Assembly (NCBI RefSeq): GCF_001027285.1
Contig: NZ_CP011509.1
Location: 4,100,501 to 4,164,500, forward strand
DNA: 64,000 nucleotides
Direction of reading: 5' to 3'
Source: Archangium gephyra
GTDB lineage: Bacteria > Myxococcota > Myxococcia > Myxococcales > Myxococcaceae
Of this stretch, positions 1 to 64,000 are shown in pieces. The position numbers and the translations under genes were made by a program. Numbering within the stretch: the stretch's first letter is position 1; the number at the start of each line of letters is the position of its first letter. The notes under the pieces are model-generated. The model worked only from the letters and a program-made list of their open reading frames with translations, had not been told where the DNA came from and did no database searches.

Positions 1-2
1 TC

Positions 3-200
3 CTCCAGCAGCACGGGCAGGTGCACACGGTGGACGTGCTGGCCGACCCCGAGGTGCGCCAGGGCATCAAGGAGTACAGCAACTGGCCCACGATTCCCCA
101 GGTGTTCATCAACGGGAAGTTCGTGGGTGGCTCGGACATCCTCATGGAGCTGGAAGAGCGCGGCGAGCTGGCGGAGATGATCTCCGGCAAGGGCGCGTAG
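3..200 (+). CDS. grxD: Monothiol glutaredoxin, C-terminal part (5' end outside window)
   Basis: The frame is open from the left edge to a TAG stop at 198-200 and gives about 65 residues. They contain [19 protein letters not shown] followed by an acidic helix, which is the C-terminal half of Grx4/GrxD-type monothiol glutaredoxins: the cis-Pro loop (TIPQ) and the GGSDI glutathione-binding segment. Family members carry [2Fe-2S] clusters and take part in Fe-S delivery, which fits the Fe-S rich respiratory enzymes further along. The active-site CGFS lies upstream and cannot be checked. The next gene starts 11 bp downstream on the same strand. Confidence 0.9.
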
Positions 201-210
201 ACTTCTGTCC

Positions 211-1482
211 GTGGCAACCGCGACACCCCGCACCGCTGAAGAGACGGCTCCCCTGGAGCCGGCCGAGACCCCGGCGCCCGTAGGCCCGCTGGGGCTCGTC
301 TCCGAGGCACCCGCCGCCCTCCCTCCCGAGAACGCCGCCGGGACGGGGAGGGCGTCGACGTTGAAGGCGCGGGTGCGGGACTTCCGGGCCCGCCATGCGA
401 AGTGGGAGCTGGCGCTCTTCTTCTTCGCGAGCTTCGCCTACGACATCGCCACGCTGCGGCGCATCGACAACTGGTTCGTGCTCACCAAGCAGGGCCTGTT
501 CCTCGGGGTGCTGGGCCTGCTGCTGCTGGTGGAGCTGCGCTGGAGCTGGGACACGGAGCCGCCGCGGTGGCTCGCCCGGGTGTGGCGCTTCCGCGAGGAC
601 GCGCTGCACTTCTTCCTCGGCGGACTGCTCAGCCCCTACACCCTCTTCTATTTCAAGAGCGCCTCCGGACTGACGGCGTTCCTGTTCCTCACGGGCGTCT
701 TCGGGCTGCTGGTGGCCAACGAGCTGCCGCGCTTCCGGGCACGAGGGCCCGTGGTGCGCATGGGGCTCTTCAGCTTCTGCCTCACCTCGTACTTCGCGTA
801 CCTGCTGCCGGTGGTGCTCGGCTACTACAGCGGGACGCTGTTCATGGCCTCCGTGGGCGTGTCCTGCGCGGCGACGCTGCTCATCACCCTGTTGGTGGGC
901 GTGTGGAGCGGGGACAGGCGGCGCACGCTGCGGCACGTGGCGTTGCCAGGGCTCGGCATCCAGGCGCTGCTGGTCGCGCTGTACCTGCTGAGGGCCATTC
1001 CCCCGGTGCCCCTGTCCATGCTCGCGAGCGGCATCTACCACGGCGTGGAGGTGGTGAAGGGTCCCAAGGGCAAGGACTACCGGCTGCTCCACGAGCGCGC
1101 CGAGTGGCGGCTGTGGGAGCACGGGGACCAGGACTTCCGCGCGCGCTCCGGCGACCGCGTCTACTTCTTCGCCAGTGTCTTCGCCCCCACGAGCTTCAAG
1201 CCCCAGCGCGCGGGAGACCGGGGCACCCGGCTCGTCATCCGCTGGTACCACGACGATCCGGACAAGGGCTGGACGCAGTACCACGCCTACGACGACCTGT
1301 ACCTGGAGCAGGGCGGGCGCGAGCGCGGCTTCCGGACGTTCGCGTACGTGACGAATCCCCGGCCCGGTGACTGGCGCGTCTCCATGGAGACCGAGGATGG
1401 GCGGGAGATCGGCCGTCTGTCCTTCACGGTGACTCCCGACGACGCCACGGCGCCGCGCGAGTTCAAGGTGGACGCGGGGTGA
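211..1482 (+). CDS. DUF2914-type membrane protein
   Basis: 423 residues from a GTG start. Residues 1-50 are a Pro/Ala-rich cytoplasmic tail. Residues about 60-275 hold six or seven hydrophobic segments. The C-terminal about 140 residues form a soluble domain with repeated aromatic and charged motifs (RLLHERAEWRLWEHGDQ, VYFFASVFAP, VIRWYHDD, WRVSMETEDGREI). This plan, a multi-pass membrane region followed by a beta-rich domain ending in a strand pair, matches my recollection of DUF2914 proteins. Function is unknown; the domain probably sits at the membrane surface or in the periplasm. The stop overlaps a GTG that may start the next gene, so the two are probably cotranscribed. Confidence 0.65.
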   Translation: MATATPRTAEETAPLEPAETPAPVGPLGLVSEAPAALPPENAAGTGRASTLKARVRDFRARHAKWELALFFFASFAYDIATLRRIDNWFVLTKQGLFLGVLGLLLLVELRWSWDTEPPRWLARVWRFREDALHFFLGGLLSPYTLFYFKSASGLTAFLFLTGVFGLLVANELPRFRARGPVVRMGLFSFCLTSYFAYLLPVVLGYYSGTLFMASVGVSCAATLLITLLVGVWSGDRRRTLRHVALPGLGIQALLVALYLLRAIPPVPLSMLASGIYHGVEVVKGPKGKDYRLLHERAEWRLWEHGDQDFRARSGDRVYFFASVFAPTSFKPQRAGDRGTRLVIRWYHDDPDKGWTQYHAYDDLYLEQGGRERGFRTFAYVTNPRPGDWRVSMETEDGREIGRLSFTVTPDDATAPREFKVDAG

Positions 1483-2006
1483 GGATGCGCTCCTTCCTCC
1501 TGGTGCTCACGGTGCTCGGGGGCCTTCCCGGCCTCGCGCGCGCCCAGGCCGTGACGCCGTACCACCCCCGGATCGCCGGCCTGCCCATGACCTGCATGTC
1601 CGCCCAGGGCGTGCCGGTGGCCTTCGTGCCGAACACCTCGCTCGCCGACGTCGGGCTGTGGTTCTCCGGGTGGCCCGGTGTTCCGGCGCATGTCGAGTAC
1701 AACCCCGGCCTGCTGTCGCGATTGCCGCCGAAGGTGCAACTCTTCTGGTTCGGCCATGCGTGCGCGCACGCGGTGCCCGTGGACACCGCTGGCGAGGAGG
1801 GGGCGGACTGCGCGTCCATCCAACTTCTCAAGCGACAGGGGCTCGTGTCGCGCGCGCAGGTGGGCGAGCTCCAGTCCTACTTCTCGAGTGCGCCGGCGGT
1901 GGTGCCCTGGGGTCATCGCCCAGGGCCCGACCGCGCCCGGCTGCTGCTCGCGTGCTACGACCGCGCGTCCTCACCGCGCCCGGGGACGAGCCGGATTCCG
2001 GAGTGA
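1479..2006 (+). CDS. Small exported protein resembling an M48-like metallopeptidase with a degenerate HExxH
   Basis: 175 residues. The GTG at 1479 overlaps the stop of the preceding gene; the ATG at 1485 (MRSFLLVLTVLGG) is an equally good start and gives a clean signal peptide ending near ALARAQA. The mature part contains LFWFGHACAHA, then GEEGADCASIQLLKRQGL and a C-terminal HRPGPDRARLLLACY. This order, a zinc-binding helix, an acidic/ADC helix and a late GPxRA-type helix, resembles small secreted zinc peptidases in which HECAH is the metal site and a downstream E/D is the third ligand. Here the catalytic Glu position is Ala (HACAH), so peptidase activity is doubtful. Assignment by pattern only. 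Confidence 0.5.
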   Translation: MRMRSFLLVLTVLGGLPGLARAQAVTPYHPRIAGLPMTCMSAQGVPVAFVPNTSLADVGLWFSGWPGVPAHVEYNPGLLSRLPPKVQLFWFGHACAHAVPVDTAGEEGADCASIQLLKRQGLVSRAQVGELQSYFSSAPAVVPWGHRPGPDRARLLLACYDRASSPRPGTSRIPE

Positions 2007-2031
2007 ATCGCTGGCGCTTCCGTGGGACGGG

Positions 2032-5000
2032 TCAGCCGGCCCCATGGAGCGTGAAGGCGGCCCAGTGCGCGGGCGCCGCGAGTGCTTCTCCCAGCTCGCC
2101 ACGGATGCAGGCGCGGAGTACGGAGGTGAGCGCGTCGGCCGGACGCTGGCCCGCCAGCAGATGCTGGTAGAACCGGGCCTGGAAGGCCGGGGTGTGCGCA
2201 TCCCAGATGGGCCACAGGGTGGCGACAACGGCCCCCGCGCCCGCCAGGAGCATCGCTGGCACGAGCCCATCGCGGATCTCCGTCCCGCTCCCCGTCTGAC
2301 GCCCACTCTCGCAGGCCGCGAGGTTGATCAGCGCGCCCGGCCGCAGCTTCAGCTCCTCCATGATGCGCCAGTCCGTGAGCGTGCCGCTGTCCCTCCCGGA
2401 CTCGGGGCTCAGGACCAGGTGGGGCCGGTCGTTGCCCTCCTGCCACCACCGGGCATGGCAGGAGAAGTGGAGGACGTCATGGGCGCTGGCCTTCGCGAGC
2501 ACCGCGGGAACCGTGGCGTCCTTCTCCAACAGCGAATGCGTCTCACGGCTCGCCTTCTGGAAGAGCCGCTCGAGCTGCAGGACCTCCCTCCTCGCGTGGG
2601 GGAGCGGCTCGTAGCACGCATGCTCGTGCACCCCGACGAGCAGCGCCGACCGGACGGCGGACCGGGGGCGATCGAAACACGCCTCGAAGAGTCCAGCTCC
2701 CTGCACGTAGGAGATGACCACCCGCTCGGCGAGCAGTTTCCCCGCGACGGGAACGGCCGCGAATGGAACCCCCAGGAACTCCCTCGAGGGCGAGATGACG
2801 AGGTGATCCTCGGGGGTCAGGAGCTCCAGCCGCTCCTGAAGGGGAGCCTGGACGAGCTCGGCCACACGCGCCAACACCCCACGCAGGGCTTCCGGGTCCC
2901 GCGAGAGCGCGAGCTCGGCGGGGTTCTCCAGGGCCTTCATGTCGTCGGGCAGCTCCGGCCAGGCGACCAGCGCCACCTCGCACCCGTCCTTCCAGAGCGC
3001 ATGGCACCAGATGCCCAGGTGCCCGGTACTGAGCCCCAGGTATGTGGCCCGGGGGCTCAGCTCCCCGAGCCTGCGCCGCATCCCCTCGGCGGTCGAGAGC
3101 TGGATGTTCGCCGTCTCGCTCCATCGCAGGTACTTCTCTCCGCGAATGGCGAGCGCCTGCCGCACCTCGCCGAGCTCCCGCTCGAGCTGCTGGAGCCGTG
3201 CGAGGATCCGCGTCGTTTCCGGGGCCGTCTCGGCGTAACGGAAGGAGTAGAGCCGCAGCCGCTCCCGGGTCTCGGAGAGTGCCTCCAGACGGGTGAGCAG
3301 GGACTGCTGGCCTCGTGCTCCTTCCTCGGGGGGACCGGCCGCCACATCCATGGCGGTTCGTGCGGCCTTGAGGCTCTCCGCGATCATGATGGCCCGGCTG
3401 GCGTCGGCGCCCGCCAGGACGGCGAGGAACGAGAGCTCCACCAGCGCGGGGGCCCACTCCAGTAGCTCCGAGCCCTCGTGTCCGAGGCTGACGAGGTGCC
3501 GGAGCATGAACTTCGCGGCCTCCTCGAAATGATCGAGCGCACGGGGGCCTTCCTTCCTGTGGATGGCCATGCGTCCGAGGAGGAACCGGGCCTCGGCGGC
3601 CGCATCGAAATCGCTGGCACGCGTCGCGACCTCCAGCCAGTCCGAGGTCACGGCCTCCGCGCGCTCGCGGAGCTTGAAGTACACCATCACGTTCTTCAGG
3701 CGCCCGGTCTGGGCCGTGGCGTAGACCCAGTCCTGCACGTCCCGGCTGTGCGTCAGTGCCTGCGTCAACAGCCGCCCCACGGCGATCTGGCGCCGCGCGT
3801 CCTCGTCCACGGGCTCCCGCGGCTCGCCCTGCCACGCAGGGAGCCGCTCCGCGTAGTCGAGGACCCAATCCAGCCCGGAGGAGCGCCCGTTCCGGGCGGT
3901 GGCGGAGAAATACGCCTGCCCTTCCTGCAGCACCGAGGCGCAGTTGGCGAGCGCCCCGCTCAGGATCTTGCGGGTATAGGCAATCAACTCCCGTCCGAGC
4001 GGAGGGGTGTGTTGAAGGGCCTCGGCATGGAGCTGCTCGAGCATGGGGATGCACCGCGAGAAGGCCGCGAGTGACTCGTCGGGCTTGCCCAGACGCCGCA
4101 GGTGCAGCGCTTCGATCGCCTCGAACCGCCAGTAGTCGAACCGATGCGGCCAGGACCCATCCCGTTGCAGCGCCAGGGCCTCCTGGGATCTGCGCCGGTG
4201 CTCGGCGGCTTCCTCGTAACGCCCCTGCCGGATCAGGAGGTCGCTGCGGCATCCCTCGACCATGGAGACGACGAGCGCACGCTGGGGCTCTCCCTCCTCG
4301 GGAGCGCGCTTCAACCAGTCCTCCGCACGCACCAGCGCCGCCTCCGCCTGGGCGGGCCGCTGGGCCTCGAGGAGCGCCGAGGCGGTCTGGACGGAGAACC
4401 GGGCGCACTCCAGCGGCTCGAGCCCCTGCTGCTCGGCGAGCTGCTCGGTGAGGACCGCGAACGCGACGGCGCGCAGGGGACGTCCGTCCTCATCGAGCGG
4501 AACGGAAGAGAGGAGCACGGGCCACTTCCGTCCCTCGCGCCCGGCCAGCTCCCGCGCATACACCTGTGCCTCCTCCAGCGTCATCTGTCCGGACTCGAGG
4601 CCGAGGGCGAGCTGGGCCCAGGCGCCCTCCATCAAGGCAGGCAGCTGTCGTTCTTCTGGCGTGTCCCGCAGCCTGGTGCGCAGCTCGTCCTGGCCGTAGG
4701 CGATGGCGACCATCTGCATCCCGGGTTCCTCCTCCGGGGGGGCGTCCCTGGCTTCGAGCTCGTGGAGGAGCTGCCGGGAGCGGGCCTCCAGCACGCGAAG
4801 CATCGAGAAGTCGCGCTCCCTGGAGCTGCTCGGCAGGTACACCGAGAGCTGGGCGTCCACACGGACGATGCAGGCCAGCGTCGCGAGGATGTCGCCGGGC
4901 CACGGACGCTCCAGGATCCAGATTCCCGCGGGAAGGCCCATCTCGAACCGGCACCGGGGGCACACCCTGCCGTTGATCCGCCCCTGCTCGAGCGGCTCCT

Positions 5001-5562
5001 TCAGCTCGGGGGCCCGGGTGAGATCGATTCGCAGGGCCCGGACCTCGGCGCGCCGGGCTCCGCAGCCCATGCACTCGACGAGGACGATTCCCCATTGGCT
5101 GCCGGGGGTCGGTGCGTAGGAGGGGAGGCCGGCCGGAGCCCCGGTCAGCGCGGCCACATCCGCCTCGATCCTCGCGCCATCGGTGGAGGGATCCAGGGGC
5201 GCGTCGATCCTGCCCGGTGGCAGGTGCGTCCCCAGCAGCTCCATCAACCGCTGGAAATAGGGAGGCGCATGAGGAGGGGGAACCGAAGCCCGGCGCCCAC
5301 CTCCGTTCTCCAGGAGAGACCTGGCCCGGAGTTGATGGGCGCCCTTGTCCAGCAGCAGGAAGAACGTCTCGAGGCGGTGGCGCACCTGGGGGGGCAGCTC
5401 ACCCGCCAGGGTCCGGCTGACTTCTTCGTGGAAGACCGGCGCGCGCAGCACGGGAAGCTCGCCGATCAACGCCTCGAGTCTCTTGGGGTTTGGCGCCTGG
5501 AGGAGGGCGTGGAAGCCGTCCTCCAGGTCCTTGGGCTCGAAGCCCCCTTTGCGCAGTGCCAT
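2032..5562 (-). CDS. CHAT-domain (caspase-fold) protein with CpXC-like zinc ribbon and helical repeats
   Basis: 1176 residues. Near residues 160-210 two CxxC pairs (CMGCG and CPRCRF) bracket a segment that resembles the CpXC domain, a putative zinc ribbon. The middle, about 250-830, is almost entirely helical with Ala/Leu/Glu-rich TPR-like repeats. The C-terminal about 260 residues are a CHAT domain: catalytic His in HFSCHARWW (about His1036) and Cys in NLAACESG (about Cys1084), then the usual AMLLAGAGAVVATLWPI segment. CHAT proteins are the bacterial relatives of separase and caspases, and several are activated by partner binding to cleave a target. No obvious substrate lies next door. It is transcribed alone and ends 25 bp from the convergent gene on its left. 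Confidence 0.88.
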   Translation of the reverse strand: MALRKGGFEPKDLEDGFHALLQAPNPKRLEALIGELPVLRAPVFHEEVSRTLAGELPPQVRHRLETFFLLLDKGAHQLRARSLLENGGGRRASVPPPHAPPYFQRLMELLGTHLPPGRIDAPLDPSTDGARIEADVAALTGAPAGLPSYAPTPGSQWGIVLVECMGCGARRAEVRALRIDLTRAPELKEPLEQGRINGRVCPRCRFEMGLPAGIWILERPWPGDILATLACIVRVDAQLSVYLPSSSRERDFSMLRVLEARSRQLLHELEARDAPPEEEPGMQMVAIAYGQDELRTRLRDTPEERQLPALMEGAWAQLALGLESGQMTLEEAQVYARELAGREGRKWPVLLSSVPLDEDGRPLRAVAFAVLTEQLAEQQGLEPLECARFSVQTASALLEAQRPAQAEAALVRAEDWLKRAPEEGEPQRALVVSMVEGCRSDLLIRQGRYEEAAEHRRRSQEALALQRDGSWPHRFDYWRFEAIEALHLRRLGKPDESLAAFSRCIPMLEQLHAEALQHTPPLGRELIAYTRKILSGALANCASVLQEGQAYFSATARNGRSSGLDWVLDYAERLPAWQGEPREPVDEDARRQIAVGRLLTQALTHSRDVQDWVYATAQTGRLKNVMVYFKLRERAEAVTSDWLEVATRASDFDAAAEARFLLGRMAIHRKEGPRALDHFEEAAKFMLRHLVSLGHEGSELLEWAPALVELSFLAVLAGADASRAIMIAESLKAARTAMDVAAGPPEEGARGQQSLLTRLEALSETRERLRLYSFRYAETAPETTRILARLQQLERELGEVRQALAIRGEKYLRWSETANIQLSTAEGMRRRLGELSPRATYLGLSTGHLGIWCHALWKDGCEVALVAWPELPDDMKALENPAELALSRDPEALRGVLARVAELVQAPLQERLELLTPEDHLVISPSREFLGVPFAAVPVAGKLLAERVVISYVQGAGLFEACFDRPRSAVRSALLVGVHEHACYEPLPHARREVLQLERLFQKASRETHSLLEKDATVPAVLAKASAHDVLHFSCHARWWQEGNDRPHLVLSPESGRDSGTLTDWRIMEELKLRPGALINLAACESGRQTGSGTEIRDGLVPAMLLAGAGAVVATLWPIWDAHTPAFQARFYQHLLAGQRPADALTSVLRACIRGELGEALAAPAHWAAFTLHGAG

Positions 5563-5630
5563 GCGCCTCCTCTAATGCCGAGGGAGGGGCACCGCCACAC
5601 AGGTGTTCAGTGACCGGGCTGGAGCCCCCT

Positions 5631-7160
5631 CTACCGCTTCTCGCTCCAGATCTGCTTCATCCAGTCCTCGATGTCCCTCGGCTCGCGGGGGATGTCCTCG
5701 GAGAGGACGCGGCAGCCCGTCTTCGTCACGAGCACATCGTCCTCGATGCGCACGCCGATGCCCCGGTACTTCGCCGGCACCGTCAGATCGTCCTTCTGGA
5801 AGTACAGGCCCGGCTCCACCGTCAGCACCATGCCCGCCTTCAGCTTGCCGTATTTGTAGGCCTCCTGCCGCGCCTGCGCGCAGTCGTGCACGTCCAGGCC
5901 CAGCATGTGGCTGACGTTGTGCAGCGAGTAGCGCTTGTAGAACTGGTGCTCCTCCTTCAGCGCCTCCTCCGGCGTCGTCTTGAGGATGCCCAGCGCATGG
6001 AGGCCCTCGGCCAGCACCCGCATGGCCGCCCGGTTGGGCTCCATGAAGTCGTTGCCCGGCTTCACCGCCGCGATGGCCTGGTTCTGCGCCTCCAGCACCA
6101 GCTCGTAGATTTCCCGCTGCTCCTTGGAGAACTTGCCCGAGATGGGCAGCGTGCGCGTGATGTCCGCCGTGTAGAGGCTGTTGCCCTCCACGCCCGCGTC
6201 CAGCAGCAGCAGCTCGCCCTTCTTGAGGTCGCCGTCGTTGCGCGTCCAGTGCAGCACGCACGCGTGGTGGCCGGCCGCGGCGATGGTGCCGTAGCCCACG
6301 TCGTTGCCCTCCACCCGCGCGCGCAGGTTGAAGACACCCTCCACCTCGCGCTCGCTCCGGGCCTCCTTCAGCCGGCGGATGACGTCCTCGAAGCCCCGGT
6401 GCGTGGAGTCGATGGCCGTCTCCAGCTCGCGCACCTCCACCTTGTCCTTGATGAGCCGCATCTCGGACAGCGCCGTGGCCAGCTGCTTGTCCCGCTCGGC
6501 GTGCTCCGGCACCGGGCCGTCCACCTTGTCCGAGAGGCCGCGCAGCACGCGCGTGGGGGTGACGGCCGCGCCCCGCAGGCCCTCCAGGAAGCCGTGCAGC
6601 TCGGGCAGGCCCCGGGCCTCGTGCACGCCGAAGCGCGCCTGGCTCTCCTTCACGCCCAGCCGCGGGCCCACCCACAGCTCGCCCTTGATGCGGTCCGTGA
6701 AGAAGGTGGAGTCGCTGCGGCCCGGGTTGGGCTCCACGAAGAGGATGTCCGTGTGGCCGCCGCCCTCCTTCGGCTGGAGCACCAGCACACAGTCGGGCTC
6801 CATGTTGCCCGTCAGGTAGTAGAAGTCCGTGCCCGGCCGGAACCGGTAGTAGATGTCGTTGGAGCGCACCTTCTCGTGGCCGGTGGGGATGATGAGCGTC
6901 TCGCCCGGGAAGAGCTTCGAGAGCTCCCGGCGCCGGGCCTCGAAGACCTCGGCGTTCTTCATCTTCGGGACGGGCTTGCCAGCCTGGGGCTTCCACCCCT
7001 GCATCATGAAGTCGAGCAGGGCACGGGGCGCCACCGAGTCATGACCGGCGGGCTTCCCCTTGGGCTCCGACTCGGGGGTGACGAGGGGTTGCTGCTCGGT
7101 CACCTGCTCCTGCGCGGTGACCGCGACGGCCTGGGCTCTGGATGGGGTCTTCTTCGCCAT
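5631..7160 (-). CDS. pepP: Xaa-Pro aminopeptidase (aminopeptidase P, M24B)
   Basis: 509 residues. Residues 1-50 are a low-complexity tail, followed by the creatinase-like N-terminal domain (GETLIIPTGHEKVRSNDIYY, FYYLTGN) and a pita-bread catalytic domain. All five metal ligands are visible in order: Asp in LLLLDAGVEG, Asp in TADITRTLP, His in HNVSHMLGLDVHD, Glu in TVEPGLY and Glu in GVRIEDDVLVT. The enzyme removes N-terminal residues preceding proline, in the cytoplasm, with two Mn or Zn ions. It lies 68 bp upstream of the CHAT gene on the same strand, so readthrough is possible but nothing shows a shared role. The region 7161-7317 between it and the divergent kinase gene must hold both promoters. 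Confidence 0.95.
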   Translation of the reverse strand: MAKKTPSRAQAVAVTAQEQVTEQQPLVTPESEPKGKPAGHDSVAPRALLDFMMQGWKPQAGKPVPKMKNAEVFEARRRELSKLFPGETLIIPTGHEKVRSNDIYYRFRPGTDFYYLTGNMEPDCVLVLQPKEGGGHTDILFVEPNPGRSDSTFFTDRIKGELWVGPRLGVKESQARFGVHEARGLPELHGFLEGLRGAAVTPTRVLRGLSDKVDGPVPEHAERDKQLATALSEMRLIKDKVEVRELETAIDSTHRGFEDVIRRLKEARSEREVEGVFNLRARVEGNDVGYGTIAAAGHHACVLHWTRNDGDLKKGELLLLDAGVEGNSLYTADITRTLPISGKFSKEQREIYELVLEAQNQAIAAVKPGNDFMEPNRAAMRVLAEGLHALGILKTTPEEALKEEHQFYKRYSLHNVSHMLGLDVHDCAQARQEAYKYGKLKAGMVLTVEPGLYFQKDDLTVPAKYRGIGVRIEDDVLVTKTGCRVLSEDIPREPRDIEDWMKQIWSEKR

Positions 7161-7317
7161 GGGAGTGACTCTTCAACAACCCATCGCGCCCCTTCAAGCC
7201 CGATGCACCGCGTCTTCCGTGGAGTGTCCGACCCATGGTGGTGCTCGCTCCCCCGCTGAACCGTGTTATTCCTTGTGTCCCTGGCTTCCCGTGAGCCGGG
7301 GGACGTGCGGCCCCGTG

Positions 7318-10300
7318 ATGAGCGACGAAGAGCAGACAGCGGTGATCGACAGCAGCCGGGGGTTGCTCTCCAGCGGAACCCTGGGCTCGCTGGACAACCG
7401 CACGCCCATCACCACTCCGGGCATCTCCATCGCCGAGCGGCGCTCGCTGGAGCCGGGAATGCGGGTGACGGGCCGCTACCTCATCCGCGAGCAGCTGGGC
7501 GAGGGCGGCATGGGCCGCATCTGGCTCGCCGAGGACGAGCAGGAGCAGCGCCGGGTGGCGCTCAAGGTGATGCAACTGCCCGTGGGCCTGTCGCCCGGCA
7601 AGGTCGAGGAGCTCGTGCTGATGTTCCGCCACGAGTTCTTCGCGATGAAGCGGCTGCAGCACCCGGGCACCCTCAAGGTCTTCGATTGCGGGCTGACCGA
7701 GTCGGGCCACCGCTTCATCACCATGGAGGCGGTGGACGGCCAGGACTTGAGCCGGCTGGCACGCGAGCAGGTGCTCGACACCCGTTCCATCTACCGCATC
7801 CTCATCCAGATGGCGCAGGTGCTGGCCTTCATCCACTCGCGCCTGTACGTGCACTGCGACATCAAGGCCAGCAACGTGCGCATCACCAGCTCCGGCGCGG
7901 TGAAGTTGATGGACTTCGGGGTGATGCACCAGCTGGGCACGCCGGGCTCCGGCCGCCTCAAGGGCACCCTGGAGTACCTCGCCCCCGAGTGGCAGCGCGG
8001 CGCCAGCATCGACGGACGCGCGGACCTGTACTCGCTGGGGGTGATGGCCTTCTTCCTGGCCACGCGCCAGCTGCCCTTCAAGCGCGACACCCCGGCGTCG
8101 CTGCTCGCGGACCACCTCACCCGCCAGCCTCCGCGGCCCTCCAGCATCTGCCCGGTGGATCCACGGCTGGAGGAGCTCATCCTCGTGCTGCTCGCCAAGG
8201 AGCCGCGCGAGCGCTTCCAGGATGCCTCCGAGCTGCTGGCGGCGCTGTGCCACGCCAGTGGTGAGCCGCTGCCCGAGGAGCCGCTGGCGGCCCGGGCCAG
8301 CTACCTGCACGTCCCGGAAGTGGTGGGGCGGCAGGCGGAGCTGGAGCTGTTGCTGCGGGCCCTCCAGAAGGCCGGGCAGGGCGAGTCTCGCGCGGTGCTG
8401 CTGGGGGCGCCCGCGGGCGTGGGCAAGTCGCGCCTGTTGCAGGAGTTCGAGCTGCAGGCCCAGCTCTCCGAGGTCCTCGTCGGGGTGGGCCAGTGCCGCG
8501 CGGAAGGACTGGCGCCACTGGCTCCCGTGGGGCAGGCGCTGCGGATGCTGGTGCCGCGCACCCCGGCGGAGTTGCTGGAGCGGTTGGGGCCCGTGCTGGG
8601 CAAGCTGGTGCCGTCGCTCGCCACGGGGCCGGTGCCCACCTTCCGGGACGCGGGCGCGGAGAAGATGGCCGTCTTCGGGGCCCTCGCCGAGTGGCTCCAG
8701 ACGCTGGGCCACCAGTGCACCTTCGTGCTGTGCATCGAGGATCTGCACTGGGCGGATGCCGCCTCGCTGGAGGTGCTCAACGTCATCATCCGCTCGCTGC
8801 ACCAGACGCGCGGCATGGTGGTGGCCACCTTCCGCTCCAACGAGCTGAACCGGCTGAGCCTGGCCTTCGAGACGGTGGACGAGGGGCTCACCTCGCGCCT
8901 GGAGCTCGCGCCGTTGACGGCGGGGCACCTCGAGGAGTTGGTGGGCCTGGTGCTGCCCGGGCTGGAGGTGCCGGCGGACTTCGTGACCCGGCTGCACGCC
9001 ACCACCGGCGGCAATGCCTTCTTCGCCACCGAGTGCCTGCGCATGCTGGTGGAGGAGGGCGCCCTGCGGCGGGTGGGGGGCCGCTGGAGCGTGGTGGGGA
9101 GCCTGCAGGAGCGTGCCCTGCCGGGGAGCATCCGGGAGGCGGTGCTGGCGCGGCTGGCGACCCTGCCCCTGGAGCGGGTGGCGCTGCTGCGGCGGCTGGC
9201 TCCGGCGGGGCGAAGCCTGGAGCTGCCGCTGGTGCGCGCCCTGGCGGAGCTGCCCGAGGTGGAGCTGTTCCAGGCGCTCGATGAGCTGGTGGAGCGGCAG
9301 TTCCTCCAGCGCGTGGAGGGCCGCTGCGTCTTCACCCACGACACCGTGCACGAGTCGCTCCACGACAGCACCCCGGAGGCGGAGCGGCGAGTCCACCACG
9401 GGCGCATCGCGGAGATCCTCCAGCAGCTGGGCGGCAGCCGGCCGGGCGTGGCGCGGGCGGTGGGTTACCACTTCACCCGCTCGAACGAGCCGCAGCGCGC
9501 CGTCGTTCCACTGCTGCGCGCCGGACAGGCCTCCATCGAGGCCAAGGCCTTGCTGGATGCCACGCTGGTGTTGAAGGAGGCCGCCGCGTTGCTGGAGGCC
9601 GGGCCCCGCTCGCCCGAGCGCGTGGAGCAGCTCATCCGCACCTGGGTGACGCTCATCGAGATCGGCTACGTGAGCGATCCTCCCACCTCGCTGCTCTACG
9701 CGGAGAAGCTCTTCGCCCACTGGGCGGCCACGGTGGACCTGGGCGCGGGCCGGCGGGAGGCACTGGCGCAGCTGGCGGAGGCGTCCGCGGCCCCGGAGCC
9801 CGAGCGCTGTGAGGCGTTGCAACGTGTCATCCGGGAGATTCCGCTCGAGCCACGGATGGCGCCCGCGGACGTGTTCTGGAAGCAGGCGGAGTTGCAGATA
9901 TTGCAGAGCATCGCGATGGCCATCATGGGCCGCACGGCGGAGTTCCACGCGCTGCTGGAGCGTGTGCAGGCTGACCATCCGGTGGAGTCGCCCTACCGCT
10001 CCGGTGCCCTCATCGCGAGGGGAGCGCTCAGCTCGCACACCGGCCGCTTCGCGGGCGTGGTGGAGGCGCAGCGCGCGGAGGTGGACCGGCTGCGGGCCCT
10101 GCGCGACGCGGTGGAGCAACCGCCCCGGCGCCTGGCGTGGGCGCTCGGCATGGGCTGCTACTTCCTGAACATGAACCTGGCCCTGCGCGGGGAGCCGCTC
10201 GACGAGCTGGCCACGCAGGACGGGTTCGACGTGGCGGACACCTACGGCTTCACGGACATCCGCATCTACCACCTGCAGTCGCAGATCGTCCGCGCGTCCT

Positions 10301-11043
10301 TCATCGGCGATGCCACGGCCTTCGTGCCGCCCTTCAGCGAGAAGCAGGAGCTCATCCGGCTCCTGGGCCACCCTCGCCTGCCGGAGCGCAACCTCGCCAT
10401 CTACACGCCGCCCTACTACCTGGAGCGCGGTGAGCACGAGCTGGTGTCCGCGGTGGTGGCCAAGGGCGAGCAGCTCTCCAAGGTGCTGCCCGGGGACCGC
10501 TGGCTGAAGCTGTACGTGCTGGTGTACTCGGCGTGCCGGGACGTCCTCTTCGGGGACGCTGCCGCCGCGCGCGAGTCGCTGCCCAGGGCGCTGGAGGCCG
10601 CTCGAGCCGGGGACTTCCGGATGGAGACGCTGGTGCGTGTCTACGAGTCCCGCTTCGAGCTCGCCCAGGGCCGTCCGGAGGCCGCGCGTGAGGCCGCGGA
10701 GGCGGCGCTGCGGCGCTCCCTGGAGCCGGTGCTCGCCAATCCGTTCGATGAGATCCTCTCCCGCCGCGCGCTGGCGCCCCTGGTGCCCGGAGCGGAGGGA
10801 GAGGCGCACCTGGCCCGAGCGCTCTCGCTGGCCGAGGCCACGGGCAACGTGTTGCAGGTGGGGCTGGTGAACCTGGCCCTGACGGAGCGGTGGCTGGAGC
10901 ACGCGCCCGAGCGGGCGGATGCGGCGCTCGACGCGGCGGAGCGGGCCTTGATCTCCGTGAGGGCGGGGGTGCTGCTGTCACACGTGGATGGCCTCCGTGC
11001 GGCAACGAGGCCCCTAGGCCGTGCGCGCGGTGTCCTCCCGTAG
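7318..11043 (+). CDS. Serine/threonine protein kinase fused to a STAND/AAA-type ATPase and helical repeats
   Basis: About 1241 residues from the ATG at 7318; a GTG directly precedes it, and the open frame reaches further upstream without coding character. Residues about 55-315 are a Hanks-type kinase: glycine loop LGEGGMG, ATP Lys in VALKV (about K83), catalytic loop HCDIKASN and DFG at DFGVMHQ. The loop has Cys where the usual Arg sits (HCD, not HRD), so it is a non-RD kinase. Residues about 360-620 are an AAA/STAND ATPase with Walker A GAPAGVGKS and Walker B VLCIEDLHWAD. The remainder is TPR-like helices. This plan matches PknK-like regulators, which sense and signal to transcription. The 3' end overlaps rsmE on the opposite strand by 30 bp. 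Confidence 0.92.
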   Translation: MSDEEQTAVIDSSRGLLSSGTLGSLDNRTPITTPGISIAERRSLEPGMRVTGRYLIREQLGEGGMGRIWLAEDEQEQRRVALKVMQLPVGLSPGKVEELVLMFRHEFFAMKRLQHPGTLKVFDCGLTESGHRFITMEAVDGQDLSRLAREQVLDTRSIYRILIQMAQVLAFIHSRLYVHCDIKASNVRITSSGAVKLMDFGVMHQLGTPGSGRLKGTLEYLAPEWQRGASIDGRADLYSLGVMAFFLATRQLPFKRDTPASLLADHLTRQPPRPSSICPVDPRLEELILVLLAKEPRERFQDASELLAALCHASGEPLPEEPLAARASYLHVPEVVGRQAELELLLRALQKAGQGESRAVLLGAPAGVGKSRLLQEFELQAQLSEVLVGVGQCRAEGLAPLAPVGQALRMLVPRTPAELLERLGPVLGKLVPSLATGPVPTFRDAGAEKMAVFGALAEWLQTLGHQCTFVLCIEDLHWADAASLEVLNVIIRSLHQTRGMVVATFRSNELNRLSLAFETVDEGLTSRLELAPLTAGHLEELVGLVLPGLEVPADFVTRLHATTGGNAFFATECLRMLVEEGALRRVGGRWSVVGSLQERALPGSIREAVLARLATLPLERVALLRRLAPAGRSLELPLVRALAELPEVELFQALDELVERQFLQRVEGRCVFTHDTVHESLHDSTPEAERRVHHGRIAEILQQLGGSRPGVARAVGYHFTRSNEPQRAVVPLLRAGQASIEAKALLDATLVLKEAAALLEAGPRSPERVEQLIRTWVTLIEIGYVSDPPTSLLYAEKLFAHWAATVDLGAGRREALAQLAEASAAPEPERCEALQRVIREIPLEPRMAPADVFWKQAELQILQSIAMAIMGRTAEFHALLERVQADHPVESPYRSGALIARGALSSHTGRFAGVVEAQRAEVDRLRALRDAVEQPPRRLAWALGMGCYFLNMNLALRGEPLDELATQDGFDVADTYGFTDIRIYHLQSQIVRASFIGDATAFVPPFSEKQELIRLLGHPRLPERNLAIYTPPYYLERGEHELVSAVVAKGEQLSKVLPGDRWLKLYVLVYSACRDVLFGDAAAARESLPRALEAARAGDFRMETLVRVYESRFELAQGRPEAAREAAEAALRRSLEPVLANPFDEILSRRALAPLVPGAEGEAHLARALSLAEATGNVLQVGLVNLALTERWLEHAPERADAALDAAERALISVRAGVLLSHVDGLRAATRPLGRARGVLP

Positions 11044-11763
11044 CAGCGCGAGCTGTCCGAGGAGGACGGGGACGGCCGTCTCCACCCGGAGGATGCGAGG
11101 GCCGAGGGAGAAGGGCCGGAAGCCGTGGGCCTCCAGCAGCTCCGCCTCGAAGGGCACCCAGCCGCCGTCGGGTCCCACGGCCAGCACCACGCGCGGTGCT
11201 TCCTGGACGCCCACCCGGTGCAGGGGTTGGAGCGCGGGCGGGTGGGGGAGGAGCCGGAGGGCCTGGGTGCCGAAGACGGCATCCAGCTCGTCCTCGACGA
11301 AGGGACGGAAGCGCTCCCGGATGAGCACCTCGGGGAGCCGGGTATCGCGGGCCTGCTCGAGGCCCTGGAGGAGGAGCTCCTCGACGAAGCCGGGGGCCAG
11401 CACCTTGGAGTCGAAGTAGCTCTTCTCCACGCGGGCGGCGTTGACGAGCACCACGCGGTCCACGCCGAGCTGGGCCACCGCGGGCAGCACGCGCTTGAGG
11501 GCCTTGGGGCGGGGGATGGCGAGCAGCAGGTCCACCCCGGCCCTGGGCGGAGGCGGCTCGGTGAGCGAGACGCGCAGGCGCAGCAGGCCAGGGGTGTTCT
11601 CCAGCACCTCGCCGGTGCCCACGAGCCCACCGAGCCTGCCCACGCGCAGTGTTTCTCCGGGCTCGGCGCGGAGCACCTCGCGGGCGTGCTGGGCCCGGCG
11701 GCCCGTCATCTGGACGGTGCCGTCGGGGAGGAAGTCGGAGTCCTGGAGGAGCAGCAGGTTCAA
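11014..11763 (-). CDS. rsmE: 16S rRNA (uracil-1498 N3)-methyltransferase RsmE
   Basis: 249 residues. The SPOUT-family C-terminal knot is clear: LLLAIPRPKALKRVLP, then VLAVGPDGGW and SLGPRILRVETA, the SAM-binding loops of RsmE. The N-terminal PUA-like part begins right at the proposed start (HAREVLRAEPGETLRVG). The start is TTG at 11763; its TTGA overlaps the TGA stop of the upstream lipoprotein gene, which suggests translational coupling. No ATG upstream or within the first 18 codons fits the family length. It methylates U1498 of 16S rRNA in the 30S subunit. Its 3' end overlaps the kinase gene convergently by 30 bp. Confidence 0.93.
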   Translation of the reverse strand: MNLLLLQDSDFLPDGTVQMTGRRAQHAREVLRAEPGETLRVGRLGGLVGTGEVLENTPGLLRLRVSLTEPPPPRAGVDLLLAIPRPKALKRVLPAVAQLGVDRVVLVNAARVEKSYFDSKVLAPGFVEELLLQGLEQARDTRLPEVLIRERFRPFVEDELDAVFGTQALRLLPHPPALQPLHRVGVQEAPRVVLAVGPDGGWVPFEAELLEAHGFRPFSLGPRILRVETAVPVLLGQLALLREDTARTA

Positions 11764-13031
11764 GGGCTCGGAGTCTCCTGCACCCGTTGGAACTGCTCGA
11801 CCTTCTTCACGGTCTCACGGGCCTTCTCGAGGAGCTCCTCGGGAGTGGGGATCCGGGCCTTCTCCAGGGGGCGCTCGGGATTCGGATTCTTGCCAGCCTG
11901 GGACGCTGGCGGGGATCCGGCGGCGGGCTGCGCCTGTCCGGCGGGGGCCGAGGAGCCCGAGAGCAGGGAGTCCGCCAGCTGCTCGCGAGCACGTTGGACC
12001 TCCTCGAGCTGCTTCACGGTGTCACGGGTCTGCTGGAGGAGCTCCGCGGGAGAGGCGAGCCGGGCCCTCTCCAGGGCCTTCTCGGGACTCACGTCCTTGC
12101 CCTCATCGGGCGGGGTCTGGGACTCCGGCTTGGACTCGGGGGCAGGTGGCTCTCCGAGACCCAGAGGGCCTCTCACGGTGAGGAGCTGGGCCTCCACGGG
12201 CATGGCCCGGGAGCGGTACGCGTCGGGCACCTCGCTGGCCGAGCTCACGAAGTGGACCGTTCCCTTCTCATCCTCGTACCGGTACATGCCGGCGGAGGCG
12301 TTGAAGGACTGCTTGTTCTCGGGCGAGGCCGGGAAGCCGTCACCGTCGAAGCCCAGGTGGAGCGCGTTTCCGTCCACCATGTCGAGCTCGACGGCCTTCC
12401 CGTCGGAGGCGTAGCGGGGAGGCGCTCCCGGGAAGCCCCCATGGCCCTTCACCCAGATGATGCGGAGGGCGGGCTCGCGGACTTCCATCGGGGCATGGAG
12501 GAGGGCTCCGGCCTTCGCGCCCTTCACGCGCACGCCATGCTCATAGAGCGTGGCCACCTCCACGTCCTGCCAGCGGACCCCTGTCTGGAGGGACGCGAGC
12601 AGTGGATCGATCACCAGGACCCGCTTGCCGTCCGGAGAGACGAACTTGAGCTGCTCCGGCGTCGCGATGCAGGTGTCCCACTTCCACATCACCTTTCGAT
12701 CATCCCACGGCGATGACCACGTCGAGGTGCTCGTGCACCGGAGGGACTTGCCGGCGCGGAACGCGGTCTGCTGGACCTCCGCGTTCCCATCGGCGGAGCG
12801 CGCCGACCACGCCTGCTCGGGAAGCTCATCCGCCGGAGAGGGCGGGGCCTCGGCGGCTGGGGGCTCGGCGGCGGTTGTCGCCTCTCCGGCCGTCTCCGGA
12901 GGCGGGACCTGGGTGCCCGCGGTCTCGCCGGTGCTGGGAGGCTGCTCGACCACGGCTACCGGATCGGGCCGGGCGGACTGCTGACAGCCGCTCGACAGCA
13001 CCACCATCACCACCAGACTCCTCAATCGCAT
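11760..13031 (-). CDS. Lipoprotein of unknown function with Pro/Ala-rich linker and C-terminal helical repeats
   Basis: 423 residues from the ATG at 13031. A short lipoprotein signal (MRLRSLVVMVVLSSGC) places the modified Cys at residue 16, so the product is probably anchored in the outer membrane facing the periplasm. A Pro/Glu/Ala-rich linker runs to about residue 75. A folded segment follows, with Trp/Asp/Gly-rich strands (WSSPWDDRKVMWKWDTC; VLVIDPLLASLQTGVRWQDVE). Residues about 290-420 hold two copies of a helical motif: PEKALERARLASPAELLQQ and PERPLEKARIPTPEELLEK, each followed by a T-V-K-Q/K-hydrophobic-E tail. No known domain recognised. It sits immediately upstream of rsmE and overlaps its start. 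Confidence 0.8.
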   Translation of the reverse strand: MRLRSLVVMVVLSSGCQQSARPDPVAVVEQPPSTGETAGTQVPPPETAGEATTAAEPPAAEAPPSPADELPEQAWSARSADGNAEVQQTAFRAGKSLRCTSTSTWSSPWDDRKVMWKWDTCIATPEQLKFVSPDGKRVLVIDPLLASLQTGVRWQDVEVATLYEHGVRVKGAKAGALLHAPMEVREPALRIIWVKGHGGFPGAPPRYASDGKAVELDMVDGNALHLGFDGDGFPASPENKQSFNASAGMYRYEDEKGTVHFVSSASEVPDAYRSRAMPVEAQLLTVRGPLGLGEPPAPESKPESQTPPDEGKDVSPEKALERARLASPAELLQQTRDTVKQLEEVQRAREQLADSLLSGSSAPAGQAQPAAGSPPASQAGKNPNPERPLEKARIPTPEELLEKARETVKKVEQFQRVQETPSP

Positions 13032-13126
13032 GCGACCCCTCGGTGCTCCATGTCCGGAGGCGGGAGCGTACACGAGTCCCGGCAGCGCCCGGAAACCATG
13101 GACAGGGTCCGGGGAGCCGTGGAGGT

Positions 13127-13160
13127 CCCCTCTCCCTCTGGGAGAGGGCCAGGGTGAGGG
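13127..13160. repeat. REP-like dispersed repeat with a short palindrome
   Basis: The sequence contains CCCTCTCCC-TCT-GGGAGAGGG (13128-13148, 9-bp perfect stem, 3-nt loop) followed by CCAGGGTGAGGG. This CCTCTCCC/GGGAGAGGG(CC)GGGTGAGGG pattern is a familiar intergenic repeat in GC-rich proteobacteria and myxobacteria. It lies just downstream of the alpha/beta hydrolase gene on the minus strand and could act as its terminator. Only one clear copy was seen in the window. Confidence 0.6.
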
Positions 13161-13165
13161 TCTTG

Positions 13166-14362
13166 TCAGTGCGTCGTGCGCGTCGAGTCCTCCTGGGCGT
13201 GAGGCTGGACCCAACGGCGCCGCCGCTCGCCCCGGTGCGCGTTCAGGTACCGCACGAAGCGGGGGAAGACATCGCGTGCGCTGTCCTTGCCCATGAAGAG
13301 GTCCTGGTGCCCATACCTCGGGATGACCTCGAGCAAGTGCCGTCCCGGCGCGAGCGACTCGAGCCGCTGGTAGCAGACGATGTTCGAGTCGGTGAAGACG
13401 TGGTTGCTCTCTCCGGTGACGAGCAGGACCGGTGTCTCGATCTCCTCGGCGAAGTCGAAGTAATCGTCGGGCAGATGGTCGAACTTCGGGTCGGAGGGGT
13501 CGTACTTCACGGCGCCTCCGGCGCTCACCATCTTCCGCAAGTGCCGGTAGTAGTGGACGCTGGTGGCTCCGTGGAGATCTCCGCCGCGCTGGTGGGTGAC
13601 GTCGTGCAGGTTCTCGTGGTGGTAGATCGCGGGCCAGCCGGTGCCCCACATCATGCTGAGCATGTGGCAGGCCGGCACATCGCACTCGGGGTGGAGTAGC
13701 TCCACGGCCCGTCCGAGCAGACCACTCCGGGACAGGAGGGGCTCGTGGCGGGCATTCGGGTCGAGGTAGGGCAGGTCCAGCACGCGCTCGAGGAGGAAGG
13801 GCGCCACGGCGAGCTTCAGGCGCGACCACGTGGGGATGCGCGGGGTGAGCGCCGCGCTGCTGGCGATGACGCTGGTGATGCCCTCCACCACGCCGCCGAA
13901 CAGGCTCATCATGAAGGAGACCGAGCCCAGGCAATGACAGATGACGTGCAACCGCTTGTCGCCGATCTCCTGGCGGATGCGGGCCACGGCGGCCGGGTGG
14001 TCGAACGCGGCGACGTCATCGAGCGTGTAGCGGTGCCGCAGCAGGTTGTACGGGTGCCGGTTGCTCATCCGGGAGTCGAGCGTCCACACATCGGTGAACC
14101 CGTGGTCCAGCAGGTGGCGGACCAGGTTCTCGTGCTCCGGCATGATGAACATGTCGCTCGACGTGGTGAGGCCGTGGATGATGAGCACCGCGTCGTCGCA
14201 CGGCTCACGCTGGAAGCGCAGCATGCTCAGTCCGAGCTTGTCCCCGGTGGTGAAAGGGTAGGTGCGGACGTCGGCGTCCGGCACGCCTTCCAGGGTGAAG
14301 CGGGGAACCACGCGCTCGTGCTCCGGTGTCCTCGGGTCCTTCGTCCTTGGCGAAACGTTCAT
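13166..14362 (-). CDS. Alpha/beta hydrolase with Cys in the nucleophile position, GMC-cluster type
   Basis: 398 residues. The alpha/beta hydrolase core is clear: oxyanion-loop segment LIIHGLTTSSD (about 60-70), the nucleophile elbow at ICHCLGS, an acid-bearing strand LLVTGESNHVFTDSN and a C-terminal His in IPRYGHQD. The elbow reads C-H-C-L-G (142-146) instead of G-x-S-x-G, so the expected Ser is Cys144. Family knowledge suggests that homologues are encoded beside, or fused to, cholesterol-oxidase-like GMC flavoproteins. The upstream gene here is exactly such a GMC protein, 34 bp away on the same strand. The likely substrate is a steroid- or lipid-derived ester, thioester or lactone; this is inference. 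Confidence 0.85.
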   Translation of the reverse strand: MNVSPRTKDPRTPEHERVVPRFTLEGVPDADVRTYPFTTGDKLGLSMLRFQREPCDDAVLIIHGLTTSSDMFIMPEHENLVRHLLDHGFTDVWTLDSRMSNRHPYNLLRHRYTLDDVAAFDHPAAVARIRQEIGDKRLHVICHCLGSVSFMMSLFGGVVEGITSVIASSAALTPRIPTWSRLKLAVAPFLLERVLDLPYLDPNARHEPLLSRSGLLGRAVELLHPECDVPACHMLSMMWGTGWPAIYHHENLHDVTHQRGGDLHGATSVHYYRHLRKMVSAGGAVKYDPSDPKFDHLPDDYFDFAEEIETPVLLVTGESNHVFTDSNIVCYQRLESLAPGRHLLEVIPRYGHQDLFMGKDSARDVFPRFVRYLNAHRGERRRRWVQPHAQEDSTRTTH

Positions 14363-14396
14363 GCGTGTCTTCCTTGGTGGGGGGGGCGCGTGGGGC

Positions 14397-16136
14397 TCAG
14401 GCCGCCTCGACTCCCGGTTGCTCCCGGGTGCTCGGCTGGAGGGGGCGCCGTGCGAGGAGCCGCTCGGCGAAGCGATCCGAGAGGGCGGCGATGGTGAGGG
14501 CGGGGTTGGGACCCACGGGCCCGGGCATCACCGAGCCATCCGCCACGTAGAGGCCGGGGTAGCCGAAGACCTCGCCGTGGGCATCAACGACTCCCTCGTG
14601 CTTGTGACGCCCCATCGCGCAGCCGCCGAGCGGGTGCACGGTGAGGACCTGGCCCAGGTACCCGAGCGGGTTGTGCACCAGCTCCCCCTCGAGCGCCGCG
14701 GCGACCTCCTCCATGGCTCCGCGCAGCCGCCGGAAGTAGCCGGCCGAGCCGCCGCGAGGGCTCCAGTCCAGATCCAGCGTCCCGTGGCGCGTCAGCCGCA
14801 GCCGGCCCTCGGGGATGTCCCGGCCCATGCCGAGCAGCGCCATCGACGTGGCCGAGTCCATGCAGGGACCGAGGGCCTCGGCGAGCCGCGCGCCGATGTC
14901 GCTCCTGCGCTCGGTGCGCGCCCACTCCCTGGCCAGCCGCCCGGCGAGCTTGAGCGAGCGCAGCATCACGGGCAGCGGGTTGCGCGACTCGTACAGCCAG
15001 CTGAGGAGCTCCGGGTGCCCGGCGTCCTGGATGTAGAAGCCTCGCCCGTCGCCGCCCTCGAGGGTGTCCCGGCCTCGGATGGCGCTGGTGATGACGGGGC
15101 CGTTGCCCCCATCGAGCACCCGTGGCCGGGAGGTGCCGGAGTCACTGTTCTTGCTGTCCAGGAGGAAGGCCAGATGGTCGCCGTTGCCGGAGAAGCGCAG
15201 GCCGAGCTGCCGGCTGAGGCGGGGGAACGAGTGCCGGTTGCGCAGCAGCAACTGGTTCGTCCCGAAGGTGCCGGCCGCGAGGACGAGCCGGTCCGCGGTG
15301 ATGAGGTGCCGGCGAGGCTCGCGAGGAAGCGGCTCGCCCTCGGTGATGCCGCTGTAGTCCACGTACTCGACGGCGTAGCCACCGCCCACGTCCGGACGGA
15401 AGGCCTTCACCTCGCACCGGGGACGGAGCTCGGCGCCGAGGCGCTTCGCGGCGGACAGGTACGTGTAGTCCAGCGAGTTCTTGCTGCCGTAGTTGCAGCC
15501 GAGGTTGCACTCCCCGCACATGCGGCAGGTGAGGCGCGTGCGGTTGTGCAGGTTCGGGGCGGACTCGAGGATGGGCTCGCCAGGGGCGGGCCGCTGCCCC
15601 GGGTTGCCGAAGGTCACGCCCAGCTTGGGGAGGAGCCACTCGTACCCCAGCCGACCGGCGGCCTGCTTCATCGCCTGGGTCTTGGGGGTGGAGCGGTAGG
15701 GCTCGTGCTCGAAGGGGAAGCGCTGCGCCTTCAGCATCGCCTCCACCTGATCGTAGTGGGTCTCCAACTCCTGGCGGGTGACGGGCCAGTGCTCGTAGCC
15801 ACCGGAGGTCCGGTCCTCGCGGACGAAGGTGTGCTCGTCCTTGCGGAGGAGCACGTTGGCGTAGATCAGAGAGCCGCCGCCCAGCCCGCTGGCCACCACG
15901 CCGCCCAGCCATCGGAAGGACCAGATGTTGAAGAGCCCGTGGAGGCCCCGGTCCGGGTCCCAGAAGCCGTGGCGGATCTCCCGGGGGCTGCGGGGGAACG
16001 AGCCCGGCGGGTACACCTTGCCGCGCTCGAGCAGGCACACGCGCAGGCCCGCCTCGGCCAGGCGGTAGCACATCACCGAGCCGCCGAAACCAGAGCCGAC
16101 GATGATGGCGTCGAAGTGCTCGGGTCGCGCCGTCAT
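14397..16136 (-). CDS. GMC-family flavoprotein oxidoreductase, cholesterol-oxidase-like
   Basis: 579 residues. The N-terminal FAD-binding motif is DAIIVGSGFGGSVMCYRLAEAG with the acidic end LLERG. GLGGGSLIYANV is typical of the cholesterol-oxidase branch. At about residues 195-210 the cysteine cluster CRMCGECNLGC occurs; this branch often carries it and it may bind metal. The C-terminal catalytic His (HPLGGC) and Asn (GPNPALTIAA) are both present. No Tat or Sec signal is visible, so the enzyme is probably cytoplasmic. It would oxidise a sterol-like or other bulky alcohol. The ATG overlaps the stop of the small upstream gene (ATGA) and the hydrolase gene follows, making a three-gene operon. 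Confidence 0.9.
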   Translation of the reverse strand: MTARPEHFDAIIVGSGFGGSVMCYRLAEAGLRVCLLERGKVYPPGSFPRSPREIRHGFWDPDRGLHGLFNIWSFRWLGGVVASGLGGGSLIYANVLLRKDEHTFVREDRTSGGYEHWPVTRQELETHYDQVEAMLKAQRFPFEHEPYRSTPKTQAMKQAAGRLGYEWLLPKLGVTFGNPGQRPAPGEPILESAPNLHNRTRLTCRMCGECNLGCNYGSKNSLDYTYLSAAKRLGAELRPRCEVKAFRPDVGGGYAVEYVDYSGITEGEPLPREPRRHLITADRLVLAAGTFGTNQLLLRNRHSFPRLSRQLGLRFSGNGDHLAFLLDSKNSDSGTSRPRVLDGGNGPVITSAIRGRDTLEGGDGRGFYIQDAGHPELLSWLYESRNPLPVMLRSLKLAGRLAREWARTERRSDIGARLAEALGPCMDSATSMALLGMGRDIPEGRLRLTRHGTLDLDWSPRGGSAGYFRRLRGAMEEVAAALEGELVHNPLGYLGQVLTVHPLGGCAMGRHKHEGVVDAHGEVFGYPGLYVADGSVMPGPVGPNPALTIAALSDRFAERLLARRPLQPSTREQPGVEAA

Positions 16137-16705
16137 GCGTATAACTCCCAGAGGTTGCCGAGGAAGAACCGGCCGAAGCGCACCAGCGTCTGGGGACCGC
16201 CCCGGGGCGAGCGCATGCTGGCCATGAGCGCGAGCAGCTCGCGGACGCCGACCGAGAGCACGCCCGCGGCCACCACCGGGCCCCGGTCGTCGTGGCCCTC
16301 GTGCAGGGTAGTGAGCAGCCGGGTCGTGTCCGTCCAGAGGTCCGGGCCCGGGTCATCCCGGAGGAACTTGGTGCCGGACAGGAAGTACGTGCGTCCCTCG
16401 TGCTCGAAGCGGGCGTCGTAGTGCATCAACCGCATGAGCGGATCGTCCGAAGGCGAGAAGAGCTGGAAGCGCCCCTCGCGGACGGGGAGGCACTTGGAGA
16501 AGGGAGGGAAGGAGAGGTGCCCGCCCAACCAGGCCACGTGCTCGGGATCCAGGAGGAAGTCCTCCAGGGAGTCGATGCGGATGGTGGCGTGCAGGGACAG
16601 GCGGGTGGTGCGGCCGTGGCGCGCGGGGTGCCCGGTGTCCCGCCTGCCCAGCGCCATGGGGCCGGACAGCGTCTCGTGGAAGAGCAGATCGGGGCGGAAG
16701 GGCAT
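16133..16705 (-). CDS. Conserved small protein of the GMC/hydrolase cluster
   Basis: 190 residues, no signal peptide or membrane segment. Visible features are LLFHETLSGPMALG near the N-terminus, a central FEHEGRTYFLSGTKFLRDDP and a C-terminal RFGRFFLGNLWELYA. In my recollection, large fused proteins of other bacteria carry a domain of this type between a GMC oxidase and an alpha/beta hydrolase, with the FxExMxG segment at its start. Here the three parts would be separate, overlapping or adjacent genes in one operon, with this one first. The role is unknown; it may bind a lipid substrate or bridge the two enzymes. Its stop overlaps the GMC start as ATGA. Confidence 0.7.
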   Translation of the reverse strand: MPFRPDLLFHETLSGPMALGRRDTGHPARHGRTTRLSLHATIRIDSLEDFLLDPEHVAWLGGHLSFPPFSKCLPVREGRFQLFSPSDDPLMRLMHYDARFEHEGRTYFLSGTKFLRDDPGPDLWTDTTRLLTTLHEGHDDRGPVVAAGVLSVGVRELLALMASMRSPRGGPQTLVRFGRFFLGNLWELYA

Positions 16706-16923
16706 GGGGGACTCCTCTCGAGGGCCGCGGTGGGTCGCGTCCCCTCCTGTTCAGAGTCGGGAAGCAGGGGCTGTGATGAGGGCGGGAATGGGCGGAGTAG
16801 ACGTCCGTACCGGGGCGCCGCATGCTCCCTGGGAGAGCAGGCCGAGCGGCATGCGGAGCCGTCACACCGCGAGCCAGAGCCTGCTCGTCACGGGGAGTTG
16901 GAACCGGAGAGGGCAGGACGACG

Positions 16924-17919
16924 ATGAACGTGCTGGTAACGGGGGCCACGGGCCTCATCGGAAACGCCATTGCCCAGCGGCTGCTGGCGCGGGGACACCA
17001 GGTGCGCGCGTTGGTGCGAGACCCGGAGCGGGCCGCGCGGGTGCTCCCGGCGGGCGTGGAGCTGGTCCGCGGTGACGTGACGGCGCCGGACTCGCTCCCG
17101 GCGGCCGTAGCGGGCGTGGAGTGGCTGTTCCACGCCGCGGGGATGCCCGAGCAGTGGCAACCGGATGAGACCATCTTCGATCGGGTGAATCGCCAGGGCA
17201 CGGTGAACGTGCTCCGGGCCGCGCTCACCGGGCGGGTGAAGCGGGTGGTGTACACCTCGACGATGGATGTCTTCGCCGCGCCCCGAGGGGGCACGCTGGT
17301 GGAGACGAACCTGGACACGGAGCCGAAGCCCACGGCCTACGAGCGCTCGAAGCAGGCCGCGGAGCGGGAGGCGGAGGTGCTCCGGCGCGAGGGGCTCGAG
17401 CTCGTGTATGTGAATCCAGGGGCGGTGTACGGGCCGTCTCCCGTGCATGTGGGGCTCAACTCGTTGTTCCTCCAGGTGCTCAACCGGAAGGTGCCGGCCC
17501 TGCCGCCCGGGGGAATGCCGGTGGCGTACGTGGACGGCGTCGCGGACGCGCACCTCGCGGCGGCCGAGCGCGGTGTCCCGGGCGAGCGCTACCTGGTGGC
17601 CGACACGCACGTGACCAACGAGGAGCTGGCGCGGGAGATCCTCCGGGTGGAGGGAGCGGGAGCCCGGGTGCCGCCCACCCTGCCCGAGGGGGTGATGAAG
17701 CTGCTCGCCGTGGCGTCCGCGCCCCTGGCGAGGATGTTTGGCTTTACCCCGCTCATCGCGTCCGGGCAGTTGTCGTTCCTGCTGTGGAACGTGCGCGTGG
17801 ATGCGAGCAAGGCGCAGCGTGCGCTGGGCTGCAAGCCAACGCCTCTCGCCGAGGGCGTGGAGAAGACCGTGGCCTTCCTGCGGGAGCAGGGGCTCGTCAA
17901 ATCCAGACAGACTCGGTAG
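16924..17919 (+). CDS. NAD(P)-dependent extended short-chain dehydrogenase/epimerase
   Basis: 331 residues from the ATG at 16924; the open frame continues upstream but lacks coding character. The N-terminal Rossmann motif is TGATGLIG. The acidic patch GDVTAPDSL, the NVLRAALTGRVKRVVYTST strand and the catalytic YERSK follow in standard order, then NPGAVYGPS. It is of the dihydroflavonol-reductase/3-beta-hydroxysteroid-dehydrogenase type. It is divergent from the GMC cluster across 218 bp (16706-16923), where no operator was recognised. A link to sterol-like metabolism is possible because of this position, but the fold is too common to prove it. It ends one base from the convergent gene. Confidence 0.88.
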   Translation: MNVLVTGATGLIGNAIAQRLLARGHQVRALVRDPERAARVLPAGVELVRGDVTAPDSLPAAVAGVEWLFHAAGMPEQWQPDETIFDRVNRQGTVNVLRAALTGRVKRVVYTSTMDVFAAPRGGTLVETNLDTEPKPTAYERSKQAAEREAEVLRREGLELVYVNPGAVYGPSPVHVGLNSLFLQVLNRKVPALPPGGMPVAYVDGVADAHLAAAERGVPGERYLVADTHVTNEELAREILRVEGAGARVPPTLPEGVMKLLAVASAPLARMFGFTPLIASGQLSFLLWNVRVDASKAQRALGCKPTPLAEGVEKTVAFLREQGLVKSRQTR

Positions 17920-17920
17920 T

Positions 17921-19381
17921 TCAGGGCAGCTCGCCCGTGCCCGCGAAGGCTTGCATCCACGCGAGCTCGTTCCGGGCGCGGTGCTCGCAGGACTCCTCGC
18001 GCAGCCGGCCGATGGGCCAACGGTCATAGGCCGCCTTCTTCACGGCGTCCTCCCAGTTGCCCAGTTGAATCCAGGCGGCGATGCACTCCTCGCGGGTGGG
18101 GACGTGCTGTGTCAGCTCGGAGCCGAACATCTGGAGCCGTAGCCCCATCTCCCATTCCAGATGGGAGCGCTGCTCACGCAGGCGCGCGCCCACTTCGTGC
18201 AGAAGCCGTCCCAGCCATCGCAGCGCGTCCTCGGTCAGGTGCGCCTTGCTGGCCCTGGCTCGCTGCAGGAGCCACGTGCCGTGGGACGTGGCCTGGGCCA
18301 GGGAGGTCATCACCCAGGCATGGTGGGCGGGGCCATGCAGCATGTCCGTATGCGCGCGCATCTCCCGGAAGACCTCCTCGCTGGAGGGCTGCTTCCACTC
18401 GCGCAGCACGGCGATTGTCTCGAGCGCCTCCAGCTCCCGCCGCTCGAAGGGCGCCAAGCGCGAGGTGCCCGACAGGAAGGGGATGAGGGCGAGTTGGAGC
18501 GTACGGGGCTTGGGCCCCGCCAGCTGGCCGAGCCGCTCCTCCACCGCGGCCAGACAGGCCTGGCGGAGCGGCACCTCGTCTTCGAGGGGGAGCAACTGTT
18601 CGCGCAGGGCCAGGAGCAGGGGCACCGACTGGCAGGAGAGGACGTGCTCGCGCATCCACGGTTCCCGGCCCTTCGCCGAGTCTGGAGACAGGATCCCGAT
18701 GGGGAAGAGCCAGTCCTCGCCAGGAGGGAGCCGGGTGATGTTGTTTGAATTGAGGTGATTCCACTCAATGGGAGCGGGGAGCAGGGTGCTCTTGCGGAAA
18801 TCCGGCTGTCCGAGAGACTTCCAGGAGTCGAAGAAGGCATGGCGCCAATCGGCTGCGCGAGGTTGGCGATCAGCGAATTCCAATAACAGACGTGCCTCTG
18901 GAGTGTCCCGCAGGGAGGGGGCCGAGAGATCCTCCCGCACCAGGTCCCACCGATTTTCCCGCATGTACCAGCATGCGCTCACCAACCGGGCCGGCGCGGA
19001 GGACGGATACACTTGGAGTGCCAGGTTCGCGGTGATGCTGGTGCTCGGGTGGCCCGCGAAGGAATACCAGGCTGCCTCCTGGGCCAGTTCCGCTGCCCGG
19101 GCTTCCGGGCTCTTGCTGTGTTTCTCGGGGCCCCCTTTCAGGACGCGCCCGCCCTCTACTTCCCACCCGTCTTCTGGCCCCAGTTCCTCCTCCTGCATGC
19201 GCCGCTCGGCCTCGTCGAGCCACCGGAAGGTAGCCCAGCCACCACCCATCGCGGCGGGCACCAGCCCGAGGGCCCAGCGGAGCAATCGGCGGCGAGGCCA
19301 GCGGCGTGTTCCCGCTCCAGCCTCCTGCGGAGGCGTCCCAATCTCTGGACGCTCCTGTCCGTCCCCAGTCGATGTGCTCAT
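17921..19381 (-). CDS. Hypothetical membrane-anchored helical protein
   Basis: 486 residues; no family recognised. After a basic segment (RRWPRRRLLRW) a hydrophobic stretch, ALGLVPAAMGGGWATF, could be a signal anchor; the twin arginines are not followed by a proper Tat hydrophobic core. The rest is helical and rich in Leu, Ala, Glu, Arg and Trp. It is convergent with the SDR gene (1-bp gap) and divergent from the toxin candidate: its ATG at 19381 is only 19 bp from the toxin ATG at 19401, leaving no room for ordinary promoters between them. A functional tie to the toxin is possible but unproven. Confidence 0.7.
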   Translation of the reverse strand: MSTSTGDGQERPEIGTPPQEAGAGTRRWPRRRLLRWALGLVPAAMGGGWATFRWLDEAERRMQEEELGPEDGWEVEGGRVLKGGPEKHSKSPEARAAELAQEAAWYSFAGHPSTSITANLALQVYPSSAPARLVSACWYMRENRWDLVREDLSAPSLRDTPEARLLLEFADRQPRAADWRHAFFDSWKSLGQPDFRKSTLLPAPIEWNHLNSNNITRLPPGEDWLFPIGILSPDSAKGREPWMREHVLSCQSVPLLLALREQLLPLEDEVPLRQACLAAVEERLGQLAGPKPRTLQLALIPFLSGTSRLAPFERRELEALETIAVLREWKQPSSEEVFREMRAHTDMLHGPAHHAWVMTSLAQATSHGTWLLQRARASKAHLTEDALRWLGRLLHEVGARLREQRSHLEWEMGLRLQMFGSELTQHVPTREECIAAWIQLGNWEDAVKKAAYDRWPIGRLREESCEHRARNELAWMQAFAGTGELP

Positions 19382-19400
19382 GGTGTCGCTTCAAGCTACC

Positions 19401-20288
19401 ATGAGCCTCATGCTCCTTCGCGCGAAGAGCAGGCTCCTCTCGGGTCTGGTCCTCCTGGCCGTCCACCAGGCGGGATGCCTCTCGGAGCTGGACTCGGTGG
19501 AGGTGGTGGGGGAGTGCGGTCCACGGGATCTGACGCCCGAGTGCTGCCTCAAGAAGAACCCCGGCCAGTGGGAACAGTGCACCGGGTCATCCGAAATGGC
19601 GCACGTGGCCGAGACGGCACAGCGTTCCGTCTCCACTGCTACGAAGCTCACCGCTGGCGCCACGGTCGCGGTCATGGTGGGGGCGATGATGCCCCAGATC
19701 AACTCGGCCGAGCGGAGGGGCGTGGCACTGGCTTCGGACCTGCTCGCGAAGGTGGAGAGGGCCATCGAGCAGTGTGTGCGACGGGCGGACCAGAAGGTCA
19801 ACGACTACCACTTCAACGGCCGGAGCCCGAGCTGGGAACTGTGCCAGCAGGTGAAGGTGGGCGAGAAGACGACGTGGGCCGCGTGCCTGGGGCTCTTCAA
19901 GCACGAGGAGTCCTGGCCGTGCCTGCGCGAGGCGTTGGACAAGCTGCTACCCGATCGCTACCTGCTCCATCCTCGGTTTCAACTCGAAGAGCGGACTGGG
20001 ACGTGGAAATTCTTGAATGAGGAAAAGGTGAAGCAGATTGTGTCGGAGCACGGCTGGAAGGGCCTGTGGGGCACCATCGAGCCGGATATCGTCCTCATGG
20101 ACGAGAAGGGCTTCATCGTTCACGTGTACGATCTCAAGTTTCCTTGTCCCGAGTTCAACAACGCGCGATGGGAGAGGTACAGAGGGGGGCGTTGGCACGA
20201 TGAGATGCAAGGCAGGGTTTATGAGCGTGCAACTGGAGTAAAGCCAAGGCTCGTCTCTCCCCGGCAGGGGATAATACGAGAGGGTTAG
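19401..20288 (+). CDS. Putative lipoprotein toxin with C-terminal PD-(D/E)xK-like nuclease motif
   Basis: About 295 residues from the ATG at 19401; ATGs at 19380 and 19410 are alternatives. An N-terminal signal ends in VHQAGC, a lipobox-like sequence with Gln at -3 and Cys as the lipid-bearing residue. A Cys-rich patch follows (GECGPRDLTPECCLKK), then a hydrophobic Ala/Val/Met stretch. The C-terminal third holds EPDIVLMDEKGFIVHVYDLK: an E-P-D turn, a strand and D-L-K at about D229, D244 and K246, the order of a PD-(D/E)xK nuclease core. The next gene, 5 bp away, encodes a DUF3396 immunity-type protein. Together they fit a contact- or exchange-delivered nuclease toxin with its immunity protein. 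No homologue was checked. Confidence 0.7.
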   Translation: MSLMLLRAKSRLLSGLVLLAVHQAGCLSELDSVEVVGECGPRDLTPECCLKKNPGQWEQCTGSSEMAHVAETAQRSVSTATKLTAGATVAVMVGAMMPQINSAERRGVALASDLLAKVERAIEQCVRRADQKVNDYHFNGRSPSWELCQQVKVGEKTTWAACLGLFKHEESWPCLREALDKLLPDRYLLHPRFQLEERTGTWKFLNEEKVKQIVSEHGWKGLWGTIEPDIVLMDEKGFIVHVYDLKFPCPEFNNARWERYRGGRWHDEMQGRVYERATGVKPRLVSPRQGIIREG

Positions 20289-20293
20289 GAGAA

Positions 20294-21205
20294 ATGCCCT
20301 TCATGCGATATCCGAGATTGCGCCAACACAACCAATACGGTGGGCTGGTCGCAAGCGATGCCTTGCTCATGTGCTTCTACATGCAGCACCCCAACGAGCG
20401 AATCGCCCAAGCCATTTTGCGAGCCTTGCAAACGATTCGTGAGCGGATACACCCCTACCAGCTCGCCTGGTACGACGCAGGCGAGGGACAAGCCGAGCCA
20501 CTCGATGATTTCGCATGGGAGAAACTTCACATGCGAGTATTGAATCCAGAGCCAGACACATCATCATATCTGATATTGGATGGTCCATCCACGAAGGTGG
20601 ATGACGTCCGCGTGCACTACAGAGGCTTGGATGTCTGGCCCTCTCCCTGGCCAGAGCAAAAGGACGGAGTGAGCGTCTTGTATGTGCGATTACCCACGGA
20701 GTTCCTGGTGGAGCGGGGCGCGGACGAGGTTCGTGCCCTGGCCCTTGATGTGGCTTCGGAGCTCCCCTTCAACTCGGGGTATGTGGACTTCGTCCTGTGT
20801 TCGGACGGCTGGCATTTTGGCGAGGCCCTCCAGCTCATCCAACCGCGCTATCCGGGAGTGCACCTCGCCTCGAGCAGGGCAAGCCTTCGTATGAATACCT
20901 GGGTGGACGGGGTGCACTGGATGAACTTCCTCGGGGAGCCCGTGCTCGGGAAGATCGGCGGCGTGCCCGGTCTGCGCGCGCACCTGGGACTCCCGGGAAT
21001 CACCCTCCAGGAGATGAGCGGAGACCGGGTGCTCATCACCTTGGGAGAGCAACCAGAGGTCGGGGACGTGGAGGCGGGCCAGACCCTCCCCCTGCACCGC
21101 GCACTCGCCCGGATCCTCGCGCCCTATCTGTATCGCAGTGACATGGATGATTTCTACCCGACCACCGAGGACCTGCTCCGCTGGGAGCGCCGTTTCCTGG
21201 ACTGA
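20294..21205 (+). CDS. DUF3396-family immunity protein
   Basis: 303 residues if translation begins at 20294. The Shine-Dalgarno AGGAG (20287-20291) is only 2 nt from that ATG but 11 nt from an in-frame ATG at 20303, so the start is uncertain. The body has LMCFYMQHPN near the N-terminus, SGYVDFVLCSDGWHF in the middle and GVHWMNFLGEPVLGKIGG, a signature I associate with DUF3396 (type VI immunity family). The protein is acidic, with no signal peptide, as expected of a cytoplasmic inhibitor. Its position 5 bp after the putative nuclease toxin supports this. Base composition around 20100-20700 is visibly less GC-rich than the neighbouring genes, a common sign of transfer. Confidence 0.8.
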   Translation: MPFMRYPRLRQHNQYGGLVASDALLMCFYMQHPNERIAQAILRALQTIRERIHPYQLAWYDAGEGQAEPLDDFAWEKLHMRVLNPEPDTSSYLILDGPSTKVDDVRVHYRGLDVWPSPWPEQKDGVSVLYVRLPTEFLVERGADEVRALALDVASELPFNSGYVDFVLCSDGWHFGEALQLIQPRYPGVHLASSRASLRMNTWVDGVHWMNFLGEPVLGKIGGVPGLRAHLGLPGITLQEMSGDRVLITLGEQPEVGDVEAGQTLPLHRALARILAPYLYRSDMDDFYPTTEDLLRWERRFLD

Positions 21206-21320
21206 GCGAGCCCCTCGCTCCCCCGTTCCCCTCCAGGCAGCCGGGCTCACGGGGCCGTCCGGGCCCCCCTTCCCGCCGCCAGCCCTTGCCGGCCCCCCGG
21301 GGTACCGTTAAAGCGGCGGG

Positions 21321-22495
21321 GTGCGCTCCCTCTGTCTCCGCTGCCTGCGTCCCCAGTCCACGTGCTACTGCGCGCGCGTGCCCCAGGTGGACTCGCGCAC
21401 GCGTGTCGTCTTCCTGCAGCACCCCCGTGAGCGGCGGGTGGCCATCGGCACGGCCCGCATGGCGCACCTGTCGCTGCCCAACTCCGAGCTCCACGTGGGC
21501 GTGGACTTCTCCGGCCATGCCCGGCTCGAGGCGCTCGCCGCCCACCCCGAGCGCGTGGCCGTCCTCTTCCCGGGCGAGGAAGCCATCCCCATCGAGGAGG
21601 CGCGGCTGAACCCTCCCGAGACGCTCATCGTGGTGGACGGCACCTGGCCCCTGGCGCGCAAGCTGGTGAAGACGAACCCGCTCCTGGCCGGCCTGCCCCG
21701 CATCGGCTTCGTCCCGCGCCGCCCCAGCAACTACCGCATCCGCGCCGAGCCGGCCGAGCACTGCGTCTCCACCATCGAGGCCGTGGTGGAGGTGCTGGGC
21801 GCCCTCGAGGGCCACCAGGAGCGCTTCGACACCCTGCTCCACCCCTTCGAGTTCATGGTGGACACGCAGCTGGACCGCCAGGAGACGCGCACGGAGCCGC
21901 CGCGCCGGCGCCTCTACAAGTCCGCATGGCAGCCGCCGCTGGAGCTGCGCACCATCGCGGAGAACTTCGAGCACCTCGTGCTGCTCTACGCCGAGGCCAA
22001 TGCCCACCCCGCGGAGCAGGCCCTGCCCTCCGAGCTGGTGCACCTGGTGGCCCTGCGCCCGGCCACGGGAGAGCGCTTCCAGGCCGTGCTCGCCCCGCGC
22101 CAGCCGCTGGCGCGCAGCACGTGTCTGCACGTGGAATTGCCGGAGGAGACACTCCGGGCCGGCGAGCCGCTGGAGTCGGGACTCGCGCGCTTCCAGGCCT
22201 TCCTGCGCCCGGGCGACAAGCTCGCGGTGTGGACGACGTTCGCGTTGGATCTGCTTCGCCGTGACGGCTTCCCCGTGCCCGAGGCGCTCAACGTGCGGCT
22301 CGCGTGCGCGCGGGCGCTCAAGAGCAAGCCGGGGGGGTGGAGCACGGGGCGGAGCTGCTGGGCTCCCGGCTTTCCGAGCAGTGGGCTCCGGGGCGCGCCG
22401 GGCGGCGCATCGTGGCCCTGGAGGCGGTGGTCCGTGCCCTCGACGAGCGCGGCCGGGCCACCGAGCCCCCGTCCCGGCAGCGGATGGCGTCGTAG
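21321..22495 (+). CDS. DTW-domain tRNA-uridine aminocarboxypropyltransferase, frameshifted at a G7 run
   Basis: Starts at GTG 21321. The zinc-type cysteines CLRCLRPQSTCYC and the DTW motif in VVDGTWPLARKLVK, plus FVPRRPSNYRIR, identify the TDD/DTW family, which adds an aminocarboxypropyl group to a tRNA uridine (acp3U). The reading frame is coherent for 336 codons to a run of seven G at 22331-22337. Beyond it the annotated frame turns into an Arg/Ser/Pro-rich shadow that runs 64 bp into the convergent cytochrome peroxidase gene. One extra G restores a normal tail (VEHGAELLGSRLSEQW... RQRMAS) ending at 22495, 391 residues in all. The break is most likely a base-calling error. Confidence 0.85.
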
Positions 22496-22515
22496 CCACC
22501 CCCGCCGGGCGCAGG

Positions 22516-22546
22516 GCCCCCGCGTCACCTCACGGCGCGCGGGGGC
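22516..22546. terminator. Hairpin between convergent genes, probable bidirectional terminator
   Basis: GCCCCCGCG (22516-22524) pairs perfectly with CGCGGGGGC (22538-22546) across a 13-nt loop. It lies between the corrected end of the DTW gene and the end of the cytochrome peroxidase gene. There is no T tract on either side, so it is a stem-only candidate. Confidence 0.5.
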
Positions 22547-22561
22547 GGGTGCTTCACGGGA

Positions 22562-23644
22562 TTACGACGGATCCGGCTTCGGCGTCTTCGGGCCGCTGGC
22601 CGGCAGCTTCGGCTTGGCGATGTAGCTCTTGGGCAGCTCGCCGGTGAGCGAGTCGAGGAACGTCACGATGTGCTTGGTGTCCTCGTCGCTGATCTGCTTG
22701 CCGAACTGGTGCTGGGCCATCAGCTTCACGGCCGTCTGCAGGTCCTTCACCGAGCCGTCGTGGAAGTAGGGCGCCGTCTTGGCCACGTTGCGCAGGGTGG
22801 GGACGCGGAAGATCATCCGGTCCGACTCCTTCTTCGTCAGATCGAAGCGGCCCTGGTCCTTGGACTGGTAGGGCAGCACCAGGCCCAGCTTCTGCAGCGA
22901 GCCGCCGATGGCGGGGCCGTTGTGGCAGGTCTGGCAACCCTGCTCCAGGTACTTCTTCAGGCCCAGCTTCTCCGCGTCGTTGAGCGCGGTCTCGTCACCG
23001 GACAGGTACTTGTCGAAGCGCGAGGGCGTGACGAGCTGGCGCTCGAAGGCGCCGATGGCCAGGCCCACGTTGTTGTACGTCACCGGGTCGGCCTCGCCCG
23101 GGAAGGCCTTCTGGAAGGCCGTCACGTAGCCGGGGATGGACTTGAGCGTCTCGACGACGCGCGCCTCGCTGGGCATGGCCATCTCGACGGGGTTGAGGAT
23201 GGGGCCCTTGGCCTGCTCCTCGAGGTTGGGGGCGCGGCCATCCCAGAACTGCAGGACGTGGCCACCGGCGTTGTACACGGTGGGCGAGTTGCGGCCGCCC
23301 AGCTGCTTCTTGTGGCCCGGCGAGAAGGGCTTGCCGTCCACGCCGTACTTGTTCAGGTCGTGGCAGCTGTTGCAGGACACGTCGTGGTTCTTCGAGAGGC
23401 GGTTCTCGAAGTACAGCATGCGCCCCAGCTCCACCTTCTCCGCGGTGATGGGGTTCTTGGGGTCCTCGAAGCGGGCCGGCAGCGCCTTGAAGACGGTGAG
23501 CAGGGCGCGGTCGATGACGGCCTTCTGGGTGGCGGCAGCGGCGGGAGTGGCCGGAGCGGCGGGCTTGGCCGCCTGCGCGAACGCGGCGGCGCCCGCGGTC
23601 GCGGCGACCAGGAGGAGGGGTCGAACGAGGGTCTTGAGTTTCAT
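22562..23644 (-). CDS. Di-haem cytochrome c peroxidase (MauG/CcpA family)
   Basis: 360 residues. The start is the ATG at 23644, giving [20 protein letters not shown], a Sec signal cleaved near FAQA; longer versions add non-coding sequence. Two haem c motifs are present, CNSCH (about 92-96) and CQTCH, in the usual family order: [23 protein letters not shown], then ... [43 protein letters not shown]. The enzyme would reduce hydrogen peroxide to water in the periplasm with electrons from cytochrome c. A paralogue lies at 25992-27113. It probably has its own promoter in 23645-23796. Confidence 0.93.
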
Positions 23645-23796
23645 GGAGTCTGCTCTTTCACTGAGCTCCACGGCCAGGGACCCCTTCGGGTCCAGGTGGG
23701 GGGGCCGGAAGCCCATGGAAATTAGCAGTCTCGGGGGCTTGGGGGAAACGCGGTGCGGCATGACGCCCCGGGGCAGGGCCCTCGGCCGGGCGGGAA

Positions 23797-23831
23797 GCCG
23801 CGTCCCTCGGCCTCGTGGGCGGGGACGCGGC
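23797..23831 (-). terminator. Hairpin after the TRL-like gene
   Basis: GCCGCGTCCC (23797-23806) pairs perfectly with GGGACGCGGC (23822-23831), 15-nt loop. It begins 11 bp after the stop of the minus-strand TRL-like gene. No T tract follows, so function as a terminator is inferred from position. Confidence 0.45.
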
Positions 23832-23842
23832 ACCGGGAACTG

Positions 23843-24181
23843 CTACTCGCCGTAAACGATGGCGCAGTACTTGGCGTAGAAGCCGAGGATGTTCTCGAAG
23901 CGGTAGTCGATGTGGCTGACGCGGGTGATGTTGGCCTTGCGCGCCGTCTCGTGCACGCCGGCGTCGCCGGTGGTGATGAGGCCGAGGATGGACGTCACAC
24001 AGCCCTCGCCGGTCTTGGAGCCCAGCTTGGTCTGCTCATTCACGAAGTTGCTGCCGGTGGTGTTGGTGTACAGGCTGGAGAAGCCGATGGCGCCAGGGAA
24101 GGCGATGCCCGCGCAGCCCGAGAGGCCCGTGGTGGCAACGCAGAGGACGGCAACGGTGGACAGCTTGCGCAACAGGTGCAT
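23843..24181 (-). CDS. TRL-like small lipoprotein
   Basis: 112 residues from the ATG at 24181, preceded by CGAGGAAAC as ribosome binding site; the open frame extends upstream to 24223 but that part lacks a signal. The lipobox is TTGLSGC. The mature part (GAIGFSSLYTNTTG, KTGEGCVTSILGLITTGDAG, DYRFENILGFYAKYC) has the features of the TRL (tRNA-associated locus) family: small lipoproteins with a Gly-rich C-S-I-L-G-L hydrophobic loop. Function is unknown; some homologues are expressed under stress. It is transcribed alone, between the cytochrome peroxidase and the acyltransferase-like gene. Confidence 0.85.
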   Translation of the reverse strand: MHLLRKLSTVAVLCVATTGLSGCAGIAFPGAIGFSSLYTNTTGSNFVNEQTKLGSKTGEGCVTSILGLITTGDAGVHETARKANITRVSHIDYRFENILGFYAKYCAIVYGE

Positions 24182-24256
24182 GTTTCCTCGCTTGAACTGC
24201 CTGGGAGTGAAGCGGCACGGCATGTACCCGTGCTCCGAGTGGATGTAAATGCCCTG

Positions 24257-25372
24257 TTAGATGCGCTGGCCGGAGCGGAGGGCGGCGTTGCTCATGGGGA
24301 CGGGGCGCGCGCGCCACGTCGTGGAGTCGGAGGCGGGGCGCTGCTTGCCGCGCACCACCTGCCAGAGGCGGGCGATGGCGAAGCACACCGCCAGCAGGCC
24401 GAGGCCCACGCCCAGGGCGGAGAGCAGGCCCAGGGTGGGGCCCACGCGTCCGGCGAGGCCCTGCGTCCCCGCCCAGCCGTACACCACCGGCAGGTGCAGC
24501 ACGTAGAGCCAGAGGGAGGCGCGGCCCAGGGGCGCCAGCAGCCCGGAGAGGAACCGGGGCAGCAGGTTGATGGCGCCCAGCACCAGGAGTCCCTGGCCCA
24601 CGCGGTAGGCCACGAGCCAGGCGCTGGTGGGGCTCCAGTCCGAGGGCAGCCGCCGCGTCAGCACGAGCAGGCCCACGCCGAGCGCCACCAGGGCGAGCCC
24701 CTGGGGCCAGCCGGGCCGCAGCAGGCGGAGCAGGTGGGCGGCGAGCGCCCCGGCGAAGAAGAAGCCCGCCCAGGGGAAGAGCGGGAAGCGCGCGCCCGGC
24801 ATGCCCACCGCCTGGCGCAGCTCCACGGGCCAGCCCGTGGCGGCGCTCCACATCCCGGTGCTCGCCAGGGGGATGCCCACGGCGAGCACGGCGAGCACCA
24901 CGGCCCGTGTCCAGGTACCGCGCGCCAGCACCAGCACCGCCGCGCCCACCAGGAGGCTCACCGCGATGCTCTGCAGCGCGTCGAAGGCGAAGACGAGCGA
25001 GCGCAGCGGCTCGCCCCAGCCGAGCGCATGCACGGTGTCCCAGCCCGGCCAGTGCACCAGGTAGCCGAGGAAGAGCAGCAGCAGCGCGCGCCGGGCCCGG
25101 CGGCCGAAGGACTGGCCCGCGCTCTCCGGCGAGGTGCCGAGCGCCGCCACCACCGCGAAGCCGGCCACCAGCAGGAAGAGGGGCGCGGTGATGCCCCGCA
25201 GCTCCCAGTACTGCTGGACCCAGGCGTTGGCGCGCAGCTCCGGCGCGAGCAGCGCGTCCAGCGTGTGCCCCAGCACCATCGCCACCACGGCCAATCCTCG
25301 TGCCCCGTCGAGTCCGGGGTGACGGGAGGAGGGCTTGCGGAGATCGAAGAGGGAGGTACCGGGACGGGTCAC
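24257..25372 (-). CDS. DUF1624/heparan-alpha-glucosaminide N-acetyltransferase-like membrane protein
   Basis: About 371 residues from a GTG at 25372 (MTRPGTSLF); a TTG at 25393 would add seven residues. About ten hydrophobic segments are seen. The N-terminal signature GLDGARGLAVVAMVLGHTLD (conserved Asp, Arg, Gly and His of the first helix) and WELRGITAPLFLLVAGFAV are typical of DUF1624/YeiB-type membrane acyltransferases. These move acetyl groups across or onto sugars and lipids at the membrane, but the substrate cannot be told from sequence. No partner glycosyl gene is adjacent. Confidence 0.8.
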   Translation of the reverse strand: MTRPGTSLFDLRKPSSRHPGLDGARGLAVVAMVLGHTLDALLAPELRANAWVQQYWELRGITAPLFLLVAGFAVVAALGTSPESAGQSFGRRARRALLLLFLGYLVHWPGWDTVHALGWGEPLRSLVFAFDALQSIAVSLLVGAAVLVLARGTWTRAVVLAVLAVGIPLASTGMWSAATGWPVELRQAVGMPGARFPLFPWAGFFFAGALAAHLLRLLRPGWPQGLALVALGVGLLVLTRRLPSDWSPTSAWLVAYRVGQGLLVLGAINLLPRFLSGLLAPLGRASLWLYVLHLPVVYGWAGTQGLAGRVGPTLGLLSALGVGLGLLAVCFAIARLWQVVRGKQRPASDSTTWRARPVPMSNAALRSGQRI

Positions 25373-25455
25373 GGATCGTGAGCATACGTGCAAGCGGGCC
25401 GCGAGTCTCGAAATCGGACGCCGGGCGCTGACGCGGCCCCCCGGGGGGTGGTGTC

Positions 25456-25992
25456 ATGGCGCGTCATATGACCGTCCGTGAAACCCTCCTGGCCGTGTTG
25501 TGTCTGTCGTTGCTCGTCCCCCTCTCCGCCCGGGGCGAGGAGCCCGAGATTCCCGCCCTGGATGACTGGTTCGGGCAGGACAAGGCCCTGCACTACGGCG
25601 TCAGCGCGGGGCTGGCCGGCGCGGGGTACGCCGGGGGCGCGCTGCTCTTCGAGGCCCCCGAGGCGCGGTGGCTCTCCGGCGCGGGCGTGGCGCTCGGCGC
25701 GGGGGTGGCGAAGGAGCTCTACGACGCCGGGCGCGGGAGCTTCTTCTCCTTCAAGGACCTGACGTGGGACGTGCTGGGGACGGCCACCGGGCTCGGCCTG
25801 TCGTGGGCGGTGGATCGGCTCTTCTTCCAGCGCGACGGCGGGGTGCCCGCTGACCAGGGGGGCGGGGGAGGGCTTCCAGGCGGGAAGCGTCCCCTCCTGA
25901 CGGTGTCGGTGAGCGCGGGGGGTCATCCCCAAGAGGGGGCGGGAGATGGTAGGAATGGCTCGGTGATGCTCCTCTTGGGAGGTTGTTGGTGA
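25456..25992 (+). CDS. YfiM/DUF2279-like exported protein
   Basis: 178 residues. Signal peptide at 1-27 (LLAVLCLSLLVPLSARGEE). The core, DWFGQDKALHYGVSAGLAGAG followed by Gly/Ala-rich hydrophobic stretches and AKELYDAG ... FSFKDLTWDVLGTATG, resembles the YfiM/DUF2279 family of small periplasmic or outer-membrane proteins with a conserved DK-x-x-H start. The last 45 residues are Gly-rich and unlike the family; a different frame after the G-rich stretch at 25855-25870 would give a shorter end, so the C-terminus is uncertain. Its TGA overlaps the next start (GTGATG), which suggests coupling to the cytochrome peroxidase. Confidence 0.65.
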   Translation: MARHMTVRETLLAVLCLSLLVPLSARGEEPEIPALDDWFGQDKALHYGVSAGLAGAGYAGGALLFEAPEARWLSGAGVALGAGVAKELYDAGRGSFFSFKDLTWDVLGTATGLGLSWAVDRLFFQRDGGVPADQGGGGGLPGGKRPLLTVSVSAGGHPQEGAGDGRNGSVMLLLGGCW

Positions 25993-27113
25993 TGATGCGG
26001 AATCGGCTCTTGCTCGGCGTTGGACTGGTATCCCTGGGCGCCCTCTCTTCCTCGTGCAGCAAGGAGTCCCCTCCGCCCGAGTCCAAGCCCGCCACCGCGG
26101 CGGCCCCGGCGCCCGCCCCCGCTCCGGCTCCCGAGGAGCCGCCGAAGCCGAAGATGAGCCACGAGAAGCTCGTGTCCTTCTTCCGCCCGTCCGCCGCGGT
26201 GAAGGCCGCGACGCCGCAGGACACCACGGCGCGGATCGCCCTGGGGCGTCTGCTCTTCTTCGAGAACCGCCTGTCGAAGAACCACGACATCTCCTGCAAC
26301 AGCTGCCACGACCTGGCCACCTTCGGCGTGGACGGCAAGCCCACCTCCGAGGGGCACAAGGGCCAGAAGGGCACGCGCAACGCGCCCACCGTGTTCCACG
26401 CCGCGGGCCACATCGCGCAGTTCTGGGATGGCCGCGCCGCGACGCTCGAGGAGCAGGCCGCGGGTCCGATGATGAATCCGGTGGAGATGGCCATGCCGGA
26501 CGACAAGCGCGTGCTGGCCACGCTCAACTCCATTCCTCAGTACGTGAAGGGCTTCAAGGAGGCCTTCCCGGGCGAGAGGAAGCCGGTGAGCGTGACCAAC
26601 GCCGCGCGGGCCATCGCCGCCTTCGAGCGCAAGCTCCTCACCACGTCGCGCTTCGACAAGTTCCTCGCGGGGGACGAGGGCGCCCTGAGCGAGCAGGAGC
26701 GGCGCGGGCTGGAGCTCTTCGCGGCCTCGGGCTGCACCACGTGCCACAACGGCCCGTCAGTGGGTGGCACCTCGTTCCAGAAGCTGGGCCTCATCGAGGA
26801 GTACCCCACGGGTGACAAGGGCCGCTTCGAGGTGACGAAGAACGAGGAGGACCTGCACAAGTTCCGCGTGCCCACGCTGCGCAACGTGGAGAAGACGGGC
26901 CCCTGGTTCCACGATGGCTCCGTGAAGGAGCTGCCCCAGGCGGTGCGGCTGATGGCGAAGCACCAGCTGGGCATGAGCTTCAGCGACGCCGAGGTGGACG
27001 ACATCGTGGCCTTCCTGAAGAGCCTCACCGGCGAGCTGCCCGGGCCCGAGGTGCTCGCGCCGCCCGCGCTGCCGCCGAGCACGAAGGCCACCCCGAAGCC
27101 GGATCCGACGTAA
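25992..27113 (+). CDS. Di-haem cytochrome c peroxidase, lipoprotein form
   Basis: About 373 residues from the ATG at 25992, 9 nt after GGGAGG (25977-25982); ATG 25995 is equally possible. The signal ends in LGALSSSC, so this paralogue is a lipoprotein, followed by an Ala/Pro linker (about 25-50). Haem motifs are CNSCH and CTTCH. Family markers match those of the 22562-23644 gene closely ([46 protein letters not shown]). It reduces peroxide at the periplasmic face. The two genes probably arose by duplication, one soluble and one membrane-tethered. Confidence 0.93.
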   Translation: MMRNRLLLGVGLVSLGALSSSCSKESPPPESKPATAAAPAPAPAPAPEEPPKPKMSHEKLVSFFRPSAAVKAATPQDTTARIALGRLLFFENRLSKNHDISCNSCHDLATFGVDGKPTSEGHKGQKGTRNAPTVFHAAGHIAQFWDGRAATLEEQAAGPMMNPVEMAMPDDKRVLATLNSIPQYVKGFKEAFPGERKPVSVTNAARAIAAFERKLLTTSRFDKFLAGDEGALSEQERRGLELFAASGCTTCHNGPSVGGTSFQKLGLIEEYPTGDKGRFEVTKNEEDLHKFRVPTLRNVEKTGPWFHDGSVKELPQAVRLMAKHQLGMSFSDAEVDDIVAFLKSLTGELPGPEVLAPPALPPSTKATPKPDPT

Positions 27114-27154
27114 AGGCTCGCCTCCCGGCCTGGGGGGCGCTAGGAAGCGCGGGC

Positions 27155-27571
27155 ATGAGAATGCTCTATTACGCCCACTCCGGGCTGCGCTACCTGGTGC
27201 TCCTGATGGGGCTGGTTGCCGTCGCGTACTTCGCCTTCGGGCTCGCCACGAAGCGGCCCGTGGACAAGTCCGTGCGGATCATCGGCTCCAGCTTCGCGGG
27301 TCTCCTCGACACGCAGATCCTGCTGGGGATCATCCTGCTGGGTGTGTTGCCGGGTTCGGGTTGGCAGTTCTACCCGGCGTTCTGGGGCCACCTGGTGATG
27401 ATGGTGGCGGCGGCGGGCCTCGCGCACGCGCTGCTGGTGATCAACCGCAAGCGCCCCAACCCCGGCTACCTGCTGCCGCTCATCGGCGTGGGCGGGGCGC
27501 TGCTGCTCATCATCGGCGGCATCCTGTCCATCGGCCGGAGTCTGATGGCCAGCACCCCCATCGGCGGGTGA
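27155..27571 (+). CDS. Small four-helix membrane protein
   Basis: 138 residues with four hydrophobic segments (about 10-30, 45-70, 80-95, 105-130). It begins MRMLYYAHSGLRYLVLL; the H-S-G-L-R at the start and the His and Arg in the loops are reminiscent of small haem- or quinone-associated membrane proteins, but no family is certain. It starts 41 bp after the peroxidase gene on the same strand and may be cotranscribed. It ends one base from the convergent decarboxylase gene. Confidence 0.75.
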   Translation: MRMLYYAHSGLRYLVLLMGLVAVAYFAFGLATKRPVDKSVRIIGSSFAGLLDTQILLGIILLGVLPGSGWQFYPAFWGHLVMMVAAAGLAHALLVINRKRPNPGYLLPLIGVGGALLLIIGGILSIGRSLMASTPIGG

Positions 27572-27572
27572 A

Positions 27573-29531
27573 TCAGCAGCGCCGGGCGGCTTCCAGCTCC
27601 GCGTGCATCACCTCCCCGAGTGTCTGGATGAAGCCGCGGATGTAGTCCACCTTGCCGCGGCGCGAGGCCAGGAACGGGTCCATCACCGTGCAGCGCAGCA
27701 CGGCCACCCCTCCGGCCCGGTCGTAGTCCGCGTGGGTGAAGCCGAGCCGCTCCACCGTGGGCAGGGCCGCGCGCCCGTATTCATGTGCGCGCAGCTCCGT
27801 CTTCGTCACGTAGTAGTCCGGGCGCTTCAGCGTGTCCGGGCCCACACTCAGTGCCCGGTAGATGCGGTCCACGAAGCCGTTGGTCCGCTCCAGCGTCTCC
27901 AGGGAGGGGTGCCCCACCGCGAAGCAGACGATGTTCAGGTCCGAGGGCGGTAGCAGCACCAGCTTGAAGGGCGCCCAGTCTCCGCCCGCGATGCGCCGGT
28001 GGAGCGCCATGGCCCCCCTGGCCGTCTCGCCCACCAGCCGCCCGTACCCGCTGGCGTTCAACGGCAGCACCTGGTGGCTCATCCACACGCCGGCCGCCGC
28101 CGCGCCGGGCTTCGAGCCCTCGAAGATGGAGCGGCCCAGGTAGGCGCTCTCGTGGCCTCCCGTGTGGAAGAGATACGGCGCCTCCACCGACACCAGGTCG
28201 CGCACCCGCTTGTCCCGGAACGTGATGCTGCCCGCCGGGTAGGGCATGTACCCCAGTTTGTGCGGATCAATGGTGACCGAGTCCGTCCGCTCCAACGCGC
28301 ACAGGGCCCGGTACACCCCCTCCGTGGGCCACGCCTCCGGCGCGTAGTCCGCGAGCGTCTCCTCATAGGTCCGGCGCTCGCCGTCCGCGCCCCGGGTGAT
28401 GGAGGCCGCGTAGCCGCCCCAGGCCGCATCCGCGTGCAGGTGGAAGGCCATGCCCAGCTCCCGGCCCAGCCGCTCCCGCATGTCCGCGAGCAGATCCAAC
28501 CGGTCCACCGCGCTCTCCTCCGTGGAGCCCATGACGGCCACGCAGGCGATGACCGGCTGCCGGCGCACCGCCAGCGTGCGCAGCGTGTCCTCGAGCGCCA
28601 GGGGAGACATGCGGAAGTTCGTATCCACCGGCACGTGGATGAGCTGCCGCGCACCGATGCCCAGCGCCCGGCACGTCTTCTCCCACGAGTAGTGCGCCGT
28701 GGAGGGCACCAGCACCACGCCGGGCGGCAGCGCGTCCTTGAACTCGGAGGCCAGCCGCAGGCCGAACTCCTGGTAGCCCAGCCCCGCCAGCGAGTGGCGT
28801 GTCACCAGCTCCAGCGCGCGGCCCGCGTCTCCCACCAGCGCTCGCAGGCGCTCCAGCGCGTCCAGGGCGGCCTCGGGCGTCACATTGAGGAGCTGCCACA
28901 GGCTCAGCTCGCTCAACCGCGTCTCCCGGCCATCCGGCAGCCGCACCTCCAGCTTCTTCACTCCCGCCTCCTCCGCGGCGTGCCGCAGTGCCACCGGGAG
29001 GTACTTCACGTTGCGAGCGACCCACAGCGCCTCGAAGTTGGCCACCGTGCCGCCCGAGGTGAGGTGTCCCCAGTACCGCTCCGGCGCATAGCCCACCATC
29101 CGCGCGAGCTGCCCGGCCACCTCCAGCTCCAACCGTGTCGTCACGGGCGAGGCCTCCGCCGACACGTTGTTGGGGTTGTAGAGCATCGTGGCGAAGTAGC
29201 CGATGAGGCTCGCCATCGTGAGGTCCGAGCACATGTGCCCGATGTAGCGGGGGCTGAAGGAGGGCACGCCGCCCTTGAGCTGGCCCAGCAGTCCCAGCAG
29301 CTCCTGCGAGAGCCTCGAGACGGAATCCTCGTAGCCCGGTGCGCGCTTCTCCGCTTCTTGAATCAAGAAGCCGTCCTCGGGGTGGAGGTTGCGGCGCCAG
29401 AAGACGTGGTCGCGGAAGGCCTCGAGCAACAGGCGCTCGAAGGTGTCGGCGTTCTCTCCTTTGGGTCCCAAGAAGAGGGAGCCGAGATCAAGACGTGCGG
29501 GAGACAGGTCCGGGCGGAGGTGCGTGCTCAT
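27573..29531 (-). CDS. PLP-dependent group II amino acid decarboxylase-like enzyme
   Basis: 652 residues from the ATG at 29531; the open frame continues far upstream but only as shadow. Signatures of the family are present: HLTSGGTVANFEALWVARN, the HADAAWGG cofactor-ring motif and the Schiff-base lysine in DPHKLGYMPYPAG (about K425). An N-terminal region of about 100 residues precedes the fold, as in larger tyrosine-decarboxylase- or sphingosine-lyase-like members. It would decarboxylate an aromatic or other amino acid, or cleave a related substrate; the exact one cannot be told. It is divergent from the alternative complex III operon. Confidence 0.88.
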   Translation of the reverse strand: MSTHLRPDLSPARLDLGSLFLGPKGENADTFERLLLEAFRDHVFWRRNLHPEDGFLIQEAEKRAPGYEDSVSRLSQELLGLLGQLKGGVPSFSPRYIGHMCSDLTMASLIGYFATMLYNPNNVSAEASPVTTRLELEVAGQLARMVGYAPERYWGHLTSGGTVANFEALWVARNVKYLPVALRHAAEEAGVKKLEVRLPDGRETRLSELSLWQLLNVTPEAALDALERLRALVGDAGRALELVTRHSLAGLGYQEFGLRLASEFKDALPPGVVLVPSTAHYSWEKTCRALGIGARQLIHVPVDTNFRMSPLALEDTLRTLAVRRQPVIACVAVMGSTEESAVDRLDLLADMRERLGRELGMAFHLHADAAWGGYAASITRGADGERRTYEETLADYAPEAWPTEGVYRALCALERTDSVTIDPHKLGYMPYPAGSITFRDKRVRDLVSVEAPYLFHTGGHESAYLGRSIFEGSKPGAAAAGVWMSHQVLPLNASGYGRLVGETARGAMALHRRIAGGDWAPFKLVLLPPSDLNIVCFAVGHPSLETLERTNGFVDRIYRALSVGPDTLKRPDYYVTKTELRAHEYGRAALPTVERLGFTHADYDRAGGVAVLRCTVMDPFLASRRGKVDYIRGFIQTLGEVMHAELEAARRC

Positions 29532-29601
29532 GAGAGTGACCCGGAGCACTGCAAGCGATACGCCTCGGGCTCGCGGAAGAGATGAGGCCCTGGTGCGCGC
29601 G

Positions 29602-29644
29602 GCAAATGCTGCGCGCGGGAAATGCGCGGGCGCAAATGCTGCGC
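29602..29644. repeat. Direct repeat GCAAATGCTGCGC in divergent promoter region
   Basis: GCAAATGCTGCGC occurs at 29602-29614 and again at 29632-29644, exactly 30 bp apart, with a related GGAAATGCGCGG between them. The 30-bp period places the two copies about three helical turns apart. The region 29532-29774 separates the decarboxylase gene from the complex III operon, so the repeat could be a regulator site for either. No known consensus was matched. Confidence 0.4.
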
Positions 29645-29774
29645 ACCTGACACTTCGCGTGGAAGCACGCGCTCTCTCGGGGTGAGGCCTGCCCGGCCGC
29701 TGGCCTTGCGGTTGCAAAGCGGCGCGATGAGCCGGGCGAGGTGTCCGGACTCTCACGAGGAGGGGCACTCCGCG

Positions 29775-30608
29775 ATGGATACATACGTCCTGAGCCGGCG
29801 CCGGGGGCGGGCACTGGCCGTTGCCGCCTTGCCGATGCTGGCGCTGCTCACCGCGCTGCCCGCGGCGGCGCAGGGAGTGCCCGAGGGGGCACAGCTCTTC
29901 AACCAGCGCTGCGCGAGCTGTCACTCCGTCGGTCAGGGAGACCGGGTGGGCCCGGACCTGATGGGCGTGCTGACGCGCCGTGAGGAGTCCTGGGTCACCA
30001 CCTTCCTGAAGAGCCCGGGCGCGATGATTGACGGAGGCGATCCAATCGCCAACGAGCTGCTCAAGAAGTTCAACGGCATCCGGATGCCGGACCAGCAGCT
30101 CACCGACGACGAGCGCAAGGGCCTGTTCGCGTTCTTCCGGGACTGCGCCGGGAAGGGCAGCTGCCAGCCGGGGGAGACCGGGCCGAAGCTGGCCTCGGAC
30201 GCCACGCCCGAGCAGATCGAGCACGGCCGTCAGCTCTTCGAGGGCCGGGCGGCGCTGACCAACGGTGGCCCGCCGTGCATCGGCTGCCACAACGTGCGTG
30301 ACATTGGCGTGGTGGGCGGCGGCACGCTGGCGCGCGACCTGACCTTCTCCTTCGCGCGGCTGGGCGAGCGCAAGATGACGCCCGCGCTCAAGGACATGGA
30401 CTTCCCGTTGATGAAGGACCTCTACGGGAAGGCGCCGCTGACGGACGCGGAGCAGTACGAGGTGAAGGCATACCTGGCGAGCGTCTCGCGCGACGGCACG
30501 CCGCCCCGGAAGGACCGGGACTTCTTCTACCTGGGCTTCGTGGGGATGGGCGTCGCGTTGGGCTTCATCGGCATCGTCCTGGGCGGCCGTGGCCGCGCGA
30601 AGAACTGA
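29775..30608 (+). CDS. Di-haem c-type cytochrome with C-terminal membrane anchor
   Basis: 277 residues from the ATG at 29775. Signal peptide to about residue 33 (LLTALPAAAQG). First haem motif CASCH with a downstream Met in the GPDLMGV/GIRMPDQ region, second motif CIGCH in GGPPCIGCHNV. A single hydrophobic helix near 250-270 (FFYLGFVGMGVALGFIGIVL) would anchor it to the membrane, haems outside. It is the first gene of the alternative complex III operon, 16 bp before the NarI-like gene, and is not one of the six core subunits. It may accept electrons from the complex or deliver them to the cbb3 oxidase. Confidence 0.9.
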   Translation: MDTYVLSRRRGRALAVAALPMLALLTALPAAAQGVPEGAQLFNQRCASCHSVGQGDRVGPDLMGVLTRREESWVTTFLKSPGAMIDGGDPIANELLKKFNGIRMPDQQLTDDERKGLFAFFRDCAGKGSCQPGETGPKLASDATPEQIEHGRQLFEGRAALTNGGPPCIGCHNVRDIGVVGGGTLARDLTFSFARLGERKMTPALKDMDFPLMKDLYGKAPLTDAEQYEVKAYLASVSRDGTPPRKDRDFFYLGFVGMGVALGFIGIVLGGRGRAKN

Positions 30609-30624
30609 GAGAGCGAGGCGACCC

Positions 30625-31263
30625 GTGAGCAACACGTTCCTCTACGATTCCCTGCCGTACCTGGTGCTGGTGCTCGCCGTGGGCGTGCCCGCCTGGCTGC
30701 GCCACCGTGAGCGGCTCTCCGCCTGGGTGCTGCGGTGGGTGGAGCGCGAGGGTACCGGCTCGGCGGCCGTGTCCCTGGTGGTGGGCGCCACCCTCATGCT
30801 GCTGTGGCACGCGGCCTGTTTCCTCCTGCCGCACCCGGTGCAGCTCTTCATCCGCTCGCCCATGCGCCTCTTCCTCCTGGAGGTGGTGGGGCTCATCGGC
30901 GGGATGATGCTGGCCTGGGGCCTGGTGGCGAGCATCATCCGCAGGCTGTCGAGCCGTGACCCGGGTGCCCGTGCATGGCTGCCCTTCCAGGCGCTGCTGC
31001 TGGCCGAGGTGCTCAATGGCCTCGTCATCGCCGTGGCGTACCGTTGGGCCTCGGCCTGGTACGTGAGCGTGGTGGTGCCGTATCTACGCTCGCTGGTGAC
31101 ACTCCAGCCGGATGCGACGCTCATCGCCCAGCTGCCGCTGACGGTGCGGTTGCACCTCTTCGGGGTGCTCGCGCTGCTGCTCGCCTGGCCCCTCACGCGC
31201 TGGCTGGCCTCGGAATCCTCCGCGCCCGGTCTCGTGTCCGCCCGGGAGGAGACCGCCGGATAG
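30625..31263 (+). CDS. NarI-like membrane cytochrome b subunit
   Basis: 212 residues from the GTG at 30625. Five hydrophobic segments. His residues on or near the helices (RHRE, LLWHAACF, VRLHLFGV) are placed as in the gamma subunit of respiratory nitrate reductase, which binds b haem and quinol. The start FLYDSLPYLVLVLAVGVPAWLR resembles NarI-type proteins. No nitrate reductase catalytic genes are present; the gene lies between the di-haem cytochrome and actA. It may form a quinol-oxidising cytochrome b/c pair with the preceding protein; this is inference. Confidence 0.7.
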   Translation: MSNTFLYDSLPYLVLVLAVGVPAWLRHRERLSAWVLRWVEREGTGSAAVSLVVGATLMLLWHAACFLLPHPVQLFIRSPMRLFLLEVVGLIGGMMLAWGLVASIIRRLSSRDPGARAWLPFQALLLAEVLNGLVIAVAYRWASAWYVSVVVPYLRSLVTLQPDATLIAQLPLTVRLHLFGVLALLLAWPLTRWLASESSAPGLVSAREETAG

Positions 31264-31277
31264 GCGGAGACATCCCC

Positions 31278-31903
31278 ATGATCGACCCGACCCGAGCCTC
31301 GCTGCTCTCCGGTGTGCTGGCCGCCCTCGCGATGGGGGGCTGTGACACCACGCCGGTGAACAACAACCAGAACTACATGCCCGAGCAGCCCATCGCGTTC
31401 TCGCACGCGGTGCACGCCGGCCATTACGAGATCGACTGCCAGTACTGCCACGTGGGCGCGGAGAAGAGCCGGCACGCCGGTATCCCGCACGCCGGGGTGT
31501 GCATGAACTGCCATACCCAGGTGAAGACGGACTCGCCGGAGATCCAGAAGCTCACCCAGGCCGTGAAGCTCAACAAGCCCATCGAGTGGGTGAGGGTGCA
31601 CCGGCTGCCGGACCACGCGTATTTCAACCACGCCAACCACGTCACCGCCGGGCTGGAGTGCCAGAAGTGCCACGGCCCGGTGCAGGAGATGGTGCGGCTG
31701 GAGCAGGCGGAGCCCATGACCATGGGCTGGTGCCTGGACTGCCACCGCCAGACGCAGGAGTCGCGGGCGAAGGCACCGGTGCCGCCGCTGGCATCCGGTG
31801 TGCTTATGGCTTCCGCGTCCGGGGTGCCCACGGTGAAGGCTCCCACCCCCCCGCGCCTCGCACCCTGAATCCTCCCACCGACTGCTCCGGCTGCCACCGC
31901 TGA
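31278..31903 (+). CDS. actA: Alternative complex III subunit ActA, multihaem cytochrome c, frameshifted at a C7 run
   Basis: Signal or lipoprotein start MIDPTRASLLSGVLAALAMGGC, then haem motifs CQYCH, CMNCH, CQKCH and CLDCH. ActA is a pentahaem cytochrome c. In the sequence as given, translation stops at 31868 with only four motifs. A run of seven C lies at 31846-31852; one more C continues the frame to a fifth motif, CSGCH (31883-31897), and a TGA at 31901-31903, three bases before actB. The restored protein has 208 residues. The surrounding operon is tightly packed, so the restored end also fits the gene spacing better. ActA passes electrons within the periplasmic part of the complex. Confidence 0.9.
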
Positions 31904-31906
31904 GGA

Positions 31907-34894
31907 ATGAGCACCATGTCCGAGACGACCCCCAAATACTGGCAGAGCCTGGCCGCGCGGGCCGGAGACCCGGCCGTGCTCGAGCGCTCGCGCAACGAGT
32001 TCGCCGAGGAGCTGCCCGTGGGCGTGGCGGCCCAGCCTCCGGACGCGAGCTCGCGCCGGGACTTCTTCAAGGTGATGGGCCTGAGCGCCGCGGCGGCCAT
32101 GGTGGCCTGCCAGCGCGCGCCCGTGCAGAAGGCGGTGCCCTTCCTCACGAAGCCAGACGAGCTCACCCCCGGTCTGTCCCTCTGGTACGCGTCCACCTGC
32201 GGCGCGTGCAGCGCCCAGTGCGGCGTGCTGCTGAAGACGCGCGATGGCCGCCCCATCAAGGTGGAGGGCAACGCGGAGCACCCGGTGTCCCGCGGTGGCG
32301 TGTGTGCCGTGGGCCAGGCGTCCGTGCTGTCCCTCTACGACGCCAACCGCTCCCGCTGGCCGTCCGTGGGCGGCACGAAGGCCACGTGGGCGAGCCTGGA
32401 CCAGGCCGTCACCGAGGGGCTGCGCAAGGTGGCGGAGGAGGGGAGGGCCATCCGGCTCGTCCTCCCGTGGGTGATGGGGCCCACCGCCGAGGCCGCCGTG
32501 GCACGCTTCCTCGCCGCGTTCCCCACGGCGCGCACGGTGCGCTACGACGCCACGGGTGAGCTGGAGGCCATCGCCGAGGCGCACCGCCTCACGCACGGTG
32601 TGCGCGTGGTGCCGGACTACCGCTTCGACCAGGCGAAGATCATCGCCAGCTTCGGCGCGGACTTCCTGGGCACCTGGGTGTCGCCGGTGGCCTTCACCCG
32701 GCAGTACAGCACGGCGCGCGATGCGGCCGGTACGCGGGAGATGGCGCGGCACTGGCAGCTCGAGCCGCTGATGACGCTGACGGGCGCGAGCGCCGACAAG
32801 CGCGTGCCGGTGGCCGCTTCCGACATGGTGCCCGCGCTGGCGGGGCTGGTGAAGCGGTTGGCCCAGAAGGCCGGCCGCGCCGTGGAAGGCCTCTCGGGCG
32901 TGCCCGTTTCGCGGGTGGATGCCTCGGTGCTGAACACGCTGGCCGACGAGCTGTGGGCCGCGAAGGAGAAGGCCCTGGTGGTGTGTGGCGGCGACGAGCC
33001 CGTGGCGCAGGTGCTGGCCAACCTGGCCAACGAGCTGCTCGGCAATGCCGGCACCACGGTCTCCGTCTCCGGTGGCCTCACCCTGGACGCGGGGGCGATG
33101 GGTTTGGGCGAGCTGCTCGCGGAGCTGGAGGCGAAGCAGGTGGGCGCCGTCCTCTTCCACGGCGTCAACCCGGCCTACACGCACCCTCGGGGCGAGGCGC
33201 TGGCGGAGCTGCTGAAGGACGTGGCGGTGACGGTGGCCACGAGCGACCGGCTCGACGAGACGGCCTCGCTGGTGCGTTTCCATGCGCCGGACCACACGCC
33301 GCTGGAGTCCTGGGGTGATGCCGAGCCCCGGCGGGGCGTGCTGAGCCTGCGCCAGCCGGTGGTGTCTCCGCTGCACGAGACGCGCGGCACGGTGGAGTCC
33401 CTGCTGAAGTGGGCGGGGGTGGAGCAGTCGCACCACGACTTCCTGCGCGCCCGCTGGGAGGCGGAGATCTTCCCGCGCGCCAACGTGGCCACGGGCTTCC
33501 AGGCCTTCTGGGACGAGGCGGTGCGTCAGGGCGTGGCGGTGGTGTTGCCACAGCCGGCCACCACCGAGAGCCCCGCGTTCCGCCCCGAGAGCGTGGCGGC
33601 GGCACTGGCGGGCACGGCGGCGGCGGACGAGGGGCTCGAGCTGGTTCTGTATCAAAAGGTGGGCTTGAGGGACGGCACGCTGGCCAACAACGGCTGGCTG
33701 CAGGAGATGCCGGATCCGATTTCCAAGGCCACCTGGGGCAACTACCTCTGTGTGGCACCCGCCACGGCCACGAAGCTGGGCATCAGCGACGGCCAGGTGG
33801 TGCGGGTGAGTACGGGAGGGAAGACGCTCGCGGTGCCGGCGCTGGTGCAGCCGGGCACGCATCCGCGGGCGCTGGGCCTCGCCATGGGTTACGGCCGGAC
33901 GAAGGTGGGACGTATCGGGAACGCAGTGGGGGAAAACGCCTTCGTCCTGGCCCCTTTCAACAACGGGAAGGTGCGCCACGCGGCGCTCGGGGTGACGCTG
34001 GAGGTGACGCCCGAGACCCGGCCGCTGGCCCTCTCGCAGACACACGCTTCAATGGAGGGGCGTGGGCTGGTGCGCGAGGCCGAGCTGGCGGCGTTCCTCG
34101 CCAACCCGCGCGCGGGCAACGAGCAGGAGGGGGGGCACGGTGGTGGCCACCCGCTCTCCATCTGGTCCGGCCACGAGTACAAGGGCCACAAGTGGGCGCT
34201 GGCGGTGGACTTGAGCGCGTGCACGGGCTGCTCGGCGTGCGTGGTGTCCTGCCAGGCGGAGAACAACATCCCCATCGTGGGCGAGGACGAGGCGCTCCGG
34301 CAGCGCGAGATGCACTGGATGCGCATCGACCGGTACTACGAGGGCGAGCCGGACGCTCCCCGGGTGGTGCACCAGCCGATGATGTGCCAGCACTGCGACA
34401 ACGCTCCGTGCGAGACGGTGTGCCCGGTGCTCGCCACGGTGCACTCGACGGAGGGCCTCAACCAGCAGGTCTACAACCGTTGCGTGGGCACGCGCTACTG
34501 CGCCAACAACTGCCCCACCAAGGTCCGCCGCTTCAACTGGTTCGACTACAAGCACGACGAGCCGCTGGAGCGTCTGGTGCTCAACCCGGACGTGGTGGTG
34601 CGCACGCGCGGCGTGATGGAGAAGTGCTCGCTGTGCGTGCAGCGCATCCAGGAGGGCAAGGCCGAGGCGAAGCGTGATGGGCGCGAGCTGCGGGATGGAG
34701 ACATCCGCACCGCGTGCCAGCAGAGCTGCCCGGCCCAGGCCATCCACTTCGGCGACATCAACGACCCGAACAGCGACGTGGCGAAGCTGGCGAAGAGCGG
34801 GCGCGCCTACCGGCTGCTGGAGGAGATCAACATCGGGCCGGCCGTGACGTACCTCACGAAGATTCGCAACACCGGAAACGGGAGCGCGGAATGA
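31907..34894 (+). CDS. actB: Alternative complex III subunit ActB, molybdopterin-oxidoreductase-like/Fe-S protein
   Basis: 995 residues. A Tat-type segment ([16 protein letters not shown], about 49-64) suggests export with bound clusters. Residues about 90-700 resemble a molybdopterin oxidoreductase, including [11 protein letters not shown]; in known complexes this part has no molybdenum cofactor. The C-terminal about 240 residues are a four-cluster ferredoxin domain: [32 protein letters not shown] and CSLCVQRI ... CQQSCP. It forms the periplasmic electron wire from the quinol site to the cytochromes. It overlaps actC by 4 bp (ATGA). Confidence 0.95.
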
Positions 34895-36381
34895 GCAACC
34901 AGCACACTTCCACCCTCCGGGTGCCGCTCGTCAGCGAGGAGCGCACCCTCGGCCAGCTCACGGAGGAGATCTGCGCCCCCATGGAGCGCAAGCCCTCCCG
35001 CATGTGGTGGGTGGCCTTCGCCCTGGCGGTGGCCACGCTCGCGGTGGGCGTGGGCATGGTCACCTACGAGGTCTCCACGGGTATCGGCGTGTGGGGCCTG
35101 AACAAGACGATCGGCTGGGCCTTCGACATCACCAACTTCGTGTTCTGGGTGGGCATCGGCCACGCGGGCACGCTCATCTCCGCCATCCTCTTCCTCTTCC
35201 GGCAGAAGTGGCGCACGAGCATCAACCGCGCCGCCGAGGCCATGACGCTCTTCGCCGTCATGTGCGCGGCCATCTTCCCGGTCATCCACATGGGCCGGCC
35301 GTGGAACGCCTTCTGGGTGCTGCCGTACCCCAACAGCCGCGGCTCCCTGTGGGTGAACTTCCGCTCGCCGCTCTTGTGGGACGTGTTCGCCATCAGCACG
35401 TACTTCACCATCTCGGCGGTGTTCTGGTACTTCGGCCTCATCCCGGACCTGGCCACGGTGCGCGACAGGGTGAAGGGCGGGCTGAAGAAGGCCGTCTTCA
35501 AGGTGATGTCGTTCGGGTGGACTGGCTCGTCGCGCACCTGGCACCGCTACGAGACGGTGTACCTGCTGCTGGCCGGCCTGGCGACGCCGCTGGTGCTCAG
35601 CGTGCACACCATCGTGTCGTTCGACTTCGCCACCTCGGTCATCCCCGGCTGGCACACCACCATCTTCCCGCCGTACTTCGTGGCCGGCGCGGTGTTCAGC
35701 GGCTTCGCCATGGTGCTGACGCTGATGATCATCACCCGCGTGGTGCTGGGCTTCGAGCACCTCATCACCATCCGCCACCTGGAGAACATGACGAAGGTCA
35801 TCATCGTCACGGGTGGCATCGTGTCGCTGGCCTACGGGACGGAGTTCTTCATCGCCTGGTACTCGGGCAACCCGTACGAGAAGTTCACGTTCATGAACCG
35901 CGCCTTCGGTCCGTACGCGTGGGCGTACTGGACGATGGTGACGTGCAACGTGGTGTCGCCGCACCTGTTCTGGTTCAAGAAGGTGCGCACGTCGCCCGCG
36001 GCCATCTTCGTGCTGTCGCTGGTCATCAACGTGGGCATGTGGTTCGAGCGCTTCGTCATCATCGTGACGTCGCTGCACCGGGACTTCCTGCCCTCGAGCT
36101 GGTCCATGTACACGCCCACGGTCGTCGAGGTGGGCACCTTCGTGGGCACCTTCGGCCTCTTCTTCACGCTGTTCCTGCTGTTCACCCGGGTGCTGCCCAT
36201 CATCTCCATTGGCGAGGTGAAGAGCGTGGCGGCCTTCGCCCGGGGCTCACACGCCCCCGCGCATGACGCCTACCCGGCCCACGGCTCCGAGACTCCGCAC
36301 GAGCACCCGGCCGAGGCGCCGGAGCCCCTGCCCACCCCGGCCCTGGCGGCCGTGGCGGTGCGAAAGGACATGCCGGTATGA
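34891..36381 (+). CDS. actC: Alternative complex III subunit ActC, NrfD-like quinol-binding membrane protein
   Basis: 496 residues with about ten transmembrane helices. Markers include [19 protein letters not shown] and the loops [19 protein letters not shown] and [18 protein letters not shown], characteristic of NrfD/PsrC-family quinone-binding subunits. It holds a quinol-oxidation site near the periplasmic face and may conduct protons. The C-terminus has a His/Ala/Pro-rich tail (about 450-490). The start overlaps actB and the stop overlaps actD, both ATGA. Confidence 0.95.
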
Positions 36382-36896
36382 GCCCGTCCCAGTCCGTCCT
36401 GCTCAGCTACTTCGACAGCGAGGAGCACGTCCTCGAGGCCACCCGGGCCGCCCGTGAGGCCGGGTACGCGGTGCATGACGTCTACACGCCCTACGCCATC
36501 CACGGCATGGACGAGGCCATGGGGCTGAAGCCCTCGCGCCTCACCTGGGTCTGCTTCGGGGCGGGGTTTCTGGGCGCCACGTCCGCGCTGTCGCTCCAGT
36601 ACTACACGTCGGTGGTGAGCTGGCCGCTCAACGTGGGCGGCAAGCCGTTCAACTCGTTCCCGGCATTCATCCCGGTGACCTTCGAGCTCACCGTGCTGTT
36701 CGCGGGACTCTTCACCGTGGCGGCCTTCCTGCTGCGCTCGCGGTCCTTCCCCGGCAGCAAGCGGGAGGCGCTGCCCCGGGTGACCGATGATCGCTTCGTG
36801 CTGGCGCTGCGCGCGGACGAGTCGGACGCGAAGGTGAAGGCACTCCTCGCGCGGCACGGTGCGCTGGAGGTGGAGCAGATGGAGGTGGCGTCGTGA
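36378..36896 (+). CDS. actD: Alternative complex III subunit ActD (DUF3341)
   Basis: 172 residues. A soluble N-terminal part ([38 protein letters not shown]) is followed by two transmembrane helices around residues 55-120 and a cytoplasmic C-terminal domain ([14 protein letters not shown]). This matches the DUF3341 family, which is ActD. It has no cofactor and stabilises the membrane part. It overlaps actC (ATGA) and actE (GTGA). Confidence 0.93.
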
Positions 36897-37465
36897 AATG
36901 GCTCATCATGGGGACCAGCGTGCTCGCCGCGGCCCTGCAGGTGGGGTGTGAGCGGGACGTCTCCCAGCCCAACCTCGAGTACGCGCCGGACATGTACGGC
37001 TCCGTGCCGTACGACAGCTACGCGCCCAACCCCAACACGCGCGATGGCAAGACGTTGATGGCGCCCGCACCGGGCAGCATTCCCCGGGGTTACTCGCCGC
37101 TGCGCTATGGCCCGGGCCCCGAGGAGGCCACCCGCGCCGCCACGGACCTGAAGAATCCCTTCGAGTCCTCGGAGCCGGTGCTGGAGCGCGGCAAGGTGGC
37201 CTTCAACCGCTACTGCTCGCACTGCCACGGCTCGGGTGGGCTCGGGGACGGGCTGGTGGCCGCTCGCTTCCCCCGGCCTCCGTCGCTGCTGGCCGAGCAT
37301 GCCCTCGGCCTCGCCGACGGGCAGATCTTCCACATCATCACCCAGGGACAGGGGCTGATGCCGGCCCATGGCTCCCAGGTGGCACCGGAGGATCGCTGGA
37401 AGATCGTCCATTACCTGCGCTCGATGCAGTCTCCGGCGCGGACCGCGCGGAAGGACACACCATGA
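36893..37465 (+). CDS. actE: Alternative complex III subunit ActE, mono-haem cytochrome c
   Basis: 190 residues from a GTG whose GTGA overlaps the actD stop. A lipobox-like signal, LAAALQVGC, makes it a probable lipoprotein. The single haem motif CSHCH lies in VAFNRYCSHCHGSGG with a candidate axial Met at GLMPAHG. ActE takes electrons from ActA and passes them to the oxidase or soluble cytochrome. It overlaps actF by ATGA. Confidence 0.94.
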   Translation: MKWLIMGTSVLAAALQVGCERDVSQPNLEYAPDMYGSVPYDSYAPNPNTRDGKTLMAPAPGSIPRGYSPLRYGPGPEEATRAATDLKNPFESSEPVLERGKVAFNRYCSHCHGSGGLGDGLVAARFPRPPSLLAEHALGLADGQIFHIITQGQGLMPAHGSQVAPEDRWKIVHYLRSMQSPARTARKDTP

Positions 37466-38628
37466 GCTCCTCGGGAATCGTCGTCGGCCCCAACATCCGC
37501 GGGGTTTGCATGGGAGTGGCGGCGCTCGGCCTGTCCGCACTGGGCGCGGGTCTGGCCCTCTCGCCCACCCGCGGCTTCTCCAGCCTGCTGATCAACGGCT
37601 TCTTCTTCCTCACGCTCGCACTGGGCGGCGCGGTGTTCCTCGCGCTCAACTCCGTGGCCAACGCGGGCTGGTACACCGTCTTCAAGCGCATCCCCGAGGC
37701 CTTCGCCTCCTACGTGCCCGTGGGCGCGGCGAGCCTCCTGGTGGTGCTCGCGGGGCTGCCCTCGCTGTACCTGTGGGCCCGCCCCGGCGTCATGGAGACG
37801 GACCACCTGCTGCACCAGAAGGCCGCCTTCCTCAACGCGCCAGGCTTCGCCATCCGCATGGCCGTGATGCTGGCTATCTGGGCCTTCTTCACCTGGCGGC
37901 TGCGGCGGAACTCGCTGGCCCAGGACTCCGAGGCCTCGCCCAGGCCCACGCGGCGGAACGTGGCCACCTCGGCGGTGTTCCTGGTGCTGTTCGCCATCAC
38001 CTTCTGTCTGGCCAGCTTCGACTGGCTGATGAGCCTGGAGCCGCACTGGTTCAGCACCATCTACGGTCTCTACAACATCGCCGGCATGCTGGCGTCGAGC
38101 GTGGCGGCGATCACCGTGGCCGTGGTCCTGATGAAGCGCTCGGGGCTGATGAAGGAGATCAACACCAGCCACCTGCACGACCTGGGCAAGCTGATGTTCG
38201 GCTTCGCCACCCTGTGGGCCTACCTCTGGTTCTCCCAATTCCTGCTCATCTGGTACTCGAACATCCCGGAGGAGACCGTCTACTTCATCCACCGGATGCA
38301 CGGGGGCTGGGAGCCGCTGTTCTACTTGAACCTGGCGCTCAACTGGGCGCTGCCCTTCGTGCTGCTGTTGCCGAAGCCGGCCAAGCGCAATCCCTCACAC
38401 CTGTGCTTCGTCGCTGGCGTCATGCTGGCGGGCCGGTGGTTGGATCTGCACCTGATGATCTCCCCCGCCAACATGCCCGAGTACGCAGGCGTTGGCGTGT
38501 GGGACGCGGCGGGGCTGCTGGGGCTCGGAGCTCTGTTCGTGCTGACGGTGACGCGGACGATGGGCTCGGTGCCGCTCATCGCGCGCCATGATCCGTACCT
38601 CGTGGAGAGTCTGCACCACCACACCTGA
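37462..38628 (+). CDS. actF: Alternative complex III subunit ActF, quinol-binding membrane protein
   Basis: 388 residues with about ten transmembrane helices. Recognisable features are NSVANAGWYTVFKRIPEAFASYVP, CLASFDWLMSLEPHWFSTIYGLY and YLWFSQFLLIWYSNIPEE, typical of ActF, the second NrfD-like membrane subunit. It is the last core gene, and a strong terminator follows 40 bp later. With actA-E it forms a complete alternative complex III, which oxidises menaquinol and reduces cytochrome c in place of a bc1 complex. Confidence 0.95.
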   Translation: MSSSGIVVGPNIRGVCMGVAALGLSALGAGLALSPTRGFSSLLINGFFFLTLALGGAVFLALNSVANAGWYTVFKRIPEAFASYVPVGAASLLVVLAGLPSLYLWARPGVMETDHLLHQKAAFLNAPGFAIRMAVMLAIWAFFTWRLRRNSLAQDSEASPRPTRRNVATSAVFLVLFAITFCLASFDWLMSLEPHWFSTIYGLYNIAGMLASSVAAITVAVVLMKRSGLMKEINTSHLHDLGKLMFGFATLWAYLWFSQFLLIWYSNIPEETVYFIHRMHGGWEPLFYLNLALNWALPFVLLLPKPAKRNPSHLCFVAGVMLAGRWLDLHLMISPANMPEYAGVGVWDAAGLLGLGALFVLTVTRTMGSVPLIARHDPYLVESLHHHT

Positions 38629-38668
38629 GCCCTCTCTCCCTGTGCGAGGGCCCGTGTGTGGGCCGTGG

Positions 38669-38712
38669 GCCGAGGTCACCGCTCCTCCGGTGGCCTCGGC
38701 TGTTGTTTTTTC
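38669..38712 (+). terminator. Rho-independent terminator of the alternative complex III operon
   Basis: GCCGAGGTCACCG (38669-38681) pairs with CGGTGGCCTCGGC (38688-38700), 13 bp with one T-G wobble and a 6-nt loop, followed by TGTTGTTTTTTC. This is the best canonical terminator in the window. The T run contains the stop codon of the convergent desaturase gene (38711-38713). Confidence 0.9.
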
Positions 38713-39811
38713 AGAGCACGGCCACCACGAGCGGTGCCGCCGCGAGCCGCACCGCCTCGACCACCGGTCCCCAGCGCCTGCCCTCCAGCACTCCGCCCAA
38801 CCCTCCCATCGACGCGAGGAACCAGGCCGCGAACGCGAGCCGCTCGGGCTGGGACAGCGAACGGCTCCGGACGAGGAACAGCACCGTGACGGCCAGCGTC
38901 AGCACGCCCACCACGCCCACGTAGAGCGCCACCCGGCGAGAGGTGCTCACCTCGAACCGGGGCCGGTCCGCCACGGCCTCCGCGGCCGGAACCTCCACGC
39001 CCGGTGGGGTCCACTCGGGTGGCATGAACCACACCTTGAGCTTGTCCAGCGCACGTGGGGCCTTCCTGGCTCGGGCCACGAGCTCACCGAAGGGCGCCAG
39101 GGCGGCCACCAGCGGGTTGAACGTACGGACCGGCTTCACCGTGCCGTAGGTGGTCCGCTCCTCCTCGGACTCGAAGGTGCCGAACAGCCTGTCCCAGAGG
39201 ATGAGGATGCCGCCGTGGTTCTTGTCCAGATAGCGGCCGTTGCAGGCATGGTGCACGCGGTGGTGCGAGGGCGTGACGAGCACCCACTCGAGCGGCCCGA
39301 GTCTGCCGATCAGCTCCGTGTGCACCCAGAACTGGTAGAGCGTGTTGAGCGCCGCCGCCGTGGCGAACATGGCCGGCGGAAAGCCGATCCACGCGAGCGG
39401 CAGATAGAAGAGGCGCGAGACGAGCGGCTGGAACGGTCCCTGCCGCAGGGCCACGGCCAGGTTGTAGTCCTCGCTCTGGTGGTGCGGTGCATGGGCCGCC
39501 CAGGCCAGGTTCATCCGGTGCGAGGCGCGGTGGAACCAGTAGTAGGCGAAGTCGACGCCGAACATCAGCACCACCCACGCCAGCGCCGAGGACGCGGAGA
39601 TGTCGAGCAGCCGGTACTGGTAGACCGCCAGGTAGGCGCCCGCCAGCAGACCCACCGCCACCGTGGTGAAGACCGTCTGCGCGGACCCCAGCGAGAGGTT
39701 CGCGAAGACATCCGGCCCCCGGAACACGCGCCGGCCCTGGAAGCGTCCGCACAGCCACTCGACGCCCATCAACAGGAAGAAGAGGGGGATGGACAGGGTG
39801 ATGAGATTCAT
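38711..39811 (-). CDS. Sterol desaturase/fatty acid hydroxylase superfamily protein
   Basis: 366 residues from the ATG at 39811. Four to six hydrophobic segments surround the His-box set of the superfamily: WFHRASHRMN, HAPHHQSEDYN and HRVHHACN, the di-iron ligands. A further pair of hydrophobic segments at the C-terminus is additional. Family members hydroxylate or desaturate sterols, sphingolipids, alkylglycerols or carotenoids in the membrane. Myxobacteria make sterols, ether lipids and sphingolipids, so several substrates are possible. A large hairpin covers its ribosome binding site (39815-39860). Confidence 0.9.
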   Translation of the reverse strand: MNLITLSIPLFFLLMGVEWLCGRFQGRRVFRGPDVFANLSLGSAQTVFTTVAVGLLAGAYLAVYQYRLLDISASSALAWVVLMFGVDFAYYWFHRASHRMNLAWAAHAPHHQSEDYNLAVALRQGPFQPLVSRLFYLPLAWIGFPPAMFATAAALNTLYQFWVHTELIGRLGPLEWVLVTPSHHRVHHACNGRYLDKNHGGILILWDRLFGTFESEEERTTYGTVKPVRTFNPLVAALAPFGELVARARKAPRALDKLKVWFMPPEWTPPGVEVPAAEAVADRPRFEVSTSRRVALYVGVVGVLTLAVTVLFLVRSRSLSQPERLAFAAWFLASMGGLGGVLEGRRWGPVVEAVRLAAAPLVVAVL

Positions 39812-39814
39812 GGC

Positions 39815-39860
39815 GAGCGCTCCTCGGGGCGAGTCTCGCACGACTCGCCCGGGAGCGCTC
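39815..39860 (-). promoter_or_regulatory. Long hairpin over the ribosome binding site of the desaturase gene
   Basis: GAGCGCTCC (39815-39823) pairs with GGAGCGCTC (39852-39860), and GGGCGAGTC (39827-39835) with GACTCGCCC (39842-39850); loop of 6 nt, internal 3/1 bulge, 18 bp in total. On the minus strand the right arm includes GAGGAG, the likely Shine-Dalgarno sequence, immediately before the ATG at 39811. It could terminate the upstream gene, or hold back translation, or both. There is no T tract. Confidence 0.55.
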
Positions 39861-39872
39861 CAGCCGCGGGAC

Positions 39873-40490
39873 TCAGTCCCAGATGAAGGTGATCTCGCTG
39901 TCGAGCCGCCCCGTCTGCCGGCTCCTCACCCCCACCATCGTCGCGCCCCCCAGCTCGAGCAGCATCTCCACCATGCCCGCGTAGTACGCGTGCGGCATGA
40001 ACTCGCGCTTGAGGATGACGCGGCCCTGCTTGGGGCCGATCCACTCGACCACCTGGCTGCCGAAGCTCACGGAGGCCTTGCGCGCCGAGGGCAGGCTCTC
40101 CACCAGGCGCTTCGGATCCTTCCCCGACAGGTTCAGCAACATCCTGCCCGCCGTGGTCCCCAGGAAGTCCATGACCGCATCGCGGCCGAGCTTGCGCATC
40201 GCCTGGTCGTGGCTCGCGCACCGCGAGAGCAGCGACGGCATCGCGATGGACAGGAACTGCAGCTGCAGCGTGGCGGGGTAGTTGAAGACGTCCACGAGCT
40301 GCTCGTGCCCGCTGGCCTCCAGGCAGCGCCGGGCCACGGCGTCTCCGGCCAGCGCGCGGATGGACTTCAGCATGCCATTCAGGAACAGCCCCCGGGCGGT
40401 GTCCTGCGGGGTGCAGTGCGACATCCGCATGCCGCAGTCGTGCTGCCAGTCGATCGGAGCCTGGTTCCACGAGACTTGCGCGCTTTCCAT
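39873..40490 (-). CDS. DUF2378 (TIGR02265) family protein
   Basis: 205 residues from the ATG at 40490, preceded by the strong Shine-Dalgarno GGAGGGAGAT. A mostly helical protein with no signal or membrane segment. Conserved-looking features are TARGLFLNGMLKSIRALAG near the N-terminus and SFGSQVVEWIGPKQGRVILK in the second half, ending in strands. This is the myxobacterial paralogous family TIGR02265/DUF2378, many copies per genome, function unknown. It is transcribed in the direction of the desaturase gene, divergent from the FG-GAP lipoprotein. Confidence 0.85.
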   Translation of the reverse strand: MESAQVSWNQAPIDWQHDCGMRMSHCTPQDTARGLFLNGMLKSIRALAGDAVARRCLEASGHEQLVDVFNYPATLQLQFLSIAMPSLLSRCASHDQAMRKLGRDAVMDFLGTTAGRMLLNLSGKDPKRLVESLPSARKASVSFGSQVVEWIGPKQGRVILKREFMPHAYYAGMVEMLLELGGATMVGVRSRQTGRLDSEITFIWD

Positions 40491-40846
40491 ATCTCCCTCC
40501 AGAGGATGGGTGACAACGGCACACATTCGGCTTCCCGGTATTTCTCGGGTCACCCCACCGTGCCCATCACGTCTCCCTTTCTAGAAGGCCTCCGCGCGTG
40601 AGGCTGTGAATCGGCTCACAGGTTTCGCTGAATCTTCATGCGGGCGAGGCCGTGAGCGCGTGTGGGTGTCCAGGCCCGCGGTGATTTTGCTGAGCGGATG
40701 GAGCCCACACACACAAAGACATTCATGGGTGACGTCTTATTTGCAGGTTTTGGCGTGGAAAGAGGCGTGTCGTTTCTTACATGCTTGCACCGGCCTTCCT
40801 GCGTGTGGAGCGCAGACCCCTGGCCGATCGAGAAAGAGGGACGTGC
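40491..40846. other. Intergenic region between divergent genes
   Basis: 356 bp with no convincing gene; open frames on the plus strand here lack the third-position bias. It must hold promoters for the DUF2378 gene (left) and the FG-GAP lipoprotein gene (right). It contains a CRP-like palindrome at 40604-40621 and a less GC-rich stretch near 40700-40770. No -35/-10 pair could be fixed with confidence. Confidence 0.6.
40604..40621. promoter_or_regulatory. CRP/FNR-type operator palindrome
   Basis: CTGTGA-ATCGGC-TCACAG, a perfect 6-bp inverted repeat with 6-bp spacer, contains TGTGA-N6-TCACA, the core of CRP-type binding sites. It lies 113 bp upstream of the DUF2378 start and 225 bp upstream of the lipoprotein start, a usual place for a shared operator. 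Which regulator binds is not known. Confidence 0.55.
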
Positions 40847-43513
40847 ATGAAGATGAGGACCCGAGGCTGGACGTGGAGTGCCGCTGGCGCCCGGAGTGCG
40901 CTGATGGGCTCGGCGGTACTGGCGCTGACGGCGTGCAGTGGCGTGCGCGACGAACAGCAGTCAGGACAGGCACCCACGGCTCAGCAGCTCGCCCAGGCGA
41001 CACCGCCCGAGGCCCTGCCATCGCCCACCCCCAGCACCACCACCGACACCGCGACTCCTTCCGGCAGTGTCACCCCCAGCACCCCCACTCCGACCAGCAC
41101 CGCCACCCCTCCCAGCGCCGCCAGCCTCGCGGCGGAGCTGCAGCTCGAGTGGAAGGGCAGTGCGGTGCTGCCGGAGTACAAGCAGGTGATGATGACGCCC
41201 GTGGTGGTGGACGTGAACGGGGACCGCTTCCCGGACATCGTCTTCAGCTCCTTCGACGGCGACTACTACAACCGGACCAACGAGAACGGCGGCAACGGCA
41301 ACAGCAATGGCGTGCTCCGGGCCATCAGTGGCAAGGATGGGCGCGAGCTGTGGACCGCGGCGGATCCCTACGCCCGCGTGAAGCCCGCCGCCAGCATCGC
41401 CGCCGGTGACATCGACGCTGATGGCAAGGTGGAGATCTGCGGCATCCCCGAGAACGGCCGCGGCATCATCTGCTTCGAGAACGACGGCACCTTCAAGTTC
41501 CGCTCGGCTCCGGATGCCTACGACTACAACGAGTGGGGTGGCCCCTCGCTCGCGGACCTCGAGGGCGACGGCACCGTGGAGATCCTCGACGGCAACCGCG
41601 TCTACAGCCACACGGGCGCCCTGAAGTGGGTGGGCTCGGATGGCATGGGCGGCGCCCTGTACACCGGCCCCGTCTCCTTCGCGGCGGACATCGACCAGGA
41701 TGGCCTCCAGGAGGTGGTCAACGGCCGCTCCGTCTACCGCGCCGATGGCAGCCTCAAGTGCGCCAACACGGAGATTCCGCACGGCTTCGCGGGCGTGGCC
41801 AACTTCGATGAGGATCCGGCCGCGGAGATCGCCGTGGCGGGCTACGGCCAGGTGAGCCTGCTCGACGACGACTGCCGGCTGCTGTGGACCCGCTCGGTGC
41901 ACTACACCGATCCGGGGCAGCCCTTCCCCACGAAGCCGGGCCACGGCGGCCCGCCCAACATCGCGGACTTCGATGGCGACGGCCAGGTGGAGATCGGCCT
42001 CGCGGGTGACTGGAACTACACCGTCTACGGGGCCAATGGCGCCGTGAAGTGGACCCACACCATCCAGGAGTACAGCTCCGGCAAGACGACCTCCACCACC
42101 TTCGACTTCGAGGCCGATGGCAGGACCGAGGTCATCTACGCCGACGAGCTCTACCTGCGTGTCTTCGACGGCGCCACCGGCGCGCTGCGCTGGCAGACCC
42201 GTCACAGCTCCGGCACCACGCACGAGCTGCCCCTCGTGGTGGATGTGGACGCGGACGGCAGCGCGGAGATCATCGTGGTGGAGAACAACCACGCGGCCCC
42301 GGGCTTCAATGGCATCCGCGTGTACGGTGACCGTGACAACGCCTGGGTGGGCACGCGCGGCATCTGGAACCAGCACGCCTACTCCATCACCAACGTCAAC
42401 GACGATGGCTCCATTCCGGCGCACCCGGTGGCCAACTGGCTCACCCCGGGCCTCAACACCTTCCGCTCCAATGCTCCGGGCACCGCCGCCGTCTGCCGCG
42501 TGACGGGCGCGTGGGAGAACACCGCCAGCCTGGCGCTGCCTCGCATCCTGCACACCGCCGCGCTCCTCGAGGACGGCCGCGTGCTGGTGGCGGGTGGCTT
42601 CAACACCACCTCCGAGCTGTATGACGCGGCCACGGGTACCTGGAAGCGCACCGGTGACACGCTCGCCACGCACCACTACCACTCGATGACGCGGCTGCTG
42701 GATGGGCGCGTGCTCATCGCTGGCGGCGGGACGTGCCCCATCACGCTCGCCACCGCCGAGGTGTACTACCCGGCCCTGGGCCGCTGGAAGGCCACCGGCA
42801 GCCTGGTCGTCTTCCGCACCCACCACACCGCCACGCTGCTCCCCAACGGCAAGGTGCTGATCGCCGGCGGCGAGGACACCTCCGGCGCCGCGCTGAGCTC
42901 GGTGGAGCTGTACGATCCGGCCACGGGCACCTTCTCGCTCGCCGGGAACATGGGCACGGCCCGCCGGGATCACACGGCCACGATGCTCCCCAACGGCAAG
43001 GTGCTGGTGGCGGGCGGTGGCAACGACGCCTACGCCACCCTGGGCTCGGCGGAGCTGTACGACCCGGCTACCGGCGCCTGGACGTCCGTGGGCGGCATGG
43101 GCACGCCGCGCAGCTTCCACACGGCCTCGCTGCTGCCCAACGGCAAGGTGCTGGTGGCGGGCGGTGGCAGCTGGGACATCGCCAGCAGCTCCTCGGCCGA
43201 GCTGTATGACCCGGCCAAGGGCACCTGGGCGGCCACCGGCAGCATGAGCACGCCGCGCCGCTTCCACACGGCCACGCTGCTCCCCAATGGCAAGGTGCTG
43301 GCCACCGCTGGCTACCACCAGGCCACCGGCATCCTGAAGGCCGCCGAGGTGTACAACCCGGCCACCGGGACCTGGTGCCCCGCGGGCAGCCTCAACGTGG
43401 ACCGCTACGGCCACACGGCCACGCTGCTCGATGACGGCCGCGTGCTGTCCACCGCGGGCGTCAGCAACACGGACCAGGCGTCCGTCGAGCTGTTCAGCGT
43501 GGGCGGCAAGTAG
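40847..43513 (+). CDS. Large lipoprotein with FG-GAP/VCBS-type and Kelch repeats
   Basis: 888 residues from the ATG at 40847. The lipobox LALTAC puts Cys near residue 28, followed by a Thr/Pro/Ser-rich linker (about 45-95). Residues about 100-520 hold repeats of the form VDVNGDRFPDIV, GDIDADGKVEI, DIDQDGLQEV, DFDGDGQVEI and DVDADGSAEI, calcium-binding loops of FG-GAP/VCBS beta-propeller blades. Residues about 550-885 contain six Kelch-type blades with a recurring HTATLLPNGKVLVAGG and ELYDPATGTW. Two beta-propellers on the cell surface suggest binding of a partner protein or polysaccharide. A hairpin terminator follows. It is regulated perhaps through the CRP-like site upstream. Confidence 0.88.
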   Translation: MKMRTRGWTWSAAGARSALMGSAVLALTACSGVRDEQQSGQAPTAQQLAQATPPEALPSPTPSTTTDTATPSGSVTPSTPTPTSTATPPSAASLAAELQLEWKGSAVLPEYKQVMMTPVVVDVNGDRFPDIVFSSFDGDYYNRTNENGGNGNSNGVLRAISGKDGRELWTAADPYARVKPAASIAAGDIDADGKVEICGIPENGRGIICFENDGTFKFRSAPDAYDYNEWGGPSLADLEGDGTVEILDGNRVYSHTGALKWVGSDGMGGALYTGPVSFAADIDQDGLQEVVNGRSVYRADGSLKCANTEIPHGFAGVANFDEDPAAEIAVAGYGQVSLLDDDCRLLWTRSVHYTDPGQPFPTKPGHGGPPNIADFDGDGQVEIGLAGDWNYTVYGANGAVKWTHTIQEYSSGKTTSTTFDFEADGRTEVIYADELYLRVFDGATGALRWQTRHSSGTTHELPLVVDVDADGSAEIIVVENNHAAPGFNGIRVYGDRDNAWVGTRGIWNQHAYSITNVNDDGSIPAHPVANWLTPGLNTFRSNAPGTAAVCRVTGAWENTASLALPRILHTAALLEDGRVLVAGGFNTTSELYDAATGTWKRTGDTLATHHYHSMTRLLDGRVLIAGGGTCPITLATAEVYYPALGRWKATGSLVVFRTHHTATLLPNGKVLIAGGEDTSGAALSSVELYDPATGTFSLAGNMGTARRDHTATMLPNGKVLVAGGGNDAYATLGSAELYDPATGAWTSVGGMGTPRSFHTASLLPNGKVLVAGGGSWDIASSSSAELYDPAKGTWAATGSMSTPRRFHTATLLPNGKVLATAGYHQATGILKAAEVYNPATGTWCPAGSLNVDRYGHTATLLDDGRVLSTAGVSNTDQASVELFSVGGK

Positions 43514-43528
43514 CCTCTCCCACGCACT

Positions 43529-43572
43529 CGAGGCCCCGGTCCGGTGGAACGTCCACCGCGCCCGGGGCCTCG
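43529..43572 (+). terminator. Nested hairpin after the FG-GAP/Kelch lipoprotein gene
   Basis: CGAGGCCCCGG (43529-43539) pairs with CCGGGGCCTCG (43562-43572), and inside it CGGTGGA (43542-43548) pairs with TCCACCG (43552-43558). The stem is 18 bp in two parts, and it begins 16 bp after the stop codon. No T tract follows. Confidence 0.6.
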
Positions 43573-43642
43573 CTACCGTCACGGGGCTCGGCGTCACATG
43601 CTAGTGTGCCGCCGTCCGCTGTGACGGGAGTATTGCCGAGCC

Positions 43643-46600
43643 ATGGATCGGAAGTCCCCCAAGGTGCCGCAGAGCACGGCCACCCTGACGCGTGGCGGTG
43701 CCGCGGTGGAGCCCACCCTCTCGGGCCCCATTCCCGTTCCCCCCCCACCCCGGCAGGCGTTCTCCGAGGGGACGGAGGTGGCCGGACGCTACCGGGTGGA
43801 GCGCTTCCTCTCCCGGGGTGGCATGGGCGAGGTGTACGCGGCGGAGGATCTCTCGCTGCACGAGCCCGTGGCGCTCAAGACGATCCGCCCGGAGCTGGCC
43901 GCCACGCCCGAGGCGCTCCTGCGCTTCAAACGCGAGCTGCGGCTGGCGCGCCGGGTGACGCATCCCAACGTCTGCCGCGTCTTCGACATCGGCGAGCACG
44001 AGGTCGTCCCTCAGGAGGGGGGCACCCCGTACCGGATCGTCTTCCTCACCATGGAGCTGCTCGCGGGGCGCACGCTGCATGAGCAGCTCGTCCGCCATGG
44101 GAGGATGCCGCCGGAGCAGGTGCTGCGGCTGGCCGAGCAGATGGCCGGCGCGCTCGATGCGGCGCATGCCGCGCAGATCATCCACCGCGACTTCAAGCCC
44201 GGCAACGTGATGCTGGTGCCCACGCCACCGGCGGCGGGAGGCCTGCGGGCGGTGGTGACGGACTTCGGCCTCGCCCGGGGCGAGCTGCTCGAAGGGGACG
44301 GCTCGGCCTCGCGCGAGGGCCATATCGTCGGCAGTCCCTCGTACATGTCGCCGGAGCAGGTGGAGGGCCTGCCGTTGTCGCCGGCCTCGGACATCTACTC
44401 CTTCGGCCTGGTGCTCTTCGAGATGGTGACGGGCCAGCGGCCCTTCGTGGCGGACACGCCCACGGCCACCTCGCTGCTGCGGCTGCGCCAGGCGCCTCCC
44501 TCTCCGCTCGAGTTCGTGCCGGAGCTGGCTCTCTCTTGGGAGGAGGTGCTCCTGCGGTGTCTGGAGCGCCAGCCGGGGAAGCGTTTCTCCACCGCGTCCG
44601 AGGCCATGGCCGCGCTGCGGAGCGGCGAGCCCACCCCGGCCCTCGTGAAGCCCACCCCGGCCAGGAAGCGGCCCCCCGCGAAGCCTTCTTCGGAGCCGAG
44701 CGGCACAGGCAGTCAGCGATTGGCACGGCGGGTGGTGGCGGTGCTCGCCCCTCGCAACCTCATGGCGAGGGCCGAGCTGTCGTGGCTCTCCACCGCCCTG
44801 GCCGAGCTGCTCTCCGCGGAGCTGGCCATGGGGGAACAGCTCCGCCTGCTCCCCGGGGAAGGCGTGGTGCAGATGCGCAGGGATCTCCTCCTGCCGGAAG
44901 AGGAGGGCTTCGCGGCGGCCACGCTCCAGCGCATCCGCGCGCACTCCGGCGTGGACCTGGTGCTCACCGGCGCGTACCTCGTGCAGGGACGAGAGGAGGC
45001 CGCGCGGCTGCGGCTCAACCTGCGTCTGCAGGAGGCCACCACGGGCGAGACGCTGGCCCACCTGACGGAGGTGGGCGCGGAGGGGGAGTTGCTGGAGCTC
45101 GTCTCGCGCGTGGGCACCGCCTTGCGCAAGCGCCTGGGCCTGGCGCCGCTGACCACCGAGCAGGCCCACGGGGTGCGCAGCGCGATGCCCGCGGAGCCCG
45201 AGGCGGCCCGGCTCTACGCCGAGGGACTCGCGGCCCTGCGCGTCCATGACGCGGCCACCGCCGTGGAGCGCTTCGAGCGCGTGGTGAAGCACGAGCCGGC
45301 CTTCGCCCCCGCCCACTCGGCACTGGCCGCCGCCCTTCAGTACCTCTACCAGGAGGAGGCGGCGAAGGCGGCCGCGCGCCGGGCCTTCGAGCTGTCCTCG
45401 AGCCTCTCGCGCGAGGAGCGCCTCCTGGTCTCGGCCCGCCATCACGAGGCCCAGGCCGAGTGGCCCCAGGCCATCGAGGCGTACCGGACGCTCTTCGAGT
45501 TCTTCCCGGACAACGTGGAGTACGGCACCGCGCTGGTGTTCGCGCAGGTGTCCGCGGGGCAGAACCGGGAGGCCCAGTCCACCTTGGAGGCGCTGCGCCG
45601 GCTCCCGGCTCCGCTGAGCGAGGATGCGCGCATCGAGCTGGCCGCGGCGGTGGCCACGAGCGCGACCGCGGACTTCATCGCGTCCCGGCGGCATGCCGAG
45701 GCGGCGGTGTCCCGCTCGCAGGAGTCCAGCCAGGGCCAGCTCGCCGCCTCCGCGCTCATCATGGAGGCCTATGCGGCGCGCAACCTCGGGGAGCCCCTGC
45801 GCGCCGTCGAGCTGCTGGAGGAGTCGGAGCGGTTGTTCCTGGCGGGAGGGGATCGGGGTGGCGCGGCGCGCTCGATGCTCGTGCACGCCATGGCGCTCAT
45901 CGACACGGGCCGGCTGCTGGAGGCCGAGCGCGTGTTCGTCTCCGCCATCGAGGCGGCCCGGGAGATCAAGGGGGCCTCGCTGGAGGCCGAAGCGCTCCTG
46001 TGCGCCGGTGGGTTGAGCTGCCGTCTGGGCCACCTCTCCGAGGGATTGAAGCGCGCCAGCGGGGCCGTGGAGCTCTTCCGGCAGCGCGGGCGGCTCTCCG
46101 ACATGAATTCCAGCACCATCCTGAAGGGCATGGTGCGGCGGCTCATGGGCGGGCTGGACGAGGGAAGGCGCCTGTTGGAGGAGGGGAGCCATGCGGCCCA
46201 GGTGCTCTTCGAGGACGGCTATGCCGAGGCCTGGGGCCGTTACGAACTGGGCTGTCTGTTGATGGACCTGGGAGAGCTGGCGCAGTCACGGCAGCAGCTG
46301 GAGCGCGCACTGGCGTTGCGGCGGGCGCGGGGCCTGGGCGCCTTCGTGGCCGAGACCGAGCTGGCCCTGGCGTGTCTGTCCCTGGAAGAGGGCAGGGCAC
46401 AGGAGGCGCTCGCGGTGGCCGAGTCCGCGCTGTCGGCCTACGCGGCGCTGAAGAGCCTGGATGGAGAAGGCCTCGCGAACGCGGTGAAGGCCCGGGCGCT
46501 GATGGCTCTGGGGAAAGCCTCGGCGGCGCGTGAGGCCTTGGAGCGTGCCCGGACCCTCGCGGGCGGCAGCGAGGATGTGTTCATCGCGGCCGAGGTGCAG

Positions 46601-46867
46601 CTCACCGGCGCGGCCCTGGTGCGGCGGGACGGTGGGCCCTCGGAGCGGGAAGAGGCGGCGCGGCAGATGCAGGCGCTCGCGACGCGGGCGGCTCGCGACG
46701 GCATGAAACGCGTGGCGCTCGAGGCGCGGCTCCTCCGGCTGGAGCTCCAGCGCGAGACGAAGGCCGCCACGGTGCGCAAGGAGTTGCTGTCCCTCCAGAA
46801 GGAAGCGAACCGGCTGGGTTATCGCGGCCTGCTCCAGCGGGCCACTGCCTTGCTCGGAGAGAAATAG
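43643..46867 (+). CDS. Serine/threonine protein kinase with C-terminal TPR region
   Basis: 1074 residues. Kinase domain about 45-330: glycine loop LSRGGMGEVY, ATP Lys in VALKTIR (about K79), HRDFKPGN (about H181-D183) and DFGLARGE (about D207), followed by the GSPSYMSPEQ segment. All catalytic residues are present, so it is probably active. A Pro/Lys linker (about 335-355) joins a region resembling the eukaryote-like signalling receptors of myxobacteria (VAVLAPRNLMARAELSWLS), then many TPR-type helices to the end. No transmembrane helix is seen, so it is cytoplasmic. It is convergent with the next kinase gene. Confidence 0.92.
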   Translation: MDRKSPKVPQSTATLTRGGAAVEPTLSGPIPVPPPPRQAFSEGTEVAGRYRVERFLSRGGMGEVYAAEDLSLHEPVALKTIRPELAATPEALLRFKRELRLARRVTHPNVCRVFDIGEHEVVPQEGGTPYRIVFLTMELLAGRTLHEQLVRHGRMPPEQVLRLAEQMAGALDAAHAAQIIHRDFKPGNVMLVPTPPAAGGLRAVVTDFGLARGELLEGDGSASREGHIVGSPSYMSPEQVEGLPLSPASDIYSFGLVLFEMVTGQRPFVADTPTATSLLRLRQAPPSPLEFVPELALSWEEVLLRCLERQPGKRFSTASEAMAALRSGEPTPALVKPTPARKRPPAKPSSEPSGTGSQRLARRVVAVLAPRNLMARAELSWLSTALAELLSAELAMGEQLRLLPGEGVVQMRRDLLLPEEEGFAAATLQRIRAHSGVDLVLTGAYLVQGREEAARLRLNLRLQEATTGETLAHLTEVGAEGELLELVSRVGTALRKRLGLAPLTTEQAHGVRSAMPAEPEAARLYAEGLAALRVHDAATAVERFERVVKHEPAFAPAHSALAAALQYLYQEEAAKAAARRAFELSSSLSREERLLVSARHHEAQAEWPQAIEAYRTLFEFFPDNVEYGTALVFAQVSAGQNREAQSTLEALRRLPAPLSEDARIELAAAVATSATADFIASRRHAEAAVSRSQESSQGQLAASALIMEAYAARNLGEPLRAVELLEESERLFLAGGDRGGAARSMLVHAMALIDTGRLLEAERVFVSAIEAAREIKGASLEAEALLCAGGLSCRLGHLSEGLKRASGAVELFRQRGRLSDMNSSTILKGMVRRLMGGLDEGRRLLEEGSHAAQVLFEDGYAEAWGRYELGCLLMDLGELAQSRQQLERALALRRARGLGAFVAETELALACLSLEEGRAQEALAVAESALSAYAALKSLDGEGLANAVKARALMALGKASAAREALERARTLAGGSEDVFIAAEVQLTGAALVRRDGGPSEREEAARQMQALATRAARDGMKRVALEARLLRLELQRETKAATVRKELLSLQKEANRLGYRGLLQRATALLGEK

Positions 46868-46897
46868 ACCGGGAAGTCGAGCCGCTCGACCTGGAGG

Positions 46898-48558
46898 TCA
46901 TTCGTCATGTGAGACCCCTCCTAGCAGTCCGGTCTCGAGGAAGACGGGCTTCAGCTGGAGGACCTGGTCCTGGCCGAGAACGATCTGGTTCTCCCAGGGT
47001 TTCCAGTCCACGTCGGTATCGGGCACCCGTCCGACGACCATGCCAGCCAGTGCCTTGTCCTCCACGGTGAGGTTGTCCCTCAGTGAGGTGATCCTCACCG
47101 GCACTTGCGCATGGTAGCCCGGCAGCCAGTGGGAGAGGCAGCGCCCCGGCTCGAGGACCAGCGCCTCGGACCAATTCCTCTCATCGTTCATGTACTGATA
47201 CGACAAGACGATGCCTGTCTTGTTGCAGGTCCTGACGGCTCGGGAGACCGGCAGGTCGTTGTTGCGGACGGAGGTGTCCAGCAGGGTCATCTCCAGGAAC
47301 TTCAGCGCCTGCTGCTGGAACGTCTGGAGCTCCTCCTTGAGCTGCTCGTTCTGCTGGAGTTGTTGCAGGGCTCCCTGATTCCTCGTCTGGAGATCCCGTG
47401 CTTGGGCCTCGGAGCTCCGGGCCTGGCTCCTCGCGATGTCCAGCTCCTGTTTGAGGCGCCGGGTGTTCTGCTGCTCCGTCTGGTAGCGCGCCTGGAGGCT
47501 CGCGTTGTCCCCGCTCACGAGGTGCAGGTGACGCAGCGAGGAGGCCAGACCCGCGAGCAGCAGGACCGATAGGACGCCCAGGAGGACAAGCCCGGTGATG
47601 AGCCCCCGGCCGCGGGAGGGGGGGCCGGAACCGGAGTGGGGGCGGGAACGGGTGCCACCGTCTCCGGGGGGATGGGCTTGGGCACCGGCTCTTCCAGCGC
47701 CTGCTCGAGGGCCGCCCGGAAGGCGGCGCAGTCCTGGAACCTCCCGGCCGGATCCACCGTCATGGCCTTGCGGATGCATTGGCAGAGGCCCTCGGGCAAC
47801 TCGGGCACCACCTGCTCGGGCGGGGTGAAGTTGCCCTCGGTGATGCGCTTCATCATCTCGAAGTCGCTGCCCGCGTCGAAGGCCACCCGCCCGGTGGCCG
47901 CCTCGTAGAGGATGGTGCCCAGGGCGAAGATGTCCGTGCGTGCATCCACGTCGGACGCCCCGCCGATCTGCTCGGGGCTCATGTACGGCCGTGTCCCCAG
48001 GAGCACCCCGGTGCGGGTGCGGTACTTCTCGCCCGGCTCGTCCTGCGTCACCTTGGCGATGCCGAAGTCCGTCACCTTGGGATGCATCCGCCCCTGGTGT
48101 CCCTGCGCGAGCAGGATGTTGCTGGGCGTCAGGTCGCGGTGCACCACCCGGTGGCCATGCGCCTCGTGCATCGCATCCAGCACCGGCAGGAAGATCTGCC
48201 GCAGCGCGGGCAGGCCGAGCCTTCCGCCCGGGCTCTGGCCGAGCAGATCCTCCAGCGTGCCGCCCTCCACGTACTCCATCACCAGGCCCGGCACCGGGCT
48301 GATGACGATGTCCGTCACCTGGGCGATGTGCGGGTGGCGCAGCAGCGCCTGGATGCGGCCCTCGGTGGTGAAGCGGTGGCGCGCGTCGGCGCTGTGGAAG
48401 ATGCGGGGATCCGGCACCTTGAGCGCATGCAGGCTGTGCAGCCCCAGGTGGCGCACCAGGTAGATGGTGGCCATGCCACCCGCGGCGAGCTTGCGCACCA
48501 CCTCGTACCGGTTGTCCAGGAGCCCCCCGGGCTCGAGCAGGCTCTTGTCTTCGCCCAT
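46898..48558 (-). CDS. Receptor-type serine/threonine kinase with periplasmic coiled-coil domain, frameshifted at a C7 run
   Basis: Kinase domain from the ATG at 48558: LAAGGMATIYLVRH, HALKVPD, HRDLTPSNIL, DFGIAKV and GTRPYMSPEQ, followed by a Pro/Val-rich linker. The kinase frame then meets a run of seven C (47618-47624 on the plus strand) and ends at 47515 after a Ser/Cys/Trp-rich tail unlike anything before it. With one extra C the protein continues into GLITGLVLLGVLSVLLLAGL, a transmembrane helix, then a heptad coiled coil (about 40-120 residues on) and a globular end domain with paired Trp/Tyr strands. The restored product has 553 residues: cytoplasmic kinase, one membrane span, periplasmic sensor. 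This is the standard receptor-kinase plan. Confidence 0.85.
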
Positions 48559-48739
48559 GTGCGGGACCCTCTGGGCCGCCGAGTCTACATGAAGGGCGCG
48601 GTTCTCCACCGGCCGCCCGTCATGTGCCCGACAAGGCGCCAGCCCGCCTGCCCGGAGTACGGGTGGGCGTGGGCGCCAGCCCCCCGGGCTGTTCCAGCCG
48701 CGCGAGGGGGCTCACCTTGCTCGAAGGAGGACGTCCTCG

Positions 48740-49315
48740 ATGAAGAGTGAGCGGCTGCCGTGGACTCTCGGATGGGTGAGCCTGGGAATCGGGCTGACGG
48801 AGCTGACCTTCCCCGAGGGCCTCTGTCGCGTCATCGGCGTCTCGAAGCGCCACGCCGGGCTCATGCGGGTGTTCGGGCTCCGGGAGATCGCCAGCGGACT
48901 GGGGTTGCTGCTCCAGCCGCATCGGCGGGAATGGGTCTGGGCCCGCGTCGCGGGTGATGCCCTCGATCTCTCGCTTCTGGGCGCGGCCTTGCGGCTCCCG
49001 CTCTCGAACAAGGGCTGGTTGGGTGCCATCACCACCGCGGCCACCGGGGTGACGCTCGTGGACCTGTTCGCAGCGGTGAAGACGTGGCGCTCGCCCCGGC
49101 GCCCCGCTGGGACCGTGACGCCGTCGCTCGGGATGGACCTCGGGAGCAGCGCCCCCGCCGAGAGCTGGCGCGGAAGCGGTCTGGCCGAGGACATGGGCGC
49201 CAATCCGCGGCGAGACGATGACAGCCTTCCGGAAGCGGAGCGGCAGCGCATGATGAAGGAGGCCGCGCGGGAGCTCGGGCTGCCGGATCCGGACGAGCAC
49301 GGCACGCCGCGTTGA
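48740..49315 (+). CDS. Small membrane protein, DUF4267-like
   Basis: 191 residues from the ATG at 48740; AGGAGG sits at 48725-48730 within a 12-bp palindrome GAGGACGTCCTC. Four hydrophobic segments (about 8-22, 40-57, 70-88, 95-113) with WTLGWVSLGIGLTELTFPEGL and RVFGLREIASGLGLL, reminiscent of DUF4267-type small membrane proteins. The C-terminal 60 residues are soluble, charged and probably disordered. Function unknown. Intergenic space 48559-48739 holds the divergent promoters of this gene and the kinase. Confidence 0.7.
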   Translation: MKSERLPWTLGWVSLGIGLTELTFPEGLCRVIGVSKRHAGLMRVFGLREIASGLGLLLQPHRREWVWARVAGDALDLSLLGAALRLPLSNKGWLGAITTAATGVTLVDLFAAVKTWRSPRRPAGTVTPSLGMDLGSSAPAESWRGSGLAEDMGANPRRDDDSLPEAERQRMMKEAARELGLPDPDEHGTPR

Positions 49316-49369
49316 CCTCTGCAGCTGGCTGTGGAGGACCGCCCCCTGGCCGAGAAGGGGACCAGCTGC

Positions 49370-49858
49370 TCACTTCGTGTACTGCTTCAACCAGAACTGG
49401 CGTCCCTTGCTTCGCAGTGCATTCGCCAGGAACTCGGAGAAGGAACTGGCGATCTGCTTGCAGTAGTCTGGATTTGGGAACATCTCGTGGTAGCCATCCA
49501 TGATGGGATAACGGCCGTTTTCCTGGTGGCTCACGTCCACCAGGATGTAGTTGCCGTCCTGCACATCGCAGATGGCATATATTGAGGCGGGGCCGTGTTC
49601 GTCATCATCGTTGCGCTTGCCGAGGATTGCCACCCGCGCCCGGACAATCTGGGACAGAGGCAGGAGCAGGTAGGGGGCTTCCGGTAGGCGCTCGAACAAC
49701 TCCGCTCCATTGCAATGCAGATAGAAGGCTCGCAGCTCCGGATCCAGTCGCCAGCCTACTCTCTGTTCGAACTCATCGATTTCCTCCGGCCTGGCAGGTG
49801 GATAGGGGAAGTGGTCACGTGAGACCTCTTCGAGCAGGTGGCTCATGAGCATGGCCAT
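49370..49858 (-). CDS. SMI1/KNR4 (SUKH) family immunity protein
   Basis: About 162 residues from the ATG at 49858; ATGs at 49852 and 49846 are alternatives. Signature of the SUKH fold: PPARPEEIDEFEQRVGWRLD (the helix that follows the start), then FYLHCNGAELF and the beta segment YLLLPLSQIVRARV, with a later acidic strand. SUKH proteins neutralise nuclease and other polymorphic toxins. The gene starts 4 bp after the end of the toxin reading frame upstream on the same strand. It appears intact while the toxin is broken. Codon use is visibly less GC-rich than in neighbouring genes. Confidence 0.85.
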   Translation of the reverse strand: MAMLMSHLLEEVSRDHFPYPPARPEEIDEFEQRVGWRLDPELRAFYLHCNGAELFERLPEAPYLLLPLSQIVRARVAILGKRNDDDEHGPASIYAICDVQDGNYILVDVSHQENGRYPIMDGYHEMFPNPDYCKQIASSFSEFLANALRSKGRQFWLKQYTK

Positions 49859-49862
49859 ATCT

Positions 49863-50519
49863 TCAGTTGTCCGTGTAGGGTAGGTTTGGACCCACCGTAT
49901 TCCAGGGCGTTTTGCCGTCGTAACAGGCTGGGTACTGCTCATTGAGTACATCGTGAACATCGGGCTCTGCGGGAATGATGTTGTTGGGGTCCACCGGGTC
50001 TCCTCCGTGGGCGAGATCACGAATGTGGTGGCCCGGCCAGAACCTGCCGCCAGTGGTAGGCCACAGTCCGAATTACTCGCTCCATTCCCGGCGAAACGCG
50101 CTTCTCACGCTGTCCCACTGCTCACGTAGGACGGCGGTTCCTGCTGGATTCAATTGGGCGTAGTTGCAGCAGCAGTGCCAGATGCCGTAGCGGCTGCCCG
50201 CTTTGAGGGGGAGGGGCAGGACGACGAGACTTCCCTCCCAGTCCAATTTGATGTCCGTCAGCCACATGCAGCCCATGAGCAGGTAACTCCCACTGGCACA
50301 TTCTTTCTGGCAGATGGACCAGAACTCCTGCCTGCATTGCCAGGGACCATAGAAGAGAGTTGTCTTCATCCGCCCGCCCGGCACGTTCAGCCAGGGGAGT
50401 TCCTTTTTCGTCGCGGGCGTGAGCGCTGGCGAGGGCGAAGGACCAGAGCCGCCTGTACCCTGAGGCGTGGCGCATCCAACGAGGAGCATCAAGAGCAGCG
50501 AGGTTGCGGTCAACTTCAC
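49863..50519 (-). pseudogene. Lipoprotein toxin with C-terminal HNH-like (GHH) nuclease domain, interrupted by an in-frame stop
   Basis: A GTG start at 50519 after GGGGAG gives a lipoprotein signal ending LLMLLVGC, then a Ser/Gly/Pro linker and a Cys/Trp-rich middle. After 148 codons a TAA lies at 50073-50075. The same frame then stays open for 69 more codons to a TGA at 49863-49865. That extension reads GRFWPGHHIRDLAHGGDP, then DPNNIIP and a later H-D, the order H-H ... N ... H of GHH/HNH-type nuclease toxins. The SUKH immunity gene follows immediately. I read it as one toxin gene split by a nonsense mutation, or a base error. The upstream part alone would lack the nuclease. Confidence 0.8.
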
Positions 50520-50576
50520 GGAGACTCCCCTGGATGTTCCCGAATCGATTTGCGCCTGAAACACAGGGCTGGCCAC

Positions 50577-51266
50577 TCAGTGGCAGCTCGGCTGACCCGT
50601 GCTGACGCCCACCGCCCGGTAGATGAGCACCGCCGCGGCCAGCAACGGCACCGCTCGTTTGAGCACGAACGTCGCCATGCGCGGTTGCCGCGACCATAAG
50701 CCCGTCTGCACCTGTGCCCCCAGCAGCGCCGGGAGTCCGCCCAACGCGAAGGCCCCCATCAGCAGCGCTCCCCCCCCAAAGGAGCTGCTCGCCAGCGCCG
50801 CCGCGTACACCCCGTAGAGCAGGCCGCAGGGCAGCAGCGGCGTCACCGCACCCATTGCGCCCGCTCTGCTCAAAAACGAAAACTTTGCGCCCACCCGGGT
50901 AACGGCCCCCGCCACGTGGCTCAGCCCTGGCAACGGCCTCAGCCGCTTCCCCAGCTCCAGCGCCGAGGCCACCAGCGCCGCCGCCATCACCCACGGCAGC
51001 CAGGGCCGCGCGGACACCGCCAGGGCCCGTGTCACCCCTCCGCCCAGTGCCCCCAGCAGCCCTCCCACCAGCGCGTACGAGCCCACGCGCGCACTCTGGT
51101 AGGCGAGCACCGCGCGCCATCGCTCCGGCTCCTTCACTCCCGGCAGTCCCGCGCACGCCAGCGGCCCGCACATCAGGAGGCAGTGCACGCTCCCGGTGAC
51201 GCCCACCATCAACGCCCCCATCGCGCCCACCCAGAGGTTCTCGGGAACGGGAAATGCCGTGGTCAT
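50577..51266 (-). CDS. Sulfite-exporter TauE/SafE-type membrane protein linked to cbb3 oxidase
   Basis: 229 residues from the ATG at 51266; ATGs at 51278 and 51290 are possible. Six or seven transmembrane helices. LMVGVTGSVHCLLMCGPLA and GAVTPLLPCGLLYGVYAAAL, with paired Cys/His residues on helices, match the TauE/SafE-like family (DsbD-related) that is regularly encoded next to ccoI and ccoS. It is thought to help metal or redox delivery to the oxidase. It is divergent from ccoI across 47 bp. No FNR-type site was found there. Confidence 0.82.
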   Translation of the reverse strand: MTTAFPVPENLWVGAMGALMVGVTGSVHCLLMCGPLACAGLPGVKEPERWRAVLAYQSARVGSYALVGGLLGALGGGVTRALAVSARPWLPWVMAAALVASALELGKRLRPLPGLSHVAGAVTRVGAKFSFLSRAGAMGAVTPLLPCGLLYGVYAAALASSSFGGGALLMGAFALGGLPALLGAQVQTGLWSRQPRMATFVLKRAVPLLAAAVLIYRAVGVSTGQPSCH

Positions 51267-51313
51267 GCCCCCGTCCATCGCAATGGGCATGCCGTTCGCA
51301 AGGGCCCGCTCCG

Positions 51314-53728
51314 ATGCCGGTCTCCCAGCCAATCGAGCATGCCTCGGCCTCGTGCCTCCACTGTGGCAGCCCCGTTCCCCAGGGCTCGCCGCTCCGGGGC
51401 TTCTGCTGCGCCGGCTGCGAGGCCGTCCACGGCCTCCTCGTGGACCAGGGCCTCACCCGCTACTACTCGCTGGCCGACGGCAAGACGGCGCCCGCCCCAG
51501 AGCCCCGGCAGGACCGTGGCTTCGCCTGGCTGGAGCCGCTCGTGGCCCGCGCCGAGTCCTCCACCGGCTCCGTGTGTACGCTCGAGCTGGATGTGCAGGG
51601 CATCCACTGCGCCGCATGCGTCTGGCTGATGAACGAGCTGTTCCGCCGCCAGTCCGGCGGGGCCTCGCTCACCGTCAATCCGGCGCTCGGCAAGGTGCGG
51701 CTCGCCTGGCGCAAGGGCGCCTTCGAGGTGGCCGGCTTCCTCCGCTCCGTCGAGGGCTTCGGCTACCTCTTCGGCCCCAGCCGCAAGCGCCCCGAGTCCG
51801 CCTCGCTCGACCTGCCCATCCGGCTCGGCATCTGCGCCGCCATCACGATGAACGTGATGCTCTTCTCGGTGAGCTTCTACGTGGGGCTCACCCCGGCCGA
51901 CGGCGACGTCTTCTCCCTCTTCAGCCAGCTCAGTGTGTGGCTCTCCACCGGCGTGGTGCTGGTGGGCGGCTGGCCCTTCTTCCGCTCGGCCTGGCGCGGG
52001 CTGCGCAGCGGCGTCCTCCACCTGGATCTGCCCATTGCCCTGGGCATCCTCCTCGTCTTCTCCACCTCGCTGCTCAAGGCGCGCGATGGCCGGGGAGACC
52101 TGGCCTACTTCGACACGCTCAACACCTTCGTCACCCTGATGCTGGTGGGCCGCTGGTTGCAACAGCGCGTCCTGGAGCGCAACCGGCGCTTCCTCCTGGA
52201 GGATGATGGCGCGGATGGCCTCTTCGCCCGCCGGCAGGAGGGAGACAGGCTCGTCACCGTGCGTGCCGCCCAGCTGCGCGCGGGCGACGTGCTCGTCATC
52301 GCCCCGGGCGAGCTGGTGCCCGTGGACGCCGAGCTGCTCGACGCGAACGCCAGCTTCTCCACCGACTGGGTGACGGGCGAGCCGGACGTGCGCGCGGTGG
52401 CGCGGGGTGGGGACGTGCCCGCCGGAGCCTTCAACGCGGCCCGCGCCGCCGCCCACCTGCGCGCCCGCACGGACTTCCAGGACTCGCCGCTGGTGGCCCT
52501 GCTGCGCCAGACGCCCTCCGTGCCCGGCCGTGTTCCCGCCCACGCGCGCTTCTGGAACGCCGTGTCCCGCCGCTGGGTCGTCTCCGTGCTGCTCGTCTCC
52601 GGGTTGGGGCTCGCCCTCTGGTTGCCCCAGGGCCAGGACAAGGCGCTGCAGGTGGCCGTGGCGCTCCTCGTGGTGACGTGCCCTTGCGCCATCGGCATCG
52701 CCGTGCCGCTCGCCTACGAGCTCACCCAGACGCGCCTGCGCCGGCTCGGCCTCTTCGTTCGCAGCCAGGACCTGTTGGACCGGCTGCCCCGCGTGCGCAA
52801 GGTGCTCTTCGACAAGACGGGCACGCTGACGCTCGGCCGGCTGGAGCTGGTGGACCGCGAGGCCGTGGACGCGCTCGCGCCCGGGCTGCGCGACGTGGCC
52901 TTCGACCTGGCCTCGCGCAGCAACCACCCGGTGAGCCGGTGTCTCGCCGCGGCACTTTCTCGCGCTGGCGCACGCTTCACCGCTGGCGTACGAGTCACGG
53001 AGCACCCCGGGCTGGGCCTGGAATTGCTCCGAGAGGACGGGATGTGGCGGCTGGGTGCCCCAGAATGGGCGGCACCTGGTGCCACGGGACCGGGAGGGAC
53101 TGTCCTCGCCCGCAGCGGGCAGCTCCTGGCCACCTTCGCCCTGCGCGAGTCCGTGCGTGCCGATGCACGCCGGGAGATTCAAGCGCTGCGCGAGGCTGGC
53201 CATGAAGTGTGGCTCATCTCTGGTGACGCACCCGCTCGGGTGCGCGCCATGGCCGAGGCCCTGGAGGTGCCGGTGGCGCATGCGCTCGGCGGCCAGCGGC
53301 CCGAGGACAAGGCCGAGGCGGTGGCGCGCATGGATCAAGCGGACACGCTCTACCTGGGCGACGGCGTCAACGACAGCCTCGCCTTCGAGCGCGCCTTCTG
53401 CGCGGGGACGCCCGCCATCGACCGGCCGGTGCTGCCGGGCAAGTCCGACTTCTTCCTCATGGGCGAGGGCCTCTCGGCCATCCGCGAGGCGCTGGAGCTC
53501 TCCGGCCGCCTGCGCCGGGTGGTGCGCCAGGTGATTGGAATCTCGCTCGCCTACAACGGGGTGACGGTGGCGGTGAGCCTCGCCGGGCTGATGACGCCGC
53601 TGCGCGCGGCCGTGGTCATGCCGCTCAGCTCCCTGTCCCTCATCCTCTTCACCCTCGTGCGCCTCTCCGTGCGCCGCCCGCCCGCGGCGGGAGCGACGGC
53701 ACGGGCATTGAAAGAGGTGCCCGCATGA
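51314..53728 (+). CDS. ccoI: CcoI, copper-translocating P-type ATPase for cbb3 oxidase assembly
   Basis: 804 residues from the ATG at 51314. An N-terminal Cys-rich zinc-like segment (CLHCGSPVP, CCAGC) precedes a heavy-metal-binding domain with GIHCAACVW. The P-type ATPase marks are TCPCAIG (the CPC ion-binding motif), DKTGTLTLG (phosphorylated Asp), NHPVS (the HP motif) and GDGVNDS. Eight transmembrane segments fit. The CPC motif and neighbours identify it as the copper exporter that loads Cu-B of cbb3 oxidase. The 3' end overlaps ccoS (ATGA). Confidence 0.93.
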   Translation: MPVSQPIEHASASCLHCGSPVPQGSPLRGFCCAGCEAVHGLLVDQGLTRYYSLADGKTAPAPEPRQDRGFAWLEPLVARAESSTGSVCTLELDVQGIHCAACVWLMNELFRRQSGGASLTVNPALGKVRLAWRKGAFEVAGFLRSVEGFGYLFGPSRKRPESASLDLPIRLGICAAITMNVMLFSVSFYVGLTPADGDVFSLFSQLSVWLSTGVVLVGGWPFFRSAWRGLRSGVLHLDLPIALGILLVFSTSLLKARDGRGDLAYFDTLNTFVTLMLVGRWLQQRVLERNRRFLLEDDGADGLFARRQEGDRLVTVRAAQLRAGDVLVIAPGELVPVDAELLDANASFSTDWVTGEPDVRAVARGGDVPAGAFNAARAAAHLRARTDFQDSPLVALLRQTPSVPGRVPAHARFWNAVSRRWVVSVLLVSGLGLALWLPQGQDKALQVAVALLVVTCPCAIGIAVPLAYELTQTRLRRLGLFVRSQDLLDRLPRVRKVLFDKTGTLTLGRLELVDREAVDALAPGLRDVAFDLASRSNHPVSRCLAAALSRAGARFTAGVRVTEHPGLGLELLREDGMWRLGAPEWAAPGATGPGGTVLARSGQLLATFALRESVRADARREIQALREAGHEVWLISGDAPARVRAMAEALEVPVAHALGGQRPEDKAEAVARMDQADTLYLGDGVNDSLAFERAFCAGTPAIDRPVLPGKSDFFLMGEGLSAIREALELSGRLRRVVRQVIGISLAYNGVTVAVSLAGLMTPLRAAVVMPLSSLSLILFTLVRLSVRRPPAAGATARALKEVPA

Positions 53729-53904
53729 ACGTCATCGTCCTCCAGGTCTTCGTCAGCCTGATGCTCGTGGTGGGCTCGGTGCTGCTCTACGCCTTCAGCG
53801 TGCGCCACCGCGACTACGAGCACGCCGACCGCCTGTCCCTCATTCCGCTCGAGGACGACACCGCCAGGCCGGCCCCGTCCTCCGAATCCAAGCCGCAGCC
53901 ATGA
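53725..53904 (+). CDS. ccoS: CcoS, cbb3 oxidase assembly protein
   Basis: 59 residues, a single transmembrane helix (VFVSLMLVVGSVLLYAFSV) near the N-terminus followed by a charged tail, RHRDYEHADRLSLIPLED, and a Pro/Ser end. This size, position and pattern are those of CcoS, which is needed for haem and copper insertion. The ATG overlaps the ccoI stop, and ccoN follows 18 bp later. Confidence 0.88.
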   Translation: MNVIVLQVFVSLMLVVGSVLLYAFSVRHRDYEHADRLSLIPLEDDTARPAPSSESKPQP

Positions 53905-53922
53905 CTCTCCCGAGGTGCTCTC

Positions 53923-56271
53923 GTGCAACAGCAACGCATCGTCTATGACGACGCCATCACACGGCGGTTCATCTTCGCCTCAGTGCTGTTCGGCGTGGTG
54001 GGCCTGCTGGTGGGCTGTATCGTCGCCGCCCAGCTCGCCTGGTGGCAGCTCAACTTCGGCGTCCCCTATCTGACCTTCTCCCGCCTGCGCCCGCTGCACA
54101 CCAACGCGGTCATCTTCGCGTTCGTGGGCAACATGATGTTCGCGGGCGTCTATTACTCCACCCAGCGTCTGTTGAAGACGCGGATGGCGTCCGACCTGCT
54201 CTCCAAAATCCACTTCTGGGGATGGCAGGCCATCATCGTCTCGGCGGCCGTCACGCTCCCGCTCGGCATCTCCACCGCCAAGGAGTACGCCGAGCTCGAG
54301 TGGCCCATCGACATCGCCATCGCGCTCATCTGGGTGGTCTTCGCCATCAACTTCTTCTGGACGCTGGCGAAGCGCAACGAGAAGAACCTCTACGTCGCCA
54401 TCTGGTTCTACATCGCCACCATCATCACCGTGGCGGTGCTGCACATCGTCAACAGTCTGGCATTGCCGCTCGGCCCGCTGAAGAGCTACTCCGTCTTCTC
54501 CGGCGTGCAGGACGCGTTGGTGCAATGGTGGTACGGCCACAACGCCGTCGCCTTCTTCCTCACCACGCCCATCCTGGGCATCATGTATTACTTCCTGCCC
54601 AAGGCGGCCGAGCGCCCGGTCTATTCCTACCGGCTCTCCATCATCCACTTCTGGGCCCTGGTGTTCATGTACATCTGGGCCGGTCCGCACCACCTGCTCT
54701 ACACCGCGCTGCCGGATTGGGCGCAGTCGCTCGGCATGGTGTTCAGCGTGGCGCTGTGGGCTCCGTCCTGGGGCGGCATGCTCAATGGCCTGCTCACCCT
54801 GCGCGGCGCCTGGCACAAGCTGCGGGAGGATCCCGTCATCAAGTTCCTCATCGCCGGTGTCACCTTCTACGGCATGGCCACCTTCGAGGGCCCGCTGCTC
54901 TCCATCAAGTCGGTGAGCGCGCTCGGTCACTACACGGATTGGATCATCGGCCACGTGCACGGTGGCGCCCTGGGCTGGAACGGCCTCATGGCGGCCGGCA
55001 TGTTCTACTGGCTGGTGCCCAGGCTGTACGGCACGAAGCTGCACTCGGTGAAGGCGGCCGACCTTCACTTCTGGACGAGCACCGTGGGCATCCTGCTCTA
55101 CATGCTCGCGATGTGGGCCTCGGGCATCAACCAGGGCCTCATGTGGCGCGCCACCAACCCGGACGGGACGCTGCTCTACCCGAACTTCGTGGAGACGCTG
55201 ATCGCCATCCGGCCCATGTACATCGTCCGCCTGATCGGCGGCTCGCTGTACCTCGCGGGCTTCCTGCTGATGGTGTGGAACCTCTGGAAGACGGCCCGCT
55301 CCGGCCAGGCGGTGGATGGCGAGACGACCGTGGTGGTGGAGGAGAAGGCTCCCGAGACCGTGGTGGTGGGCAAGCCCGCGTGGGTGGCCATCGTCACCGG
55401 TTGGCCGCTCCTGTTCGCGCTGGCCATCATCGGCCTCAGCTTCTTCCTCGGTTGGTCGAGCCCCGTGCGCGCCATCGCCATCATGGGCGCCATGCTGGCC
55501 CTGGGGGAGTTCGCCTGGATCGTCGCCCGGCGCAACCGGGAGACGGGTGGGCCTTCCTGGTTCGCCATCATCGAGGGCCGCCCGTTGGCCTTCACCGTGC
55601 TGACGCTGCTCGCCATCCTCATCGGCGGCGTGGCGGAGCTGCTGCCCACCATCCTCATCAAGCAGGCGGTGCCGCACCATGGCGAGGCCCAGCAGCCGTA
55701 CTCTCCCCTGGAATTGCAGGGACGTGACCTGTACGTGCGCGAGGGCTGCTATGTCTGCCATTCGCAGATGATCCGTCCCTTCCTCGCCGAGACACAGCGC
55801 TACGGCGACGTCTCCCGGGCCGAGGAGTTCATCTACGATCACCCCTTCCAGTGGGGCAGCAAGCGCACCGGTCCGGACCTGCACCGCGTGGGCGGCAAAT
55901 ACCCCCACCTCTGGCACTACACGCACCTGATGGATCCTCGCGCCACCAGCCCCGGCTCCAACATGCCGCCGTACCAGTGGCTCGCGGACAACAAAATCAA
56001 CGTCAAGCAGGCGCCCAAGAAGCTGTCGCTGATGCAGAAGCTTGGCGTGCCCTACACCAACGCCGACGTGGACGGTGCCGAGGCACGCCAGAAGGCCCAG
56101 GCCGAGGCCATCACCGCGGACCTGGCCAGCCAGGGTGTCCAGGTGGCGTGGGACTCGGAGATGGTGGCCCTCATCTCCTACCTGCAGCGGCTCGGACGCG
56201 GGCCCCAGGACGTGGCTCCGGCGGTGCCGGGCGGAATCCAGACGGCCTCGACGACGGGAGGGACTCCCTGA
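53923..56271 (+). CDS. ccoN: CcoNO, fused cbb3 oxidase catalytic subunit and mono-haem cytochrome c subunit
   Basis: 782 residues from a GTG at 53923. Residues about 1-460 are CcoN, with about twelve helices and the haem and Cu-B ligands: LRPLHTNAVIFAFV, WWYGHNAVAFFLT, GPHHLLY and HVHGGALGWNG. A linker with further hydrophobic segments leads into CcoO, with one haem c motif CYVCHSQMIRPF and the RYGDVSRAEEF and GPDLHRVGGKY segments typical of CcoO. CcoN and CcoO are usually separate genes; here they form one reading frame. This is the dioxygen-reducing subunit. ccoQ overlaps the stop by one base. Confidence 0.93.
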   Translation: MQQQRIVYDDAITRRFIFASVLFGVVGLLVGCIVAAQLAWWQLNFGVPYLTFSRLRPLHTNAVIFAFVGNMMFAGVYYSTQRLLKTRMASDLLSKIHFWGWQAIIVSAAVTLPLGISTAKEYAELEWPIDIAIALIWVVFAINFFWTLAKRNEKNLYVAIWFYIATIITVAVLHIVNSLALPLGPLKSYSVFSGVQDALVQWWYGHNAVAFFLTTPILGIMYYFLPKAAERPVYSYRLSIIHFWALVFMYIWAGPHHLLYTALPDWAQSLGMVFSVALWAPSWGGMLNGLLTLRGAWHKLREDPVIKFLIAGVTFYGMATFEGPLLSIKSVSALGHYTDWIIGHVHGGALGWNGLMAAGMFYWLVPRLYGTKLHSVKAADLHFWTSTVGILLYMLAMWASGINQGLMWRATNPDGTLLYPNFVETLIAIRPMYIVRLIGGSLYLAGFLLMVWNLWKTARSGQAVDGETTVVVEEKAPETVVVGKPAWVAIVTGWPLLFALAIIGLSFFLGWSSPVRAIAIMGAMLALGEFAWIVARRNRETGGPSWFAIIEGRPLAFTVLTLLAILIGGVAELLPTILIKQAVPHHGEAQQPYSPLELQGRDLYVREGCYVCHSQMIRPFLAETQRYGDVSRAEEFIYDHPFQWGSKRTGPDLHRVGGKYPHLWHYTHLMDPRATSPGSNMPPYQWLADNKINVKQAPKKLSLMQKLGVPYTNADVDGAEARQKAQAEAITADLASQGVQVAWDSEMVALISYLQRLGRGPQDVAPAVPGGIQTASTTGGTP

Positions 56272-56483
56272 TGTGGCGCCAATTCTACGCGGGCATGGAC
56301 CTGGTCCATCTGCCGCTCTTCACCCTGATTCTGTTCCTCGTGGTCTTCACCGGCGTCACGGCGTGGGTGTTCCTCGCTCGGCGTGGCCAGGACTACGACG
56401 CGATCTCCCGGCTGCCGCTGGCCGAGACGGGCGCGGTGACTTCCGACTCCCGCGGCGAGAGGATCCACCATGAGCTCGAATGA
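56271..56483 (+). CDS. ccoQ: CcoQ, small cbb3 oxidase subunit
   Basis: 70 residues from the ATG at 56271, which shares its A with the ccoNO stop. One hydrophobic helix (LPLFTLILFLVVFTGVTAWVF) then a charged tail, RRGQDYDAISRLPLAE, ending before ccoP; the two genes overlap by 14 bp. The length and position suit CcoQ, a short subunit that stabilises the oxidase. Confidence 0.82.
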   Translation: MWRQFYAGMDLVHLPLFTLILFLVVFTGVTAWVFLARRGQDYDAISRLPLAETGAVTSDSRGERIHHELE

Positions 56484-57018
56484 CAAATCGGGCGTTCTGC
56501 ACGTCTATGACGGCATCGAGGAGATGGACCACCACCTGCCCAACTGGTGGCTGTTCATCCTCTGGAGCACCATCGCCTTCGGTTTCGGGTATTGGTTCTA
56601 CTACCAGGTGAGTGGCACGGGCCCCGGCTCCATGGAGGTGTACAAGGCCGAGGCCGCCGAGGCCGCGCGCAACGCCGCCTCCAACAAGCCCGTGTCCGAC
56701 GAGACGCTGCTCGCGCTGATGCAGGACGCGCAGTCGGTGGAGCAGGGCAAGGCGCAGTTCACGCAGCAGTGCGCCTCCTGCCATGGCCAGAAGGGCGAGG
56801 GCCTCATCGGTCCGAACCTCACGGACAAGTTCTGGCTGCACGGGGGCACGCCCGTGGCCATCCACAAGACGGTATCCGAGGGCGTGGTGGTCAAGGGCAT
56901 GCCCGCCTGGGAGCGGACGCTGGGCGCCGAGCGCGTGCGCTCCATCGTCGCCTACGTGCTGACGCTCAAGGACACGAACGTGCCCGGCAAGGCCCCCCAG
57001 GGCGAGCCGGCGCAGTAG
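56470..57018 (+). CDS. ccoP: CcoP, short mono-haem cytochrome c subunit of cbb3 oxidase
   Basis: 182 residues. The N-terminal part has HVYDGIEEMDHHLPNWWLFILW, with the D-H-x-L-P-x-W-W motif that joins a single helix, the hallmark of CcoP. One haem c motif, CASCHGQKGEG, with Met in VVKGMPAW. Canonical CcoP is about 290-310 residues with two haems, so this is a short single-haem form. It would relay electrons from cytochrome c toward CcoN. It overlaps ccoQ by 14 bp and is followed 14 bp later by ccoG. Confidence 0.9.
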   Translation: MSSNDKSGVLHVYDGIEEMDHHLPNWWLFILWSTIAFGFGYWFYYQVSGTGPGSMEVYKAEAAEAARNAASNKPVSDETLLALMQDAQSVEQGKAQFTQQCASCHGQKGEGLIGPNLTDKFWLHGGTPVAIHKTVSEGVVVKGMPAWERTLGAERVRSIVAYVLTLKDTNVPGKAPQGEPAQ

Positions 57019-57032
57019 GGGAGGGCATCCAG

Positions 57033-58448
57033 ATGGCACAGCCTCGAGCTTCCGGGCCGGACACCGGGCACCTCTCCTCCATCCGGCCAGATGGCTCCCG
57101 GCTGGCCATCCATCCCTCGGACGTACGCGGCCGCTTCATCACCTGGCGGCACATCGTCTTCGCGGTGCTGATCGCCATCTACGCCGTGATGCCATTCATC
57201 CGGATGGGGGGCCACCCCGCCATCCACCTGGATGTGGCCGCGCGCCGCTTCTACCTCTTCGGCGGTACCTTCAACGCGCAGGACTTCTGGATCGTCCTCT
57301 TCCTGCTCACCACCGCGGGCTTCTCCCTGCTGTTCGCCACCGCGTGGCTCGGCCGCGTGTGGTGCGGCTGGGCCTGTCCCCAGACGGTGTTCCTCGAGGG
57401 CGTCTACCGGCGGATCGAGCGGTGGATCGAAGGTCCCCGCGAGCGCCGGTTGAAACTTGCCGCCGGTCCCTGGACGCCGGAGCGGGTGTTGCGCGCGGTG
57501 ACGAAGCACGGGGCGTTCCTCGCCGTGTCGTGGTTGCTGGCGCACGTGGCGCTGGCCTTCTTCGTCTCGGTGAAGGGCCTGGGCACCATGGTGCTGGATG
57601 GGCCGGGCGGGCACGCCGTGCCCTTCGCCTGGGCCATGGCCGTCACCGGCGCGCTGTATTTCAACTTCGCCTGGTTCCGCGAGCAGCTGTGCGTGGTGCT
57701 CTGCCCCTATGGGCGTCTCCAGTCGGCCATGCAGGACCGGGACTCGCTCCTCATCGGCTACGACATCGCCCGGGGCGAGCCGCGTGGCCGTCTGGTGAAA
57801 GCGAAGCTGGCGCTCGCGGAGGCTCCCCGTCAGGGAGACTGCGTGGACTGCCGCAAGTGCGTCACCGCCTGCCCCACGGGCATCGACATCCGCAATGGCT
57901 TGCAGATGGACTGCATCGCCTGTGCGCAGTGCGTGGATGCCTGTGACGAGGTGATGGACAAGCTGGGGCGGCCCCAGGGCCTCATCCGTTACGACTCGCT
58001 CAACGGGCTGGAGGGGCAGCCCCGCCGCGTCGTCCGGCCACGTCTGCTCCTCTATGGAGGGCTGCTGGTGTGCTCCGCCCTCGCGCTCACGGTGAGCCTG
58101 GTGGGCCGCACGCCCTTCGAGGCCAACCTGCTGCGCTTCCAGGGCCTGCCCTACTTCCTGGAGGGCACCACGGTGCGCAACCAGTTCGAGCTGCACCTGG
58201 TGAACAAGAACCCGGTGGAGTCCACCTTCACCGTCCGGGTGGACAGCCCCGTGCCCGCCAACGTGGTGGTGCCCCAGCAGGAGGTGACGCTGGGCTCGCT
58301 CGAGAGCTTCCGGCTTCCCCTCTTCGTCACCGTGGAGCGGAGCCCGCGCGTGCCCTTCGTCTTCAAGGTCGAGGTCTCCGACCAGGCCTCCGGGCAGGTG
58401 AGACGGCTGGAGGCCCGCTTCCTGGGGCCTCCGGGCCCGAGCCGGTAA
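57033..58448 (+). CDS. ccoG: CcoG, Fe-S membrane protein for cbb3 oxidase assembly
   Basis: 471 residues from the ATG at 57033. Several helices with WCGWACPQTVFLEG and LCVVLCPYGRLQSAMQD, then two ferredoxin-type clusters, CVDCRKCVTACPTGIDI and CIACAQCVDACDEV, followed by a C-terminal Ig-like domain (about 400-471). CcoG reduces copper for the oxidase. The gene is last in the operon; ccoH, the usual fourth assembly gene, is not present here. Confidence 0.93.
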   Translation: MAQPRASGPDTGHLSSIRPDGSRLAIHPSDVRGRFITWRHIVFAVLIAIYAVMPFIRMGGHPAIHLDVAARRFYLFGGTFNAQDFWIVLFLLTTAGFSLLFATAWLGRVWCGWACPQTVFLEGVYRRIERWIEGPRERRLKLAAGPWTPERVLRAVTKHGAFLAVSWLLAHVALAFFVSVKGLGTMVLDGPGGHAVPFAWAMAVTGALYFNFAWFREQLCVVLCPYGRLQSAMQDRDSLLIGYDIARGEPRGRLVKAKLALAEAPRQGDCVDCRKCVTACPTGIDIRNGLQMDCIACAQCVDACDEVMDKLGRPQGLIRYDSLNGLEGQPRRVVRPRLLLYGGLLVCSALALTVSLVGRTPFEANLLRFQGLPYFLEGTTVRNQFELHLVNKNPVESTFTVRVDSPVPANVVVPQQEVTLGSLESFRLPLFVTVERSPRVPFVFKVEVSDQASGQVRRLEARFLGPPGPSR

Positions 58449-58453
58449 GCTCC

Positions 58454-58488
58454 CTCCGGGCCGGCTGGAATCGCGCCGGCCCGGAGGC
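58454..58488. terminator. Strong hairpin between ccoG and the convergent phospholipase gene
   Basis: CCTCCGGGCCGGC (58454-58466) pairs perfectly with GCCGGCCCGGAGG (58476-58488), 13 bp with a 9-nt loop. It separates convergent genes, 5 bp after the ccoG stop and 6 bp from the other stop, so it can serve both. No T tract. Confidence 0.65.
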
Positions 58489-58494
58489 GGGTGC

Positions 58495-60900
58495 TCAGTC
58501 GGTGTACGCCGCGGAGAGCACGTAGCTCACCGTTCCGCTACAGCTGGTGTTGTTGAAGCAGCCGGAGCGCACCTGGTGGTCGCCGCTCGTTTCCCAGGGC
58601 ACGACGTAGTGAATCTTCGACAGCCATCCACACGAGTCGTCGTTGTAGGTCATCTGGATCCCCGCGTTCGTGTACAGCCGCAGGTAGGTGTCGCCATTGC
58701 CCCAGGCTCCCGGCACACCGCAGGTGCCAAGCTGGAGGCGCTGGCCCTCCACGAGCCGCAGTCCCCGCGGGGTGTAGTTGTAGTTCGCGTTGTTGGTGTT
58801 GCTCGCCGAGTAGGTGTAGGAGCCGCTGATGGTCCACGCCACCGTGCCGCCGCAGGCTCCGTTACCCGCGCAGCCGGCGCGCAACGTGTAGTCGTCGGCG
58901 AGGGCCCCGGACGGGACGGTATAGGTGAACTGGGATTGCAGGCCGCCACATGCGTTGTCATTGGCCGCCACTTCCACGCCCCCAGGGGCGAACAGCCGCA
59001 GGTAGGTGTTGGAGCCCGAGCTCGCCCCCGGCACGCCGCAGGTGCCCAGCGTGAGCGTCTCTCCAGGACGCAAGAAGATCTTCCGCTCGCTGGTGCCGGT
59101 GGTGGCGTTGTTCGTGTTGAACGTGGAGTACAGGTGCTTGTTGGCGCCATGGATCCACGCATTCTTTTCCGTCAGCCGTTCCGCTTGCAGGATGGTGTTG
59201 TTCGTGGGGTCGAACACGTCACCCGTCTGCTGCATGAAGAGGTTCATGAAGAGCGTGGGGTTCTGCGCGATGAACATCCGTTTCGGGGTGGCCCACTGGT
59301 TGTCCTGGTCCATGGAGCGGATGAAGCCGAGCATGACCTGGCCGTTGAAGCCGCGGGGTGCATCGAATTCACTCATCTTCAGGGGCAGATCCGCGGTCCA
59401 CCAGCCGAGGGTGTTGATCACCGACGACCAGTGCTGCGGGTTGTCGACGAACGACATCTTGGTGGCCGCATAGGTGTTGTAGGCCGGGGCGAACCGCATC
59501 ATGTCGAAGCGTGCGGGACTCCCGCTGATGAACATCAATTGATCCATCTGCGTGCTGGAGGCGGTGCCGGAGGGATTGCTGGGCACCTCCTGGTTCACCA
59601 TGTTGCTGTCGGGGTCGAAGATCGCGGCCCAGTAGGCGGTGTCGTGATCCGTGGCCTTCTCCACCACGTAGTCGAGCAGGCGCAGCTTGAGCTCCCGGAA
59701 CAGATCGATCTTGAAGGTGATGGCGTCGATGAGGGACTCGACGAGGTTGGACAGCGTACAGAACGCGTCCGGCGCGCCCATCATCGAGCACAGGTACTGG
59801 CTCTTGTAGTTGAGCAGCGCGGTCTTGGCCCCGGGCACGTTGGCCTTGTGGTTGAGCTGCATGAAGAGGTTGCGCGCCACCTCGGTGCTCGTCTCGGGCC
59901 AGGCCCTCAAGCCGCGGTTGATGTCCTGGACCCAGGCTTCCACGTATTGGATGGCCAGGCCGGCGACGAACTTGTAGCCAAACAGGACCGTCCGGTAATA
60001 GCCCGCCTGGGCACAGTGCCCCCACGTCCAAGGCCGCCAGTTGCACCGGTCCTCGTGATAGCGGATCTGATCCCGCAGCCAGCGGACGTGAGCGTAATAG
60101 GCCTCGATCTTGTCCTCCAGGCCGGCGCGCAGCTCCGCGAAGAGGCGTGCCGGGCTGTAGGCCCGCGTGTTCCGGGTGAGCTTCCAGACGTCGTTGCTCC
60201 AGGTGCCATCCCGCGAGCGCCGGGCGTCGATCATGTTGTCGTGGATGAAGGTGTTCACCGCCGACGTGTCGATGGTGTAGCGCGTCCAGTCGGCGTAGGA
60301 CAGGTCTCCCAGATAGGGCGTGCGGTTGGCGATATGGCCCTCGGTGACGATGTGCCGCTTGGCATTGTCATTGGCGAAAGCGAAGGGCCCGCCCGCGTAG
60401 TGGTTGACGAAGGTGTGGGCGAACATGTCGCCCGCGGCATGGGAAAGAAAGCCCATCACGAAGGCCCGCTGCTGGGGCGTGCTCGCCCGGGCATAGAGGT
60501 GGCGCAGCCAGGGATCCGAGTCGCTGCCGTGTTCTCCCGTGTCGGGGTGGATGACGCTCTGTCCGAAGAGCATGTCCGGATAGGCGTCGGGCCCCAGCAC
60601 GCCCGCGCGGAAGTACGCCGGATAATCACGCAGCGCCTGATGGATGGGGCTGGACACCGGATAGGTGCCAATGAGGCCCATCTGCGCGCGGTTCCAGAAG
60701 TCCGTCTGGTGCAGGGAGACGGAGCCGTTCTGGGAGAGCATCTCCGCGCGGGCCTTCTCCGCGAGGTAGACGTGGGTGATGGGCTTCCAGGCCTGGGCGG
60801 GCAGGGCGAAGCCGAGCACCGCCAGGAAGAGACAGGCCGCGAGCGGGGCCCGGGCGAGGGACGAGCGGAAGGTGGGCATGGAGGAGAGGGAGCGGTTCAT
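58495..60900 (-). CDS. Secreted zinc-dependent phospholipase C-like protein with two C-terminal beta domains
   Basis: 801 residues from the ATG at 60900. A signal peptide (LAACLFLAVLGFALPAQA) ends right before Trp: the mature protein would begin WKPITHVYLAE. Zinc phospholipase C enzymes start with a Trp whose amino group binds zinc, and the next His also fits. Further zinc-type motifs are FLSHAAGDMFAHTFVNHYAG. The catalytic part spans about 38-600; residues about 640-800 are two repeats with LGTCGVPG ... TYLRLF/Y, NDNACGG or NDDSCGW, then R-x-G-C ... S/C-G-G/T-V, as in secreted beta-sandwich domains. It would cleave membrane phospholipids, useful for predation. The lipoprotein gene upstream lies 8 bp away, one operon. 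Confidence 0.85.
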   Translation of the reverse strand: MNRSLSSMPTFRSSLARAPLAACLFLAVLGFALPAQAWKPITHVYLAEKARAEMLSQNGSVSLHQTDFWNRAQMGLIGTYPVSSPIHQALRDYPAYFRAGVLGPDAYPDMLFGQSVIHPDTGEHGSDSDPWLRHLYARASTPQQRAFVMGFLSHAAGDMFAHTFVNHYAGGPFAFANDNAKRHIVTEGHIANRTPYLGDLSYADWTRYTIDTSAVNTFIHDNMIDARRSRDGTWSNDVWKLTRNTRAYSPARLFAELRAGLEDKIEAYYAHVRWLRDQIRYHEDRCNWRPWTWGHCAQAGYYRTVLFGYKFVAGLAIQYVEAWVQDINRGLRAWPETSTEVARNLFMQLNHKANVPGAKTALLNYKSQYLCSMMGAPDAFCTLSNLVESLIDAITFKIDLFRELKLRLLDYVVEKATDHDTAYWAAIFDPDSNMVNQEVPSNPSGTASSTQMDQLMFISGSPARFDMMRFAPAYNTYAATKMSFVDNPQHWSSVINTLGWWTADLPLKMSEFDAPRGFNGQVMLGFIRSMDQDNQWATPKRMFIAQNPTLFMNLFMQQTGDVFDPTNNTILQAERLTEKNAWIHGANKHLYSTFNTNNATTGTSERKIFLRPGETLTLGTCGVPGASSGSNTYLRLFAPGGVEVAANDNACGGLQSQFTYTVPSGALADDYTLRAGCAGNGACGGTVAWTISGSYTYSASNTNNANYNYTPRGLRLVEGQRLQLGTCGVPGAWGNGDTYLRLYTNAGIQMTYNDDSCGWLSKIHYVVPWETSGDHQVRSGCFNNTSCSGTVSYVLSAAYTD

Positions 60901-60908
60901 GGCGGGGC

Positions 60909-62234
60909 TCACTTCGTCGTGGTGTCGCAGCTGCCGCCGGAGAACGTGATGTTCGCGATCGAGACCGCGACAATGGGCCCGCGATCGTCGTTGTCCTCGG
61001 TGATGAGCAGCCGGTACTTGCTGAAGGCCACCGGGTTGCTGATGCGGTAGCGGCGCTCCTCGTTGCTCGACCAGTCGAGCTGCTCGGTGCGGCGGTCCAC
61101 CGTCACCCAGTCGCCGCCGTTGGAGCCCTGCAGCTCGAAGGCACGCGGGGCACGCGACGTGAGCGCGCCATTGGCGAAGGTGAGGGCATAGTCCGTGAGC
61201 CGCTTCGGCCCGTCGAACCACTGGTAGCCAATCCAGACGGGGGCCTCCGTCCATGACTCGGAAATCCAGATCGTCTCGGTGGTGCTCGAGTCGAAGGCCC
61301 GCCAGGCCTCGTACGTGTCCGAGCCGTCGATGACACCCGAGCGGATCGCCATGCCCTGTTCCGTCTTGGGCCCGCTCAACGCCGGCACCTGGCTGGAGGC
61401 CATGCAACTCCAGTCCGTCTTCACGGCGCGCGAGCCGCCCTCGCCAGGATCCGCCAGCTGGGCGCGGGCCGACTTGGAGGCCGTGCTCAACACCACCGTG
61501 GCGGGGCTTCCCTTCAGGCCGGGCTCCACCCGCCACTGATCCACCCAGAGCAGATCATCACCCACCGGGCTCTCTTTCCCCGCGCCGAGCAGTGCATGCG
61601 TGTCATCGGCCAGCAGGAAGGCGATGCCCGCCTTGTCGTTCTCGTCGTCGGACACCTGCACCACCAGGTCGCGCTTGCCGTCTCCGTCGAAGTCGCCGTA
61701 GTGGATGCAGGGCCGCGACAGGCAACTCACCTCCATGTCCTCGCCGTAGAGCTTCTTGACGCGCTCGCCCGCCCACTCGGTGTCCGCGATGAAGGACTGA
61801 CCCATGGGCCCTTCGCTGAGCGGCTCCACCGCTGTCAGCGTACTGGGCGGCACGTAGGTGAAGCTCCTCAGGTTCTCCTCCACCGCCTTGAGCGCCTCTT
61901 CCTCCTCGGGCGTGTCCACCGGATCCTTCAGGCGCTCGCGCATCCGGGCCAGCAGCTCCTCGGGCGAGGCGATGGACTCGAAGGTCTGCTCGAGGGGTTC
62001 CGCGGGGAGCGGCTCGGGAGGCTTCGTTTCCGAGGGAGCCGGCATCGTCGCCGCCGCGCTCTTCGTGGCAAGGGAGGTGGCCCGCGCCTGGGTGGGGGTC
62101 TCATCACAGGCGGCGAGGCCCAGACAGACGGGCATCAGGAGGAGCCAGGGATTGGGTCGGATCACGAGGGGCACGCGGAGTGTGGGGGGAAGTGCCGCGG
62201 CGACGGGGTCGCATCGGTTTCTCCCGTTTAACAT
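60909..62234 (-). CDS. Lipoprotein with C-terminal discoidin/F5-8 type C-like domain
   Basis: Up to 441 residues from an ATG at 62234; GTGs at 62174 and 62165 give more usual signal lengths. The lipobox is CLGLAAC. A Pro/Glu/Thr-rich linker is followed by a helical stretch (SPEELLARMRERLKDP) and a repeat-like YGDFDGDGKRDLVVQVSD, an FG-GAP-type calcium loop. The C-terminal about 140 residues (SGVIDGSDTYEAWRAFDSS, WIGYQWFDGPKRLTDYALTF, RAFELQGSNGGDWVTVDRRT) fit a discoidin fold. It probably binds a surface or matrix. It lies upstream of the phospholipase in the same operon. Confidence 0.8.
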   Translation of the reverse strand: MLNGRNRCDPVAAALPPTLRVPLVIRPNPWLLLMPVCLGLAACDETPTQARATSLATKSAAATMPAPSETKPPEPLPAEPLEQTFESIASPEELLARMRERLKDPVDTPEEEEALKAVEENLRSFTYVPPSTLTAVEPLSEGPMGQSFIADTEWAGERVKKLYGEDMEVSCLSRPCIHYGDFDGDGKRDLVVQVSDDENDKAGIAFLLADDTHALLGAGKESPVGDDLLWVDQWRVEPGLKGSPATVVLSTASKSARAQLADPGEGGSRAVKTDWSCMASSQVPALSGPKTEQGMAIRSGVIDGSDTYEAWRAFDSSTTETIWISESWTEAPVWIGYQWFDGPKRLTDYALTFANGALTSRAPRAFELQGSNGGDWVTVDRRTEQLDWSSNEERRYRISNPVAFSKYRLLITEDNDDRGPIVAVSIANITFSGGSCDTTTK

Positions 62235-62407
62235 GAATTCATGGTAAGTGCAATTTTGCCGGAAGTGTGGAATTTGTTGGCTTTTCTCATTTCCTGAGGC
62301 GGGGCGGGAGCCGTGAGCTCCGAGGCCACGCAAAGACAGTCTTTTCTCCTCGGGATGGGGTTGTGGCCCGAGTCCGGACCGCGAAGCGCGATTGACGTCT
62401 CACCCTC

Positions 62408-62426
62408 GCGGGCGTCATAAGCCCGC
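62408..62426 (+). promoter_or_regulatory. Hairpin directly before the start of the G8-domain gene
   Basis: GCGGGC (62408-62413) pairs with GCCCGC (62421-62426), 7-nt loop, ending 2 bases before the ATG at 62429. No Shine-Dalgarno sequence is visible in this space. It may hide the start and limit translation. Only 6 bp, so weak evidence. Confidence 0.35.
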
Positions 62427-62428
62427 CC

Positions 62429-64000
62429 ATGAAGAAGTCCCCGCGTAGCTGGATGTTCCTGTTTTCCATGACCGCCGTGTCGCTCGCGGACGGCGCGTCC
62501 GCCGCCAGCCTGAGCTCCGCGTCATCCACCGCCTTCACCGTTCCCAACGGGTCGTTCGAGACGCCCGCCCTCCCGGCGTCGCCCGGGTATCAGTACGCCC
62601 CCGCGGGAAGTGGTTGGACGCTCGTCAACGGCGCGGGCCTCTCGCGGGACGCCACCGCGTTCACCTCGGCCAACCCGAGCGCTCCGCAAGGCGCCCAGGT
62701 GCTCTTCCTCCAGGGCGGCGGCTCCGCTTCGCGCACCCTGAACTTCCCGGCGGGCTACTATCTCTTCAGCTTCTCCGCCGCGCAGCGCGGAAACCCCGTC
62801 AACACCCAGCGCGTCGAGCTGCGGATCGACGGTGCTTCCATCCAGGGCTTCACGCCCTCGGGAACCGCGTACCAGCGCTTCAGCTCGGACGCGGTGCTGC
62901 TGTCCTCCGGCGCTCACTCCATCGAGCTGCGTGGGCTCAACCCCCAGGGCGGCGACAACACCGCGTTCGTGGATGAGCTCCAGGCCACGCGCGTCCGGGA
63001 CATCGGCCTCAGCGGCTTCGAGTCCCCGGTCCTCCCCACCTCTCCCGGGTATGCCTACGCTCCGGCGGGTGGGCCGTGGAGCTTCAACGGGCTCAGTGGC
63101 CTCAGCCGCAACGCCAGCGGATTCACCGCCTCCAATCCCGCCGCGCCCGAGGGCAGCCAGGTGCTCTTCCTCCAGGGCGCCTCGTCCGCCTCCACCGCTG
63201 TCAGCATTCCGCGCGGTGGCTATTACCGGTTCCGCTTGAAGGCAGCCCTCCGCGCCAACAACCCGGTCCAGCCCCCGGCCAAGAACATCCGCCTCACCCT
63301 CGGCGGCACCCAGGTGGGCGAGTTCCGCCTCGCCAGCACGCAGTACGTCGAGCAGAGCTCGGCGGCGATCTACCTGGACGCGGGCGTCAACACGGTGAGT
63401 CTGGTGGGCGTGGACACGTCGGCCGGAGACCACACCGGGCTGGTGGATGACCTCCGGATGGAGATGCTCCACGACTGGCAGGATCCGTACGTCTGGGGCG
63501 GTGCGGTGCCCGGCGTCAACGACGACGCCACCGTGAGCGCCGGCAGCGCCGTCTGTCTTCAGGGGACCCTCACTCCCAAGAGCATCACCGTGAGCGGCGA
63601 GCTGCTCGGCGTCCAGAACCGGAACGTGGCCGTCGCCACGAAGTACGTGATGGTGATGGGCAGTGGCTCCCGGCTCGAGCTGGGACAGGAGCTCACGCCC
63701 TATCCGGGCTCGGCCACCTTCACCCTCAACGCCACGCCGGCCGATCCCGAGGTCATGGGCATGGGCAGCAAGTTCATCGGCGCCATGGGCTCCGGCACCA
63801 TCCACCTCCACGGCCTGGAGCGCGTGAGCTGGACGCAGCTCGGCGCGAACGTGAACGCCGGGAGCTCCACCGTGGTCCTCAAGGAGGCCGTGGACTGGCA
63901 GCCGGGCGACAAGATCGTGATCGTCTCCAGCCACCGCGACTGGAACGAGGCCGAGCAGCGCACCATCGCGTCCGTCTTCTCGGGGAACACGGCCCTCACT
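62429..64000 (+). CDS. Secreted protein with two carbohydrate-binding-type repeats and a G8 domain, 3' end outside window
   Basis: Open from the ATG at 62429 to the right edge, 523 complete codons with no stop. Signal peptide about 1-26 (MKKSPRSWMFLFSMTAVSLA ... ASA). Residues about 43-185 and 187-345 are two copies of a beta domain: NGSFETPALPASPGYQYAP and SGFESPVLPTSPGYAYAP, each followed by an A/S-x-x-A-P-x-G-x-Q-V-L-F-L-Q-G segment and ending in a V-D-E/D-L strand. The region from about 350 resembles the G8 domain (DWQDPYVWGGAVPGVNDDAT, then HLHGLERVSWTQLG and DWQPGDKIVIVSS) found in secreted and surface proteins such as CEMIP/TMEM2. The rest lies outside. Confidence 0.8.
   Translation, partial: MKKSPRSWMFLFSMTAVSLADGASAASLSSASSTAFTVPNGSFETPALPASPGYQYAPAGSGWTLVNGAGLSRDATAFTSANPSAPQGAQVLFLQGGGSASRTLNFPAGYYLFSFSAAQRGNPVNTQRVELRIDGASIQGFTPSGTAYQRFSSDAVLLSSGAHSIELRGLNPQGGDNTAFVDELQATRVRDIGLSGFESPVLPTSPGYAYAPAGGPWSFNGLSGLSRNASGFTASNPAAPEGSQVLFLQGASSASTAVSIPRGGYYRFRLKAALRANNPVQPPAKNIRLTLGGTQVGEFRLASTQYVEQSSAAIYLDAGVNTVSLVGVDTSAGDHTGLVDDLRMEMLHDWQDPYVWGGAVPGVNDDATVSAGSAVCLQGTLTPKSITVSGELLGVQNRNVAVATKYVMVMGSGSRLELGQELTPYPGSATFTLNATPADPEVMGMGSKFIGAMGSGTIHLHGLERVSWTQLGANVNAGSSTVVLKEAVDWQPGDKIVIVSSHRDWNEAEQRTIASVFSGNTALT

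Follow-up and report, generated by a model that had tools for sequence, protein, structure and literature searches.

In ActA of alternative complex III from Rhodothermus marinus, haems II-III and IV-V are bound by two di-haem subdomains (residues 45-89 and 121-165). Haem I, which has His/Met ligands, lies apart from them at the interface with ActB, at a distance of about 11 A to the [3Fe-4S] cluster (PMC5928083). Flavobacterium johnsoniae survives the deletion of actA, but its electron supply to cytochrome aa3 is abolished (PMC8552683).

The window analyzed here, a 64,000-nucleotide stretch of the Archangium gephyra DSM 2261 genome (contig NZ_CP011509.1, 4100501-4164500), contains an actA gene whose reading frame, as written, stops before the last haem motif. 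To judge from the nucleotide sequence and its relatives, this apparent truncation is most likely a sequencing error rather than a new four-haem enzyme.

Results

The locus is an alternative complex III operon with the order actA-actB-actC-actD-actE-actF, and its actA is of the ordinary pentahaem type. The original prediction had named the gene as that of the pentahaem cytochrome of this complex, and the assignment holds. The product as written has Pfam cytochrome c7/c3 domains and matches the solved ActA chains 8k9e, 6btm, 6f0k, and 6lod with E values of 1e-32 to 1e-41; the matches that cover both di-haem subdomains have E values of 1e-39 to 1e-41. It contains two di-haem subdomains and four CxxCH motifs with the spacing conserved in ActA. 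The C-terminal fifth CxxCH that ends the protein is missing from the written frame; it is present and conserved one frame over. The gene is assigned to ActA and the written reading frame is not, the missing fifth motif being judged a probable sequence error.

The genes downstream of actA, all on the forward strand like actA itself, represent the ActB-type, NrfD, ActD, and monohaem cytochrome families in that order. ActB, the molybdopterin-like plus iron-sulfur subunit, is encoded at 31916-34894. The ORF with actC (NrfD family) is at 34714-36381, actD is at 36378-36896 (Pfam ActD, 1.1e-56), and actE, encoding a monohaem cytochrome c, is at 36893-37465. A membrane ORF at 37462-38628 has no family match and is probably actF by its position.

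Two further electron transfer genes lie directly 5' of actA. The first, at 29622-30608, encodes a cytochrome c that has two CxxCH motifs, and the second encodes a NarI-like cytochrome b (30589-31263; PF02665, 7e-20). The pair is found upstream of actA in all of the Archangium, Myxococcus/Pyxidicoccus, and Hyalangium orthologues checked, and a NarI-like match is also found near actA at three loci (L049, L057, and L060). The pair at 29622-31263 may serve this complex as an additional module on the quinol side.

The written actA frame is one base short. It extends from 31278 to 31868 on the forward strand (stop TGA at 31866-31868) and encodes 196 amino acids with four haem motifs, CQYCH, CMNCH, CQKCH, and CLDCH; this frame, its four motifs, and the run of seven C at 31846-31852 are as originally described. 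The run is one base short compared to all relatives, and against the nearest sister the window sequence at this site lacks exactly one base. With one base added to the run, actA is restored to a protein ending in LNPPTDCSGCHR with its stop at 31901-31903; the frame that is reached reads PPAPRTLNPPTDCSGCHR and ends at 31903. The claim that an extra base would give a fifth motif and a later stop is thus borne out, and relatives carry both. The conserved C-terminal coding stretch APRTLNPPTDCSGCHR (31853-31903 with its stop, forward strand) holds the fifth motif and is out of frame as written. The match between the window and its relatives at the end of actA is far above chance.

The lost end of ActA is undecayed, and the base loss, if real, would be very recent. 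Compared with A. violaceum Cb vi76, the closest sister, the 51 nucleotides after the run carry a single synonymous change, against 34 changes in the preceding 480 nucleotides of actA. The fifth motif, the later stop, and the overlapping ribosome-binding sequence of actB are all intact. The restored actA stop overlaps this ribosome-binding sequence in a conserved TGAGGA at 31901-31906 (forward strand).

The actA and actB genes are tightly packed, as predicted, but the predicted spacing of three bases between them is probably not real. That spacing depends on the in-frame ATG at 31907, which is made by bases peculiar to this genome. In the relatives the start codon of ActB is the ATG that corresponds to 31916, and its ribosome-binding sequence, GAGGA, overlaps the actA stop.

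A terminal haem motif is universal among the ActA proteins compared. A relative of the window ActA is found in 95 of the 96 genomes of the family. The C-termini were taken from the loci read, from Archangium to Bacteroidetes, one of which gave none. All 78 non-redundant C-termini come from proteins with five to seven CxxCH motifs, and in each of them exactly one residue follows the last motif. These 78 include four Archangium orthologues, all with the terminal motif, and the two five-motif paralogues of this genome, near 440 kb and near 10.93 Mb. Homologues ending at the same place as the window frame were part of what would have refuted the original prediction, but among the 78 C-termini none ends there, and none lacks the terminal motif. 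One genome of the same genus (G002) has actA relatives that are only about 44-51% identical and has no close orthologue of the window actA, so the operon in the window is not universal and appears to be dispensable in the genus.

Other genes in this assembly also lack single bases. The comparison with the sister genomes G005 and G006 covered about 800 kb around the window and another 120 kb around rpoB. One G or C is missing from an NAD-dependent epimerase gene (contig position 4007655, in a run of eight C), a DUF1963 gene (4035466, checked against G005 only), recT (4086291), and an L-asparaginase gene (4364434, in a run of six G). In each of these four the downstream protein is conserved in the shifted frame and the sisters are intact. 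Of the 28 C/G runs of seven or more bases for which both sisters gave an alignment, two, in the epimerase gene and actA, are one base longer in both, and most keep the frame. Within the main region, G006 has no losses of this kind over 224 kb, and G005 has one or two credible ones over a similar length. A 56-kb region around rpoB has none in this genome.

The excess of one-base losses over the sisters is only suggestive. The count of five in this genome against about two in the two sister genomes (one-sided binomial, about 0.05) comes from a final list that was partly hand-sorted and that rested on judgement of which ORFs are genes. Frameshift candidates upstream of metH (4027157) and hemE (4266178) were discarded as intergenic sequence read as coding. 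A codon-position frameshift test with strict thresholds gave too few events to be of use, and before filtering most of its candidates were non-coding or antisense. In every case the loss amounts to one absent G or C. Some of the affected runs have two to four bases, and this pattern is easier to explain by base-calling error than by slippage in the cell.

Discussion

The truncation of an ordinary pentahaem ActA is most likely due to the omission of one base from a C homopolymer during sequencing or assembly, by an error in base calling or in assembly. We infer an error rather than a mutation from the universal terminal motif, the undecayed lost end, and the other one-base G/C losses in the assembly. 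In the cell itself actA is very likely in frame, and its product would end in CSGCHR. Against this, homopolymers mutate in living cells too, and the two further ActA copies could cover a loss. A genuine slipped-strand mutation that arose recently in the culture or strain used for sequencing ranks second and is unlikely. Such a mutation would truncate actA, remove haem I, and impair this copy, and the two other copies of alternative complex III or other oxidases would carry the flux. It is consistent with the mutability of homopolymer runs, the two additional five-motif actA genes, the dispensability of this copy in the genus, as seen in G002, and the survival of F. johnsoniae after deletion of actA (PMC8552683). 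However, the lost end shows no decay, and similar losses occur in unrelated genes, including some in very short runs, which are unlikely to slip.

The remaining explanations accept the short run as real and are much less probable. It is very doubtful that slippage on the C run, in translation or transcription, still yields full-length ActA. The sequence C CCC CCG, with the zero-frame codons ACC CCC CCG, has the X XXY YYZ form of a -1 slippery site, but the sister sequences inspected contain no long C run at this site. The signs of a programmed -1 frameshift, a heptamer conserved in relatives and downstream structure, are absent; the structure of the downstream RNA does not exceed that of shuffled sequence (z = 0.45), and slippage would leave the other one-base losses unexplained. 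Phase variation was rejected because the C run is not common to the sister sequences seen. Still less credible is a selected four-haem ActA in a complex that functions without the C-terminal haem, for which the sole point is that the written frame encodes four motifs. The original prediction had raised a complex with a four-haem ActA, if the loss is real; a working complex of this kind is not supported, given the 78 C-termini, the intact lost end, and the other G/C losses. In addition, the C-terminal motif should hold haem I, and its loss would break the electron path at the entry. It would be just as surprising if the loss were real and one of the three copies of alternative complex III used an ActA without the entry haem, with electrons bypassing the complex or leaving it by another path. 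If this were true, such a complex would offer a natural experiment on whether the step from the ActB cluster to haem I is needed.

The fifth motif probably corresponds to haem I. In R. marinus ActA the C-terminal CxxCH is at about residues 206-211, outside both di-haem subdomains, so by elimination it would bind haem I in that structure and, by analogy, here. In the intact protein haem I, bound by the terminal CxxCH, would receive electrons from the ActB [3Fe-4S] cluster and pass them through haems II-V to ActE. Truncation would deprive ActA of the entry haem, and the complex would probably be disabled rather than merely one haem down. With two actA paralogues in this genome and no close orthologue in G002, such a loss could be tolerated.

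Conclusions

Single bases appear to have been omitted from G/C runs in the A. gephyra DSM 2261 reference assembly. Its broken genes should therefore be checked before they are called pseudogenes.

QrcA, the multihaem subunit of the menaquinone reductase Qrc, is from a related cytochrome family, and the match to its model (NF041781, 82.5 bits) was considered as an identity for the window gene and rejected: the score is well under the curated NCBIfam cut-off of 180, and the neighbours are the fused ActB-type and ActD genes. With the solved ActA proteins of alternative complex III from R. marinus (6f0k), F. johnsoniae (6btm), and Roseiflexus/Chloroflexus (6lod, 8k9e), the window gene shares the first four haem motifs, their spacing, the domain order, and actB to actE downstream. 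Unlike those proteins, the frame as written is without the C-terminal CxxCH and the one residue after it, and the stretch that encodes them is present out of frame.
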